This document shows, in pieces, positions 1 to 35,508 of a DNA stretch of 35,508 nucleotides (positions within the stretch are counted from its first letter, which is position 1; each line of letters starts with the position of its first letter). This DNA is from a virus. The notes beneath the pieces were generated by a model. That model saw nothing but the letters and a program-made list of their open reading frames with translations, was not told where the DNA came from and did no database searches. A program made the translations under genes and the position numbers. The stretch spans positions 1 to 35,508 of the IMG/VR virus record IMGVR_UViG_3300036985_000928; one strand, given 5' to 3'.

Positions 1-127
1 CACCCGAGCGAATCGTGTCAGGAACTGGCCGAGTATCTGGGGCGGTGGACTCAACCCTCGAACGGCTGCGAGAAGAAGCGGCTCGTACTGGCAACATGAC
101 GAAAGTCGTGCAGTACAAGGCGCAGAA
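1..127. repeat. Terminal direct repeat, left copy (assembly overlap)
   Basis: Bases 1-127 are identical to 35382-35508. The repeat lies inside the scaffold gene and keeps its reading frame when the two ends are joined, so it marks a circular contig rather than two gene copies. A length of exactly 127 equals a k-mer size commonly used by short-read assemblers, so I read it as an assembly overlap on a circularly permuted genome, not as a biological end repeat. Confidence 0.95.
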
Positions 128-146
128 ACGATCAGCTTCCAAATGA
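1..146 (+). CDS. Scaffolding protein, C-terminal part (gene wraps the circle junction)
   Basis: This is the 3' end of the gene that begins at 34670. The frame opens at base 3 (codon CCC) and runs to TGA at 144-146. Joined across the 127-bp overlap the whole gene is 858 nt (285 aa plus stop). The last ~48 residues are Arg/Lys/Glu-rich and presumably helical. In P22 the C-terminal basic helix-turn-helix of the scaffold binds coat protein; a similar role here is inference from gene position. The coat gene follows after a 17-nt gap containing its ribosome binding site. Confidence 0.85.
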   Translation, partial: PERIVSGTGRVSGAVDSTLERLREEAARTGNMTKVVQYKAQKRSASK

Positions 147-163
147 TTTTTTAAGGAAATACC

Positions 164-1456
164 ATGTCCAATAGTTTCTCGAAAGAAGAGCGCGTCGCCT
201 TTGAAGACCTGCTCGAAGGCTTCCAAGACGCCCTAGTGTTGTCACGTCACGTTTCGATCTACAACACTAACCAGACCGAAATGGCCCGGACTAACGACAC
301 CATCTGGCGTCCACAGCCTTACATCGCGCAGTCGCAGAACAGCGTACCCGGCACGCCCGTCACGTATCAAAACATGACTCAGTTGTCGGTGCCATCAACC
401 ATCGGTTTCGGCAAGTCCGTGCCTTGGACTATGACCACCCTCGAACTGCGCGACGCGCTGCAAGAAGGCCGTTTGGGCGAAAGCGCCAAGCAAAAGCTCG
501 CATCCGACATCAACGTCGCAATCATGAACACAGCCGCAACGCTGGGCTCTTTGGTCGTGCCAATTGCTGCCGCTGCTGGTGATTATGATGACGTCTCCCT
601 GTGCGACACCATCATGAACGAGCAAGGTATCCCCAACTACGACCGCTTCTTGGGTCTGTCCAGCCGCGACTACAACGGTCTGGCCGGCAACCTGTCGCAA
701 GCAAGCCGTTCGTTTGGTAACGCCAAGTCCGACAAGGCCTATGAGCGCAATTTCGTTGGCATGGTTGCAGGTTTCGACACCTACAAGTTTGACTACGCAA
801 ATCGCATCACTGCTGCTGCTGGCGGTGCATCCATCACCATCGACACCAACGGTTCGAACACGCAAGCGAACTACGCTCCTCAGGCTACCTCCACCTCCGT
901 GGGCGGCCAGATCAACGTGGATAACCGCTTCCAGACCGTCACCGTGTCGACCTCCGCAAGCGTTGCTGCTGGCGATGCCTTCACAATCGCTGAAGTCTAC
1001 GCAGTGCACCACATCACCAAGCAATCCACAGGCCAGCTCAAGACCTTCCGTGTCGTGAGCGTCCCAGCCGGTGGCACTAGCCTGGTGATTACTCCCCCGA
1101 TCATCGGTGCTCAAACCATTGGTGGCACAGGCCCAACCGACGCCCAATTGCAGTACAAAAACGTGGACGTGGCTATCGCTGCCGACGCTGCTGCAATCGT
1201 CTGGCTGAACGAAAACGCCTCGGCCGTCAACGTGTTCTGGCAGCGTGATTCGTTGGAAATCTTGCCCGGCCGTTACGCCGTGCCTTCGGACGCTGGCACC
1301 GCAGTGATGCGCGCAAGCACCGACCAGGGCATCGAGCTGGTGATGCAGAAGTGGTACGACATCGACACCATGACGATCAAGTACCGCATGGACACGCTCT
1401 TCGGCGTGGTTAACAAGAACCCGGAAATGAGCGGAATCCTACTTTTTAATCAATAA
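164..1456 (+). CDS. Major capsid (coat) protein, P22 gp5-like
   Basis: 430 aa, the same length as P22 coat protein. Several stretches align with P22 gp5 from memory: NDTIW near residue 44, the segment around MNTAATLGSLVV near 120, MVAGFD near 202, and NVDNRFQTVTVS near 250, where P22 has NVDNRFATVTLS in its telokin-like insertion region. It should therefore be an HK97-fold coat with the P22-type extra domain, assembled on the scaffold encoded immediately upstream. The start at 164 has an AAGGAA ribosome site 6 nt upstream. A strong terminator follows, fitting a highly expressed gene at the end of a transcript segment. Confidence 0.95.
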   Translation: MSNSFSKEERVAFEDLLEGFQDALVLSRHVSIYNTNQTEMARTNDTIWRPQPYIAQSQNSVPGTPVTYQNMTQLSVPSTIGFGKSVPWTMTTLELRDALQEGRLGESAKQKLASDINVAIMNTAATLGSLVVPIAAAAGDYDDVSLCDTIMNEQGIPNYDRFLGLSSRDYNGLAGNLSQASRSFGNAKSDKAYERNFVGMVAGFDTYKFDYANRITAAAGGASITIDTNGSNTQANYAPQATSTSVGGQINVDNRFQTVTVSTSASVAAGDAFTIAEVYAVHHITKQSTGQLKTFRVVSVPAGGTSLVITPPIIGAQTIGGTGPTDAQLQYKNVDVAIAADAAAIVWLNENASAVNVFWQRDSLEILPGRYAVPSDAGTAVMRASTDQGIELVMQKWYDIDTMTIKYRMDTLFGVVNKNPEMSGILLFNQ

Positions 1457-1471
1457 TCTGTGAACTAAAGG

Positions 1472-1496
1472 GAAGGGGCTTCGGCCCCTTCTTTTT
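1472..1496 (+). terminator. Rho-independent terminator after coat gene
   Basis: An 8-bp stem (GAAGGGGC / GCCCCTTC) is closed by a TTCG tetraloop and followed directly by five T residues. It lies 15 nt after the coat stop codon. It should limit read-through from the strongly expressed portal-scaffold-coat genes into the tail genes; the next gene starts only 15 nt further on, so tail genes depend on read-through or on a promoter I cannot identify. Confidence 0.93.
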
Positions 1497-1510
1497 AACT
1501 GGAGAAAATC

Positions 1511-1678
1511 ATGCCCCTGAAACAAGGCTACTCAGCCAGATCAATCGGCAAGAACATTGCCAAAGAAATGAAATCCGGCAAGCCGCAAAAGCAGTCCGTG
1601 GCCATTGCACTCAGCGTGGCTACCAAGGCAGCCAAAGCCGCAGGCAAGCCCAGCAAAGCACCCAAGAAAGCCAAGTGA
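1511..1678 (+). CDS. Small basic protein, DUF6496-like
   Basis: 55 aa, starting MPLKQGYSARSIGKNIA and containing GKPQKQSVAIALS, then an Ala/Lys/Pro-rich tail. It resembles small phage proteins that I recall as DUF6496, found near virion genes of aquatic phages; the function is unknown. The high Lys content suggests nucleic-acid or acidic-protein contact, but that is inference. GGAG lies 7 nt before the ATG. Its TGA overlaps the ATG of the next gene (TGATG at 1676-1680), so the two are translationally coupled. It is the first gene after the coat terminator. Confidence 0.8.
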   Translation: MPLKQGYSARSIGKNIAKEMKSGKPQKQSVAIALSVATKAAKAAGKPSKAPKKAK

Positions 1679-1977
1679 TGCAGGACAACATCTTGATGCC
1701 CAAATACGGCAAGAACAAAAACCCGATCAAAAAGCGCAGGCCATCCAAGCCCATCGACGGCATCAATCACCGCCTGCTGCGCGAGCAAGCCGCAGCAGCC
1801 GCAGCAGTTGCGCCTACGCCTGCACCCGAGCCAGTCCTTGACAACGCAGCGCCCACCCGCGCAGAGCTGGAGGCCAAGGCCACCGAACTCAGCATTCGCT
1901 TCGACGGTCGCACAAAGGACAAAAAGCTGGGACAATTGATACAGGACAAACTGTCCGAGCCAACCGCAGGAGAATGA
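1678..1977 (+). CDS. Hypothetical head-region protein with C-terminal SAP/HeH-like helix pair
   Basis: 99 aa. The N-terminus is Lys/Arg-rich (residues 1-35), followed by an Ala/Pro linker (~37-58) and a C-terminal helical segment from about residue 60. That segment has the pattern 'RAELEAKATEL...DGRTKDKKLGQLIQDKL', reminiscent of the HeH/LEM or SAP helix-extended loop-helix motif seen at the ends of phage head proteins. This similarity is by eye only. I chose ATG 1678 over the in-frame GTG at 1675 because it overlaps the upstream stop. It sits between coat and the gp4-like adaptor. Confidence 0.7.
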   Translation: MQDNILMPKYGKNKNPIKKRRPSKPIDGINHRLLREQAAAAAAVAPTPAPEPVLDNAAPTRAELEAKATELSIRFDGRTKDKKLGQLIQDKLSEPTAGE

Positions 1978-1978
1978 C

Positions 1979-2461
1979 ATGGGATGGACAAAGCGCCAAT
2001 TTATTGAGCAAGCATTCGACGAGATTGGCCTTGCCTCCTACGCCTTCGACCTGACCCCAGAGCAAATGCAGTCCGCCCTGCGGCGTCTGGACACCATGAT
2101 CGCAGCATGGAACGCCCTCGGCATCCGCCTTGGCTACCCGCTGCCATCCAGCCCCCAGGACAGCGACCTGGACGAGCAAACCAACGTGCCCGACCGCTCC
2201 AACGAGGCGATTTACACAAACCTGGCGATCAAGCTGGCCCCGAGCTACGGCAAGCAGGTCATGCCCGACACCAAGGCCACGGCCAAAGAATCGTACAACA
2301 CGCTTCTATCCATCGCGGCCATGCCTAACCAGCAACAAATGCCCGGCACAATGCCAGCAGGCGCAGGTAACAAAGCCTGGCGCGACTACGACAGCCCATT
2401 CCTACGCCGACCCGTCGATCCAGTCCTCGCCGGTGGCGACGGCCCCCTCGAATTCTATTAA
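1979..2461 (+). CDS. Head-to-tail adaptor, P22 gp4-like tail accessory factor
   Basis: 160 aa (P22 gp4 is 166 aa). It shares the gp4 pattern: an N-terminal helix with a conserved small segment, LDTMIAAWNALGIRLGYPLP near residue 43 (P22 has LEAMMAEWYQDGIIIGYRF), then NLAIKLAPSYGK near 80 (P22 NLACRIAPDYA), then a helix ending in MPTG-like MPAGAGN near 130. In P22 gp4 dodecamers bind below the portal and receive gp10 and the tailspikes. The position after coat and before the gp10-like gene matches P22, although a fibre gene and a small gene intervene here. Confidence 0.9.
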   Translation: MGWTKRQFIEQAFDEIGLASYAFDLTPEQMQSALRRLDTMIAAWNALGIRLGYPLPSSPQDSDLDEQTNVPDRSNEAIYTNLAIKLAPSYGKQVMPDTKATAKESYNTLLSIAAMPNQQQMPGTMPAGAGNKAWRDYDSPFLRRPVDPVLAGGDGPLEFY

Positions 2462-2474
2462 GGAGCAAACCCCC

Positions 2475-3818
2475 ATGCCGACCATCAATCAACTCGCAGG
2501 CCTTAGCCAAGTTTCCGGCGGAGACCAACTCCCGATCTACGTTCCCAACAATGGCGACGCCCGTAAGGTTTCGGTTAACCAGCTCCTGCAATACTTTCAG
2601 CAGACCTTCGCAGCGCCTACCGTCGCCACCAACCTATACACCCCAGGCACCGGCTTCAACATCACCGTGCCAACGCCCACCAGTGAACAGCAGTGGATGC
2701 TGCTGCAACCCGCCTCGGCCTTGGCCAGCGGCACAATCACGCTTCCATTGAACACCGGCGTGCCAGACGGAACGCAAATCCTGATTACCACGACGCAGCT
2801 AATCCAATCCTTCACCTTGGCGCTCAATGGTGCAGCCGCAGGCTTTGGCTTTCCTTCCTCACTCGAAGAAGGCGCAGGTATTACGGTGCGTTTCTATCAG
2901 GCCACAAACTCTTGGTACAACATCAGCGCAGAATTATCGGCCGCCGTACTTCCCAGCCTTACAGTTACCCCAGGCCTGACTACGTTGCAAGGCCTGGTCG
3001 TTGGCCGTGGCTCAGGCGTCAACACATCCAACGTGGTGATGGGCGATGGATTGACAGCCAACACGACCGGCACCAATAACGTGGCCATCAACAATTCGGC
3101 CTTGCTGGTCAATACGACCGGCTTAAAAAACATTGCCATCGGAACCAACACCCTCAAGGCAAACATTGACGGCTTTTCCAATGTCGCCATCGGTTTTGAT
3201 TCGCAGCAAGCCCGCACGACGGCACGTCAAAACGTCAGCATTGGCGACAGCACTTTGCGCCTCAACGTCAGTGGCCTATTCAATACGGCAATCGGCGGCT
3301 CGGCACTGGCCACCACCACCGGAAACACAAACACTTGCATCGGCTACCTATCCGGCTTTGAAATCACGACGGGCTCTAACAACGTAATTCTTGGCAACTT
3401 TGACGGCTATACCGCAGGCGTGCTTGACGTTCGTACCGCCACGACCGGCTATGTAGTTCTTAGCAACGGTAACGGCGACGTAGCCGCTTACTGGAATGGG
3501 GCAGATGCTACATTCAGCGGTAGCCTCACATTACCTGGAACAATCGCAACCAGTGCAGTAGCGGCTACCGTTCCAAGCGGAAGCACAATCACTCCTTTAA
3601 AAGCTATTGCTTTTATCAGTGGAACCACTACAGTTAACACTATCTCCGTCCCAAGCAACATGCTTTTGACTGGTGGTTCCATCACCCTGATCCCCACAGG
3701 TGCATTTACCTGGACAACCGCAGGCAACATCGCATTGGCCGGGACATCTGTGGTCAACAAAGCCCTAATCATGACCTACGACTACGGCACCGGCAAGTGG
3801 TATCCAAGTTACGTCTAA
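2475..3818 (+). CDS. Tail fibre / adhesin-like virion protein with YadA-head-type repeats
   Basis: 447 aa from ATG 2475, 13 nt after the gp4-like stop with AGGAG upstream. The N-terminal ~45 residues (INQLAGLSQVSGGDQLPIY) look like a virion-attachment segment of the kind seen in phage fibres. Residues ~70-150 are a beta-rich segment. Residues 201-311 contain seven copies of a 19-22-residue unit with core N-x-A-I-G-x-x-x-L, the left-handed beta-roll repeat of trimeric autotransporter heads (YadA/Hep_Hag type). A beta-rich C-terminal region follows. P22 has no gene between gp4 and gp10, so this is an inserted accessory fibre, probably trimeric and involved in host contact (inference). Confidence 0.8.
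   Translation: MPTINQLAGLSQVSGGDQLPIYVPNNGDARKVSVNQLLQYFQQTFAAPTVATNLYTPGTGFNITVPTPTSEQQWMLLQPASALASGTITLPLNTGVPDGTQILITTTQLIQSFTLALNGAAAGFGFPSSLEEGAGITVRFYQATNSWYNISAELSAAVLPSLTVTPGLTTLQGLVVGRGSGVNTSNVVMGDGLTANTTGTNNVAINNSALLVNTTGLKNIAIGTNTLKANIDGFSNVAIGFDSQQARTTARQNVSIGDSTLRLNVSGLFNTAIGGSALATTTGNTNTCIGYLSGFEITTGSNNVILGNFDGYTAGVLDVRTATTGYVVLSNGNGDVAAYWNGADATFSGSLTLPGTIATSAVAATVPSGSTITPLKAIAFISGTTTVNTISVPSNMLLTGGSITLIPTGAFTWTTAGNIALAGTSVVNKALIMTYDYGTGKWYPSYV
3075..3407 (+). repeat. Coding repeat: seven NxAIGxxxL beta-roll units
   Basis: Within the fibre gene the units NNVAINNSAL, KNIAIGTNTL, SNVAIGFDSQ, QNVSIGDSTL, FNTAIGGSAL, TNTCIGYLSG and NNVILGNFDG recur every 18-22 residues. The DNA copies have diverged, so this is an old protein repeat rather than a recent tandem duplication. 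Confidence 0.85.
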
Positions 3819-3821
3819 GCC

Positions 3822-4085
3822 ATGGCCACCAAAGACACACGCCTTGCCCGTGCTGGGGTCTCGGGCTATAACAAGCCCAAGGCCACCCCGAGCCATCCAA
3901 CCAAAAGCCACGTAGTCGTGGCCAAAGTTGGCGATGAGGTCAAGACTATCCGTTTTGGTCAGCAAGGCGTCAAAGGTTCACCCGAAGGCAGCAAGCGCAA
4001 CGAAGCATTCAAAGCCCGGCACGCTGACAACATTGCCAAAGGCAAGATGAGCGCAGCATTCTGGGCCAACAAGGTCAAGTGGTAA
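3822..4085 (+). CDS. Conserved basic phage protein of unknown function
   Basis: 87 aa, Lys-rich, with RLARAGVSGYNKPK near the start, SHVVVAKVGDEVKTIRFGQQG in the middle, and a C-terminal KARHADNIAKGKMSAAFWANKVKW. I recall near-identical small proteins in many aquatic phages beside structural genes, but no established function. Its regular basic helix at the C-terminus could bind DNA or a virion partner (inference). It starts 3 nt after the fibre stop and ends 3 nt before the gp10-like gene, so it belongs to the same transcript. Confidence 0.8.
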   Translation: MATKDTRLARAGVSGYNKPKATPSHPTKSHVVVAKVGDEVKTIRFGQQGVKGSPEGSKRNEAFKARHADNIAKGKMSAAFWANKVKW

Positions 4086-4088
4086 ACC

Positions 4089-5501
4089 ATGCAAATTCAA
4101 ATTTTGAACGGTATTTACGCCGATAACACGCCAGAGCTGCGCACCGCTTACCCGGTCAACATGGTTCCCGTGCCAAAGCAGTCCGGCATCAGCAACGGAT
4201 TCCTACGCCCAGGCGATGGCCTAGTCTCCAACGGCACCGGCCCAGGAATCGACCGTGGCGGCATTGAGTGGAACGGCATCTGCTACCGCGTCATGGGCAC
4301 CAGCCTAGTCCGCGTGGCCAGCGACGGCACCGTTACCACCTTGGGCGACGTTGGTGGCCCAACCACCCAACTGGTGACAATGGACTACAGCTTCGACTTG
4401 CTGGCCATCGCCTCCGGTGGCCGTCTGTACTACTGGAATCCCATTGCGGCCACCCTGACGCAAGTCACCGACCCAGACCTTGGCATCGTGCTCGACGTGG
4501 TGTGGGTGGACGGCTTCTTCATGACCACCGACGGCACCAGCCTGATCGTTACCGAGCTGACCGACCCGACCCAGGTTAACCCGATCAAATACGGCGCCTC
4601 AGAAATCGACCCCGACCCGGTAGTCGCCTTGCTCAAGCTGCGCAATGAAATCTACGCCATGAACCGGCACACCATCGAGGTGTTCGACAACATAGGCGGC
4701 GACCTTTTCCCATTTGAGCGCATTGCCGGAGCGCAGATTCAAAAGGGCGCTATCGGAACGCAAGGCTGCTGCGTCTACCTGGAGCGCATCGCCTTTTTGG
4801 GCGGTGGCCGCAATGAGGCACCCGGCATTTACGTCGGCGCAGCCGCAACTGCACAAAAGATCAGCACGCAGGAGATCGACAATCTGCTCCTGAACTACAC
4901 CGAGGTACAGCTCGCACTGGTCAAGCTCGAAGCACGCAACGACAAGGCGCACGAGCATCTATACGTCCACCTGCCAGACCGGACTATCGTTTACGACGCA
5001 TCCGCTTCCGAGGCCTTGGGCGATCAAGTCTGGTTCACCCTCACCACCAGCGTCGTCGGCTTTTCTCAATTTCGCGCCCGCAATATGGTCTGGTGCTACG
5101 ACAAATGGCTCGTCGGCGATCCACAGTCCACCACCATCGGCTACTTCGTGCAAGACACCGGCCACCACTGGGGCCAGCAAGTGCGCTGGGAATTCGGCAC
5201 GATCATCACCTACAACGAAGGCAACGGCGCGATCTTCAACCGCCTAGAGCTAGTCAGCCTCACCGGAAGCGTGGCCATCGGCACTAACCCACAGATCAGC
5301 ACCAGCTACAGCCTGGACGGCAAATCGTGGAGCCAAAACCGCAGCATCACCGTCGGCACCACAGGCAACACCGCCAAGCGCCTGGCCTGGTTCCAGCAAG
5401 GCCACATGCGCAACTGGCGTATCCAGCGATTCCAAGGCGATAGCGATGCGCATGTATCTTTCGCCCGCCTTGAGGCCCAGATCGAAGCATTGGCGTTCTA
5501 A
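4089..5501 (+). CDS. Tail hub / packaged DNA stabilisation protein, P22 gp10-like
   Basis: 470 aa (P22 gp10 is 472 aa). Matches to the gp10 family that I can see include YPVNMVPVPKQ near residue 20 (P22 YLPVNMLATPKE), a G-rich beta-propeller-like region, QKGAIGTQGC near 220 (P22 QKGIAGTYC), HLYVHLPDRTIVYDASAS near 294 (P22 HELLIIHLPRHVLVYDASSS), and a C-terminal segment like 'KRLAWFQQGHMRNWRIQRF' matching 'KRVLWKRVGRIRRLIGFKL'. gp10 forms a hexameric hub below gp4 and accepts the tail needle. Its TAA overlaps the ATG of the next gene (TAATG), so the hub and the following protein are coupled. Confidence 0.93.
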   Translation: MQIQILNGIYADNTPELRTAYPVNMVPVPKQSGISNGFLRPGDGLVSNGTGPGIDRGGIEWNGICYRVMGTSLVRVASDGTVTTLGDVGGPTTQLVTMDYSFDLLAIASGGRLYYWNPIAATLTQVTDPDLGIVLDVVWVDGFFMTTDGTSLIVTELTDPTQVNPIKYGASEIDPDPVVALLKLRNEIYAMNRHTIEVFDNIGGDLFPFERIAGAQIQKGAIGTQGCCVYLERIAFLGGGRNEAPGIYVGAAATAQKISTQEIDNLLLNYTEVQLALVKLEARNDKAHEHLYVHLPDRTIVYDASASEALGDQVWFTLTTSVVGFSQFRARNMVWCYDKWLVGDPQSTTIGYFVQDTGHHWGQQVRWEFGTIITYNEGNGAIFNRLELVSLTGSVAIGTNPQISTSYSLDGKSWSQNRSITVGTTGNTAKRLAWFQQGHMRNWRIQRFQGDSDAHVSFARLEAQIEALAF

Positions 5502-6742
5502 TGGCCACCGCACCCTATTCCCGCAAGCTAAACCTAACGCGCGATCAGCTCGCGCAGTTTCTGACCGACCAGCAACAGATCAGACAGTTCGAACTGCTCT
5601 TTTCCGTTGCAGATCAGGCGCAGTACATCCCCGACGAAGTAAACGAGGCCAAGCTAGAGGCAGGCAGCGCCCAGGCCACCGCAAACGACGCGCTGGCGCA
5701 GCTCACCCGCATAGCCAACGCGGTCCAACTGCTGGCAGCCGCGCCCGTTATCGAGAACAACAATTCCACCGTTACCGATTACTTGGACTTCAACGGCGCA
5801 GCCCCACACGTCTCCCGCATCCGGCGCATGGCCTGGAATGATGCAGACCAGACCGTAGACCTTGGCATGGAATACGACGTGGTGCAGCAGATCGGCCTAG
5901 AGACTTACGCCCGCGTGGCTAACTTCACCGGAATCACCATTCCAAATGGCACCGTGGTGGGCTTTACCGGGGCCGTGCCGGACAGCGCGCTATCAGTGGC
6001 ACCCTACCTAGCCAACGGCGCTACAAACACGCTCTACATCGTCGGCGTGATGACGCACGACCTGCCAGATTCAGGCGACAAAGGCTATTGCACCGTTTGG
6101 GGCTTCGTGCGCGACGTAGACACCAGCGCGTTTACCTTGGGCGACATTCTTTATGCCTCGCCTACCGTGGCCGGTGCGTTTACCAACGTCAAACCCACCG
6201 CGCCGAATAACGTGGTTCCGGTGGCCGCTGTGCTTCAAGTCGGTACTACCGACGGCGTTATCTTTGTGCGCCCAACCATCGAGCAGCAGATTTATTACGG
6301 CGAGTTCACCAAGACCAACAGCCAAAGCCCGGCGGCCACAAATACCGCTTACGCGCTCACCTTCACCAATACCGAGATTGCAAACGGCGTCAGCATCGGC
6401 GGCACGACTTCGCAAATCATCATCGCCCAGGCCGGTCTCTATAACCTCGCCTGCTCGGTGCAGATCACATCGACCAACTCGTCGCAGAAGTCCATCTGGG
6501 CCTGGCTGCGCAAGAACGGAACGACTGACCTCCCCAACTCGGCCCGCGTCGCGTCCATTACACTGAACAACGGCTACTTGGTCGTAACGCTGAACGAGGT
6601 TGCATCCCTGCTGGCCGGTGACTTCATTGAGGTGATGTACGCAGCCAACAGCACAAACGTCAGCATCGCCACCGTGGCGGCCACCGCCTTTGCACCAGCA
6701 GCCCCAGCCGTTATTCTTGCCGTCACCCAAACCGAACAATAG
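5501..6742 (+). CDS. Virion protein with coiled-coil N-terminus and C1q/TNF-like C-terminal knob; candidate tail needle analogue
   Basis: 413 aa. Residues ~1-85 are helical with heptad-like character (QLAQFLTDQQQIRQFELLF, then AQATANDALAQLTRIANAVQLL). Residues ~110-265 form a beta-rich domain with the pattern LGDILYASPTVAGAFTN and VPVAAVLQVGTTDGVIFVRP, common in phage tail proteins. Residues ~270-400 look like a C1q/TNF jelly roll (AYALTFTNTEIANGV, AGLYNLACSVQI, SLLAGDFIEVMYAA). It occupies the gp26 needle position directly after gp10. Sf6 needles end in a TNF-like trimeric knob, which makes a needle role attractive, but I see no direct sequence match to gp26. A decoration or fibre protein remains possible. 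Confidence 0.7.
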   Translation: MATAPYSRKLNLTRDQLAQFLTDQQQIRQFELLFSVADQAQYIPDEVNEAKLEAGSAQATANDALAQLTRIANAVQLLAAAPVIENNNSTVTDYLDFNGAAPHVSRIRRMAWNDADQTVDLGMEYDVVQQIGLETYARVANFTGITIPNGTVVGFTGAVPDSALSVAPYLANGATNTLYIVGVMTHDLPDSGDKGYCTVWGFVRDVDTSAFTLGDILYASPTVAGAFTNVKPTAPNNVVPVAAVLQVGTTDGVIFVRPTIEQQIYYGEFTKTNSQSPAATNTAYALTFTNTEIANGVSIGGTTSQIIIAQAGLYNLACSVQITSTNSSQKSIWAWLRKNGTTDLPNSARVASITLNNGYLVVTLNEVASLLAGDFIEVMYAANSTNVSIATVAATAFAPAAPAVILAVTQTEQ

Positions 6743-6751
6743 GAGCACAAA

Positions 6752-7087
6752 GTGACCGTTACCGTCAAAGTCTTAATCCCCGCCAAGCAGGCCGAGGCCA
6801 CCAATACCGTGCAGTACACCGCCGTGAACTGCAAAACCATCATTGATAAATTCACCGTCACCAACACCAGTGCGGGCAATGTCACATTCAGCGCCAACCT
6901 GGTCACCGGCGGCGGCAGCGTAGCCACCAGCAACCTGATAATCGATACCCGCAGCATTTCGCCAGACGAGTGCTATACCACACCTGAATTAGTCGGGCAG
7001 GCTTTAGAAGCAGGAGGGGTTATATCAACAATTGCAAGCTCTGCTGGTGCTTTAACAATCAGAGCTTCAGGACGAGAAATAACTTAA
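6752..7087 (+). CDS. Small putative structural protein
   Basis: 111 aa with a GTG start at 6752, preceded by AGGAG 7 nt upstream. The pattern is beta-rich: KVLIPAKQAEA, DKFTVTNTSAGNVTFSANLV, IDTRSISPDECYTTPELVGQ, and ALTIRASGREIT. I recall many short phage proteins with this shape between tail genes; they are usually annotated as virion or hypothetical proteins. The function is not known. A single-domain beta sandwich decorating the tail or head would fit (inference). The composition of its last third is more AT-rich than its first part. Confidence 0.75.
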   Translation: MTVTVKVLIPAKQAEATNTVQYTAVNCKTIIDKFTVTNTSAGNVTFSANLVTGGGSVATSNLIIDTRSISPDECYTTPELVGQALEAGGVISTIASSAGALTIRASGREIT

Positions 7088-7098
7088 AGGAGAACAGC

Positions 7099-7497
7099 AT
7101 GGACAAATTTATGATGATGCCCAAGGGTTTTGTTGGCCTGCCAATGGAGGAGGAATTCATTACCGCAGCTGAGAACAAAAAGAACACCCAGATCGTGATC
7201 GACGACTGGATGCTCGGCCCCGAGAAGCCCAGCAACGAGCCCACAGCAAACAAGGTCTACTGGGTTGCGCTCGGCAAAGCCATGCAAGTGGACGAGAAAG
7301 AGGCCCGTCGCCGTCGCTGCTCAAACTGCGAGTATTACGACAACAGCACCATGACCCAAGCCAAGATGGAGCGCATCCCCCGCAATGACTGGGACACCGA
7401 CGCCGGATTCCGTGGCTACTGCGACAAATTCGACTTCATCTGCCACGACCTGCGCTCCTGCCAGGCGCAGGAAGAGCGCGAATGCGAGATGGATTGA
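7099..7497 (+). CDS. Hypothetical Cys-rich protein, possible zinc-binding domain
   Basis: 132 aa with AAAGGAG 7 nt before the ATG. Residues 1-70 are acidic and unremarkable. The C-terminal half carries six cysteines (C74, C77, C108, C115, C121, C129) in the pattern CxxC ... GYC ... C ... C ... C, with GFRGYCDKFDFICHDLRSC as the core. This is likely metal-binding, or possibly an Fe-S site, but no ligand can be proved by reading. Similar Cys-rich small proteins are recalled next to tail genes in aquatic phages. It lies between a structural gene and the cupin gene. Confidence 0.75.
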   Translation: MDKFMMMPKGFVGLPMEEEFITAAENKKNTQIVIDDWMLGPEKPSNEPTANKVYWVALGKAMQVDEKEARRRRCSNCEYYDNSTMTQAKMERIPRNDWDTDAGFRGYCDKFDFICHDLRSCQAQEERECEMD

Positions 7498-7522
7498 CCA
7501 AATGCCAATTTGTGAGAAAATC

Positions 7523-7555
7523 AAGCCGCTGAGTTCCAAAAGCTGCCAGCGGCTT
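7523..7555 (+). promoter_or_regulatory. Perfect 9-bp hairpin upstream of cupin gene
   Basis: AAGCCGCTG (7523-7531) and CAGCGGCTT (7547-7555) are exact inverted complements separated by 15 nt. It lies in the only sizeable gap (78 nt) between the gp10 region and the ejection genes. No T-run follows, so it is not a standard intrinsic terminator. It may be an mRNA processing or stability element or a binding site. Confidence 0.5.
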
Positions 7556-7575
7556 GCCCTTCACAGGAGTGCCAC

Positions 7576-8034
7576 ATGAGCAACGTCACGATTCAGGAAG
7601 TTGAAAAGCAAGTGCCAGCAGCGCACATGCCAATCTATCGCCTGGAAGCCGAGCTGCTCAAGCTGCCACAGGTGGACATGCCGGTGGATCACGCATTCTG
7701 CAATGGCCTATACGCTCGCACCATGCACATCCCAGCAGGCACCGTTCTGACTGGCGCCATCCACAAAGAAGAATCTTTTTTCTTGGTTCGCAAGGGCGAG
7801 CTGATCGTTAGCACAGACAGCGGCCCCCGCACCATTGGCCCAGGCGATATGAGCGTTTCCAAGATCGGCACCAAGCGTGCTGGCATCACTTTGACTGACG
7901 TTGAAGTGACCACTTTTCACGCAAACCCAACCAACGAACAGGAACCGCAAGCGCTGTGGGACATGTTCACCATTCCAGCGCCAGCGCCAGCTCTTGAAAC
8001 TGCACAGACAGCGCAATTGGAGAAATCAAAATGA
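7576..8034 (+). CDS. Cupin-fold protein in the virion gene cluster
   Basis: 152 aa. Residues ~40-125 fit a single cupin barrel: NGLYARTMHIPAGTVLTGAIHKEESFFLVRKGELIV (first motif, with H64 and E67 in the expected area) and a second motif region near GPRTIGPGDMSVSKIGTKRAGITL. The usual second-motif His is not obvious, so metal binding or catalysis is uncertain and a structural or ligand-binding role is as likely. The C-terminal ~25 residues are an Ala/Pro-rich tail. It sits at about the position of P22 gene 14 but shows no similarity that I can see. Its stop overlaps the start of the gp7-like gene. Confidence 0.8.
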   Translation: MSNVTIQEVEKQVPAAHMPIYRLEAELLKLPQVDMPVDHAFCNGLYARTMHIPAGTVLTGAIHKEESFFLVRKGELIVSTDSGPRTIGPGDMSVSKIGTKRAGITLTDVEVTTFHANPTNEQEPQALWDMFTIPAPAPALETAQTAQLEKSK

Positions 8035-8765
8035 CATTCGGATTATCAGGCGCAGCAATCGCTGGACTTGCAGTTGGTGGAGCAACTCTTGTATCTGGCT
8101 ACATGCAAGGCGAGGCAGCAAAATCTGCATCAGAAGCGCAAGCAGGTGCAGCCCAAACAGGCATTGACGAGCAGCGTCGCCAGTTTGATGCAGTGCAAAA
8201 ATTGCTTGAGCCTTACGTCCAAGCAGGCCCGGAAGCGCTTAAACAGCAGCAGGCATTCTTAGGGCTCCAAGGCCCAGAGGCCGAACAAGCAGCCATTGAG
8301 CGCATCCGTGGGGGTGAAACCTTTAAAGCCCTATCCCAGCAAGGCGAAGAGGCAATGCTGCAACGCGCATCGGCCACGGGCGGCCTACGCGGCGGCAACA
8401 TCCAAGGCGCACTGGCCCAGTTCAGGCCGCAGCTCCTGTCCAGCCTTATCGAGCAGCAATATGGGCGTCTTGGCGGAATGACCTCGCTCGGCCAACAATC
8501 CGCAGCCGGTGTTGGCTCTGCTGGGATGCAAACCGGAGCAAATGTGTCTAACCTACTAGGCCAACAAGGCGCAGCTATTGCAGGTGGTGATATTGGTCAG
8601 GCAAAAGCGTTTGGTGCAATACCAGGAGGAATTGCTGGAGGACTCGGAATTTATAGCGGACTTGGTGGCAGTTTTGGCAGTTCTGGAGTGACACAATCAA
8701 TGCTAAGTCAAGCAAACGCTTCAACTGATCCGCTTGGTACTTTAATTAAATTGGGGAAATTTTGA
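8031..8765 (+). CDS. Ejection (DNA transfer) protein, P22 gp7-like
   Basis: 244 aa (P22 gp7 is 229 aa). It has a hydrophobic Gly/Ala N-terminus (residues 4-24), then EAQAGAAQTGIDEQRRQFDAVQKLLEPYVQAGPEALKQQ in the 35-75 region, the typical gp7-family signature with an R(Q)FD...L.PY..AG core, and a long Gly/Gln/Ala-rich remainder. Such proteins are packed inside the capsid and leave with the DNA to build a trans-envelope channel. It is the first of three ejection-type genes in P22 order. It overlaps its upstream neighbour (ATGA) and downstream neighbour (TGATG). Confidence 0.85.
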   Translation: MTFGLSGAAIAGLAVGGATLVSGYMQGEAAKSASEAQAGAAQTGIDEQRRQFDAVQKLLEPYVQAGPEALKQQQAFLGLQGPEAEQAAIERIRGGETFKALSQQGEEAMLQRASATGGLRGGNIQGALAQFRPQLLSSLIEQQYGRLGGMTSLGQQSAAGVGSAGMQTGANVSNLLGQQGAAIAGGDIGQAKAFGAIPGGIAGGLGIYSGLGGSFGSSGVTQSMLSQANASTDPLGTLIKLGKF

Positions 8766-10270
8766 TGCCAGCACCCATTGACTACGGCGTTCAAATCGCT
8801 GACCCAACACAAGCCTTCTTGGGCGCTTTCCAGACTGGTGCAACTATTCGAGAAGCTGGCTTAAAGCAAGAGCAGCAAACGCAACAAGTGGCACAACAAA
8901 AGCTAATCCAAGACAGTTTAGCTAAGTTGCGCCAACCAAATGCAACTGCTGCCGACTATGCCAACCTTTCCATGTTGCTGCCAAAAGACCAGTCGGATGC
9001 TGTGCGTAAAAGTTTTGAAATGTTGTCAGGCGAGCGTCAGAATGCAGCACTGCAACAAGGTGGACAAGTATTTTCAGCATTCAAAGCAGGTAAGCCAGAA
9101 ATTGCAATCCAATTAATGGATCAACAGATCGAAGGCAAGCGCAACGCTGGAGATGAAGCAGGTGCAAAGTTTTTAGAAACCATGCGAGATGTTTCCAAGA
9201 CAGACCCCAAAGCTGGAGAAATTTTCTTCGGAAATAATCTTGTTCAAATGCCTGGTGGTGACAAATTAATTGAAGCTGCAAATAAACTTTCAGGAGAAGC
9301 AAGAACAGCCGTAGAAGCGCCAGCTAAGTTGCGCAAGGCATTAGCCGACGCTGACGCTGCTGAATCCGCGGCTAAATCAGCTTTGGCCAAGGCCAACACT
9401 GCGCAAGAAGTGGAAAATGCAAACCGCGATCTGGCAAAAGCACAAGCCGACAAAGCAAAAGTAGATGCGCAATATGCGGAACGAGTGCAGCTTGCTGGTT
9501 TGGAGGAAAAAGGCTGGAACGTCAAGAACCTGAGAAGCCAGATCAGTGATCGTTCTGCGCGTTTGGGCTTAGAGCAGCAAACCACAATTGCCAATGTTGC
9601 GGAAAAAATGGCGACCATTCAAAACAAACTGAATGAAATTCCAGCCGATTCCCGCAAGCTCATCAACGAGGCGGCAACACTGGCGGCCACGTCCAAGCAA
9701 TCCGCAAACCAAATGAACGATCTGGCCAAGCGTATTGAAGACCTTGGTGGATATGGCGCAGCATCACGACTCGGAGAATTTGCCAAGAAAACTATTGGCG
9801 CTGAAGGCTACGAGACCGGATTGCGTCAAGAGTACACACGCCTGCGCAATCAAGCAGGTATCAAATCTTTGCCACCAGGCCCAGCCACAGACAAAGACAT
9901 TGCACTGGCTTTGAAAGGTTTTCCAGAGGACACCGCCAACTCGAAAAGCATTGCATCCTTCTTGCGCGGGATGGCCAAGCTGCAAGAAATTGACGCAGCC
10001 TCCAACAATGCAAAAACCGACTGGCTCGCACAAAACAATGGCGCATTGACCCGTGCAGGCAAGACATTCATTGCAGGCGACTACACAGTTAAGCCAGGAG
10101 AGACATTCAACGACTTCAATGCGCGCGTCGTGTCTGACGTATCAAAACGCTATCGCTCACCCGACCAAATGGAAACTATGGCGAAAATCCCAACCACCGG
10201 AACGCCAGCAGCAGCGCCAGCGGTAAACGTCCGCGCGCAAGCTGACGCAATCCTGAGCGGAGGTCGCTAA
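8765..10270 (+). CDS. Ejection (DNA transfer) protein, P22 gp20 position
   Basis: 501 aa from ATG 8765; an in-frame TTG at 8762 is less likely because the ATG overlaps the upstream stop. It is largely helical and rich in Ala, Gln, Lys and Glu. Long coiled-coil stretches lie at ~185-250 (EAPAKLRKALADADAAESAA and following) and ~275-330. The C-terminal 150 residues (EYTRLRNQAG, PPGPATDKDIALALKGFP) resemble a conserved tail found in phage internal or DNA-transfer proteins. P22 gp20 is 471 aa and also helical. Assignment rests on order between gp7- and gp16-position genes plus size and composition. Confidence 0.75.
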   Translation: MPAPIDYGVQIADPTQAFLGAFQTGATIREAGLKQEQQTQQVAQQKLIQDSLAKLRQPNATAADYANLSMLLPKDQSDAVRKSFEMLSGERQNAALQQGGQVFSAFKAGKPEIAIQLMDQQIEGKRNAGDEAGAKFLETMRDVSKTDPKAGEIFFGNNLVQMPGGDKLIEAANKLSGEARTAVEAPAKLRKALADADAAESAAKSALAKANTAQEVENANRDLAKAQADKAKVDAQYAERVQLAGLEEKGWNVKNLRSQISDRSARLGLEQQTTIANVAEKMATIQNKLNEIPADSRKLINEAATLAATSKQSANQMNDLAKRIEDLGGYGAASRLGEFAKKTIGAEGYETGLRQEYTRLRNQAGIKSLPPGPATDKDIALALKGFPEDTANSKSIASFLRGMAKLQEIDAASNNAKTDWLAQNNGALTRAGKTFIAGDYTVKPGETFNDFNARVVSDVSKRYRSPDQMETMAKIPTTGTPAAAPAVNVRAQADAILSGGR

Positions 10271-12187
10271 ATGGCAACAGCCGACGAATACGCAGCCTGG
10301 ATTGTCAAGAATTCAGCCAAGCGCGGAACGCCTGAATTCGACACCGTGGCGCAGGCCTACCAGCTCGCCAAGTCAGAGGAAACACAAGCAGCACAGCCCC
10401 AGGCACCCGCACCCGAGCCAACACTCGGCCAGCAGCTCGTCGGCGCCGGTGAGACCGCCTTAGCGCTGGGAACAGGCGCAACTGGTGGACTGGTCGGAAC
10501 CATTTACGGCGCAGGCACAGGTTTGGCCCAACAAATCCTCTCCGGCGACTTTGGCACGCCAGAGGCAGTGCGCGCCGTAGAAGCATCCGCAGCCAAAGGC
10601 GCCCAGGCACTCACCTACCAGCCGCGCACGCAGGCCGGTCAAGAGCAAGTGCAAGCCGTGGGCCAAGTCTTGGCCAATGTGCTGCCACCTGTTTTGCCTG
10701 CAATCGCAGCCCCTGGAGCGCTCATGCAAGCCGCACGCACCGTAGCCCCCACCGTAGGCGCAGCAGGCCAGATCGGGCGAGCAGCAACCCAGCAAGCGGC
10801 ACGGGCAACAGGCCAGGCCATTGCCAAGCCCATCCAGATGGCCACAACAGCCGTGCGCGAGACCTTGGGCATGGAAGTGGCACCTACCCCAGCCGCAGCA
10901 GTCGGTGGGCGTATTTCAGGCGGCGCAGCAGCCACCCCAGAGGCTTTGCGACGTGTCACCACCGCCGAAGGCTTGCCCGTACCGGTCACGCTAACCAAAG
11001 GCGCGGCCACCCGCGAAGCACAGCAACTGGCCTTTGAGAAAGAGCAGATCAAAAGCGATCTGGGCGGCCCCCTGCGCCAGCGCGCAGAGGAAAACAACCT
11101 GCAAGCCTTGCAGAACTTTGACGCCCTGGTCGAAATGACCGACGCCCAGCTTTCGGATTTATCCAGCACCGGCGGCGCGGTCGTTAAAACCTTGACCGAA
11201 GGCCTTACAGCAGCCAAGAACAAAACCCGCAGCGCCTACAAAGCAGCCGAAAAAGCTGGCGAGCTGGAAAACAATGTCACCCTCACATCGGTGGTGGACT
11301 ACATCAACGAGAACATCCCAGAGGGCGATCTGGCTCCGGTGCTCAAGGCAGCACGCGCCAAAGCCGTCGCAGTTGGCGCAGCATTGCCAGATGAAAACGG
11401 AAACCTTATCGCCCAGCCGGTCACCCTGCTGCAAGCGGAAAATTTACGCAAAACCTTTCAGCGCGCAGGCTTTGAAGGTGCAGATCAGTTTCATGGTGGC
11501 GCATTGCGCCGGGTATTTGACGTGGAAACCGAAGGCATGGGCGGCGACCTTTACAAGAAGGCCCGTCAGACCCGCATCGAGCAAGCCCGAAAGTTTGAGA
11601 ATCGCGCCATCGTCGCCAGGCTCATCAAGAACCGCAAAGGCATGGAAGACCCACAGGTCGCAGCCGACCAGGTTTTTCGCAAATCCATCCTGAACTCGTC
11701 ACCCGAGGAAATCACGTTCTTGAAACGTGTTCTCCAAACTAGTGGGCCAGATGGCCAGCAGGCGTGGAAAGAACTGCAAGGCGCCACCGTGCGCAATCTG
11801 CGCGACGAGGCAACGAAGGGCATGGGCATGGACTCCAGCGACCGACCACTGGTATCCCCTGCCAAACTGCACCAGGCTGTCAAAGCGCTGGACGCAAACG
11901 GCAGGCTTGACGTTATTCTCGGCAAGCAAAATGCAGCCATCGTGCGCGATCTAAACGACACCGTGCGCTATGTGGCCACAGTGCCGCCAGGAACGCTTGT
12001 CAACAGCTCAGGCACAGCAGGGACACTCTTGGCGGCCATGGCAGAGGCAGGCGCAACAGGAGCGCTTACAGGCCTTCCATTGCCCATAGCATCCGGCATT
12101 CGCCAGATCATTAAAATGCGACAAGAAGGTCGCACCAAGGCCAAGATTAACGATGCCCTCAACGCATTGCCAATTGCCCCGCCTTGA
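10271..12187 (+). CDS. Ejection protein, P22 gp16 position
   Basis: 638 aa (P22 gp16 is 609 aa), starting directly after the upstream TAA. The N-terminal ~35 residues form a short helical module (DEYAAWIVKNSAKRGTPEFD). Residues ~55-80 and ~130-165 are Gly/Ala-rich hydrophobic segments able to insert in membranes, as expected for a protein that leaves the virion and enters the envelope. The rest is helical and charged. gp16 of P22 is required for DNA entry and acts on membranes. No lytic transglycosylase motif is visible. Function is inferred from order, length and composition. Confidence 0.75.
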   Translation: MATADEYAAWIVKNSAKRGTPEFDTVAQAYQLAKSEETQAAQPQAPAPEPTLGQQLVGAGETALALGTGATGGLVGTIYGAGTGLAQQILSGDFGTPEAVRAVEASAAKGAQALTYQPRTQAGQEQVQAVGQVLANVLPPVLPAIAAPGALMQAARTVAPTVGAAGQIGRAATQQAARATGQAIAKPIQMATTAVRETLGMEVAPTPAAAVGGRISGGAAATPEALRRVTTAEGLPVPVTLTKGAATREAQQLAFEKEQIKSDLGGPLRQRAEENNLQALQNFDALVEMTDAQLSDLSSTGGAVVKTLTEGLTAAKNKTRSAYKAAEKAGELENNVTLTSVVDYINENIPEGDLAPVLKAARAKAVAVGAALPDENGNLIAQPVTLLQAENLRKTFQRAGFEGADQFHGGALRRVFDVETEGMGGDLYKKARQTRIEQARKFENRAIVARLIKNRKGMEDPQVAADQVFRKSILNSSPEEITFLKRVLQTSGPDGQQAWKELQGATVRNLRDEATKGMGMDSSDRPLVSPAKLHQAVKALDANGRLDVILGKQNAAIVRDLNDTVRYVATVPPGTLVNSSGTAGTLLAAMAEAGATGALTGLPLPIASGIRQIIKMRQEGRTKAKINDALNALPIAPP

Positions 12188-12218
12188 GCCACAATCCACC
12201 ATCCAGGAGACCCCATAA

Positions 12219-14105
12219 ATGTCCGCACTCTCGATTCAAGTTCCATTCCCAGTCTTCCAAGGCCGTGATGGACAACCTCTGGAAAACGGTTACATCTGGA
12301 TTGGTGAGCCCAACCTCAATCCCCAGACAAACCCAGTCGTGGCCTACTACGACGCTGCCCTGACCATCGTTGCTCCTCAGCCTTTGCGCACCCTCAATGG
12401 CTACGTCTCACGCGCAGGAACACCGGCCCAAGTCTATATTGATGGCGTGAACTTCAGCATCTTGGTGCAGGACAGCAAGGGCTCAATGGTCTATAACTTT
12501 CCAGATGGTTCAGGCATCAGCTCAAACGCTTCAGGAATTGTTTATGACCCAGCAGGCACAGGAGCCGTAGCAACTACGGTGCAGACTAAGTTGCGTGAGT
12601 CCGTGAGTGTCAAGGACTTTGGTGCTGTGGGTAATTACATCGTTAATGGTTCCATCAATCCCGCACCAACTGACAACCTTTCGGCTTTTCAGGCTGCGTT
12701 TGCAGCATCAAATAGAATAACAGTACCATCTGGGTATTATTACCTGTCAGCCTCACTAACCCTGCCGCGCTATGCTGAAATGATTGCAGACGACCTAGAA
12801 GCAACACATTTAATAAGCGCATCAGCAATATCTGTCATATCTCTACCCATTGGAAATGATGGAGTAACTGTTTATGGAATACGTTTTGATTCCACTACAA
12901 AATGCTCCGGTGTTTTTTTTGGAAACCCCAGCGGAACTGATTTTTCAACCAATAACAGATTTGAAAATTGCGTGTTTGGTAACAGTCTGTCGTATACGTT
13001 TATAGACAAAGCGCAATTAGCAACATTTACAAACTGCTCAATTAATGCCCCAATTTACCAAATTGATGGAAATTACCTAACTGTCAAGGATTGCTATTTT
13101 GTTTGGAGTAGTGTTTCAACCGCAGTATCCACTATTGCAGGAATTAATTTTGGTGTAGCTGGCACTGGGTATTTTAATATAGCTGGCATTCGTATTGACT
13201 CTGGGCAAGGGCAACTTATAGATAACACTTGGTTTGAACATATGCCATCGTGTGCTATCTACATGGGCGCCGCAGTAACGGGCTTTTCAATCACCAATAA
13301 TAAGTTTGAGCGCGTATCTAATGGTCCTGCCAGCCAATCCGCTATCGGCCTTGGGTGGTATATCCAAGTTCCAGATGGATCAAATATCCTTGAAGGCGGT
13401 ATTGTTTCTGGTAACACTGTTATCGGCAATGTTGGTACTTACTCTAATGGTGTAGCATTTACGCCTGACTGCCTTGGGTTTTTTGGTGGCTCAGGTGCTG
13501 AAAAATGCTCATTTTTTGGAAATAGTATTGGGTTTTTTGAGACTGCTAAAGCAACTGTTGCAGGATATAAAGTATCTCAATCTAAACCTTATTTTTCTGA
13601 TGCCTACGCGATTGCGGTTTATGCAAATTCTGGGGCTTACTCTGTACTTCCTGCTCCAGCAAACGGGAAAATAGGTGCTGTTAAATACCTTGCATCTACC
13701 CAACAATCTATCCCAAATACCACATGGACAAAAGTTGAAGCAGTAACCTCGGTTTTTGATACTGATTCTTGGTACATAACTGCTGGCGCTGCAAGCCAAT
13801 ATCGTCCAGAAGTTGCAGGATATTACCGGGTGACAGCATTTGTTCGGCTAAACGCTGTTCCCGATGGAACAAGTGTTGGTTTAGCACTTTATAAAAATGG
13901 GGTGAGTGTTGATACGTTGGATTATCAATCTGCTGGCGCAACGACAAACATGGCTGTTAGCGGAAGCACCTCGTTTTATTCAACTGCAACAACAGGCTCA
14001 TTGGATTTATACACAATATATGTGTATCAAAATAGCGGTGGTTCGTTAAACACTATTGCATTATCAGATGCCGTTCGACTTGAATATGAACTTATTGGAT
14101 ATTAA
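12219..14105 (+). CDS. Tailspike with P22-type head-binding domain and C1q-like C-terminus
   Basis: 628 aa. Residues 1-~110 match the P22 tailspike head-binding domain by pattern: VPFPVFQGRDGQPLENGYIWIG, then NPVVAYYDAALTI, then GYVSRAGTPAQVYIDG and MVYNFPDG. A linker at ~119-138 carries KLRESVSVKDFGAVG, the usual entry to a tailspike beta-helix. Residues ~140-450 show the short N- and G-containing repeats of a parallel beta-helix (NRFENCVFGN, NNKFERVSNG, SGNTVIGN). Residues ~480-628 look like a C1q-like jelly roll. The gene follows the gp16-position gene, as in P22. Composition falls from about 58% GC (35/60 at 12361-12420) to about 38% (23/60 at 12781-12840), suggesting a swapped receptor-binding part. 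Confidence 0.9.
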   Translation: MSALSIQVPFPVFQGRDGQPLENGYIWIGEPNLNPQTNPVVAYYDAALTIVAPQPLRTLNGYVSRAGTPAQVYIDGVNFSILVQDSKGSMVYNFPDGSGISSNASGIVYDPAGTGAVATTVQTKLRESVSVKDFGAVGNYIVNGSINPAPTDNLSAFQAAFAASNRITVPSGYYYLSASLTLPRYAEMIADDLEATHLISASAISVISLPIGNDGVTVYGIRFDSTTKCSGVFFGNPSGTDFSTNNRFENCVFGNSLSYTFIDKAQLATFTNCSINAPIYQIDGNYLTVKDCYFVWSSVSTAVSTIAGINFGVAGTGYFNIAGIRIDSGQGQLIDNTWFEHMPSCAIYMGAAVTGFSITNNKFERVSNGPASQSAIGLGWYIQVPDGSNILEGGIVSGNTVIGNVGTYSNGVAFTPDCLGFFGGSGAEKCSFFGNSIGFFETAKATVAGYKVSQSKPYFSDAYAIAVYANSGAYSVLPAPANGKIGAVKYLASTQQSIPNTTWTKVEAVTSVFDTDSWYITAGAASQYRPEVAGYYRVTAFVRLNAVPDGTSVGLALYKNGVSVDTLDYQSAGATTNMAVSGSTSFYSTATTGSLDLYTIYVYQNSGGSLNTIALSDAVRLEYELIGY

Positions 14106-14117
14106 AAAGGATCAAAA

Positions 14118-14897
14118 ATGGCTGATAAAAAAATTTCCGCACTAACACCCGCATCAACACCTTTAGCGGGAACTGAAGTTTTACCAATTGTGCAAAGTGG
14201 CACTACCGTTAAAACTACTGTTTTGGATGTTACAACAGCAATTGCGATAGCCCCCTCGTCTGTAAAAACTTCTAGCGGATCAGACTTTTCGCAGTTTGGG
14301 CAAGTTAATGGTCGCGTGGTGCTGTATGCAACAAATGCCCCTAGTTCTGGGGCTACATCAAACCAGTGGCGTTTTGCTTTGCGAGAAATAGCTGACGGAG
14401 ATTGGGCGCTTCAGCATTGGAATGGCACTAGCTACGATGAAAGAATTACGTTAGGTGCTGCTGGTGATTTTACTAATAGGGCAGGTAACTTTGTTCCAGC
14501 CACCGCAGCCAAAGGCATCAATTTCACCGCCAATACCCCAGCAGCGGGAATGACGAGTCAATTGCTGAACTGGTATGAGGAGGGTACATGGACTCCTGCT
14601 CAAGGTGCTGGCCTGACTCTTGTTGGCGCATTTAGCTCAACTGGTAAATATACCCGCATTGGGCGCAGCGTAACAATTAGTGGAACTGTTACTGGCGCAA
14701 CAAGTGTAGCTGTTACGGCTGCTGGTGTTATTACTAGCAATCTTCCATTTACGGCAGGAACAGCCGGTCATGGTTCAGCCACCAATGAAGCCAATACTGC
14801 ATTTGCATCTGTTATTTGCACAACTACAAACGTGACATCTGCTGGCGCAATTGCTGCAACTGCAACAATTACATTTTCAGCGACTTATTTTGTTTAA
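14118..14897 (+). CDS. Tail fibre protein
   Basis: 259 aa, 12 nt after the tailspike with AAGGA upstream. The N-terminal 40 residues (MADKKISALTPASTPLAGTE, VLPIVQSG) are a very common attachment segment of phage fibres. The C-terminal ~90 residues start with LLNWYEEGTWTPAQG and continue with a GKYTRIGRSVTISGTV pattern, a widespread fibre tip domain. Between these lies a short beta-rich segment. It lies in the same AT-rich island as the distal tailspike, so both may have been acquired together. Role: receptor contact, possibly alternative to or combined with the tailspike (inference). Confidence 0.85.
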   Translation: MADKKISALTPASTPLAGTEVLPIVQSGTTVKTTVLDVTTAIAIAPSSVKTSSGSDFSQFGQVNGRVVLYATNAPSSGATSNQWRFALREIADGDWALQHWNGTSYDERITLGAAGDFTNRAGNFVPATAAKGINFTANTPAAGMTSQLLNWYEEGTWTPAQGAGLTLVGAFSSTGKYTRIGRSVTISGTVTGATSVAVTAAGVITSNLPFTAGTAGHGSATNEANTAFASVICTTTNVTSAGAIAATATITFSATYFV

Positions 14898-14909
14898 CAA
14901 GGAACAATC

Positions 14910-15203
14910 ATGGAATTCAAATGGTCAGTTAACAAAGTCACAGTCGCTGAAGACAATCTAGTTGTCAAGGTTGATCTGACAGTCACCGCTACTGATGGCG
15001 ACAACACAGCCTCTGCTGCATACACTCGCACTCTTGCCCGTGGGGATTTGTTTATCCCTTACGACCAGCTTACCGAGGCACAAGTGCTTGCTTGGTGCTT
15101 CCCTACTGTCAAAGACGAGGGTGAAGCTCAAGTAGCTGGACAGATCACTCGTCAATTAGCACAAGTGGCTGCTGAACCTGCTCTGCCTTGGATGACAGCA
15201 TGA
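14910..15203 (+). CDS. Small conserved phage protein after fibre gene
   Basis: 97 aa with AAGGA upstream. The first half is a beta-sandwich-like stretch (FKWSVNKVTVAEDNLVVKVDLTVTA). Then comes FIPYDQLTEAQVLAWCF and a C-terminal helix ending in ALPWMTA. I recall many short phage proteins with the same 'F.WTI..L.V ... PY..LTEAQVL.W ... LPW' layout beside fibres or lysis genes, without a proven role; fibre chaperone or virion minor component are both possible. Its TGA overlaps the ATG of the following membrane protein (ATGA at 15200-15203). Confidence 0.75.
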   Translation: MEFKWSVNKVTVAEDNLVVKVDLTVTATDGDNTASAAYTRTLARGDLFIPYDQLTEAQVLAWCFPTVKDEGEAQVAGQITRQLAQVAAEPALPWMTA

Positions 15204-15400
15204 ATGCCATCGTCCAGCGCCTAAAGTCCAAGACCTACTGGATAGCTATCGTTGGTGCGTTGCTGACTGTCATTGAGGCTAATAGCGGCTTCATTGGACA
15301 GTTGCTGCCTGCACCTTATCGGGCATACATCATCATGCTGTGGCCCGTGCTGATGCTGGTGCTGCGTGAACTGACCACTACTGCACTGGCTGACAAATAA
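15200..15400 (+). CDS. Small two-TM protein, candidate holin
   Basis: 66 aa from ATG 15200; the TTG at 15188 would add four residues but lies inside the upstream gene. There is a basic N-terminus (VQRLKSK), a first hydrophobic segment at ~13-27 (YWIAIVGALLTVIEA), a short loop with Pro, and a second at ~42-56 (AYIIMLWPVLMLVLR). That is the shape of class II holins. Other membrane proteins lie downstream before the endolysin, so which one is the true holin is undecided. Confidence 0.7.
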   Translation: MNAIVQRLKSKTYWIAIVGALLTVIEANSGFIGQLLPAPYRAYIIMLWPVLMLVLRELTTTALADK

Positions 15401-15408
15401 GGACAATC

Positions 15409-15579
15409 ATGTTAAAAGCAGTCAGAGCATCAATTACAAGTGGCGTGATAAATTGGATTAATTCACGCCCTAAAGTCGTTCCACTTTCCAGTCAAAGTCC
15501 AACACAAAATGTTCTTTTGCTTGAAGATGGTGGTTTTTTGTTGCAAGAAAATGGCGACGAAATTCTTTTAGAAAACTAA
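15409..15579 (+). CDS. Tiny protein with LLLEDGG-type repeats
   Basis: 56 aa, ATG 15409 with GGA upstream. The N-terminal half is mildly basic. The C-terminal ~22 residues are a short internal repeat (LLLEDGGFLLQENG, then DEILLEN). I recall similar L-L-L-E-x-G repeats as short tails on many phage tail-region proteins. The base composition is AT-richer than its neighbours, so it may have come with the fibre module. Function unknown; a short beta-roll-like assembly tag is a guess. Confidence 0.65.
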   Translation: MLKAVRASITSGVINWINSRPKVVPLSSQSPTQNVLLLEDGGFLLQENGDEILLEN

Positions 15580-15588
15580 GGAAAAATT

Positions 15589-15942
15589 ATGTCCACGAAC
15601 TCACAAATCGCATTTACCCCCCTTGGCAAGACCATTGTGGTGGCGGCTACAACCTCGGCACCCACCGGCATCCAGGCGCCCGTCTATGCCAAGTTTGACC
15701 CGCAAAACGCAGGCCAGTACCGCTTTATCAACGCAGGCACTACGACCGTGTTTTTGGGCACTGGCGACAGCGCAGCAAACGCTGCGGCCAATGCTGTGGC
15801 TCCGGTGGCCGGTACGCCATCAGCAGCCATTGTGCTGGTGCCTGGTGCAGTTGAAATCCTGCGCTTCAACAAAGACACCTTCTTCAGCGGTCTGGCCTCA
15901 TCTGCCACCACGGTCTACGTCACGCCAGGCCAAGGCCTCTAA
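15589..15942 (+). CDS. Putative small structural protein
   Basis: 117 aa, AAGGA upstream of ATG 15589. It is Ala/Thr/Val-rich and beta-predicted throughout (LGKTIVVAATTSAPTGIQ, YRFINAGTTTVFLGTG, VEILRFNKDTFFSGLAS, TTVYVTPGQG). The pattern resembles short decoration-like phage proteins that I have seen beside lysis modules. It contains no signal peptide or membrane segment. It precedes the membrane proteins of the lysis cassette with only an 18-nt gap. No specific function can be supported. Confidence 0.75.
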   Translation: MSTNSQIAFTPLGKTIVVAATTSAPTGIQAPVYAKFDPQNAGQYRFINAGTTTVFLGTGDSAANAAANAVAPVAGTPSAAIVLVPGAVEILRFNKDTFFSGLASSATTVYVTPGQGL

Positions 15943-15960
15943 ATGTTGGAGACTGACGTT

Positions 15961-16173
15961 ATGGCCGAAGGCAACGAAATTGATCTGGTCAAGTACGGCG
16001 TACTTTGGCAAAAAGTCCAGGACATGGACAAGAAGGTTGACAAGATGGAGCGTAACGTCGAAGAGCTGCTCGCCCTGGCCAACAAGGGCAAAGGCGGCCT
16101 GTGGTTCGGCATGACCGTTGTTTCCGGTGTTTCTGTCGTGGTCGGTTATTTCATCAACATCTGGAAGCATTGA
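15961..16173 (+). CDS. Coiled-coil plus single C-terminal TM protein, XhlA-like
   Basis: 70 aa from ATG 15961. An in-frame ATG at 15943 directly after the upstream stop would add six residues, but GGAG at 15948-15951 is well spaced for 15961. Residues 8-42 form a heptad coiled coil (LWQKVQDMDKKVDKMERNVEELLAL), and a TM segment lies at ~47-67 (LWFGMTVVSGVSVVVGYFI). This is the layout of XhlA-type holin-associated proteins. It sits in a run of membrane proteins before the endolysin; its TGA overlaps the next ATG. Confidence 0.75.
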   Translation: MAEGNEIDLVKYGVLWQKVQDMDKKVDKMERNVEELLALANKGKGGLWFGMTVVSGVSVVVGYFINIWKH

Positions 16174-16646
16174 TGATCGCCGAGACAATGGCTGTCATTG
16201 CTACGGCACGGGCAACCATTGCAGGCGTCAAGCAGGCCATTGCCTTGGGTAAGGATGCGTCCGCCCTGATTCACCAATTCTTTGACGCCAAAGATGCAGT
16301 GATGAAGGTGCGGGCAAACCCGCCCAAGAAACCATTTCAGTCAGCCAACTCGGAGGCCATGCAGATCATCCAATTGGCCGAGGAAATGCAACAGGTCGAG
16401 GAGGAGATAAAAATCTCCTTCATGCGCCGTGGCAAGACCAATCTCTGGATGGACTTCCTGCGTGAGCGCAATGCCATCGTGGCACGCAACAAAGCCGAGG
16501 AGATCGAGATGAACAACGCCAAAGCCAAGCGCGCCAAAGAAGTCGAGGAAGTCATCGAGCTGGTGCTCCTTGCCGTGGCTGCTGCCGGTGTGATTACGCT
16601 GGTGGCCTGGGGAACAATGCAATACGTGGACTTCATGCGGAGATAA
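16173..16646 (+). CDS. Lysis-region protein with C-terminal TM segment
   Basis: 157 aa from ATG 16173 (ATGA overlap with the upstream stop); earlier in-frame starts lie inside the upstream gene and are rejected. The N-terminal ~40 residues are amphipathic helix (MAVIATARATIAGVKQAIALGK), then a long charged helical region (60-125), then a TM segment at ~128-148 (IELVLLAVAAAGVITLVAW) and a short C-terminal tail. It resembles small membrane proteins recalled from lysis modules of aquatic phages. It has no lipobox or spanin-like periplasmic proline region, so I do not call it a spanin. Confidence 0.7.
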   Translation: MIAETMAVIATARATIAGVKQAIALGKDASALIHQFFDAKDAVMKVRANPPKKPFQSANSEAMQIIQLAEEMQQVEEEIKISFMRRGKTNLWMDFLRERNAIVARNKAEEIEMNNAKAKRAKEVEEVIELVLLAVAAAGVITLVAWGTMQYVDFMRR

Positions 16647-16648
16647 TC

Positions 16649-17056
16649 ATGCTACTTGACTCAATCCTTGGCATCGGCAACAAGCTGATCGACAAACTCA
16701 TTCCAGACCCAGAGGCCAAAGCCAAAGCCCAGATGGACTTGGCCAAGATGGCCCAAGACGGCGAGCTGGCCAAGATGGCCAACGACACCAAGCTCTACGA
16801 GGTCGAGCAGACGGCCATCACAGACCGCTGGCAGGCCGACATGGGGTCAGACTCTTGGCTATCAAAGAACATCCGCCCAATGGCTCTTATAGCCATCTTT
16901 GTGGCCTTCTTTTTGTTCACGATGATGTCAGCCTTCGGCTACAACGCGCAAGAATCCTATGTGCAGCTTCTCGGCCAGTGGGGACAGATCATCTTCTTGG
17001 CATATTTTGGTGGCCGCACAGTTGAGAAACTGGCCGACATGAGAAGCAAGAAATGA
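16649..17056 (+). CDS. Holin of the 3TM (GTA-type) family
   Basis: 135 aa. The N-terminal ~65 residues are a charged helix with the family-like pattern LIDKLIPDPEAKAKAQMDLAKMAQDGELAKMA. Two clear membrane segments follow at ~77-95 (PMALIAIFVAFFLFTMMSA) and ~104-121 (YVQLLGQWGQIIFLAYFGG), with W60 and the SWLSKNIRP turn before the first. This matches the holin family described for gene transfer agents and many phages. It overlaps the endolysin start by 4 nt, the usual holin-lysin coupling. Confidence 0.85.
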   Translation: MLLDSILGIGNKLIDKLIPDPEAKAKAQMDLAKMAQDGELAKMANDTKLYEVEQTAITDRWQADMGSDSWLSKNIRPMALIAIFVAFFLFTMMSAFGYNAQESYVQLLGQWGQIIFLAYFGGRTVEKLADMRSKK

Positions 17057-17475
17057 CGCCTCACTTCACCCTTGCCGAACTGACGCATACCGACCACCGG
17101 ACGCTGGACAACACGCCCAACGAAGTAGAGCGAGCCAATCTGCTGCGCCTGGCCGAGTTTTTGGAGATCGTAAAGACTACGTTGGGCGGCAAGCCCATCA
17201 TGGTGAACAGCGCCTTCCGATCTAAGGCAGTCAACGACGCCGTGGGCAGCAAGGACAGCAGCCAGCACCGCAAAGGTTGCGCAGCCGATATTAGAGTGCC
17301 AGGCATGACGCCCGACGCAGTGGTGCGTGCCATCCTGCTGGCGCAGCTTCCATTCGATCAGATCATCCGTGAGTTTGACGCCTGGACGCATATCAGCATC
17401 CCAAGCGACGTAGGCAACTTCCCCCGGCGCCAAGCGCTCATCATTGACAAACAATCAACGCGGGCATTCGTTTAG
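17053..17475 (+). CDS. Endolysin, M15-family zinc D-Ala-D-Ala peptidase
   Basis: 140 aa. The catalytic pattern of peptidase M15 (VanY/Peptidase_M15_3 type) is present: S-x-F-R near residue 53 (SAFRSKAVN), SSQHRKGCAADI with zinc ligands H72 and D79, and E107...W111-x-H113 (REFDAWTHIS), giving the third ligand. It should cut peptide links in Gram-negative peptidoglycan once the holin opens the membrane. It has no signal peptide, so it depends on the holin. The start overlaps the 3TM holin. Its stop overlaps the stop of the leftward gene on the other strand (17472-17475), so this is the convergence point of the two transcripts. Confidence 0.93.
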   Translation: MTPHFTLAELTHTDHRTLDNTPNEVERANLLRLAEFLEIVKTTLGGKPIMVNSAFRSKAVNDAVGSKDSSQHRKGCAADIRVPGMTPDAVVRAILLAQLPFDQIIREFDAWTHISIPSDVGNFPRRQALIIDKQSTRAFV

Positions 17476-17726
17476 ACCGGAACGATATTGATAGGTGATT
17501 GCGCTCGCAGGCGAACGTAACGCTTGCACAGTACAGCTGACTTCGGCTCATCCATAAAGACCCGTTCTTTGAGCGTGTTGGTGCTGTGAAAGTGCTCAGG
17601 AAATGTATCCTTAAGCTGCTGAATGTACATATCCAGGCGCTCATTCGGCTGGCCATAATCCCGGACCAGGCCATTAGGCAAAGAAACCAAGTCTTGCAGT
17701 TTTTGCTTTTGCAGGTCGTTTAGCAT
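17472..17726 (-). CDS. Hypothetical protein, last gene of leftward cluster
   Basis: 84 aa, with GAGGA upstream of ATG at 17726. It is mostly helical and charged in the first half (DLQKQKLQDLVSLPNGLV, LDMYIQQLKDTFPEHFHSTN) with a basic C-terminal part (VLCKRYVRLRAQSP). No family recognised. Its stop codon overlaps the endolysin stop, so there is no space for a terminator between the converging genes. It overlaps the preceding small gene by 7 nt. Real-gene support: tight spacing and good ribosome site. Confidence 0.7.
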   Translation of the reverse strand: MLNDLQKQKLQDLVSLPNGLVRDYGQPNERLDMYIQQLKDTFPEHFHSTNTLKERVFMDEPKSAVLCKRYVRLRAQSPINIVPV

Positions 17727-17917
17727 TTGAATTTATCCTCTTTTGTTTGATTGCGTTTTGGTAGCGGTAGCCATCCAATGCACCAGTCGCGGTGCCAGTG
17801 GCCAGTGGTGCAGACGCCGCCACGGGTAAGCAGCAGCAACTTCACATTCTCAGGGGCAGGCTGATCGCCAGCGTGTGGGTACATGAACTCAGCGCCCCCG
17901 GCTAGGTAGTCGGTCAT
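17720..17917 (-). CDS. Hypothetical small protein, DUF551-like pattern
   Basis: 65 aa. The segment NVKLLLLTRGGVCTTGHWHRDWCIGWLPLPKR resembles short phage or prophage proteins of the DUF551 type, in which a 'V.LLT.GG...GHW' strand pattern is followed by 'W.PLP'. Function unknown. The start at 17917 has AAGGTG about 6 nt upstream. It is separated from the upstream gene by only 4 nt and overlaps the next gene by 7 nt. Confidence 0.7.
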   Translation of the reverse strand: MTDYLAGGAEFMYPHAGDQPAPENVKLLLLTRGGVCTTGHWHRDWCIGWLPLPKRNQTKEDKFKC

Positions 17918-17921
17918 GTCT

Positions 17922-18143
17922 TCACCTTGCTTTGATTACTGCGCGAACGCGCTCTCCAAGTTCTTCCGCATCGAACCATGTAACCAAACTCCCCTCACGC
18001 ATAATGACCGTCCAATTTTCTTCCTTAAGCGCCTCACGCTCGTCGGCGCGGACAAGTTGGATGAGCTTGGGTATGTCTATATGCCCATCCCAGTCGTTTT
18101 CTGTCCAAGCCTGCTTTGCAAGCTCTTTGTCTCGTTCGTTCAT
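17922..18143 (-). CDS. Hypothetical small acidic helical protein
   Basis: 73 aa from ATG 18143, with GGGGG about 7 nt upstream. Longer in-frame starts up to 18227 run through the neighbouring gene and lack a better site. The sequence begins MNERDKELAKQAWTENDWDG, continues IPKLIQLVRADEREALKEEN and ends in a helix (DAEELGERVRAVIKAR). The 'LV.AEREA' pattern is typical of short phage proteins of unknown role. The junction before its ATG (GGGGTATTGACATGA) is a near copy of the 16-bp boundary found at 19119 and 19226. Confidence 0.7.
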   Translation of the reverse strand: MNERDKELAKQAWTENDWDGHIDIPKLIQLVRADEREALKEENWTVIMREGSLVTWFDAEELGERVRAVIKAR

Positions 18144-18144
18144 G

Positions 18145-18285
18145 TCAATACCCCCAGCGAATATGGAAGCACACAACGTACAGGTGCAATGCAAACTCAT
18201 TGCCTCCGCTAAAAAACCCAACAGCAAAGCAAGGCCACTTGCGTGGAAAGAACTCAGCGTTTAGATGTAGGCTTTTTCTCATCAT
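18145..18285 (-). CDS. Very small hypothetical protein (46 aa)
   Basis: 46 aa, ATG 18285 to TGA 18145. The sequence has RKSLHLNAEFFPRKWPCFAV and ends in HIRWGY. The order 'FPRKWPC...GF......L.L....F...W' resembles small phage proteins that fill such clusters. Support comes from the ATGA overlap with the upstream stop, an AGGAGAA ribosome site inside that upstream gene, and the exact fill of the space between two other genes. It is aromatic-rich (five Phe in the middle), possibly a small beta or membrane-associated protein. Function unknown. Confidence 0.6.
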   Translation of the reverse strand: MMRKSLHLNAEFFPRKWPCFAVGFFSGGNEFALHLYVVCFHIRWGY

Positions 18286-18575
18286 TCTTCTCCTTCAAGG
18301 TTTTCAATATGTGTCTGCAAGTCAACGATGCGGGCTGTTTGAGCTGTCAGCATTGCTTCCAAGTCCTCAATGCGCTTTGCAATGCGTTGCATCTCCTCTA
18401 CCAGCACGGCTTCGGTGTTCCAGTCAGGATTAAAGCTATCTTTGCTTCTAACTCCACGATATACGTTGCCATCGCCATAGCAGTCGGTCTCTTGTGGTGT
18501 CCACGGGCACTTGCATCCCGGCAATATGCTGGCGTGCATCCCTTTAACCATTCCGCAGTTTGGGCAGGTGTTCAT
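18282..18575 (-). CDS. Hypothetical protein: N-terminal Cys cluster plus coiled coil
   Basis: 97 aa from ATG 18575, overlapping the upstream stop (ATGA); a longer in-frame reading from 18752 is a shadow of the neighbours. C4, C7, C21 and C23 (MNTCPNCGMVKG, LPGCKCPW) form a probable zinc site. Residues ~56-95 form a long coiled coil (VEEMQRIAKRIEDLEAMLTA, then IVDLQTHIENLEGEE). A zinc knuckle plus oligomerising helix suggests a small adaptor or inhibitor protein, but no family is recognised. Confidence 0.65.
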   Translation of the reverse strand: MNTCPNCGMVKGMHASILPGCKCPWTPQETDCYGDGNVYRGVRSKDSFNPDWNTEAVLVEEMQRIAKRIEDLEAMLTAQTARIVDLQTHIENLEGEE

Positions 18576-18724
18576 TCTTCTGTCTCCACTTGAGGAAAGG
18601 TTGAGGATAGAAAGCGCACCGCAGTGTCGCCATCCTTGAGTAGCACCGTGATCGTTGCGGCTTGCAAGTCTCTGCCGTAGATCAGCATCAGTGCTTCCAT
18701 GATTCGTTTCATTTCGTTGTTCAT
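18572..18724 (-). CDS. Hypothetical small protein (50 aa)
   Basis: 50 aa: starts MNNEMKRIMEALMLIYGRDL, followed by an alternating strand pattern (AATITVLLKDGDTAVRFLSS). ATG 18724 overlaps the upstream stop (ATGA) and has GGAGAAAA about 8 nt upstream. A longer in-frame reading to 18796 has no support. Function unknown; the short helix-then-strand layout is compatible with a single small folded domain. Confidence 0.6.
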   Translation of the reverse strand: MNNEMKRIMEALMLIYGRDLQAATITVLLKDGDTAVRFLSSTFPQVETEE

Positions 18725-19122
18725 GGCGCGTTTTTCTCCTTGAGTTTGGCAATTGTCTTGTCCATGATGTCTTTGTTGTTCAAGTCCATGCGCCAAATTT
18801 CATCGTATTCATCCTCCGTCAGCCCTACCCACGGGCGCTTTGGTGGGGTAATGTAGAACTTTGTGCCATCAGGCAGGTCATCCCATCCTGAGTGCAATAT
18901 CAATGTGCCTCTTGCTTCTTTGGTTATGGACGGCTCCTGCTCTAGTTGTGGTTTGCCAATGTCAGGATAAAACTGCTCCCACGCCACAGGCTCCTGCTCT
19001 GGCTGTGCTTCTGCTCTGTGCGCTCTGCCTTGCCAGTAATGCACATCACAAAACCCACCTTGGTCGATCCCCTCGGCATACAAGTTAAAGGCATGGCTGC
19101 CGCATTTGATGCACTTTTTCAT
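18721..19122 (-). CDS. Hypothetical protein with N-terminal zinc-knuckle-like Cys/His
   Basis: 133 aa from ATG 19122, with GGGGAA about 6 nt upstream. Residues 1-30 hold CIKCGSHAFNLYAEG and FCDVHYW, giving C4, C7, C25 and H28, a plausible zinc site. A Glu/Gln/Pro linker (QPEQEPVAWEQ) follows. The C-terminal half carries LPDGTKFYITPP and WVGLTEDEYDEIW, a pattern I recall from phage early-region proteins ('LPDGT.LY..P' then 'W.GLT..E'). Function unknown. Linker-joined modules suggest gene fusion by cassette shuffling. Confidence 0.7.
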   Translation of the reverse strand: MKKCIKCGSHAFNLYAEGIDQGGFCDVHYWQGRAHRAEAQPEQEPVAWEQFYPDIGKPQLEQEPSITKEARGTLILHSGWDDLPDGTKFYITPPKRPWVGLTEDEYDEIWRMDLNNKDIMDKTIAKLKEKNAP

Positions 19123-19229
19123 GTCAGATTCCCCTTGTGAAGTGCATAAAACACATACAACACGTAACCTGCGGCTAAAACAAGATCTGCGGTTATGAGC
19201 GCGAAAAATAATAGTAGCCAAATGCTCAT
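19119..19229 (-). CDS. 36-aa membrane peptide bracketed by a 16-bp repeat
   Basis: 36 aa (MSIWLLLFFALITADLVLAA then GYVLYVFYALHKGNLT). Almost the whole length is hydrophobic and would form one transmembrane helix. Both ends overlap neighbours as ATGA. The 16-bp sequence at the end of this gene is identical to that at its beginning, so it and the preceding protein both end in GNLT. This looks like a small cassette inserted at, or duplicated with, a gene junction. Small single-TM phage peptides often act on host membrane functions, but no role can be assigned. Confidence 0.6.
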   Translation of the reverse strand: MSIWLLLFFALITADLVLAAGYVLYVFYALHKGNLT

Positions 19230-19241
19230 GTCAGATTCCCC
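19119..19241 (-). repeat. 16-bp direct repeat at two successive gene junctions
   Basis: GGGGAATCTGACATGA (leftward strand) occurs exactly at 19119-19134 and 19226-19241, 107 bp apart. Each copy carries the ribosome site, the stop of the upstream gene and the start of the next. A looser copy, GGGGTATTGACATGA, lies at the 18145 junction. Recombination between the two exact copies would remove the 36-codon gene cleanly. Confidence 0.85.
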
Positions 19242-19495
19242 ACGCTCTTGAACTTCAAATGGTCATCGGCACCGGGGCGCATGGGCGTCAGGTTCTTTGG
19301 CACATACGAATCACGTTCCCAGATGCTCAGTGCTGGCGCAGGCACAAGGTCAGGATCACGCTCGACTGGAACGTAGACAGACGAGGGTCGGTGCTTCTTC
19401 TTGGAGGCCAAATCGCCTAGTGTGTTTGCAAAGGCGCCAAGGCTTACTTCTTTGTTGACCCGCATTAGGTTTGGGTTTCCGGCTTGTAGTTTCAT
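19226..19495 (-). CDS. Hypothetical protein (89 aa)
   Basis: 89 aa from ATG 19495 (ATGA overlap with the upstream stop); a longer in-frame start at 19534 lies inside that gene. The sequence runs MKLQAGNPNLMRVNKEVSLG, AFANTLGDLASKKKHRPS, VYVPVERDPDLVPAPALSIWERDSYV and ends VGNLT. It is Pro-rich and basic, with little predicted secondary structure in the middle, so possibly extended or partner-bound. No family recognised. The final residues are dictated by the 16-bp junction repeat. Confidence 0.65.
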   Translation of the reverse strand: MKLQAGNPNLMRVNKEVSLGAFANTLGDLASKKKHRPSSVYVPVERDPDLVPAPALSIWERDSYVPKNLTPMRPGADDHLKFKSVGNLT

Positions 19496-19692
19496 GGTGT
19501 CACCCGATACCAGATATATCCAAACATAAAGCACATGCCAGCAATGACACCGACAACAGTCGCCAGCGTTACCAACCCCTCCATCACGTCCCAGAACAGA
19601 TTGCGATCTAGCGCGCGTGTTTTACGAATCGGGCAATCACGCCCCTGGGTGCAGTTGCCGTACTCGTCGCAGCAGTTCACGATGACCACCAT
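19492..19692 (-). CDS. Small Cys-rich membrane protein
   Basis: 66 aa. An N-terminal cysteine group (NCCDEYGNCTQGRDCPIRK; C7, C8, C14, C20) precedes a hydrophobic segment at ~37-61 (VMEGLVTLATVVGVIAGMCFMFGYI). I recall similar 'CDxxGNCxxGxxCPxR' membrane peptides in many phages and plasmids. The Cys group should bind a metal, probably on the cytoplasmic side because of the positive residues between it and the membrane (inference). Its first 16 nt overlap the end of the upstream membrane protein gene. Confidence 0.7.
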   Translation of the reverse strand: MVVIVNCCDEYGNCTQGRDCPIRKTRALDRNLFWDVMEGLVTLATVVGVIAGMCFMFGYIWYRVTP

Positions 19693-19832
19693 GCAACCAA
19701 CAGTGCAGCCAGGCCAACGCCAATAGCAAAGGCCAGGGCATAGCTAGGCCAGACAGAGGCCTTGCGGCCATAGCCCTGCACCCAGGTACAGTCGGCGTAA
19801 TTGCGAGGCGTGATGTAGTGTGAGGGCTTCAT
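19677..19832 (-). CDS. 51-aa membrane protein
   Basis: 51 aa from ATG 19832 with AAGGAGAA 7 nt upstream, the best ribosome site in this cluster. The N-terminal 30 residues are polar (MKPSHYITPRNYADCTWVQG), then one transmembrane segment at ~31-48 (YALAFAIGVGLAALLVAW) ending in WSS. Its 3' end overlaps the next membrane protein gene by 16 nt, in another frame. Two adjacent single-TM proteins with overlapped genes may act together; that is inference. Confidence 0.65.
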   Translation of the reverse strand: MKPSHYITPRNYADCTWVQGYGRKASVWPSYALAFAIGVGLAALLVAWWSS

Positions 19833-19864
19833 GTGATTCTCCTTTGTGGGTGTGCGGGATGGGT

Positions 19865-20023
19865 TTACTCAGACAATTTGGCGTCTAGCTCGCGCAGCAA
19901 CTGGCGTATTTGCAGCAATTCAATTGGCTGGTTGTCTAGGGATACGAGCTTGCGAAGCATGCCGAGTTCGTTAATCATGGCGGCGACTGTTTGCTTGACT
20001 GCTGGGGTGGTAGGTGATGTCAT
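19865..20023 (-). CDS. Small helical hypothetical protein (52 aa)
   Basis: 52 aa from ATG 20023, with GGAG 8 nt upstream; an upstream in-frame TTG at 20056 lacks a ribosome site and coincides with the predicted promoter. Two amphipathic helices: AVKQTVAAMINELGMLRKLV and IELLQIRQLLRELDAKL. It could be a helical-hairpin oligomer. It is the first gene after an 83-nt gap that contains an extended -10 promoter, so it probably begins a separately expressed small-gene operon. No family recognised. Confidence 0.65.
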   Translation of the reverse strand: MTSPTTPAVKQTVAAMINELGMLRKLVSLDNQPIELLQIRQLLRELDAKLSE

Positions 20024-20055
20024 TTTGTTTACTCCGTTGCGTTGTTGATGGGTCA

Positions 20056-20084
20056 ACTATAACACAACTTCCCACAATCTAACA
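20056..20084 (-). promoter_or_regulatory. Candidate extended -10 promoter for the small-gene cluster
   Basis: On the leftward strand TGTTATAGT (20064-20056) matches the extended -10 form TGnTATAAT at all but one position. The -35 area (TGTTAG, 17 nt upstream) is poor, as is common for extended -10 promoters. It lies in one of the few gaps of the leftward block and would start transcription ~25 nt before the ATG at 20023. Confidence 0.45.
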
Positions 20085-20106
20085 CTTATTTTATAGGGAT
20101 AAACCC

Positions 20107-20607
20107 TTAGATCGACGTTACTTCTACATCGTGCGGCCTGCGCTTGCCGTCCATCAGTTCATGAAGGCGCTTTTCGGTCAGGCGGTGGCAGCGAATCATG
20201 GTGCGCGCAGGCAGCACATCCAGAAGGTCGGAATAGTCGCTCAGGATGGCCCGAACGGCCTGTATTCCAGCCCCGTCCATGCGAATAGCACCACCGGCCA
20301 GGTTACGGCGCCCGGCCAGCGCAAGGGCCGTAATCGCGTCCACCAGCAGGCCACTATCGTCCTCGCAGATCGCCATGTCTTTAATCAGCGTTTCCATCAG
20401 GTTCACAGCGTCGCTTACCACCCGCCAGTCGTCCGTGGTTGGCGCTGGCGCGGTCTCCATCGCGTGCAGACCCTCATACATCCGAGTTAGCTGGTGGCGA
20501 CGATAGTCCAGCGGCAACGGCTCGGTCGAACTGGCCATCAGCTCGTCCATGATGGTGTAGTACTTCGGTCGGGCAATCGCCCGGCGCTTACTTTGCTTGC
20601 GGCTCAC
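20107..20607 (-). CDS. Conserved phage protein of unknown function
   Basis: 166 aa. There is a basic N-terminus (MSRKQSKRRAIARPKYYTIM), then a helical core with WRVVSDAVNLMETLIKDMAI near residue 61, AITALALAGRRN near 90, GAGIQAVRAILSDYSDLLDV near 112, and a C-terminal helix. I recall a widespread family in phages of Burkholderia and related hosts with the layout 'DW..L.DA.N..E.L........ A..AL........ GA.I..L...L..Y...L'. No function is established. It overlaps the Arc-like gene by 20 nt, so the two are co-expressed. Confidence 0.8.
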   Translation of the reverse strand: MSRKQSKRRAIARPKYYTIMDELMASSTEPLPLDYRRHQLTRMYEGLHAMETAPAPTTDDWRVVSDAVNLMETLIKDMAICEDDSGLLVDAITALALAGRRNLAGGAIRMDGAGIQAVRAILSDYSDLLDVLPARTMIRCHRLTEKRLHELMDGKRRPHDVEVTSI

Positions 20608-20746
20608 TCGACAGCCCCAGCTTCACGTAATGCAGAATTTGCGCGGCCAGCGTGCGCGTCGATTCCTGCGCGTGCTTGCGCAGCAACATTTCCACGTCCG
20701 CAGGCAAGCGCACCGTCATGTAGCGGTCTTTGATCTTCTCGTTCAT
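20588..20746 (-). CDS. Arc-like ribbon-helix-helix DNA-binding protein
   Basis: 52 aa: MNEKIKDRYMTVRLPADVEM then LLRKHAQESTRTLAAQILHYVKLGL. The short strand MTVRLP, followed by two helices with the turn at ESTR, is the MetJ/Arc fold. P22 Arc is 53 aa with the same strand-helix-helix spacing (FNLRWPREVLDLVRKVAEENGR). AAAGGA lies 5 nt upstream of the ATG. It overlaps the VRR-NUC stop (ATGA). It probably binds DNA as a dimer of dimers and regulates phage promoters; targets unknown. The extended -10 promoter at 20056-20064 is a nearby candidate. Confidence 0.8.
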   Translation of the reverse strand: MNEKIKDRYMTVRLPADVEMLLRKHAQESTRTLAAQILHYVKLGLSSEPQAK

Positions 20747-21102
20747 AAATTTCCTTTGTGTTCGTCAAAAAAAGCGCCGATCTTTGCTTTCGCATCCTCA
20801 GCACCTTTCCCCACTATACAGCAGTAATTCACACTTTCAAGATACGCAATGATGCTTTTCTGGTCAGGGCTCAGGCTTCCACCCTTTACCCGTTTCATTT
20901 CGATCCACAGGCGCCAGGCAGGCACGAACAGATCGGGGATACCGGCCACAGTGCCTTCCACCTTGAGGGCCACCGCAGTGGCCATGCTCCGCGCCCCGCC
21001 GTTGGGGATTGAGTGGATCAGGACCCCAGGGTAAGTGCGGCGAAACCACTGCACTACCAGCGCCTGCTCGTAATGCTCAGAGGGTATTTTGTTCGTTGCC
21101 AT
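20743..21102 (-). CDS. VRR-NUC domain nuclease
   Basis: 119 aa, essentially one VRR-NUC (PD-(D/E)XK) domain: E12 in EHYEQALVVQWF, a conserved IPNGGARS turn at 32-39, the VAGIPDLFVPAW strand with D57, and WIEMKR with E68 and K70. SPDQKSIIAYLESVNY at ~78-93 is the usual final helix with Gln. Stand-alone phage VRR-NUC proteins act on branched DNA (Holliday-junction-like) in studied relatives. It sits downstream of the helicase, consistent with a role in resolving replication or recombination intermediates before packaging. Confidence 0.92.
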   Translation of the reverse strand: MATNKIPSEHYEQALVVQWFRRTYPGVLIHSIPNGGARSMATAVALKVEGTVAGIPDLFVPAWRLWIEMKRVKGGSLSPDQKSIIAYLESVNYCCIVGKGAEDAKAKIGAFFDEHKGNL

Positions 21103-21256
21103 TTATCACTTTCTCAATTTGTTCAATTTTTATTTTCAAATCGACCAGTTCATACAACGCATCACGATACCCGCTCCAAGCCTTTTCGGAGCGTTCTTTT
21201 TCAGCCTCAAGCATTCGCTCTAGGCGGTCAAATTTAAGTTGTTCTTGCTTATTCAA
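21077..21256 (-). CDS. Short coiled-coil protein with TTG start
   Basis: 59 aa from a TTG at 21256 that overlaps the upstream TGA (TTGA), with GGAG about 10 nt upstream. Longer in-frame readings to 21379 lie inside other genes. The protein is almost all charged helix with heptads (QEQLKFDRLERMLEAEKERS, then ELVDLKIKIEQIEKVI). It overlaps the VRR-NUC start by 26 nt. An oligomerisation or adaptor role is possible but cannot be shown. Confidence 0.6.
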   Translation of the reverse strand: MNKQEQLKFDRLERMLEAEKERSEKAWSGYRDALYELVDLKIKIEQIEKVINGNEQNTL

Positions 21257-21444
21257 AACGGCACCTCTCCTTCCCACTCTGGGCAGGCGCTTGGCGTGGC
21301 TGCGAAATCCTCGGGCGGCTCCATAAAGAACACGACGCACGTTCCATTCACGTCGTAAAACTCGCAGGTATGGCAGCACATCGGTGGCCCGAAGGCAATC
21401 AAGCGCTTGTAGTCCTTTATCAATTCAGGTTCGGCGTGTCTCAT
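21253..21444 (-). CDS. Small Cys-rich protein, putative zinc finger
   Basis: 63 aa. Cysteines C23, C24, C27, C36 and C54 lie in the pattern CCHTCEFYDVNGTC ... ACPEWE and should form a zinc site. The ending 'W.GEVPF' is common. I recall many phage proteins of this shape (C..C..YD.NG.C ... AC..WE..IPF) with unknown function beside replication genes. Starts and stops overlap both neighbours by 4 nt. Confidence 0.75.
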   Translation of the reverse strand: MRHAEPELIKDYKRLIAFGPPMCCHTCEFYDVNGTCVVFFMEPPEDFAATPSACPEWEGEVPF

Positions 21445-23039
21445 TCCCAGCTCCTTTTCATTACTCTAAAAAATTTACCATCCTTGCGGAACTCAATGAA
21501 CTTCGGCGGCGTGGCTTCGTTCATGTTGGCGGCCATCTCGTCCATCGTTACCACGTTCAACCCGCCAGGCGCAATGCTGGCGCTGGTGGCCAAGCTCAAC
21601 AATTGACCCATTGCCCGCTGGCCCGCATATCCATCGTGGGCAATCGGCAGATATTCCGTAATCGGCGCATCGCTCAGGCTCCCGTAATACGTCACGGCAA
21701 GCATATCCTTGCCACTGGCCTTGCTGGTGTGCTTGCGCCAATTCCAACTCGTCACCTCCATATCCGTGCCTTCCATGCCCATGATGTCGTCGTTTCGCAA
21801 AACCATCGACTTCTTGACCGGCTCAGGAAACAAAGCACCGCAGGCCGGGCAGACCATCGCAGAGATATGCACCAGCTCCCCGCACTCGTCGCAAACCTTT
21901 ATCGGCGCCTCGCCATCGCCTGAACTTCCCTTCTTAGGCGGCTGCACGGCAGTGATGGGCCCATGCGTCTCCACTACGCCAGCGAAGTCCAAGACCAGGC
22001 AGTCGGCCTTGCCTGGGTGCGGCCTCATGCCACGGCCAGCTTGTTGCAGATATAAACCTGGTGACATGGTTGGTCTAGCCATGATTAGCAAGTCAATAGC
22101 CGGATGATCAAATCCAACATTCAAACAACCAACTTGCGTAATTGCAGTGATTTTTCCGGATTTGAAATCAGCAATGGATTGCTCTCTATCCTTCTTGGCC
22201 ATGTCTCCAGTCACAGAAACAGCAGGTATGCCACGACTCAAAAGAATGTCGCGTAAATGCTCTGCGTGTTTCACACCAGTTGCAAAAAACATCCAGCTTT
22301 TGCGGCCATCAGATCGCTTGATGACTTCATCAATCATGGCCTCGTTATTGTCTGACGTATCAACTGCTGCCTGAAGCTCAGACTCCACAAAGTCACCGCC
22401 TCGCTTATGAACGCCACTTGTATCAAATTTGAAGCTAGTCTGCTTGCTTCGTAATGTCGCTAAGTAGCCTTTAAAAATAAGTTCTTCAATGCTGACTGGA
22501 TCAAGTAAATCATCAAATATTGCTGGTTTGTCCGTAATCATTCCGTGACCAAGACGAAATGGACTAGCCGTAAAACCAATCACGCGCATTGATGGATTTA
22601 TAATCATCAGATCGTTGATGATCTTTCGATAACTTCCTTCATCTTTGTGTGAAATATCGTGTGCTTCATCAACTAGCAAAAGATCGCAATGCCCGATTTT
22701 TTTTGTAACGCGAACAATTGAAAGAGGGCCGCCAATGGTGATCGGCTCACCAAGTTGTTTTTTGCCTGCGCTTGCAGAATAGATACCCATAGGGGCGCCA
22801 GGCCAAATCGTCCTAAGTTTCTCGGCGTTTTGATTGATAAGTTCAACGCTGCGCGTTAGCATTACGATATGCGTTTCTGGCCATTCTGTGATTGCTTGCT
22901 TACATAGTTCAGCAATAACAATGCTTTTACCGCTCCCGGTTGGCAACACAACGCAAGGATGACCCGTATTTTTTTCCATCCACTCGTAAAGCATCGACAA
23001 GGCTCGCGACTGATACTCTCTCAGTTCTATTTTTGCCAT
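21441..23039 (-). CDS. SF2 DNA helicase with zinc ribbon
   Basis: 532 aa. RecA domain 1 has LREYQSRAL (Q-motif area), PTGSGKS at 33-39, DEAH at 124-127 and FTASP at 156-160. RecA domain 2 has TGVKHAEHL (~254-262), SVTGDM (~275), VGCLNVGFDHP (~303-313) and QQAGRGMRP at 332-340. A zinc ribbon with C383, C386, C397 and C400 follows, then a ~130-residue C-terminal domain. It is probably a branch-migrating or origin-remodelling DNA helicase of the phage SF2 type. Composition changes sharply inside the gene at about 22040, near motif VI: 39/60 G+C at 21961-22020 against 23/60 at 22081-22140. The N-terminal two thirds share low GC with the upstream HNH gene. Confidence 0.93.
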   Translation of the reverse strand: MAKIELREYQSRALSMLYEWMEKNTGHPCVVLPTGSGKSIVIAELCKQAITEWPETHIVMLTRSVELINQNAEKLRTIWPGAPMGIYSASAGKKQLGEPITIGGPLSIVRVTKKIGHCDLLLVDEAHDISHKDEGSYRKIINDLMIINPSMRVIGFTASPFRLGHGMITDKPAIFDDLLDPVSIEELIFKGYLATLRSKQTSFKFDTSGVHKRGGDFVESELQAAVDTSDNNEAMIDEVIKRSDGRKSWMFFATGVKHAEHLRDILLSRGIPAVSVTGDMAKKDREQSIADFKSGKITAITQVGCLNVGFDHPAIDLLIMARPTMSPGLYLQQAGRGMRPHPGKADCLVLDFAGVVETHGPITAVQPPKKGSSGDGEAPIKVCDECGELVHISAMVCPACGALFPEPVKKSMVLRNDDIMGMEGTDMEVTSWNWRKHTSKASGKDMLAVTYYGSLSDAPITEYLPIAHDGYAGQRAMGQLLSLATSASIAPGGLNVVTMDEMAANMNEATPPKFIEFRKDGKFFRVMKRSWE

Positions 23040-23701
23040 GTTTTGCCCCGTCTTACATTATTGACTGTGTGCCTTGTGACATCAAACTTATTTGCCAGTT
23101 GCTGGCCATTCAGATTTGAATGCAATATCTCTTTGACGTTTTCTTCCGTCAACTTAGAGCGTCCATTTTTTTCACCAACATAATGGCGTCTTTTTTTTAA
23201 AGCGTCCTGCGCATTGTCTTTCGTTGTGCCAACAAACAAATGGTCTGGATTGACACAGCCAGGGTTATCGCAGTGATGACAAACAATCAGTCCATCAGGA
23301 ATTGGCCCGTTATGAATCTCATAAGAAAGTCGATGAGCTCTTGTGTTTTTACGATCACCAGGTAGCACGCCATATCCGTCTTTATCTGTATGCGCTCTCC
23401 ACTGCCAGCACCCGTTATCAAGTTTTACAAAACGAGAAAAAAATCGTTCTTCAATAGTTCCAGCTTGTTGAAGGCGCATTTCTTTCATATGTACAAAGCT
23501 AGTCTCAGACCTTAGACAGCCGCACGACTTACTGCTTGCACTTCTAACAGTTACGCCATAAACAACTCGCTCTGTTCCACATTCACAAATACAGTTCCAA
23601 AATTTGCCAGTTTGTTTTGCATTTTCTGGTCTTGAAGCCTCCGAAACAACAGTCCATCTGTAAGACTTGAATCCGATCATGTTGACTATTGGTTTGCCCA
23701 T
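23027..23701 (-). CDS. HNH homing endonuclease
   Basis: 224 aa from ATG 23701 (AAGGA about 10 nt upstream); an in-frame ATG at 23737 has no such site. The N-terminal module holds CICECG at 37-42 and CGC at 60-62, a Cys-cluster DNA-binding element found in phage homing enzymes. The HNH_3-type core is RAHRLSYEIHNG (121-132), then CHHCDNPGCVNPDHLFVGT (141-159), with catalytic H143, N151 and H154. The C-terminal ~45 residues (KLTEENVKEIL, LANKFDVTRHTVNNVRRGKTW) are a helix-turn-helix of NUMOD type. It is intron-less and free-standing beside the helicase gene, and AT-rich like the adjoining helicase 5' part. Confidence 0.93.
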   Translation of the reverse strand: MGKPIVNMIGFKSYRWTVVSEASRPENAKQTGKFWNCICECGTERVVYGVTVRSASSKSCGCLRSETSFVHMKEMRLQQAGTIEERFFSRFVKLDNGCWQWRAHTDKDGYGVLPGDRKNTRAHRLSYEIHNGPIPDGLIVCHHCDNPGCVNPDHLFVGTTKDNAQDALKKRRHYVGEKNGRSKLTEENVKEILHSNLNGQQLANKFDVTRHTVNNVRRGKTWQK

Positions 23702-23746
23702 AATGCTAATTTCCTTGCTTGGTGAGAATGTTATCATTGTAACAGC

Positions 23747-24775
23747 TCATGCAACCACCCTTGCACCAAAGTCGCGGCGCATTTCAGTAATCAATGGGTT
23801 ACCGCTACCGCAGGCAGGTGCATTGGCCAGCAGTTCGCGCGAGCTGAACACGCCTTCAATCTCGGGGTCGCCGTTGGCCACGGTCACGCCGTTAATTTCA
23901 TAGACAGCGGTAAACGCATCCGGCCCGTCTTTGCGCTTCCACGGCACCAGATCAGGGTGCAGGACGTGGCCTTCGCATCCCGTGCGCTGGGCGTCCAGCG
24001 GTATCACGTCGTCCCATTTCGCGCAGTGCCAGGTGGAATCAGACAATGGCGTGGCCATCGCGCAGGTTCGGCAGTTGACGTGTTTGGTGGTTTTGCTCCC
24101 AAAGCATTGGTCGTGGCCGTCGCAGAATTTGCATTGATACCAGCTTGCATCGGCGCTCAAGGGCTCAGGCATCCGGTCGGTTAACGCAATGCGGTGGCCG
24201 CGGGCAATCGCTTTGCCTGCCACCTCTTTGTCCAGCTTAATCCGCTCGGTGTGAATGCGATCGTCATCCTTGCATACAGCCAGGTACAGCGCCCGGTCCA
24301 AACCAGTCCCGGCCATATAGGCCTGCATCTGCACAAAATGCTCAGGCTTCGACTTCTCGACGCCATCCTTCACCAGCAAATCAAACGACTTTTTGGAATG
24401 CGTCTTGAACTCGGCAACATGTTTGGTCTTTGGTGCACCCGGCACTCCGCTATCAATGATGGCGTCTAGGCTGCCAGAAACGTGGCCACCAAAGTCCACC
24501 CGGTGCTGGCTTGTGGTTTGCCGCACGTCCATGCCGATAGCCCGCAGGTCGCTGATAATGTTTGGCTCCTCTTGGTGGCCTCGACGGAACAGGCGCAGGA
24601 TGCGGCCAGGGAAGGTCGGCTGCACAGCCCAGCGGAACGACAGCCACAGCCAGCGGTCACAAGCATGGCCCAGCGTACTGGCACCCAGATGCGGACGCGG
24701 CACCTCGGCCTGCGCCTCGTGGTGCTTATCAATCAGCGCCTGGATATTGTTGGTTTCTACTTCTGGAATTTTCAT
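23747..24775 (-). CDS. PD-(D/E)XK exonuclease with Cas4/AddB-like cysteine set
   Basis: 342 aa. The nuclease core shows H67...E70 (RRGHQEE), GSLDAII with D104, EFKTHS with E122 and K124, and a helix with Q149 (FVQMQAYM), the RecB-type exonuclease layout. C39 (GHACDRW) before the core and C215, C218, C224 after it (CKFCDGHDQC) match the spacing of the four-cysteine iron-sulphur site in Cas4 and AddB nucleases. A second group (C235, C238, C251, C267) may bind zinc. With Sak4-like and DUF669 genes upstream it should form the phage's exonuclease-annealing recombination system. No Cas genes or repeats are present, so a CRISPR role is not implied. Confidence 0.88.
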   Translation of the reverse strand: MKIPEVETNNIQALIDKHHEAQAEVPRPHLGASTLGHACDRWLWLSFRWAVQPTFPGRILRLFRRGHQEEPNIISDLRAIGMDVRQTTSQHRVDFGGHVSGSLDAIIDSGVPGAPKTKHVAEFKTHSKKSFDLLVKDGVEKSKPEHFVQMQAYMAGTGLDRALYLAVCKDDDRIHTERIKLDKEVAGKAIARGHRIALTDRMPEPLSADASWYQCKFCDGHDQCFGSKTTKHVNCRTCAMATPLSDSTWHCAKWDDVIPLDAQRTGCEGHVLHPDLVPWKRKDGPDAFTAVYEINGVTVANGDPEIEGVFSSRELLANAPACGSGNPLITEMRRDFGARVVA

Positions 24776-24864
24776 GGGATTCTCCTAAAAGGTGGGGGGA
24801 CTTGCCTCATTAAGCCCGGTCTTTTTGCGTGTACCGAAACATGGAGTACGCATCCCCCCGAAAA
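24776..24864 (-). other. 89-nt gap with G6/C6 inverted ends
   Basis: This gap separates the SSB-like and exonuclease genes. It contains GGGGGG at 24794-24799 and CCCCCC at 24854-24859, which could pair across 54 nt, the AGGAG site of the exonuclease, and a 22-codon leftward frame (MRTPCFGTRKKTGLNEASPP...) with no proper ribosome site. I do not call a gene in it. Confidence 0.35.
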
Positions 24865-25350
24865 TTACTTCTTAGCCCAAGGTGGTGCGGCTTTGGCCGT
24901 TGCAGCTTGTGCAGCCATAACTGGCACACTAGCAGCAGGTGCAACGCTTCCAGAGACCGATTTAAAGGCCTTGACCTCGTTGCTGGCACCGTACTGCGCA
25001 TCCTCTTTCACTTCCAGCTTGATGGCGATCTGACCACCAATCAACTGGTCGGTGTCCGTCACCTTGGCCAGGCCAATCGCTCGCATGATGTCGCCCAACT
25101 GCTGGCGGCCAATCTCCTCGGCCTTCGGGTTTGCGTTCTTGATGTTCAGGTTTCCAAACACGACGCGGCCTTGGTGGCTGGGGCCAGTCACGTCGTAGCG
25201 CAGCTTGATGTACTGGCCATTGCCAGCCTTCGTGGGCTTCAATTCGGCCTGCGAAATCGTCACGGTGTACCAGCCCGCAGGCAGGGGCTCAAAATTGCCA
25301 TTGCCCTGGGGCAGTTCGTTGACGTTAAATTCTTCGTTGAGAAAAGCCAT
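24865..25350 (-). CDS. DUF669 family protein, probable single-strand DNA-binding partner
   Basis: 161 aa from ATG 25350; a longer reading to 25449 lies in the next gene. The family signature is clear: FEPLPAGWYTVTISQAELKPTKAGNGQYIKLRYDV in the 20-55 region, GRVVFGNLNIKNANPKAEEIGRQQLGDIMRAIG at ~62-94, and GGQIAIKLEVKEDAQYGASNEVKAFK. A low-complexity Ala/Pro/Val linker ends in PPWAKK. DUF669 proteins sit beside phage annealing proteins and exonucleases and are thought to act as SSB-like factors; Sak4 needs an SSB in the one system I know of. The Ala-rich linker and short tail resemble SSB tails in layout, though not in acidity. Confidence 0.88.
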   Translation of the reverse strand: MAFLNEEFNVNELPQGNGNFEPLPAGWYTVTISQAELKPTKAGNGQYIKLRYDVTGPSHQGRVVFGNLNIKNANPKAEEIGRQQLGDIMRAIGLAKVTDTDQLIGGQIAIKLEVKEDAQYGASNEVKAFKSVSGSVAPAASVPVMAAQAATAKAAPPWAKK

Positions 25351-25352
25351 GA

Positions 25353-25745
25353 TTAATCCTTGATAGTGATTTTGAAAGAAGGGCGGCCAGGTTTGGCCGT
25401 AATAGCACCGGCCAAAGGCCCAGTGATCGTTGCGTCGGCAGCTTTCCATGCCATCATGTTTATTTCAGGTTTCCAGCGGAACAGCTTGGCCAGGTGTTCA
25501 CCCAGACCAAACTCAGCGGCCAGCTCCTGCACCTTGTCGCCGTCAACCTTGCGGTCGATGCGGCCAGCAACCTTCACCACAAAGCCTTCCGGCTCGGCGG
25601 TCTCGGTGCTTTCGAAGTTTTCAGGTATGGCCAACAGCTTGACCATCTGATCTTCAATCTTGCGGCGCTCGGTCTGCGCCTTCTCCTCGTCAGCCTTGTA
25701 CTGCATCCAAAATGCAGACAATAATTTCAGGTCAGCGTGCATCAT
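25353..25745 (-). CDS. Conserved phage recombination-region protein
   Basis: 130 aa from ATG 25745 (TGATG overlap with the upstream stop). A helical N-terminus (SAFWMQYKADEEKAQTERRK, IEDQMVKLL) is followed by a strand pair (GFVVKVAGRIDRKVDGDKVQ), a helix, and LFRWKPEINMMAWKA. A C-terminal KPGRPSFKITIKD completes a pattern that I recall from many phages next to DUF669 and annealing genes. The 'FRWKPE' core is conserved in that family. Function unknown; the constant neighbourhood suggests recombination or replication support. Confidence 0.8.
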   Translation of the reverse strand: MMHADLKLLSAFWMQYKADEEKAQTERRKIEDQMVKLLAIPENFESTETAEPEGFVVKVAGRIDRKVDGDKVQELAAEFGLGEHLAKLFRWKPEINMMAWKAADATITGPLAGAITAKPGRPSFKITIKD

Positions 25746-25930
25746 CAATTCCTCGCTTCCAGCATGGCGTCAGCATCTGCATACGCCTGCTCGGTCAACT
25801 CGGTAAGCGTCCAATCGTCGTATTTCGCAAGACGCACCTGAAACGCTTTAATTGCAAAGTAGTCACGCAAGGTCATGCCCTTGTTATATGTAGATTCGGA
25901 AACTGAGGGAAATGCTGATATGTTGTTCAT
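25745..25930 (-). CDS. Small conserved phage protein (61 aa)
   Basis: 61 aa from ATG 25930 (ATGA overlap). MTLRDYFAIKAFQVRLAKYD is followed by TELTEQAYADADAMLEARN, a very common motif ('MTLRDYFA.KA......... A..AY..ADAML.AR') in phage and prophage replication regions. The role is not known. The protein is one long helix-rich domain. Both ends overlap neighbours, so it is part of the Sak4-DUF669 operon. Confidence 0.8.
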   Translation of the reverse strand: MNNISAFPSVSESTYNKGMTLRDYFAIKAFQVRLAKYDDWTLTELTEQAYADADAMLEARN

Positions 25931-26604
25931 GCCCGCTCCCCTATCTTGGCAATGATGGCGCCCAGGTCGGGGGATTCCCATGCGCCTAATTTGCCGCTGC
26001 GGTCTTTGGCCAGCCACAGGCCATCCGAATCGCACATGAGGGCGCGCTGCGTCACGCCTTCGGCGTCGCGCTCAACCCGCAGGGCCAGCACTTCATCAAA
26101 GAAGTAGGGCAAGCCTTGGGTCAGGCTCTTTCCCGGCATTCCAGGGTTGTAAAGCATCTTGCCCATCTCGTCGGTGGACTTTTCCAGCTTGGCGCTCATG
26201 AACACATGCTTACCCGGCAGATCGCGGAAGGCGCGGATTAGCTCCTGCATCGTGCTATTCATTTCGCCATACGCGGCCCGGCCATCCTTGGACTTTTTCA
26301 TTTCGTGGTGCAAAACCACCTCGGCCACTTCCGAAATGCTATCCAACGCCACCGACTCAAAGCCTGCGGCCTCCTTGGAATCCTTGCACCAGCTAAACGC
26401 CTCGCGCAGATCGTCCATGCTTGTAATTTCGATGTAAGGCAGGTCAGCGTCCTGAATGGACAGCAAACCACCCTCAGCCGAAAGCACGATCACATTAGGC
26501 AAGGTCTTGACCAAGGTGGTCTTGCCTGCACCCGCTGCGCCATACACAAGCAGCTTCACTCCATTGGCGGTAAGCCCGCCCGTCGTCTTCAAATTGATAG
26601 CCAT
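25927..26604 (-). CDS. Sak4-like RecA-family ATPase (AAA_24), single-strand annealing protein
   Basis: 225 aa from ATG 26604 with AAGGAGA about 5 nt upstream; an in-frame ATG at 26625 would add seven residues. Walker A is GAAGAGKT (22-29), followed by ETVALDSISE-like SVALDSISEVAE (Walker B area, ~85-96) and GKHVFMSAKLEKSTDEMGK (~133-150). This is the short RecA-fold family used by phages as the Sak4 recombinase. It is the first gene of the leftward block, directly after the control region, hence an early gene. SSB-like DUF669 and an exonuclease follow in the same operon. Confidence 0.88.
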   Translation of the reverse strand: MAINLKTTGGLTANGVKLLVYGAAGAGKTTLVKTLPNVIVLSAEGGLLSIQDADLPYIEITSMDDLREAFSWCKDSKEAAGFESVALDSISEVAEVVLHHEMKKSKDGRAAYGEMNSTMQELIRAFRDLPGKHVFMSAKLEKSTDEMGKMLYNPGMPGKSLTQGLPYFFDEVLALRVERDAEGVTQRALMCDSDGLWLAKDRSGKLGAWESPDLGAIIAKIGERA

Positions 26605-26653
26605 CTGGCTCTCCTTTTTTAGCACCCGTCTGGAAATCAGTTCGGTGCATGGC

Positions 26654-26687
26654 TGAATCTTAGCAGCTTTTCAAGCTACAATTACAA
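26654..26687. promoter_or_regulatory. Divergent promoter region with 13-bp operator-like dyad
   Basis: The 110-nt gap between Sak4-like (leftward) and Cro-like (rightward) genes holds AGCTTTTCAAGCT at 26665-26677, a perfect 5-bp dyad with a 3-nt centre. Leftward: TGCTAAGAT at 26665-26657 as extended -10, with TTGTAA (26687-26682) 19 nt upstream. Rightward: TACAAT at 26677-26682 as -10, with a weak -35. The dyad lies between the two -10 elements, where a Cro-type dimer could block both. All elements are read by eye. Confidence 0.45.
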
Positions 26688-26714
26688 CGCAACTTTAAAA
26701 AAGGTGAAAAAAAG

Positions 26715-26894
26715 ATGAAAACAGAAGAAGCGGTCAAATTTTACGGAGGCAAAAAGCAGCTTGCCGACGTCCTTGGCGTATGGCCCCAAGTGATCTATCA
26801 GTGGGGTGAATACCCACCTTTAGCCAGACAATACGAGCTGGAAGTAAGGACTGAAGGCGCACTAAAGGCAGACCCTAATGACGACCAAAGCTGA
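26715..26894 (+). CDS. P22-Cro-like transcriptional regulator
   Basis: 59 aa, ATG 26715 with AGGTG 9 nt upstream. MKTEEAVKFYGGKKQLADVL, then GVWPQVIYQW, then RQYELEVRTEGAL. P22 Cro, from memory, runs MYKKDVIDHFGTQRAVAKAL, GISDAAVSQW, DAYRLEIVTAGAL, so the helix-turn-helix, its Gln/Trp end and the C-terminal strand are all kept, at nearly the same length (61 aa). It is the first gene of the rightward block and overlaps the primase gene by 17 nt. It should bind the adjacent control region and lower early transcription. No CI-type partner gene is found. Confidence 0.88.
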   Translation: MKTEEAVKFYGGKKQLADVLGVWPQVIYQWGEYPPLARQYELEVRTEGALKADPNDDQS

Positions 26895-28767
26895 GGCAGC
26901 ACTAACCTATGCCTCATGGGGCTGGCACATCATCCCAGTGGTGCCAAACGGCAAAGTCCCGGCCACTCAGCACGGCGTAAAAGACGCCACGACAGACGCC
27001 GAGCAAATCACCCGCTGGTGGACGCAGAACCCAGACTTCAATATCGGCATTGCCGCAGGCGAGCGTTCAGGCATCATCGTCTTTGACATTGACCCGCGCA
27101 ATGGCGGCGACAACTCATGGGCAGTCTGGACTGAAAATCACGGGAAAGTGCCAGACGGTGCAATGCAAATGACCGCAGGCGGCGGCTTCCATCACATCGC
27201 CGACTACACCCCAGAAATCAGGTCTTGCAAGCTCGCCGAAGGCGTTGACCTGCTGGCCGATGGCCGTTACTTTGTGGCATTCCCCAGCACCATCGAAGGC
27301 CGAAGCTACGAGTGGGAAGCCTCCAGTGATCCATTCGACGGCGTAGCGCCATTCAAAGTGCCACAGACGTGGATGAATGCGTACAGCGCAATGCGCAAGC
27401 CAGCAGAACGCCAGCAGGCGACTACCGGCGGCGGACTCATTCAAGGCAGCCGAAATAATGGCCTGACAGCCTTGGGCGGAGCAATGCGGCGCTACGGCAT
27501 GACAGAGGCCGAAATCATGGCCGCACTGTCCATTGCCAACGAGACCCGTTGCGAAATCCCTTTGCCATCTTCCGAGCTGGCTCAGATCGTCAAAAGCGTG
27601 GCCAGGTACGAACCAGACAGCGACTTGGCAGCATCCACAAGCGTTGGCTCAGAGGCCGCAGATTTTATTCTTGCAGCAGCTCAGGCAGAGACCCAAGAAT
27701 ACTTTTTCACCAGGGCAACGTCCTACCTTGGGCAGCCCGCACCCCTCAAGTGGATTGTCAAAAACTGGGTGCCCGACCTTGGTGTGACCATGATCTACGG
27801 CGAATCAGGCGGCGGAAAAACCTTCTTAGCTCTCGACATTGCATGTCACATTGCCGCAGGCCTGGACTGGCATGGCCACCGCACCAAGAAGGGAATTTCG
27901 GTCTACATGGCAGGCGAAGGTAACTATGGTATCCGCCAGCGCGTTGCATCCTGGTGCAAGGCTCACAACATCGACCGGCTGGACAACCTCCTAATCTCCA
28001 ACAAGGCGATCGACATGGACAGCCCGGCAGCATCGGCACAGATCATCAAAGCCGTGCGCGAGCTGACCACCGAGGAAGCAGTGCAGATCACCATCGACAC
28101 CGTGAATAATCATATGTCAGGCAATGAGAACGACGCCAAGGACACCCGCAACATGCTCAACGCAGTTCAGATCGTTGGCCGCGCTCTTAATTCCGGCATG
28201 GTGCTTGTCCATCACACCGGCAACGCAATTGAAGCTAAGAACCGCGCCCGTGGCTCCAGCGCATGGAAAGCCTCGATGGACTCCCAAATCTTGGTATCCA
28301 AGAAAGATGGCTTGATTGAAGTCGTCTGCACCAAGATGAAAGACACCGAAGAGCCCAAACCGTTCTTTGGCAGGCTTGAATCGGTCGAGCTAGGATGGTT
28401 CGATGAAGATGGAGAATCAATTAAAGGTGCAGTCTTTCAGATTGAAACCGATGTGCCTGAACCGAAATTAAAAAAGGAATCTGAAAATTCTAAAGACATT
28501 CGGAAATTTACAAACGCCTGGTGGGCGTCTGGCGCTGAAAATAATGATGGAAGTCCATTTCTTTCAAGAAGCGCATTAATTGAATACCTTATTAGTAGCG
28601 AAGGATTATCCGAGGCAACCGCAAAAACATATGCGCAAGCAAGCAAACAGGGGAGATTAATTTATAACCTTTTGAATGCTGAAATTATTAAAGCGCATAT
28701 GTATGGATGGATTGTTTCAGACAACGTTACAGCAAGCTCAATGATGTTAAGTAGGTCGCAAAAGTGA
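26878..28767 (+). CDS. Primase-polymerase / RepA-type helicase fusion
   Basis: 629 aa. Residues ~5-165 are a Prim-Pol (AEP) domain: GWHIIPVVPNGKVPA, then VFDIDPRNGG with catalytic D70 and D72, then GGGFHHIAD with H105/H106. Residues ~185-245 are a PriCT helical module (RNNGLTALGGAMRRYGMTEA). Residues ~290-500 are a RepA/KaiC-like AAA_25 ATPase with Walker A GESGGGKT (308-315) and the MAGEGNYGIRQR strand. The last ~110 residues are a lower-GC helical extension (24/60 G+C at 28561-28620 against 38/60 at 28021-28080). It probably primes and unwinds at the phage origin. The GGGACA repeat field directly downstream is a possible binding site. Confidence 0.93.
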   Translation: MTTKAEAALTYASWGWHIIPVVPNGKVPATQHGVKDATTDAEQITRWWTQNPDFNIGIAAGERSGIIVFDIDPRNGGDNSWAVWTENHGKVPDGAMQMTAGGGFHHIADYTPEIRSCKLAEGVDLLADGRYFVAFPSTIEGRSYEWEASSDPFDGVAPFKVPQTWMNAYSAMRKPAERQQATTGGGLIQGSRNNGLTALGGAMRRYGMTEAEIMAALSIANETRCEIPLPSSELAQIVKSVARYEPDSDLAASTSVGSEAADFILAAAQAETQEYFFTRATSYLGQPAPLKWIVKNWVPDLGVTMIYGESGGGKTFLALDIACHIAAGLDWHGHRTKKGISVYMAGEGNYGIRQRVASWCKAHNIDRLDNLLISNKAIDMDSPAASAQIIKAVRELTTEEAVQITIDTVNNHMSGNENDAKDTRNMLNAVQIVGRALNSGMVLVHHTGNAIEAKNRARGSSAWKASMDSQILVSKKDGLIEVVCTKMKDTEEPKPFFGRLESVELGWFDEDGESIKGAVFQIETDVPEPKLKKESENSKDIRKFTNAWWASGAENNDGSPFLSRSALIEYLISSEGLSEATAKTYAQASKQGRLIYNLLNAEIIKAHMYGWIVSDNVTASSMMLSRSQK

Positions 28768-28769
28768 CT

Positions 28770-28879
28770 GGGACAATTGGGACAAAGACGGGACAACTGG
28801 GACTTTTGTCCCAGCGACAAAGACGAGAAAGCCTGGGACAAATGGGACACACTCCTTTAGGAGTGTCCCACTGTCCCAG
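28770..28879. repeat. Iteron-like GGGAC repeat field with nested hairpins; candidate replication origin
   Basis: GGGAC occurs on the + strand at 28770, 28779, 28790, 28799, 28835 and 28844 (five read GGGACA), and inverted at 28808, 28865 and 28873. Spacing within groups is 9-11 nt. Hairpin 1 is CTGGGAC/GTCCCAG (28797-28814) with loop TTTT. Hairpin 2 joins CTGGGACA (28833-28840) to TGTCCCAG (28872-28879) and encloses a second 11-bp stem (28843-28870) with loop TTTA. A T-run at 28892-28898 follows 12 nt later. It fills the gap after the prim-pol/helicase gene. Confidence 0.75.
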
Positions 28880-28917
28880 CAACGATGTGCGTTTTTTTGA
28901 CCTAGAAGGAGAAGCCT

Positions 28918-29298
28918 GTGGATAAGTGCTTGAAGTGTGAATCGGAACACCTTAAGATTGGAATTACGAACATTGCATCCGGTGCAACTGTTTATCCTTT
29001 GTATTGCGCAGACTGCGGTGAAGTGTTTGCAAAATATATAAAGAAAAAAATCGCGCAAGAATACGCGATGAAAAATGGGCCTCTTGAATATGTAAAAACA
29101 AGAACCGCAAAATATATTGAAAAAAAACAAATTGAAATTAACTGTGAAGTGTGTGATGCGAATGAAGGTGAGTTACATCACTGGGCACCGCAGTATTTAT
29201 TCCAAGATGCAGACAGTTGGCCCAAGTCTTACCTTTGCCGCGTTTGCCACAGAAAATGGCATGATCTTGTTACACCCAACATGAGCAAAAAAAAATGA
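28918..29298 (+). CDS. HNH-like protein with N-terminal zinc ribbon
   Basis: 126 aa from GTG 28918, with GAAGGAG 7 nt upstream. Residues 4-33 hold CLKC and CADC (a zinc ribbon). The C-terminal half has CEVC (76-79), LHHWAPQ with H87/H88, and CRVCHRKWHD with C107, C110, H111 and H115. This is a treble-clef HNH layout of the 'C..C ... HHW.P ... C..CH..WH' type, which I recall in Burkholderiales phages. Nuclease activity is likely but not proven; it could be a homing enzyme or a packaging-linked nicking protein. The gene is AT-rich, like the end of the adjacent primase gene. Confidence 0.8.
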   Translation: MDKCLKCESEHLKIGITNIASGATVYPLYCADCGEVFAKYIKKKIAQEYAMKNGPLEYVKTRTAKYIEKKQIEINCEVCDANEGELHHWAPQYLFQDADSWPKSYLCRVCHRKWHDLVTPNMSKKK

Positions 29299-29477
29299 AG
29301 CAAAACATCGACCCGCCGAACTTTGAGCGGTGGCAAAAAGAGACCTTGGTCAAGTTTGCGCATGAGTGCTACGCTGCACTTGTTGCACAGCAGCAAGCAT
29401 GCGAGCAACTCAGGCTTGATTTAAAAGATGCCATGAAGCTGGCACGAATCCAAAACATGAAGGACAATCAGGCATGA
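29295..29477 (+). CDS. Small helical hypothetical protein (60 aa)
   Basis: 60 aa, ATGA overlaps at both ends. Short N-terminus (MKQNIDPPNFERWQKETLVK) then a continuous helix (FAHECYAALVAQQQACEQLR, LDLKDAMKLARIQ). Possibly a helical dimer. No family recognised. It couples the HNH-like gene to the exported-peptide gene. Confidence 0.7.
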   Translation: MKQNIDPPNFERWQKETLVKFAHECYAALVAQQQACEQLRLDLKDAMKLARIQNMKDNQA

Positions 29478-29641
29478 CCACAAAAACACACAATCGCAAA
29501 GGGCTATTCATGAAAGCAACCCTGATGGCTTTTCTTTTGGCAGCCAGCGCCAGCCAGGCCCAAACCTACACGACGCAATGCTTCAAGAAAATTGATGGCA
29601 GCGTCATCTGTACTATTCGCAGCGGAATGGGAAGTTTTTAA
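29474..29641 (+). CDS. Exported two-cysteine mini-protein with signal peptide
   Basis: 55 aa. After a 12-residue lead, M13 begins a signal peptide: KATLMAFLLAASASQA with a likely cut after A29 (ASQA). The mature part would be only ~26 residues (QTYTTQCFKKIDGSVICTIR) with C36 and C46 able to form a disulphide in the periplasm. Translation may start at M1 or M13; M1 overlaps the upstream stop. Phages rarely encode secreted peptides this small; superinfection exclusion or envelope modification are possible roles (inference). The methyltransferase starts immediately after its stop. Confidence 0.65.
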   Translation: MTTKTHNRKGLFMKATLMAFLLAASASQAQTYTTQCFKKIDGSVICTIRSGMGSF

Positions 29642-30862
29642 ATGTCAATGATTCAACACAATCCCGCCGACAAGGTTGAGCGCTGGGACATTACCCGCCT
29701 GGTGCCTTACGCACGCAACAGCCGCACGCACAGCGACGAGCAAATCGGCCAGATTGCGGCCTCGATCAAAGAATGGGGCTGGACTACTCCGGTGCTCGTT
29801 GACGAGGCTGGAAGCATCATTGCTGGCCATGGCAGGACGCTTGCAGCCCAGCGCCTCAAGATGACCGAGGTTCCCGTGATGGTGGCCACAGGCTGGAGCG
29901 ATGCCAAGAAGCGGGCCTACATCATTGCGGACAACAAGCTGGCGCTTAATGGTGGCTGGGATGAGCAGATGCTGGCGCTTGAGCTGGGTGAGATTGGTGA
30001 GCTGGGGTTTGACCTTGACCTGACTGGCTTCACAGCCGATGAGATTGCAGCTCTGACTCCTGAGCAGATCGAGCCTGGCCTGACCGATGAGGATGAAGTG
30101 CCTGAGCTGCCTGAGCAACCAGTCACTGTGCTTGGCGATGTTTGGGTTCTTGGTAAGCACCGGCTCATGTGCGGTGACTCGACCAGCATCGATGCGGTGG
30201 ATAAGCTCATGGATGGCCAGAAGGCTGACATGGTGTTCACCGATCCGCCTTACGGAGTTGACTACAAAGGCATTAAGAACGATGACCGAGGTGGGCTTGA
30301 AGAATTATTGCGCGGCGCTTTCGGCAACTTTCTTGCTGTATCAAAGTCTGGTGCGTCTATTTACGTGTTTCATTCAGACCGCTGCGCGGACATATTCCAC
30401 AAAGTGTTTCGCGAGTTTTTCCACTTTAGCTCGATGATTATTTGGGCGAAGAACTCGCTCACGCTGTCGCAGACTGACTATCAAAGTCAGCACGAACCTT
30501 GCTTATACGGCTGGATGGACAACGGCACCCATTCTTGGCACTCGGATCGGAAACAAACATCGGTATGGCGGTTCGACAAAGAGCGCGTGGACGGTCACAC
30601 GACTCCGAAACCGGTAGAGCTAGTGGCGAAGGCGATCAGCAACAGCAGCAAAGGCGGCGACACCATTTCCGACCTGTTCGGTGGGTCTGGCTCCACGCTA
30701 ATCGCTTGCGAAAAGACCGGGCGGGAGTCTCGCCTAATGGAGCTAGACCCGAAGTATTGCGACGTCATAGTCAAGCGCTGGCAAGACTTCACAGGCAAAA
30801 TCGCAGTTCACGCAGAAACCGGAAAACCTTTCGCGGAGGTTCAAAATGACAGCAAAACTTGA
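29642..30862 (+). CDS. ParB-like domain fused to DNA N6-adenine/N4-cytosine methyltransferase
   Basis: 406 aa. Residues ~12-120 are a ParB/Srx-type domain with LVPYARNSRTHSDEQIGQIA and IIAGHGRTLAA (GHGR at 62-65). Residues ~165-390 are an N6_N4 methyltransferase with motif IV DPPY (201-204) and, later in the chain, motif I FGGSGST (346-352), the order of beta-class enzymes. DPPY favours adenine-N6. No matching restriction enzyme is present, so it probably protects phage DNA or marks sites. It sits next to the terminase genes, a common location for such fusions, and overlaps the small terminase gene by 17 nt. Confidence 0.93.
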   Translation: MSMIQHNPADKVERWDITRLVPYARNSRTHSDEQIGQIAASIKEWGWTTPVLVDEAGSIIAGHGRTLAAQRLKMTEVPVMVATGWSDAKKRAYIIADNKLALNGGWDEQMLALELGEIGELGFDLDLTGFTADEIAALTPEQIEPGLTDEDEVPELPEQPVTVLGDVWVLGKHRLMCGDSTSIDAVDKLMDGQKADMVFTDPPYGVDYKGIKNDDRGGLEELLRGAFGNFLAVSKSGASIYVFHSDRCADIFHKVFREFFHFSSMIIWAKNSLTLSQTDYQSQHEPCLYGWMDNGTHSWHSDRKQTSVWRFDKERVDGHTTPKPVELVAKAISNSSKGGDTISDLFGGSGSTLIACEKTGRESRLMELDPKYCDVIVKRWQDFTGKIAVHAETGKPFAEVQNDSKT

Positions 30863-31295
30863 AAAACCAATCACTAAAAGCAAAAAAACAAAAAGCGTGC
30901 CAGTTAAAGCGCATGACCCAAACTACGGCGGCGCTCGTGATAACGCAGGCAGACCAGCCTTTGAACCTACCGACGCAGAGCGCAAACAGGTTGAGGCGTT
31001 GTCCGGCTATGGCCTGCCGATTGACCAGATTGGCGCGCTGGTTCGTGATGGGATTCACGTTGACACCCTGCGCGCGCACTTCAGCTCCGAGCTGGTATCC
31101 GGCAAAGCCAAAGCAAATGGCCAGGTAGGCAAGACGCTATTTCAGAAGGCAATGGGCGGCGATACCAGCGCAATGATCTGGTGGAGCAAGACGCAAATGC
31201 GCTGGGCTGAAACCCAGAAGCATGAGCTGACCGGCGCAGACGGTGCACCGCTGGAGTTTGCCAAGATTGAGCGCGTGATCGTCAAGAATGGGTAA
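30846..31295 (+). CDS. Terminase small subunit
   Basis: 149 aa. There is a basic N-terminal tail (residues 1-40, many Lys), then a helix-turn-helix region (RKQVEALSGYGLPIDQIGALVRDGIHVDTLRAHF), a helical oligomerisation stretch (VGKTLFQKAMGGDTSAMIWWSKTQMRW), and a short C-terminus. The 'GD.SA.IWW.KT...W' pattern is typical of small terminases of this type. It should recognise the packaging site, in P22 located inside the equivalent gene, and hand DNA to the large subunit. Overlap with the large subunit is 8 nt. Confidence 0.88.
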   Translation: MTAKLEKPITKSKKTKSVPVKAHDPNYGGARDNAGRPAFEPTDAERKQVEALSGYGLPIDQIGALVRDGIHVDTLRAHFSSELVSGKAKANGQVGKTLFQKAMGGDTSAMIWWSKTQMRWAETQKHELTGADGAPLEFAKIERVIVKNG

Positions 31296-32514
31296 GGTTC
31301 TCCAGCTCCAAACCCCAGAATGGGCGCTCCCACTGCTGGAGCCCAGCCGGTACAAAGGCGCATGGGGTGGCCGTGGCTCGGGGAAGTCGCACATGTTTGC
31401 CGAGCTGATGATCGAGGCCCACATCATGGATCAGAAGCGAAGAAGCGTCTGCGTCCGTGAAATCCAGAAGTCGCTCAACCAGTCGGTCAAGCGCCTGCTG
31501 GAGACCAAGATTCAGGACATGAACGCTGGCGCTTACTTCGAAGTGCAGGAAGCCGTGATCAAGTCCAAGAAGGGCGATGGCATGATCATCTTCCAAGGCA
31601 TGCAAAACCACACAGCCGACTCGATCAAGTCGCTGGAAGGCTACGACTGCGCCTGGGTGGAAGAGGCTCAAAGCCTGAGCCAGACGAGCCTGGACCTGCT
31701 GCGGCCAACCATCCGCAAGCCCGACAGCGAACTGTGGTTCACGTGGAACCCGCGCCAGGCCAGCGATCCCGTGGATACCCTGCTGCGCGGAGAAACCCCG
31801 CCAAAGAATGCCAGCGTCCTGAAAGTCAACTACACCGACAATCCGTGGTTCCCCGACGTGCTGCGCGACGAAATGGAGTACGACCGCAGGCGCGACCCGG
31901 ACAAATACCAACACGTTTGGATGGGCCAGTATTTGAGCAACAGCAACGCCCGCGTGTTCAAAAACTGGAAGATTGACGAGTTCGAGGCCCCGCGCGACGC
32001 TATCCATCGTCTGGGCGCCGACTGGGGCTTTGCCGTTGACCCGACCACCTTGGTGCGCTGCCACATCATTGGGCGCACTCTCTACATCGACCATGAGGCC
32101 TATATGGTGGGCTGCGAGATAGTGAACACCCCTGAGCTATTCATGACCGTGCCGGAGGCCGAGAAATGGCCCATCGTGGCCGATTCAGCCCGGCCCGAGA
32201 CCATCAGCCACATGCGCAAGAACGGTTTCCCCAAGATCATGACAGCCGTCAAAGGCCCGAAGTCGGTCGAGGAAGGAATCGAGTTTCTCAAGAACTACGA
32301 CATCGTGGTTCACCCCCGCTGCATTCACACCATTGACGAGCTAACCCTGTACAGTTACAAGCAAGACCCCCTAACGGGTAAAATCTTGCCGGTGCTGGAG
32401 GACAAAAAGAACCACGTCATCGACGCCCTGCGCTACGCCTGCGAGGCCGTCCGGCGCTCCGGCGCAGCCAAACCGGCAGTATTCAAGCCAATTGCCACCA
32501 TGCACAAGTGGTGA
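31288..32514 (+). CDS. Terminase large subunit (Terminase_3 type)
   Basis: 408 aa. ATPase: Walker A GGRGSGKS (27-34), Walker B YDCAWVEEA (119-127), and coupling motif FTWNPRQ (151-157). Nuclease: GADWGFAVD with D245, VADSARPE with D299, and a late acidic residue in KNHVIDALRY (~386). This is the PBSX/XtmB-like Terminase_3 family. It pumps DNA into the prohead and cuts it. The circular map without fixed ends fits headful packaging (inference). It lies directly before the portal. Confidence 0.95.
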   Translation: MGKVLQLQTPEWALPLLEPSRYKGAWGGRGSGKSHMFAELMIEAHIMDQKRRSVCVREIQKSLNQSVKRLLETKIQDMNAGAYFEVQEAVIKSKKGDGMIIFQGMQNHTADSIKSLEGYDCAWVEEAQSLSQTSLDLLRPTIRKPDSELWFTWNPRQASDPVDTLLRGETPPKNASVLKVNYTDNPWFPDVLRDEMEYDRRRDPDKYQHVWMGQYLSNSNARVFKNWKIDEFEAPRDAIHRLGADWGFAVDPTTLVRCHIIGRTLYIDHEAYMVGCEIVNTPELFMTVPEAEKWPIVADSARPETISHMRKNGFPKIMTAVKGPKSVEEGIEFLKNYDIVVHPRCIHTIDELTLYSYKQDPLTGKILPVLEDKKNHVIDALRYACEAVRRSGAAKPAVFKPIATMHKW

Positions 32515-32541
32515 GACAATCGCACAAAGTAAGGAACCTTC

Positions 32542-34584
32542 ATGGCCCGACTATCCAATGACCAACGCCTAGCCAACCTTCACTCCGAAGCGCTGGCGCA
32601 GTTCGACGACGTGCAAAGCGCCCTGCGCGACGAGCGCCTCCAGTGCCTCCAAGACCGCCGTTTCTACAGCCTAGCAGGCGCGCAGTGGGAAGGCCCGCTG
32701 TGGGATCAGTACGAGAACAAGCCCAAGTTTGAAGTCAACAAGATCATGCTCGCCGTGATTCGCGTGGTCAACGAGTACCGCAATAACCGCATCACGGTGG
32801 ACTTTGTAAGCAAAGACGGCGCAGAGAATGACAAGCTCGCCGAAGTATGCGATGGCCTTTACCGGGCAGACGAGCAAGCCTCCGTGGCCGATGAGGCCTA
32901 CGACAACGCATTCGAGGAGGCAGTCGGAGGCGGTATCGGAGCCTGGCGCCTGCGCACGGTCTACGAGGACGAAGAGAACGACGAGGACGACCGCCAGCGC
33001 ATCCGCATCGAGCCCATTTTCGACGCCGACAGCTCCGTGTTCTTTGATCTAGGCGCCAAGCGTCAGGACAAATCCGACGCGAAATATTGCTTCGTGGTCA
33101 CCAGCATGACCCGCCAGGCCTACAAAGACACCTGGGGCGACGACCCAACCGACTGGCCCAAGATCATTCACCAGTACGAATTCGACTGGTGCACCCCCGA
33201 CGTCGTTTTCGTGGCCGAGTATTTCAAGGTCGAGGAAAAGACAGAGACCATCCGCATCTTCCAGGCCATCGACGGCACGGAAGAGCGATACACCCAGTTC
33301 GACTTCGCCAACGACGAAACCCTAGAAGAGACCCTGCTGGCCATCGGCAGCCGCGAAGTGCGTCAAAAGAAGGTCAAGCGCAAGCGCGTGCGCAAATACG
33401 TCATGAGCGGCGGCCGTGTCCTGGAAGACGCAGGCTACATCGCAGGCCGTTGCATCCCCATCGTCGTCGTTTACGGCAAGCGCTGGTTCGTTGATAACGT
33501 CGAGCGTTGCATGGGCCACGTGCGCCTAGCCAAAGACGCCCAGCGCCTCAAGAACATGCAGCTCAGCAAGCTGGGCGAAATCAGCGCCCTATCCAGCGTG
33601 GAGAAGCCCATCCTGACCCCCGAGCAGGTCGCAGGCCATCAAGTGATGTGGGCAGAGGACAACCTCAAGGACTACCCTTATCTGCTAATCAACCCGATTA
33701 CCGACCAGAACGGTAACCAGGCAGTCAGCGGCCCCGTCGCCTACACCAAGAGCCCACAGATTCCCCCGGCCATGGCCGCGCTCTTGCAGATCACCGAAAC
33801 CGACATGCAGGACATTCTGGGCAACCAGCAAGGCGCGGACAAGATGGTCAGCGGAATGTCAGGCAAGGCCGTGGAGATGATTCAGACCCGCGTTGATATG
33901 CAGTCGTTCATCTACATGAGCAACTTCGCCAAGGGCATGAAACGCTGCGGCGAAATCTGGCTCTCGATGGCCAAAGAAATCTACACCGAAGACAAGCGCA
34001 AGATGAAGACCATCGCGCCCACAGGTGAGGCTGGCGTGGTCGAGTTGATGCAACCCACCATCGACCAGGAAACCGGCGCTATGGTGATGGCCAACGACAT
34101 GACCAGCGCCACATTCGACGTGGTATCCGACGTCGGCCCGTCTAGCAGCAGCAAGAAATCTGCCACCGTCCGCGCCATTACCGGCATGCTCCAGATCACC
34201 CAAGACCCGGAAACAGCCCAGGTGCTCACCGCCATGGCCATGATGAACATGGAAGGCGAAGGCCTCAGCGACACAAACGCCTACTTCCGCAAGAAGCTGC
34301 TCCGCATGGGCGTGGTCAAGCCCACAGACGACGAGGCGCAAGAACTCATGGCAGAAATGCAAGGCCAGCCGCAAGACCCGAACGCCATCTACCTGCAAGC
34401 CGCAGCCGAAGAGGCCACAGCCAAAGCAGCCCAGGCCCGCGCCAGCACCGTCAAAACCGTGGCTGACGCCGAACTCAGCCGTGCCAAAACGGTCGAGACC
34501 TTGGCCAACATCGACATGGATTCCCAAGACCATGCGCTAAACCTGGCCAAAGAAATCGGCGGCGTCGTTCAGCAACAAATTTAG
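32542..34584 (+). CDS. Portal protein, P22 gp1-like
   Basis: 680 aa (P22 portal 725 aa). Starts after AAGGAA. N-terminal helices with RFYSLAGAQWEG, the PKFEVNKIMLAVIRVVNEYRNNRITVDFV segment (~60-90), an acidic wing (DEENDEDD ~143), a basic stretch KKVKRKRVRK (~276-286), VGGMSGKAVE-like SGMSGKAVEMIQTRVD (~440-455), and a long Ala/Gln helix at the C-terminus (~600-670) that could form the barrel seen in P22. It is the DNA entry ring and the seat for the gp4-like adaptor. Confidence 0.93.
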   Translation: MARLSNDQRLANLHSEALAQFDDVQSALRDERLQCLQDRRFYSLAGAQWEGPLWDQYENKPKFEVNKIMLAVIRVVNEYRNNRITVDFVSKDGAENDKLAEVCDGLYRADEQASVADEAYDNAFEEAVGGGIGAWRLRTVYEDEENDEDDRQRIRIEPIFDADSSVFFDLGAKRQDKSDAKYCFVVTSMTRQAYKDTWGDDPTDWPKIIHQYEFDWCTPDVVFVAEYFKVEEKTETIRIFQAIDGTEERYTQFDFANDETLEETLLAIGSREVRQKKVKRKRVRKYVMSGGRVLEDAGYIAGRCIPIVVVYGKRWFVDNVERCMGHVRLAKDAQRLKNMQLSKLGEISALSSVEKPILTPEQVAGHQVMWAEDNLKDYPYLLINPITDQNGNQAVSGPVAYTKSPQIPPAMAALLQITETDMQDILGNQQGADKMVSGMSGKAVEMIQTRVDMQSFIYMSNFAKGMKRCGEIWLSMAKEIYTEDKRKMKTIAPTGEAGVVELMQPTIDQETGAMVMANDMTSATFDVVSDVGPSSSSKKSATVRAITGMLQITQDPETAQVLTAMAMMNMEGEGLSDTNAYFRKKLLRMGVVKPTDDEAQELMAEMQGQPQDPNAIYLQAAAEEATAKAAQARASTVKTVADAELSRAKTVETLANIDMDSQDHALNLAKEIGGVVQQQI

Positions 34585-34632
34585 TCTGTTGTAAGTTAAA
34601 CGAAAACGGGCGACAATGTAATCAACGGTATC

Positions 34633-34654
34633 CACCCAGCCGTTTCAATGGGTG
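34633..34654 (+). promoter_or_regulatory. Hairpin in the scaffold gene leader
   Basis: CACCCA (34633-34638) and TGGGTG (34649-34654) are inverted complements with a 10-nt loop, ending 15 nt before the scaffold ATG and just before its CAGGG ribosome-site area. No T-run follows. The P22 scaffold represses its own synthesis after transcription; a leader structure like this could serve such control (inference). Confidence 0.35.
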
Positions 34655-34669
34655 AGTTTGACAGGGTTA

Positions 34670-35508
34670 ATGATGAATCAAAAGGTAGAAGCAAGCGATA
34701 ACGACGACGACGACGTGATGGTCGAGGACCAAATCCAAGTTGAGGACGCGCCCAGCGCAGACTCAGCCGATGAATCAGACGAAAGCGAAACCGACGAAGT
34801 ATTCGTGAGCATTGGTGAGGAAGCGCCACCTCCCGAGGAAACAACTCAAGCCCCCGAATGGGTACGCGAGTTGCGTAAGACAAACCGAGAACTGCAACGC
34901 CAGAACCGCGAACTCCAAGGCAAGCTGCAAACCACCACGACTGAGAACAAGCCGGTCGCGCTGGGCAAGAAGCCAAGCCTAGAAGATCACGACTACGACG
35001 CGGAGAAGTTTGAGGAAGCACTAACGACATGGTTCGAGCGCAAGCGACAAGCCGATGACGTTAACGCCAAGCACGAAGCTGAAGTTATGAATCAGCAAAA
35101 GGCCTGGCAGTCCAAACTGGATGGCTACGGCAAAGCGAAAGCAGAGCTAAAGGTCAAAGATTTTGAAGACGCCGAGGCAGTAGCCCAGGAGTTATTCAGC
35201 GTCACCCAGCAAGGCGTGGTGCTCCAAGGCGCAGATAATCCTGCGCTGGTGATTTACGCACTTGGCAAGAACCCCAAGAAGGCCAAAGAGTTGTCCGAAA
35301 TCAAAGACCCCGTAAAGTTTGCCTTTGCGGTAGCAAAACTGGAGAAAGAATTGAAAGTTACCAACCGCAAGGCAGCACCACCACCCGAGCGAATCGTGTC
35401 AGGAACTGGCCGAGTATCTGGGGCGGTGGACTCAACCCTCGAACGGCTGCGAGAAGAAGCGGCTCGTACTGGCAACATGACGAAAGTCGTGCAGTACAAG
35501 GCGCAGAA
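34670..35508 (+). CDS. Scaffolding protein (gp8 position), N-terminal part; gene continues at base 1
   Basis: Two adjacent ATGs (34670, 34673) follow CAGGG. The frame is open to the end of the window and continues across the junction to TGA at 146, giving 285 aa. The N-terminal ~65 residues are very acidic (a DNDDDD stretch, many Glu/Asp). Residues ~70-95 are a coiled coil (VRELRKTNRELQRQNRELQG), and a Lys/Glu helical region follows. This is typical of P22-like and other phage scaffolds, which line the prohead and leave before DNA enters. The position between portal and coat matches P22 gene 8. No protease motif is seen. Similarity is structural and positional, not by clear sequence match. 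Confidence 0.85.
   Translation, partial: MMNQKVEASDNDDDDVMVEDQIQVEDAPSADSADESDESETDEVFVSIGEEAPPPEETTQAPEWVRELRKTNRELQRQNRELQGKLQTTTTENKPVALGKKPSLEDHDYDAEKFEEALTTWFERKRQADDVNAKHEAEVMNQQKAWQSKLDGYGKAKAELKVKDFEDAEAVAQELFSVTQQGVVLQGADNPALVIYALGKNPKKAKELSEIKDPVKFAFAVAKLEKELKVTNRKAAPPPERIVSGTGRVSGAVDSTLERLREEAARTGNMTKVVQYKAQ
35382..35508. repeat. Terminal direct repeat, right copy (assembly overlap)
   Basis: Identical to bases 1-127. One copy should be removed to give the 35,381-bp circular map. Both copies lie in the C-terminal coding part of the scaffold gene. Confidence 0.95.

Follow-up and report, generated by a model that had tools for sequence, protein, structure and literature searches.

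The window analysed here, the whole 35,508-nucleotide IMG/VR virus record IMGVR_UViG_3300036985_000928, bears on the minus strand, at roughly 17.7-21.4 kb, an array of small genes, many of which overlap through the tetranucleotide ATGA (Table 1). The two ends of the window (1-127 and 35382-35508) carry an identical repeat of 127 bp, suggesting a closed or circular record. The array genes tested gave no Pfam or PHROGs family above the cut-off and only weak matches below it; the MKLQ gene had neither a Pfam nor a PHROGs family, and no Pfam family was found for the MKKC gene. MKLQ was absent from the phage collection, and none of its 159 pattern matches in bacterial genomes was confirmed. The 36-codon gene had no relatives in the viral contigs (0 of 34 pattern matches confirmed).

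Array genes are themselves mosaic (18721-19122 in the window, L013, L010 and many other loci), with differing N-modules followed by an AQPxQEPVA linker whose codons are nearly fixed, and then by PP[KQ]RxWVGLTDEE, a variable part and finally KLKEKNT, the end that they have in common. The common C-terminal module was counted in 206 genes across 172 loci, and the only relatives of the linker/WVGLT part in the annotated phage collection were in the uncultured records MW202867, MW202879 and MW202701 (Manatee Spring), with 34-41% identity. An MNQEMKRIM gene is present in two copies in the single array of L010 (5713-5865 and 6628-6780), with different genes after each one.

Table 1. Coordinates of the array genes, seams and recombination genes in the window
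Feature	Position	Strand	Basis or remarks
MKLQ gene, 89 aa	19226..19495	-	39 relatives in viral contigs (alignment search)
Right seam copy	19226..19241	-	Ends MKLQ (3' end, GNLT stop) and starts the 36-aa gene (ribosome site, ATGA)
36-codon gene, predicted single-pass membrane peptide	19119..19229	-	ORF, strongly hydrophobic in one stretch; Kyte-Doolittle 19-residue maximum 2.28
Left seam copy	19119..19134	-	Ends the 36-aa gene (3' end, GNLT stop) and starts the next gene (ribosome site, ATGA)
MKKC gene, 133 aa	18721..19122	-	Cysteine-bearing N-module, linker, WVGLT C-module; relatives in L027-L039
AQPEQEPVA linker within the MKKC gene	18982..19008	-	Same 27 bp in the nearest relative
PPKRPWVGLTEDE stretch, start of the common C-terminal module	18808..18857	-	50-bp matches in many loci
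Seam GAAAAACGCGCCATGA, end of the MKKC gene	18721..18736	-	Shared with the nearest relative
MNNEMKRIM gene, next array member	18572..18724	-	Twice in the nearest relative; directly after MKLQ in L011
Junction first read as a looser copy	18141..18155	-	507-bp three-gene insert here in the nearest relative
Sak4-like single-strand annealing protein, candidate recombinase	25927..26610	-	phrog_124, E=3.8e-57
DUF669, single-strand DNA binding protein-like	24865..25449	-	PF05037, E=1.4e-13; phrog_6015
Cas4-domain/RecE-like exonuclease	23747..24775	-	phrog_1990, E=1.1e-94; phrog_434

The 16-mer GGGGAATCTGACATGA occurs twice in the window, in exact copies 107 bp apart that flank the 36-codon gene. Each copy consists of a ribosome-site-like GGGG run, 8 nt and then ATGA, in which TGA is the stop of the upstream gene and ATG the start of the downstream one; at both junctions, which we call seams, the ribosome site lies within the upstream gene, and the products of the two genes upstream, MKLQ and the 36-residue peptide, both terminate in GNLT. 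The original prediction had described this arrangement, including the exact repeat at both junctions of the tiny gene, and the reading frames bore it out. It had also taken the two GNLT proteins as unrelated, in agreement with the alignment of the 36-residue body to the MKLQ 3' end, which did not exceed the level of shuffled sequences.

The concern that the motif could be merely frequent as a start context was dispelled by its two copies in the whole genome, with no third match even when up to three mismatches were permitted (0.30 expected from shuffles). Exact direct repeats of at least 16 bp averaged 0.20 per genome in 100 first-order Markov simulations, against two in the window, and none of the simulated pairs lay within 300 bp. 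The second repeat of this length, GCCCAGCGCCTCAAGA, is found at 29846 and 33538, 3.7 kb apart. The junction at 18145, proposed as a looser copy of the 16-mer, turned out to have a different architecture, with the stop TGA at 18147-18145, the start ATG at 18143 and one base between them; it differs from the 16-mer by an indel and was hence missed by the search with three mismatches.

Readings of the seam as a promoter, terminator or hairpin were rejected, because neither seam contained a terminator or a stable hairpin above shuffle level and the only promoter-like match was a weak one beginning in the right seam (shuffle mean 0.3). An attC-like inverted repeat, as in an integron cassette, was not found at the 3' end either, the 36-nt folds of both seams being at shuffle level, and the integron reading was rejected on this structural ground. 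A 12-nt imperfect inverted repeat (19105-19116 and 19140-19151) surrounds only the left copy; its predicted fold is only weakly better than shuffles (z from -1.2 to -1.9), and a hairpin formed by it could mask the ribosome site of the following gene.

When 2.9 million viral contigs were searched, GGGGAATCTGACATGA was found in seven stretches. The original prediction had proposed to look for the 16-mer at gene junctions of related phages. Three of the stretches are MKLQ relatives with the 16-mer at the MKLQ end; in the other four the frame leading into it was open over no more than some 15 codons and no gene visibly ended there. In the three relatives the next gene was of the MKEALKLALEALE kind, differing from the 36-residue gene. 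Across 35 distinct MKLQ loci, the window included, the genes after MKLQ fell into 13 clusters of gene starts. The GGGG run at the MKLQ end was kept in 34 of these loci, a long GNLT/GNRT end was present in six, and the exact GGGGAATCTGACATGA was limited to the window and the three relatives. Moreover, homology of the window with six relatives stopped exactly at 19226, the final base of the overlap. MKLQ thus has the right copy as its own 3' end, and this copy lies at a mosaic boundary.

On the other side, one pattern search found the start of the MKKC gene in three other places, preceded by other genes and other seams, and homology to this gene began at 19124 in L028, L029 and L070, two bases before the ATG, and at 19137 in L027. 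Since the homology begins at or near the start codon behind other genes, the left copy also sits on a mosaic boundary.

The nearest relative at this locus, IMGVR 3300011339_000296, is 91% identical to the window over the last 625 bp upstream, diverges at the right seam and rejoins with 27 identical bases at the linker of the MKKC gene, so that the exchanged block comprises the 36-residue gene together with the MKKC N-module. This comparison shows that exchange really occurs at the right seam, but does not show it for the left one. The insert that this genome carries at the 18145 junction has an overlap of 3 bp. A relative lacking exactly 19135-19241 with the rest kept, which the original prediction had proposed to look for, was not found among the relatives compared.

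In order to see how often the same seam brackets a gene elsewhere, all fetched loci were combined into an atlas (281 loci after removal of redundancy, 2.42 Mb), which contained 1946 ATGA junctions bearing a ribosome-site-like run. Such junctions were present at both ends of 890 genes, and 840 of these genes had no similarity to their upstream gene. Because many loci had been fetched by a seam pattern, the commonest seam class (GGAG...) was excluded, leaving 406 pairs. The 12 nt before ATGA were identical on both sides in 11 of the 406, compared with a mean of 0.40, and a maximum of 4 in 1000 rounds, when junctions were paired across contigs, and with 2 of 518 for non-adjacent junctions of the same contig. 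Seams identical over at least 15 nt numbered seven (0.28 in the control), the longest being of 22 nt. The 11 bracketed cases used eight different seams, one of them four times. A smaller set of 172 loci behaved likewise (7 of 343 against 0.28). When the commonest seam was included there was only a small excess, both in the atlas (33 of 840, 26.1 expected, largest control 38) and in the smaller set (23 of 510, 16.7 expected, largest control 28), because that seam is everywhere; the enrichment rests on the rarer seams. The closest parallels to the window were L061 and L070, in each of which a small membrane-peptide gene is flanked by identical 16-mers.

These counts bear on the explanation that selection alone shaped the junctions, recombination being illegitimate and possible anywhere, the survivors being recombinants at gene boundaries that retain an overlap and a functional ribosome site, and the identity of the seams arising by coincidence or convergence. 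The seam would then be a passive ribosome-site context. The boundary position by itself would follow from this explanation, given that the genes have no spacer. However, the constraint of the ribosome site is already contained in the cross-contig control, which the observed identities exceed at both lengths, and we regard selection alone as unlikely.

Another explanation is tandem duplication, by which an upstream gene would be duplicated with its seam and the body of the copy lost or replaced, leaving the seam behind. Tandem paralogues are common in the arrays, as in the doubled MNQEMKRIM gene of L010, and in L044 neighbouring genes that belong to one upstream cluster have a seam in common. 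Nevertheless, the 36-residue body shows no resemblance to the MKLQ 3' end beyond shuffles, and a membrane peptide would be an improbable diverged copy of a soluble protein, which makes this origin distinctly improbable.

The commonest seam was analysed separately. The 24-mer AARCTCAAGGAGAAGAACACATGA, which encodes KLKEKNT and a stop, recurs unusually often as an exact word where genes of viral contigs join (L087-L205); it was present in at least 120 viral contigs, followed by very diverse genes. Its shorter form GGAGAAGAACACATGA occupied 166 of 1181 junctions, at which the upstream genes formed 21 clusters and the downstream genes 73. Among 16 KLKEKNT genes retrieved by a protein search, CTC encoded the Leu of the motif in 14, although it makes up 6% of the Leu codons in the bodies of the same genes. 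The retention of this rare codon may point to inheritance of the seam as DNA and argues against selection as the only cause. Other Leu codons are nevertheless common in the KLKEKNT seam across the collection, and because these also gave at least 120 matches the commonest seam is not one fixed DNA word there. In bacterial genomes AARCTCAAGGAGAAGAACACATGA was found only in two contigs of betaproteobacterial metagenome-assembled genomes, one of them Rhodoferax, suggesting that the hosts are betaproteobacteria.

Comparison of close relatives yielded 35 indels, or 33 once two duplicates had been removed. A start/stop overlap lay in the breakpoint window of 19 of these, against 7.4 expected at random positions. 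The repeat at the breakpoints was of at least 9 bp in 12 indels and shorter than 9 bp in the other 21, so that many of the boundary events involve no long repeat of a seam. The three clearest pairs of filled and empty sites were the products expected from an exchange between seam copies, namely L254 and L310, which differ by one 69-codon gene gained or lost (206 bp, 41-bp repeat), L043 and L046 (209 bp, 29-bp repeat) and L011 and L084 (407 bp, 18-bp repeat); the 29- and 41-bp seam copies contain a few mismatches. L134 and L308 differ by a 614-bp insert at a gene boundary with an overlap of 2-3 bp. This insert and that at 18145 disfavour a single mechanism, and the latter insert and the 21 indels with short overlaps are also what selection acting on illegitimate recombinants would leave. 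The reading of the repeat as a cassette boundary accordingly stood in part, with mosaic boundaries at both copies, enriched identical seams and filled/empty pairs elsewhere on one side, and on the other the missing exact empty allele, the exchange with the nearest relative that ends at the linker and the 3-bp overlap at 18145.

Nearly all the comparison loci were metagenome contigs, and assembly could in principle have joined different phages at short shared sequences. Usual assembly word lengths exceed 16-41 bp, the range of the repeats, the same boundaries recurred in many contigs and the end repeat of the window is like that of a closed record, all of which makes such an artefact extremely improbable.

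The phage also encodes proteins that could handle short homologies. Besides the three recombination genes of Table 1, a helicase and a VRR nuclease were identified by Pfam/PHROGs profile matches, and the Sak4, DUF669 single-strand binding protein and exonuclease set is, judging from the profiles, a plausible engine for annealing at short homologies. According to PMC3945230, RecA pairing requires a minimum of 31-34 bp and Red beta pairing one of 23-27 bp. Seams of 29 and 41 bp are within reach of Red beta, whereas the 16 bp of the window are below both minima, a shortfall that fits selection without homology. For the window, template switching, or an exchange within MKLQ combined with a second event, would be more likely than simple homologous recombination over 16 bp.

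Taken together, we consider it rather probable that ribosome-site/ATGA seams are heritable cassette boundaries in the accessory arrays of betaproteobacterial phages, acting through the gain and loss of genes bracketed by seams. In such a seam the next gene has its ribosome site within the last codons of the upstream one, and ATGA doubles as stop and start; because the array genes overlap without spacer, the seam would be inherited with the boundary and not with the gene body. At this locus, the native 3' end of MKLQ supplies the right copy and the 36-residue gene would have been placed after it as a cassette, gain being the presumed direction. The second seam copy, at the 3' end of the cassette, would keep translational coupling to both neighbours, provided that the small ORF is translated as predicted. 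Gain and loss of this kind seem to recur in these phages, most likely by way of short-homology annealing or template switching at the seams, with longer homologies such as MKLQ itself and the in-frame linkers as further exchange sites, and the Sak4/SSB/exonuclease module probably aids the recombination. A bolder version, in which a small vocabulary of seams provides reusable joints and Sak4 drives the in-frame splicing of integrase-free cassettes with coupling intact, seems to us possible but doubtful.

Short conserved boundary or linker sequences have been described in lambdoid phages (Susskind and Botstein 1978; Clark et al. 2001, as cited in PMC3029335 and PMC3233612). As presented in those citing texts, they resemble the seams in being short shared sequences at module boundaries and proposed sites of homologous recombination. 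Two elements of such mosaicism were seen here, the same short sequence between unrelated modules (11 of 406 against 0.4, and the pair in the window) and inter-genome homology ending at the boundary sequence (six relatives at 19226, and the filled/empty pairs). In contrast with the lambdoid case as so described, here the boundary is a ribosome site and a stop/start overlap inside coding sequence, and several different seams recur around very small genes.

A close precedent is gene 68 of the mycobacteriophage Island3. This small gene has no homologues, and its last 18 codons match the end of the upstream gene over about 50 bp; the account of it in PMC3029335 proposes deletion or insertion by recombination between the repeats and calls it the first in mycobacteriophages. 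By that account it is essentially the same event as in the window, but a single case, compared with 11 cases of identical 12-nt seams and three filled/empty pairs here, mostly with shorter seams. The mobile regulatory cassettes of T4-type phages, or PeSLs (Arbiol 2010 and Comeau 2014, as cited in PMC4503421), are similarly short sequences between genes that promote modular shuffling. In that citing text they are named promoter-terminator motifs, whereas the seams of the window showed no combination of promoter and stem-loop. Integron gene cassettes, reported in phages (PMC9892861), also consist of one small gene with a recombination site at its 3' end, but the seam is short, coding and without a hairpin. 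The shuffling of protein fragments in phages (PMC10684548, the title of which concerns core functions) is comparable to the genes built here from N-module, linker and C-module, although here small accessory genes without an assigned family are involved.

The kind of event is thus already known from Island3 gene 68 and the boundary sequences, and the present cases are ordinary in kind and unusual in their clarity and frequency. We found no description in the open-access literature of a large phage group in which ribosome-site/ATGA seams recurrently form the boundary. Since the ribosome site of the next gene encodes them, unrelated small phage proteins may end in the same four to eight residues. 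An uncultured, water-borne phage group offers in this way a well-populated natural example of an old and seldom documented idea of genome shuffling; its hundreds of comparable junctions, recurring seam words and pairs of filled and empty sites may allow the two models of phage mosaicism, in the form stated in PMC3233612, to be separated by counting.

Follow-up and report, generated by a model that had tools for sequence, protein, structure and literature searches.

A probable iteron-type replication origin directly downstream of a prim-pol/helicase gene in a phage genome, with a recognition word that varies among relatives

The stretch of viral DNA analysed here, which at its full length of 35,508 nt is referred to throughout as the window, contains a field of short repeats of the word GGGAC directly after a gene for a prim-pol/RSF1010-RepA-type helicase. 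This array is very probably the cis-acting replication origin of the ~35.4-kb circular phage genome, its iterons being read by the C-terminal domain of the initiator itself. The central point, reached by comparing sequences, is that among relatives the array keeps its layout while the word and the C-terminus of the putative reader are exchanged together.

A direct terminal repeat of 127 nt (positions 1-127 of the window equal 35382-35508) implies that the genome is probably complete and circular (or circularly permuted), with a length of about 35.4 kb. The features on which the argument depends are as follows.

26715..26894, + strand: P22_Cro-like regulator, upstream of the initiator gene (Pfam P22_Cro, E 5e-18)
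26878..28767, + strand: initiator gene, 629 aa, stop at 28767 (Pfam, profile search, AlphaFold2)
28483..28764, + strand: C-terminal domain of the initiator, aa ~536-628, proposed iteron reader (identity tracks the word; predicted winged helix)
28768..28814, + strand: left iteron cluster, with direct copies at 28770, 28779, 28790 and 28799 and an inverted copy at 28808 (same arrangement in most close relatives)
28797..28814, no strand assigned: small perfect hairpin CTGGGAC-TTTT-GTCCCAG, 7 bp (kept in most relatives, lost in L017)
28816..28827, + strand: spacer GACAAAGACGAG, counterpart of the relatives' GACAAGGCGAG / GGGGCAAAGGC (comparison with relatives)
28833..28879, no strand assigned: nested hairpin with iterons at 28835 and 28844 (direct) and at 28865 and 28873 (inverted) (folding, covariation)
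28881..28890, + strand: right flank AACGATGTGC, kept in close relatives and GATGCGGGC-like in more distant ones

The repeat array and its hairpins

The array region (28768-28879) lies directly after the initiator gene, in a gap of 150 nt (28768-28917). An initial annotation of this DNA had described six direct and three inverted GGGAC copies with 9-11-nt steps in the gap, and all of these were located at that spacing; its placing of the array after a 629-aa replication gene also stands, the end of that gene being correctly given, while the feature itself begins 2 nt earlier than the interval 28770-28879 then assigned to it. In the left half the direct copies follow one another at steps of 9, 11 and 9 nt, and in the right half two direct copies (9 nt apart) and two inverted ones are arranged symmetrically about a TTTA apex at 28856-28859. 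This is the pattern by which iteron origins are recognised, namely short phased copies about a helical turn apart and adjoining the initiator gene.

Nine copies of GGGAC fall within 113 nt, as against at most two in any other 113-nt stretch of the window, the word being depleted outside the array (23 copies in the whole window, vs. ~52 expected from dinucleotide shuffling); when the 150-nt gap was shuffled 2,000 times with its dinucleotides preserved, there were at most four copies of GGGAC and at most eight of any 5-mer. However, other 5-mers do reach nine per 113 nt elsewhere in the window (poly-A, and TGGCC in a coding repeat), so that copy count alone is not decisive and it is conservation that decides. 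The cluster of TGGCC/GGCCA in question, at 16711-16800, lies in coding sequence for what is apparently a repetitive peptide, that is, an ordinary coding repeat. The minimum of GC skew falls at 28,290 in the raw curve and at 6,984 in the circular (detrended) one, and the array site is not singled out.

Both of the hairpins originally proposed, a perfect one of 7 bp and a larger nested one, are present. The nested hairpin comprises outer arms of 8 bp (28833-28840/28872-28879), inner arms also of 8 bp (28843-28850/28863-28870), a 2-nt AC bulge (28851-28852) and the apex TCC-TTTA-GGA (28853-28862). Treated as single-stranded DNA, the gap folds with -27.8 kcal/mol (z = -3.9), making it more stable than all of 200 shuffles. 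Across eight close relatives 97% of the cells in the hairpin comparison pair, with eight two-sided compensatory changes; none of 500 shuffles scored as high, and slid registers fail. The iterons do not include the pairs at columns 19-32 and 22-31, so that pairing itself is selected, beyond what the symmetry of the binding sites requires. Whatever the word, the apex is mostly CTTTAG, CTATAG or CTTAAG, and many motif classes have a terminal hairpin with unequal arms, the 5′ one often exceeding the 3′ one by 1-3 nt (in the window, at 28851-28852), commonly through a micro-repeat such as ACAC, TACTAC or TCCTCC. The remark in the initial annotation that hairpins can serve prim-pol initiation proves not to be specific: the same hairpin follows homologues annotated as TOPRIM-type or simply as DNA primase (L033-L035), implying that it is not tied to a prim-pol primase, and it is also found after a helicase accompanied by a separately encoded TOPRIM primase.

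Directly after the array, at 28918-29298, there is a Cys/His-rich ORF of 126 aa containing HHWAPQYLF...CRVCHRKWHD, HNH-like by eye, for which a Pfam search gave no confident match; in several relatives it is swapped for unrelated genes. Beyond it, the ORF at 29642-30862 encodes an N6/N4 DNA methyltransferase fused to a ParB N-terminal-like domain.

Exchange of the word and of the initiator's C-terminus

Viral contigs yielded 28 close relatives, and where the gene end is present the gap keeps the array layout, while the next downstream gene, the T-run and the exact copy number vary freely. More widely, loci from viral and bacterial genome collections provided 173 testable gene ends, a locus being counted as array-positive if a 6-mer occurred at least six times, in both orientations, within ~380 nt, and beat control windows from the same contig. 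By this mechanically applied rule 108 of the 173 carry an array (83 after removing redundancy), and 3.5% of the control windows of the same contigs reach six copies, judged by copy number alone; about a third of the 173 loci are negative, mostly distant homologues together with one sub-clade (L081, L083, L091, L093, L094, L099, L101 and L110). A motif caller based only on GNNNC was dropped as being too loose in GC-rich DNA, where 834 of 5,553 control windows passed. The contigs of the 83 are assigned to Proteobacteria, Bacteroidetes, Spirochaetes, Armatimonadota, Synergistales, Clostridiales and others, such host labels being weak because many of the contigs are metagenome bins.

The layout is fixed, consisting of three or four direct copies and one inverted, usually a short spacer, two direct copies, the covarying hairpin and two inverted copies. 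A spacer-like motif is found at 28 of 48 unique loci, compared to a fraction of 0.16 for random 55-nt stretches; the right-flank pattern is found at only 18 of the 48. The word itself takes many forms (GGGAC, GTAAC, GTACC, GCAAC, GGTAC, GGTTC, GATAC, GTGAC and others), with nearly all copies changing together. For instance, L019 and L020 have CGATAC for every GGGAC and L024 has CGTAAC, the spacer (GACAAGGCGAG) and the layout being kept, while among annotated phages Salicola CGphi29 has GGGGACA, Idiomarinaceae 1N2-2 has GGTACA, Rhizobium 16-3 has GTGACA, and Alteromonas PB15 and XX1924 have GGTTCA. Covarying GGGAC copies in relatives had been foreseen, and what is found is stronger than that, in that the word is replaced as a set.

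The array travels with the initiator gene while the downstream genes differ. When viral contigs were searched in the reverse sense, using the GGGAC hairpin pattern alone, 27 of the 30 matches adjoined the end of a helicase gene, and the remaining three lie within 260 nt of the upstream end of their contig. The gene end usually lies 54-103 nt before the element (farther in L195, L203 and L210); at L211 the helicase gene was confirmed from its ORF, and at L190, L212 and L217 the asymmetric pattern occurs in the opposite orientation, still beside the gene end.

The module also occurs on circular elements, namely pMRAD08 (CGGACA) and a 35-kb Methylobacterium currus plasmid (CGCAAC), these two calls resting on layout because their copy counts do not exceed those of GC-rich controls. 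Neither has another annotated initiator, which for the circular records pMRAD08 and NZ_CP089300 holds as far as their incomplete gene tables go; carrying the module as lone annotated initiator suits a replicon. Two other plasmids may be mentioned here. In Polaromonas plasmid pPNAP03 (L221, ~3100-3200) a RepA-family helicase gene is followed by a lone CTTTAG-apex hairpin (CCACCCCCTTTAGGGGGTGG) with no iteron array, perhaps a degenerate or a different origin, while in Klebsiella plasmid pKp_Goe_795-4 (L220; a circular record of 17 kb with phage genes) a RepA-type helicase gene is followed by eight copies of TGCGGC without an obvious terminal hairpin.

The initiator of the window has, by Pfam, a Prim-Pol domain (aa 8-151), PriCT_1 (187-247) and an AAA_25/RSF1010-RepA-type helicase (271-449), and for a profile built from 25 homologues the sole solved relative is RSF1010 RepA (1g8y, E 2e-6). 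A Pfam search with its C-terminal 125 residues found no family, and among 49 homologues there were three weak RepA_N matches (best E 0.0026). AlphaFold2 predicts this region to be a winged-helix-like domain: the model is compact, with pLDDT 90-97 over most of its length, recurs in the full-length model, and has the topology H-E-H-H-H-E-E-H (H32-46, E55-59, H60-69, H75-81, H90-96, E100-103, E106-109, H112-123). Its structural matches to winged-helix proteins (ArsR/SmtB, MarR, linker histone H1 and the RuvB C-terminus) are generic, at Z ~6-7.3 in the chance-level range, and Foldseek gave no match to the model at E <= 0.001.

To see which part of the protein the word follows, dereplicated pairs of full-length prim-pol homologues with helicase cores 60-85% identical were compared. 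Between same-word and different-word pairs the difference in identity is 0.36-0.40 over residues 511-615 and 0.03-0.23 elsewhere in the protein; with helicase identity matched, the word follows the C-terminal ~110 residues and no other part. Pairs with a C-terminal identity of at least 0.6 almost always share the word (74-94%), while at 0.5-0.6 only 18% do. This correlation includes shared ancestry, and it is natural chimeras, of which there are three independent sets, that carry most weight. L067 and L073 have cores 98-99% identical to that of L119 and C-termini only 45-49% identical; almost all copies have changed from GTAAC to GTACC, while the flanks on either side and the apex GGGTTCTTTAGAACCC are identical. 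Between L100/L103 and L106 (core 97%) the C-terminal differences are concentrated at residues 605-646 of that protein, within the predicted winged helix, and GTAAC becomes GCAAC at nearly every copy, while L085/L088 and L102 (core 94%) have CGGTAA and CGTATC respectively. The original proposal, that the initiator binds iterons adjoining the gene that encodes it, is thus supported by these comparisons, since the array is kept in place, travels with the gene and has a word that covaries with the C-terminus of the presumed reader.

The origin reading and its alternatives

Iteron initiators often act at both origins and autoregulatory or copy-control sites, and the array might in principle be an operator of this kind, to which the initiator binds in order to repress or handcuff, with the true origin elsewhere; its position at the 3′ end of the gene, and the fact that GC skew does not mark the site, would be compatible with this. 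However, such an operator would lie downstream of the gene and would need neither the dyad nor a conserved, covarying hairpin, while the functional precedents for sites 3′ of rep are origins (PMC6092414, PMC4234260). Moreover, the upstream promoter region contains no further GGGAC cluster, making an autoregulatory operator less likely than an origin. Where the initial annotation had offered either of these two roles, it is therefore the origin that is favoured, and the operator is unlikely. If the array acted as a transcription terminator or attenuator for the replication gene, a strong hairpin with a T7 run beyond it (28892-28898 in the window) would be accounted for, and in pRN1 the rep gene is indeed followed by a distinct terminator hairpin (PMC4234260), but such a role would leave unexplained both the 4-6 unpaired direct copies and the switching of the word with the C-terminus. 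As had been objected from the outset, the T-run is too far away for an intrinsic terminator, the gap of 12 nt past the large hairpin being confirmed, and T6 or longer is found in 8 of 34 close relatives and after 5 of 48 hairpins overall; instead of a GC-rich hairpin with a direct, conserved T-run one sees a hairpin that a terminator scan did not find, and this explanation is very improbable.

There is likewise only a very slight chance that it is the small Cro-like protein, and not the helicase, that binds the iterons. Many of these phages do have a gene for a small HTH protein immediately upstream, but L012 and L014 have unrelated HTH proteins and yet GGGAC-type arrays, L006 and L020 have alike Cro proteins with GGGAC in one case and CGATAC in the other, and the word follows the helicase C-terminus; the P22_Cro-like protein was rejected as the reader on the grounds that one HTH type gives way to another while the word stays the same. 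As to the array acting as a structured RNA (a regulatory RNA or RNA primer) instead of as a DNA site, the covarying hairpin and the strong folding might seem to point that way, but a search with the covariance models of Rfam 15 gave no match to the array region, the 9-11-nt phasing suits duplex DNA, and the unpaired direct copies switch word along with the paired ones, something that base pairing would not call for; this possibility is barely credible.

If the array is indeed the origin, several initiator molecules would bind the iterons cooperatively via their C-terminal winged helices and would place the RepA-type helicase ring on adjacent DNA at the dyad, a step that extrusion or melting of the hairpin would assist, after which the fused primase, or in relatives the TOPRIM primase, would begin synthesis. 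Given that the word differs between phages, it is proposed that each initiator starts only its own genome. More tentatively, and with rather less than even confidence, these loci may represent a large and apparently undescribed origin-initiator family, carried by phages and prophage-like elements across many bacterial phyla, with a fixed layout and an exchangeable word of 5-6 bases that is switched together with its C-terminal reader, such switching being driven by selection (e.g. escape from origin-copying satellites, from origin-directed nucleases or from incompatibility), so that co-infecting phages replicate independently. Selection as the cause is a hypothesis drawn by analogy with the Vibrio PLE. 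No description of this origin family was found in open-access full-text literature, subscription papers lying outside that search, so that an earlier description is possible.

On this interpretation the replication origin of many uncultured phages and prophage-like elements could be predicted to the base from DNA alone. The relatives also offer over a dozen naturally occurring protein-DNA pairs, in each of which a C-terminal domain is matched with its word, and a recognition code might be derived from them. For an initiator to gain a new origin specificity the protein and many sites must change together, and near-identical proteins with a changed C-terminus and a rewritten array make the question of how this happens directly testable.

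Comparison with known origins

Origins after the primase gene have reportedly been found in Streptococcus thermophilus phages of the Sfi21 type. Iterons or stem-loops located 3′ of rep have precedents as functional origins (PMC6092414, PMC4234260, PMC7581432), among them the SaPI/PICI origins, which have two sets of element-specific iterons and for which a cloned pri-rep-ori module replicates (PMC6092414, PMC7581432). Like these, the array lies directly 3′ of the initiator gene and has two sets of short iterons, for which the C-terminal domain of the helicase is, here by proposal, the reader. However, the SaPI/PICI Rep has an SF3 helicase where here there is an AAA_25, RSF1010-RepA/RecA-like one, and in place of their AT-rich melting region between the iteron sets there is a covarying hairpin with two dyad-paired iterons; the spacer at 28816-28827 has no special A+T content, and the A/T-only part of the array is the 4-nt hairpin apex. 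In addition, the module is found here in full-size phages, not only in satellites.

Plasmid pRN1 requires a stem-loop downstream of (within 166 bp of) its prim-pol/helicase gene, the product of which has a C-terminal winged helix, and has no iterons; the authors of that work pointed to comparable stem-loops following prim-pol genes of phages (PMC4234260). The likeness is in the joining of prim-pol, helicase and C-terminal winged helix (here predicted) in one protein, and in the large stem-loop after the gene (47 nt here, vs. ~100 nt), while the differences are that iterons are here the main feature and that the helicase is AAA_25 rather than SF3. RSF1010 oriV has the same helicase family (1g8y), with iterons and hairpins (ssiA/ssiB) at the origin, but there a separate RepC reads the iterons and RepB′ primes, whereas here the binding domain (as proposed), helicase and primase form one polypeptide. 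P4 alpha and SCCmec Cch2 are also self-contained initiators that have a DNA-binding domain at the C-terminus and go with short repeats, which for Cch2 are iterons of 5 nt (PMC4234260, PMC7581432), but their helicase is SF3/D5-like, and there is no described switching of the word within a fixed layout. In the Vibrio PLE the DNA-binding domain of the initiator RepA and the iterons of its ori co-vary, much as here, and are exchanged as a module; there it is established by experiment that only cognate pairs replicate, and an origin-directed nuclease provides a selective force (PMC8263062). However, that initiator is of the RepA_N type without helicase or primase, its iterons are semi-palindromic and ~30 bp long, and there are only two specificity groups.

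The module described here falls outside the SaPI/PICI and pRN1 classes because its helicase is RSF1010-RepA-like, and the best reading of the sequences is that array and initiator would together work like the origins of SaPI/PICI elements and pRN1, except that the helicase belongs to SF4.
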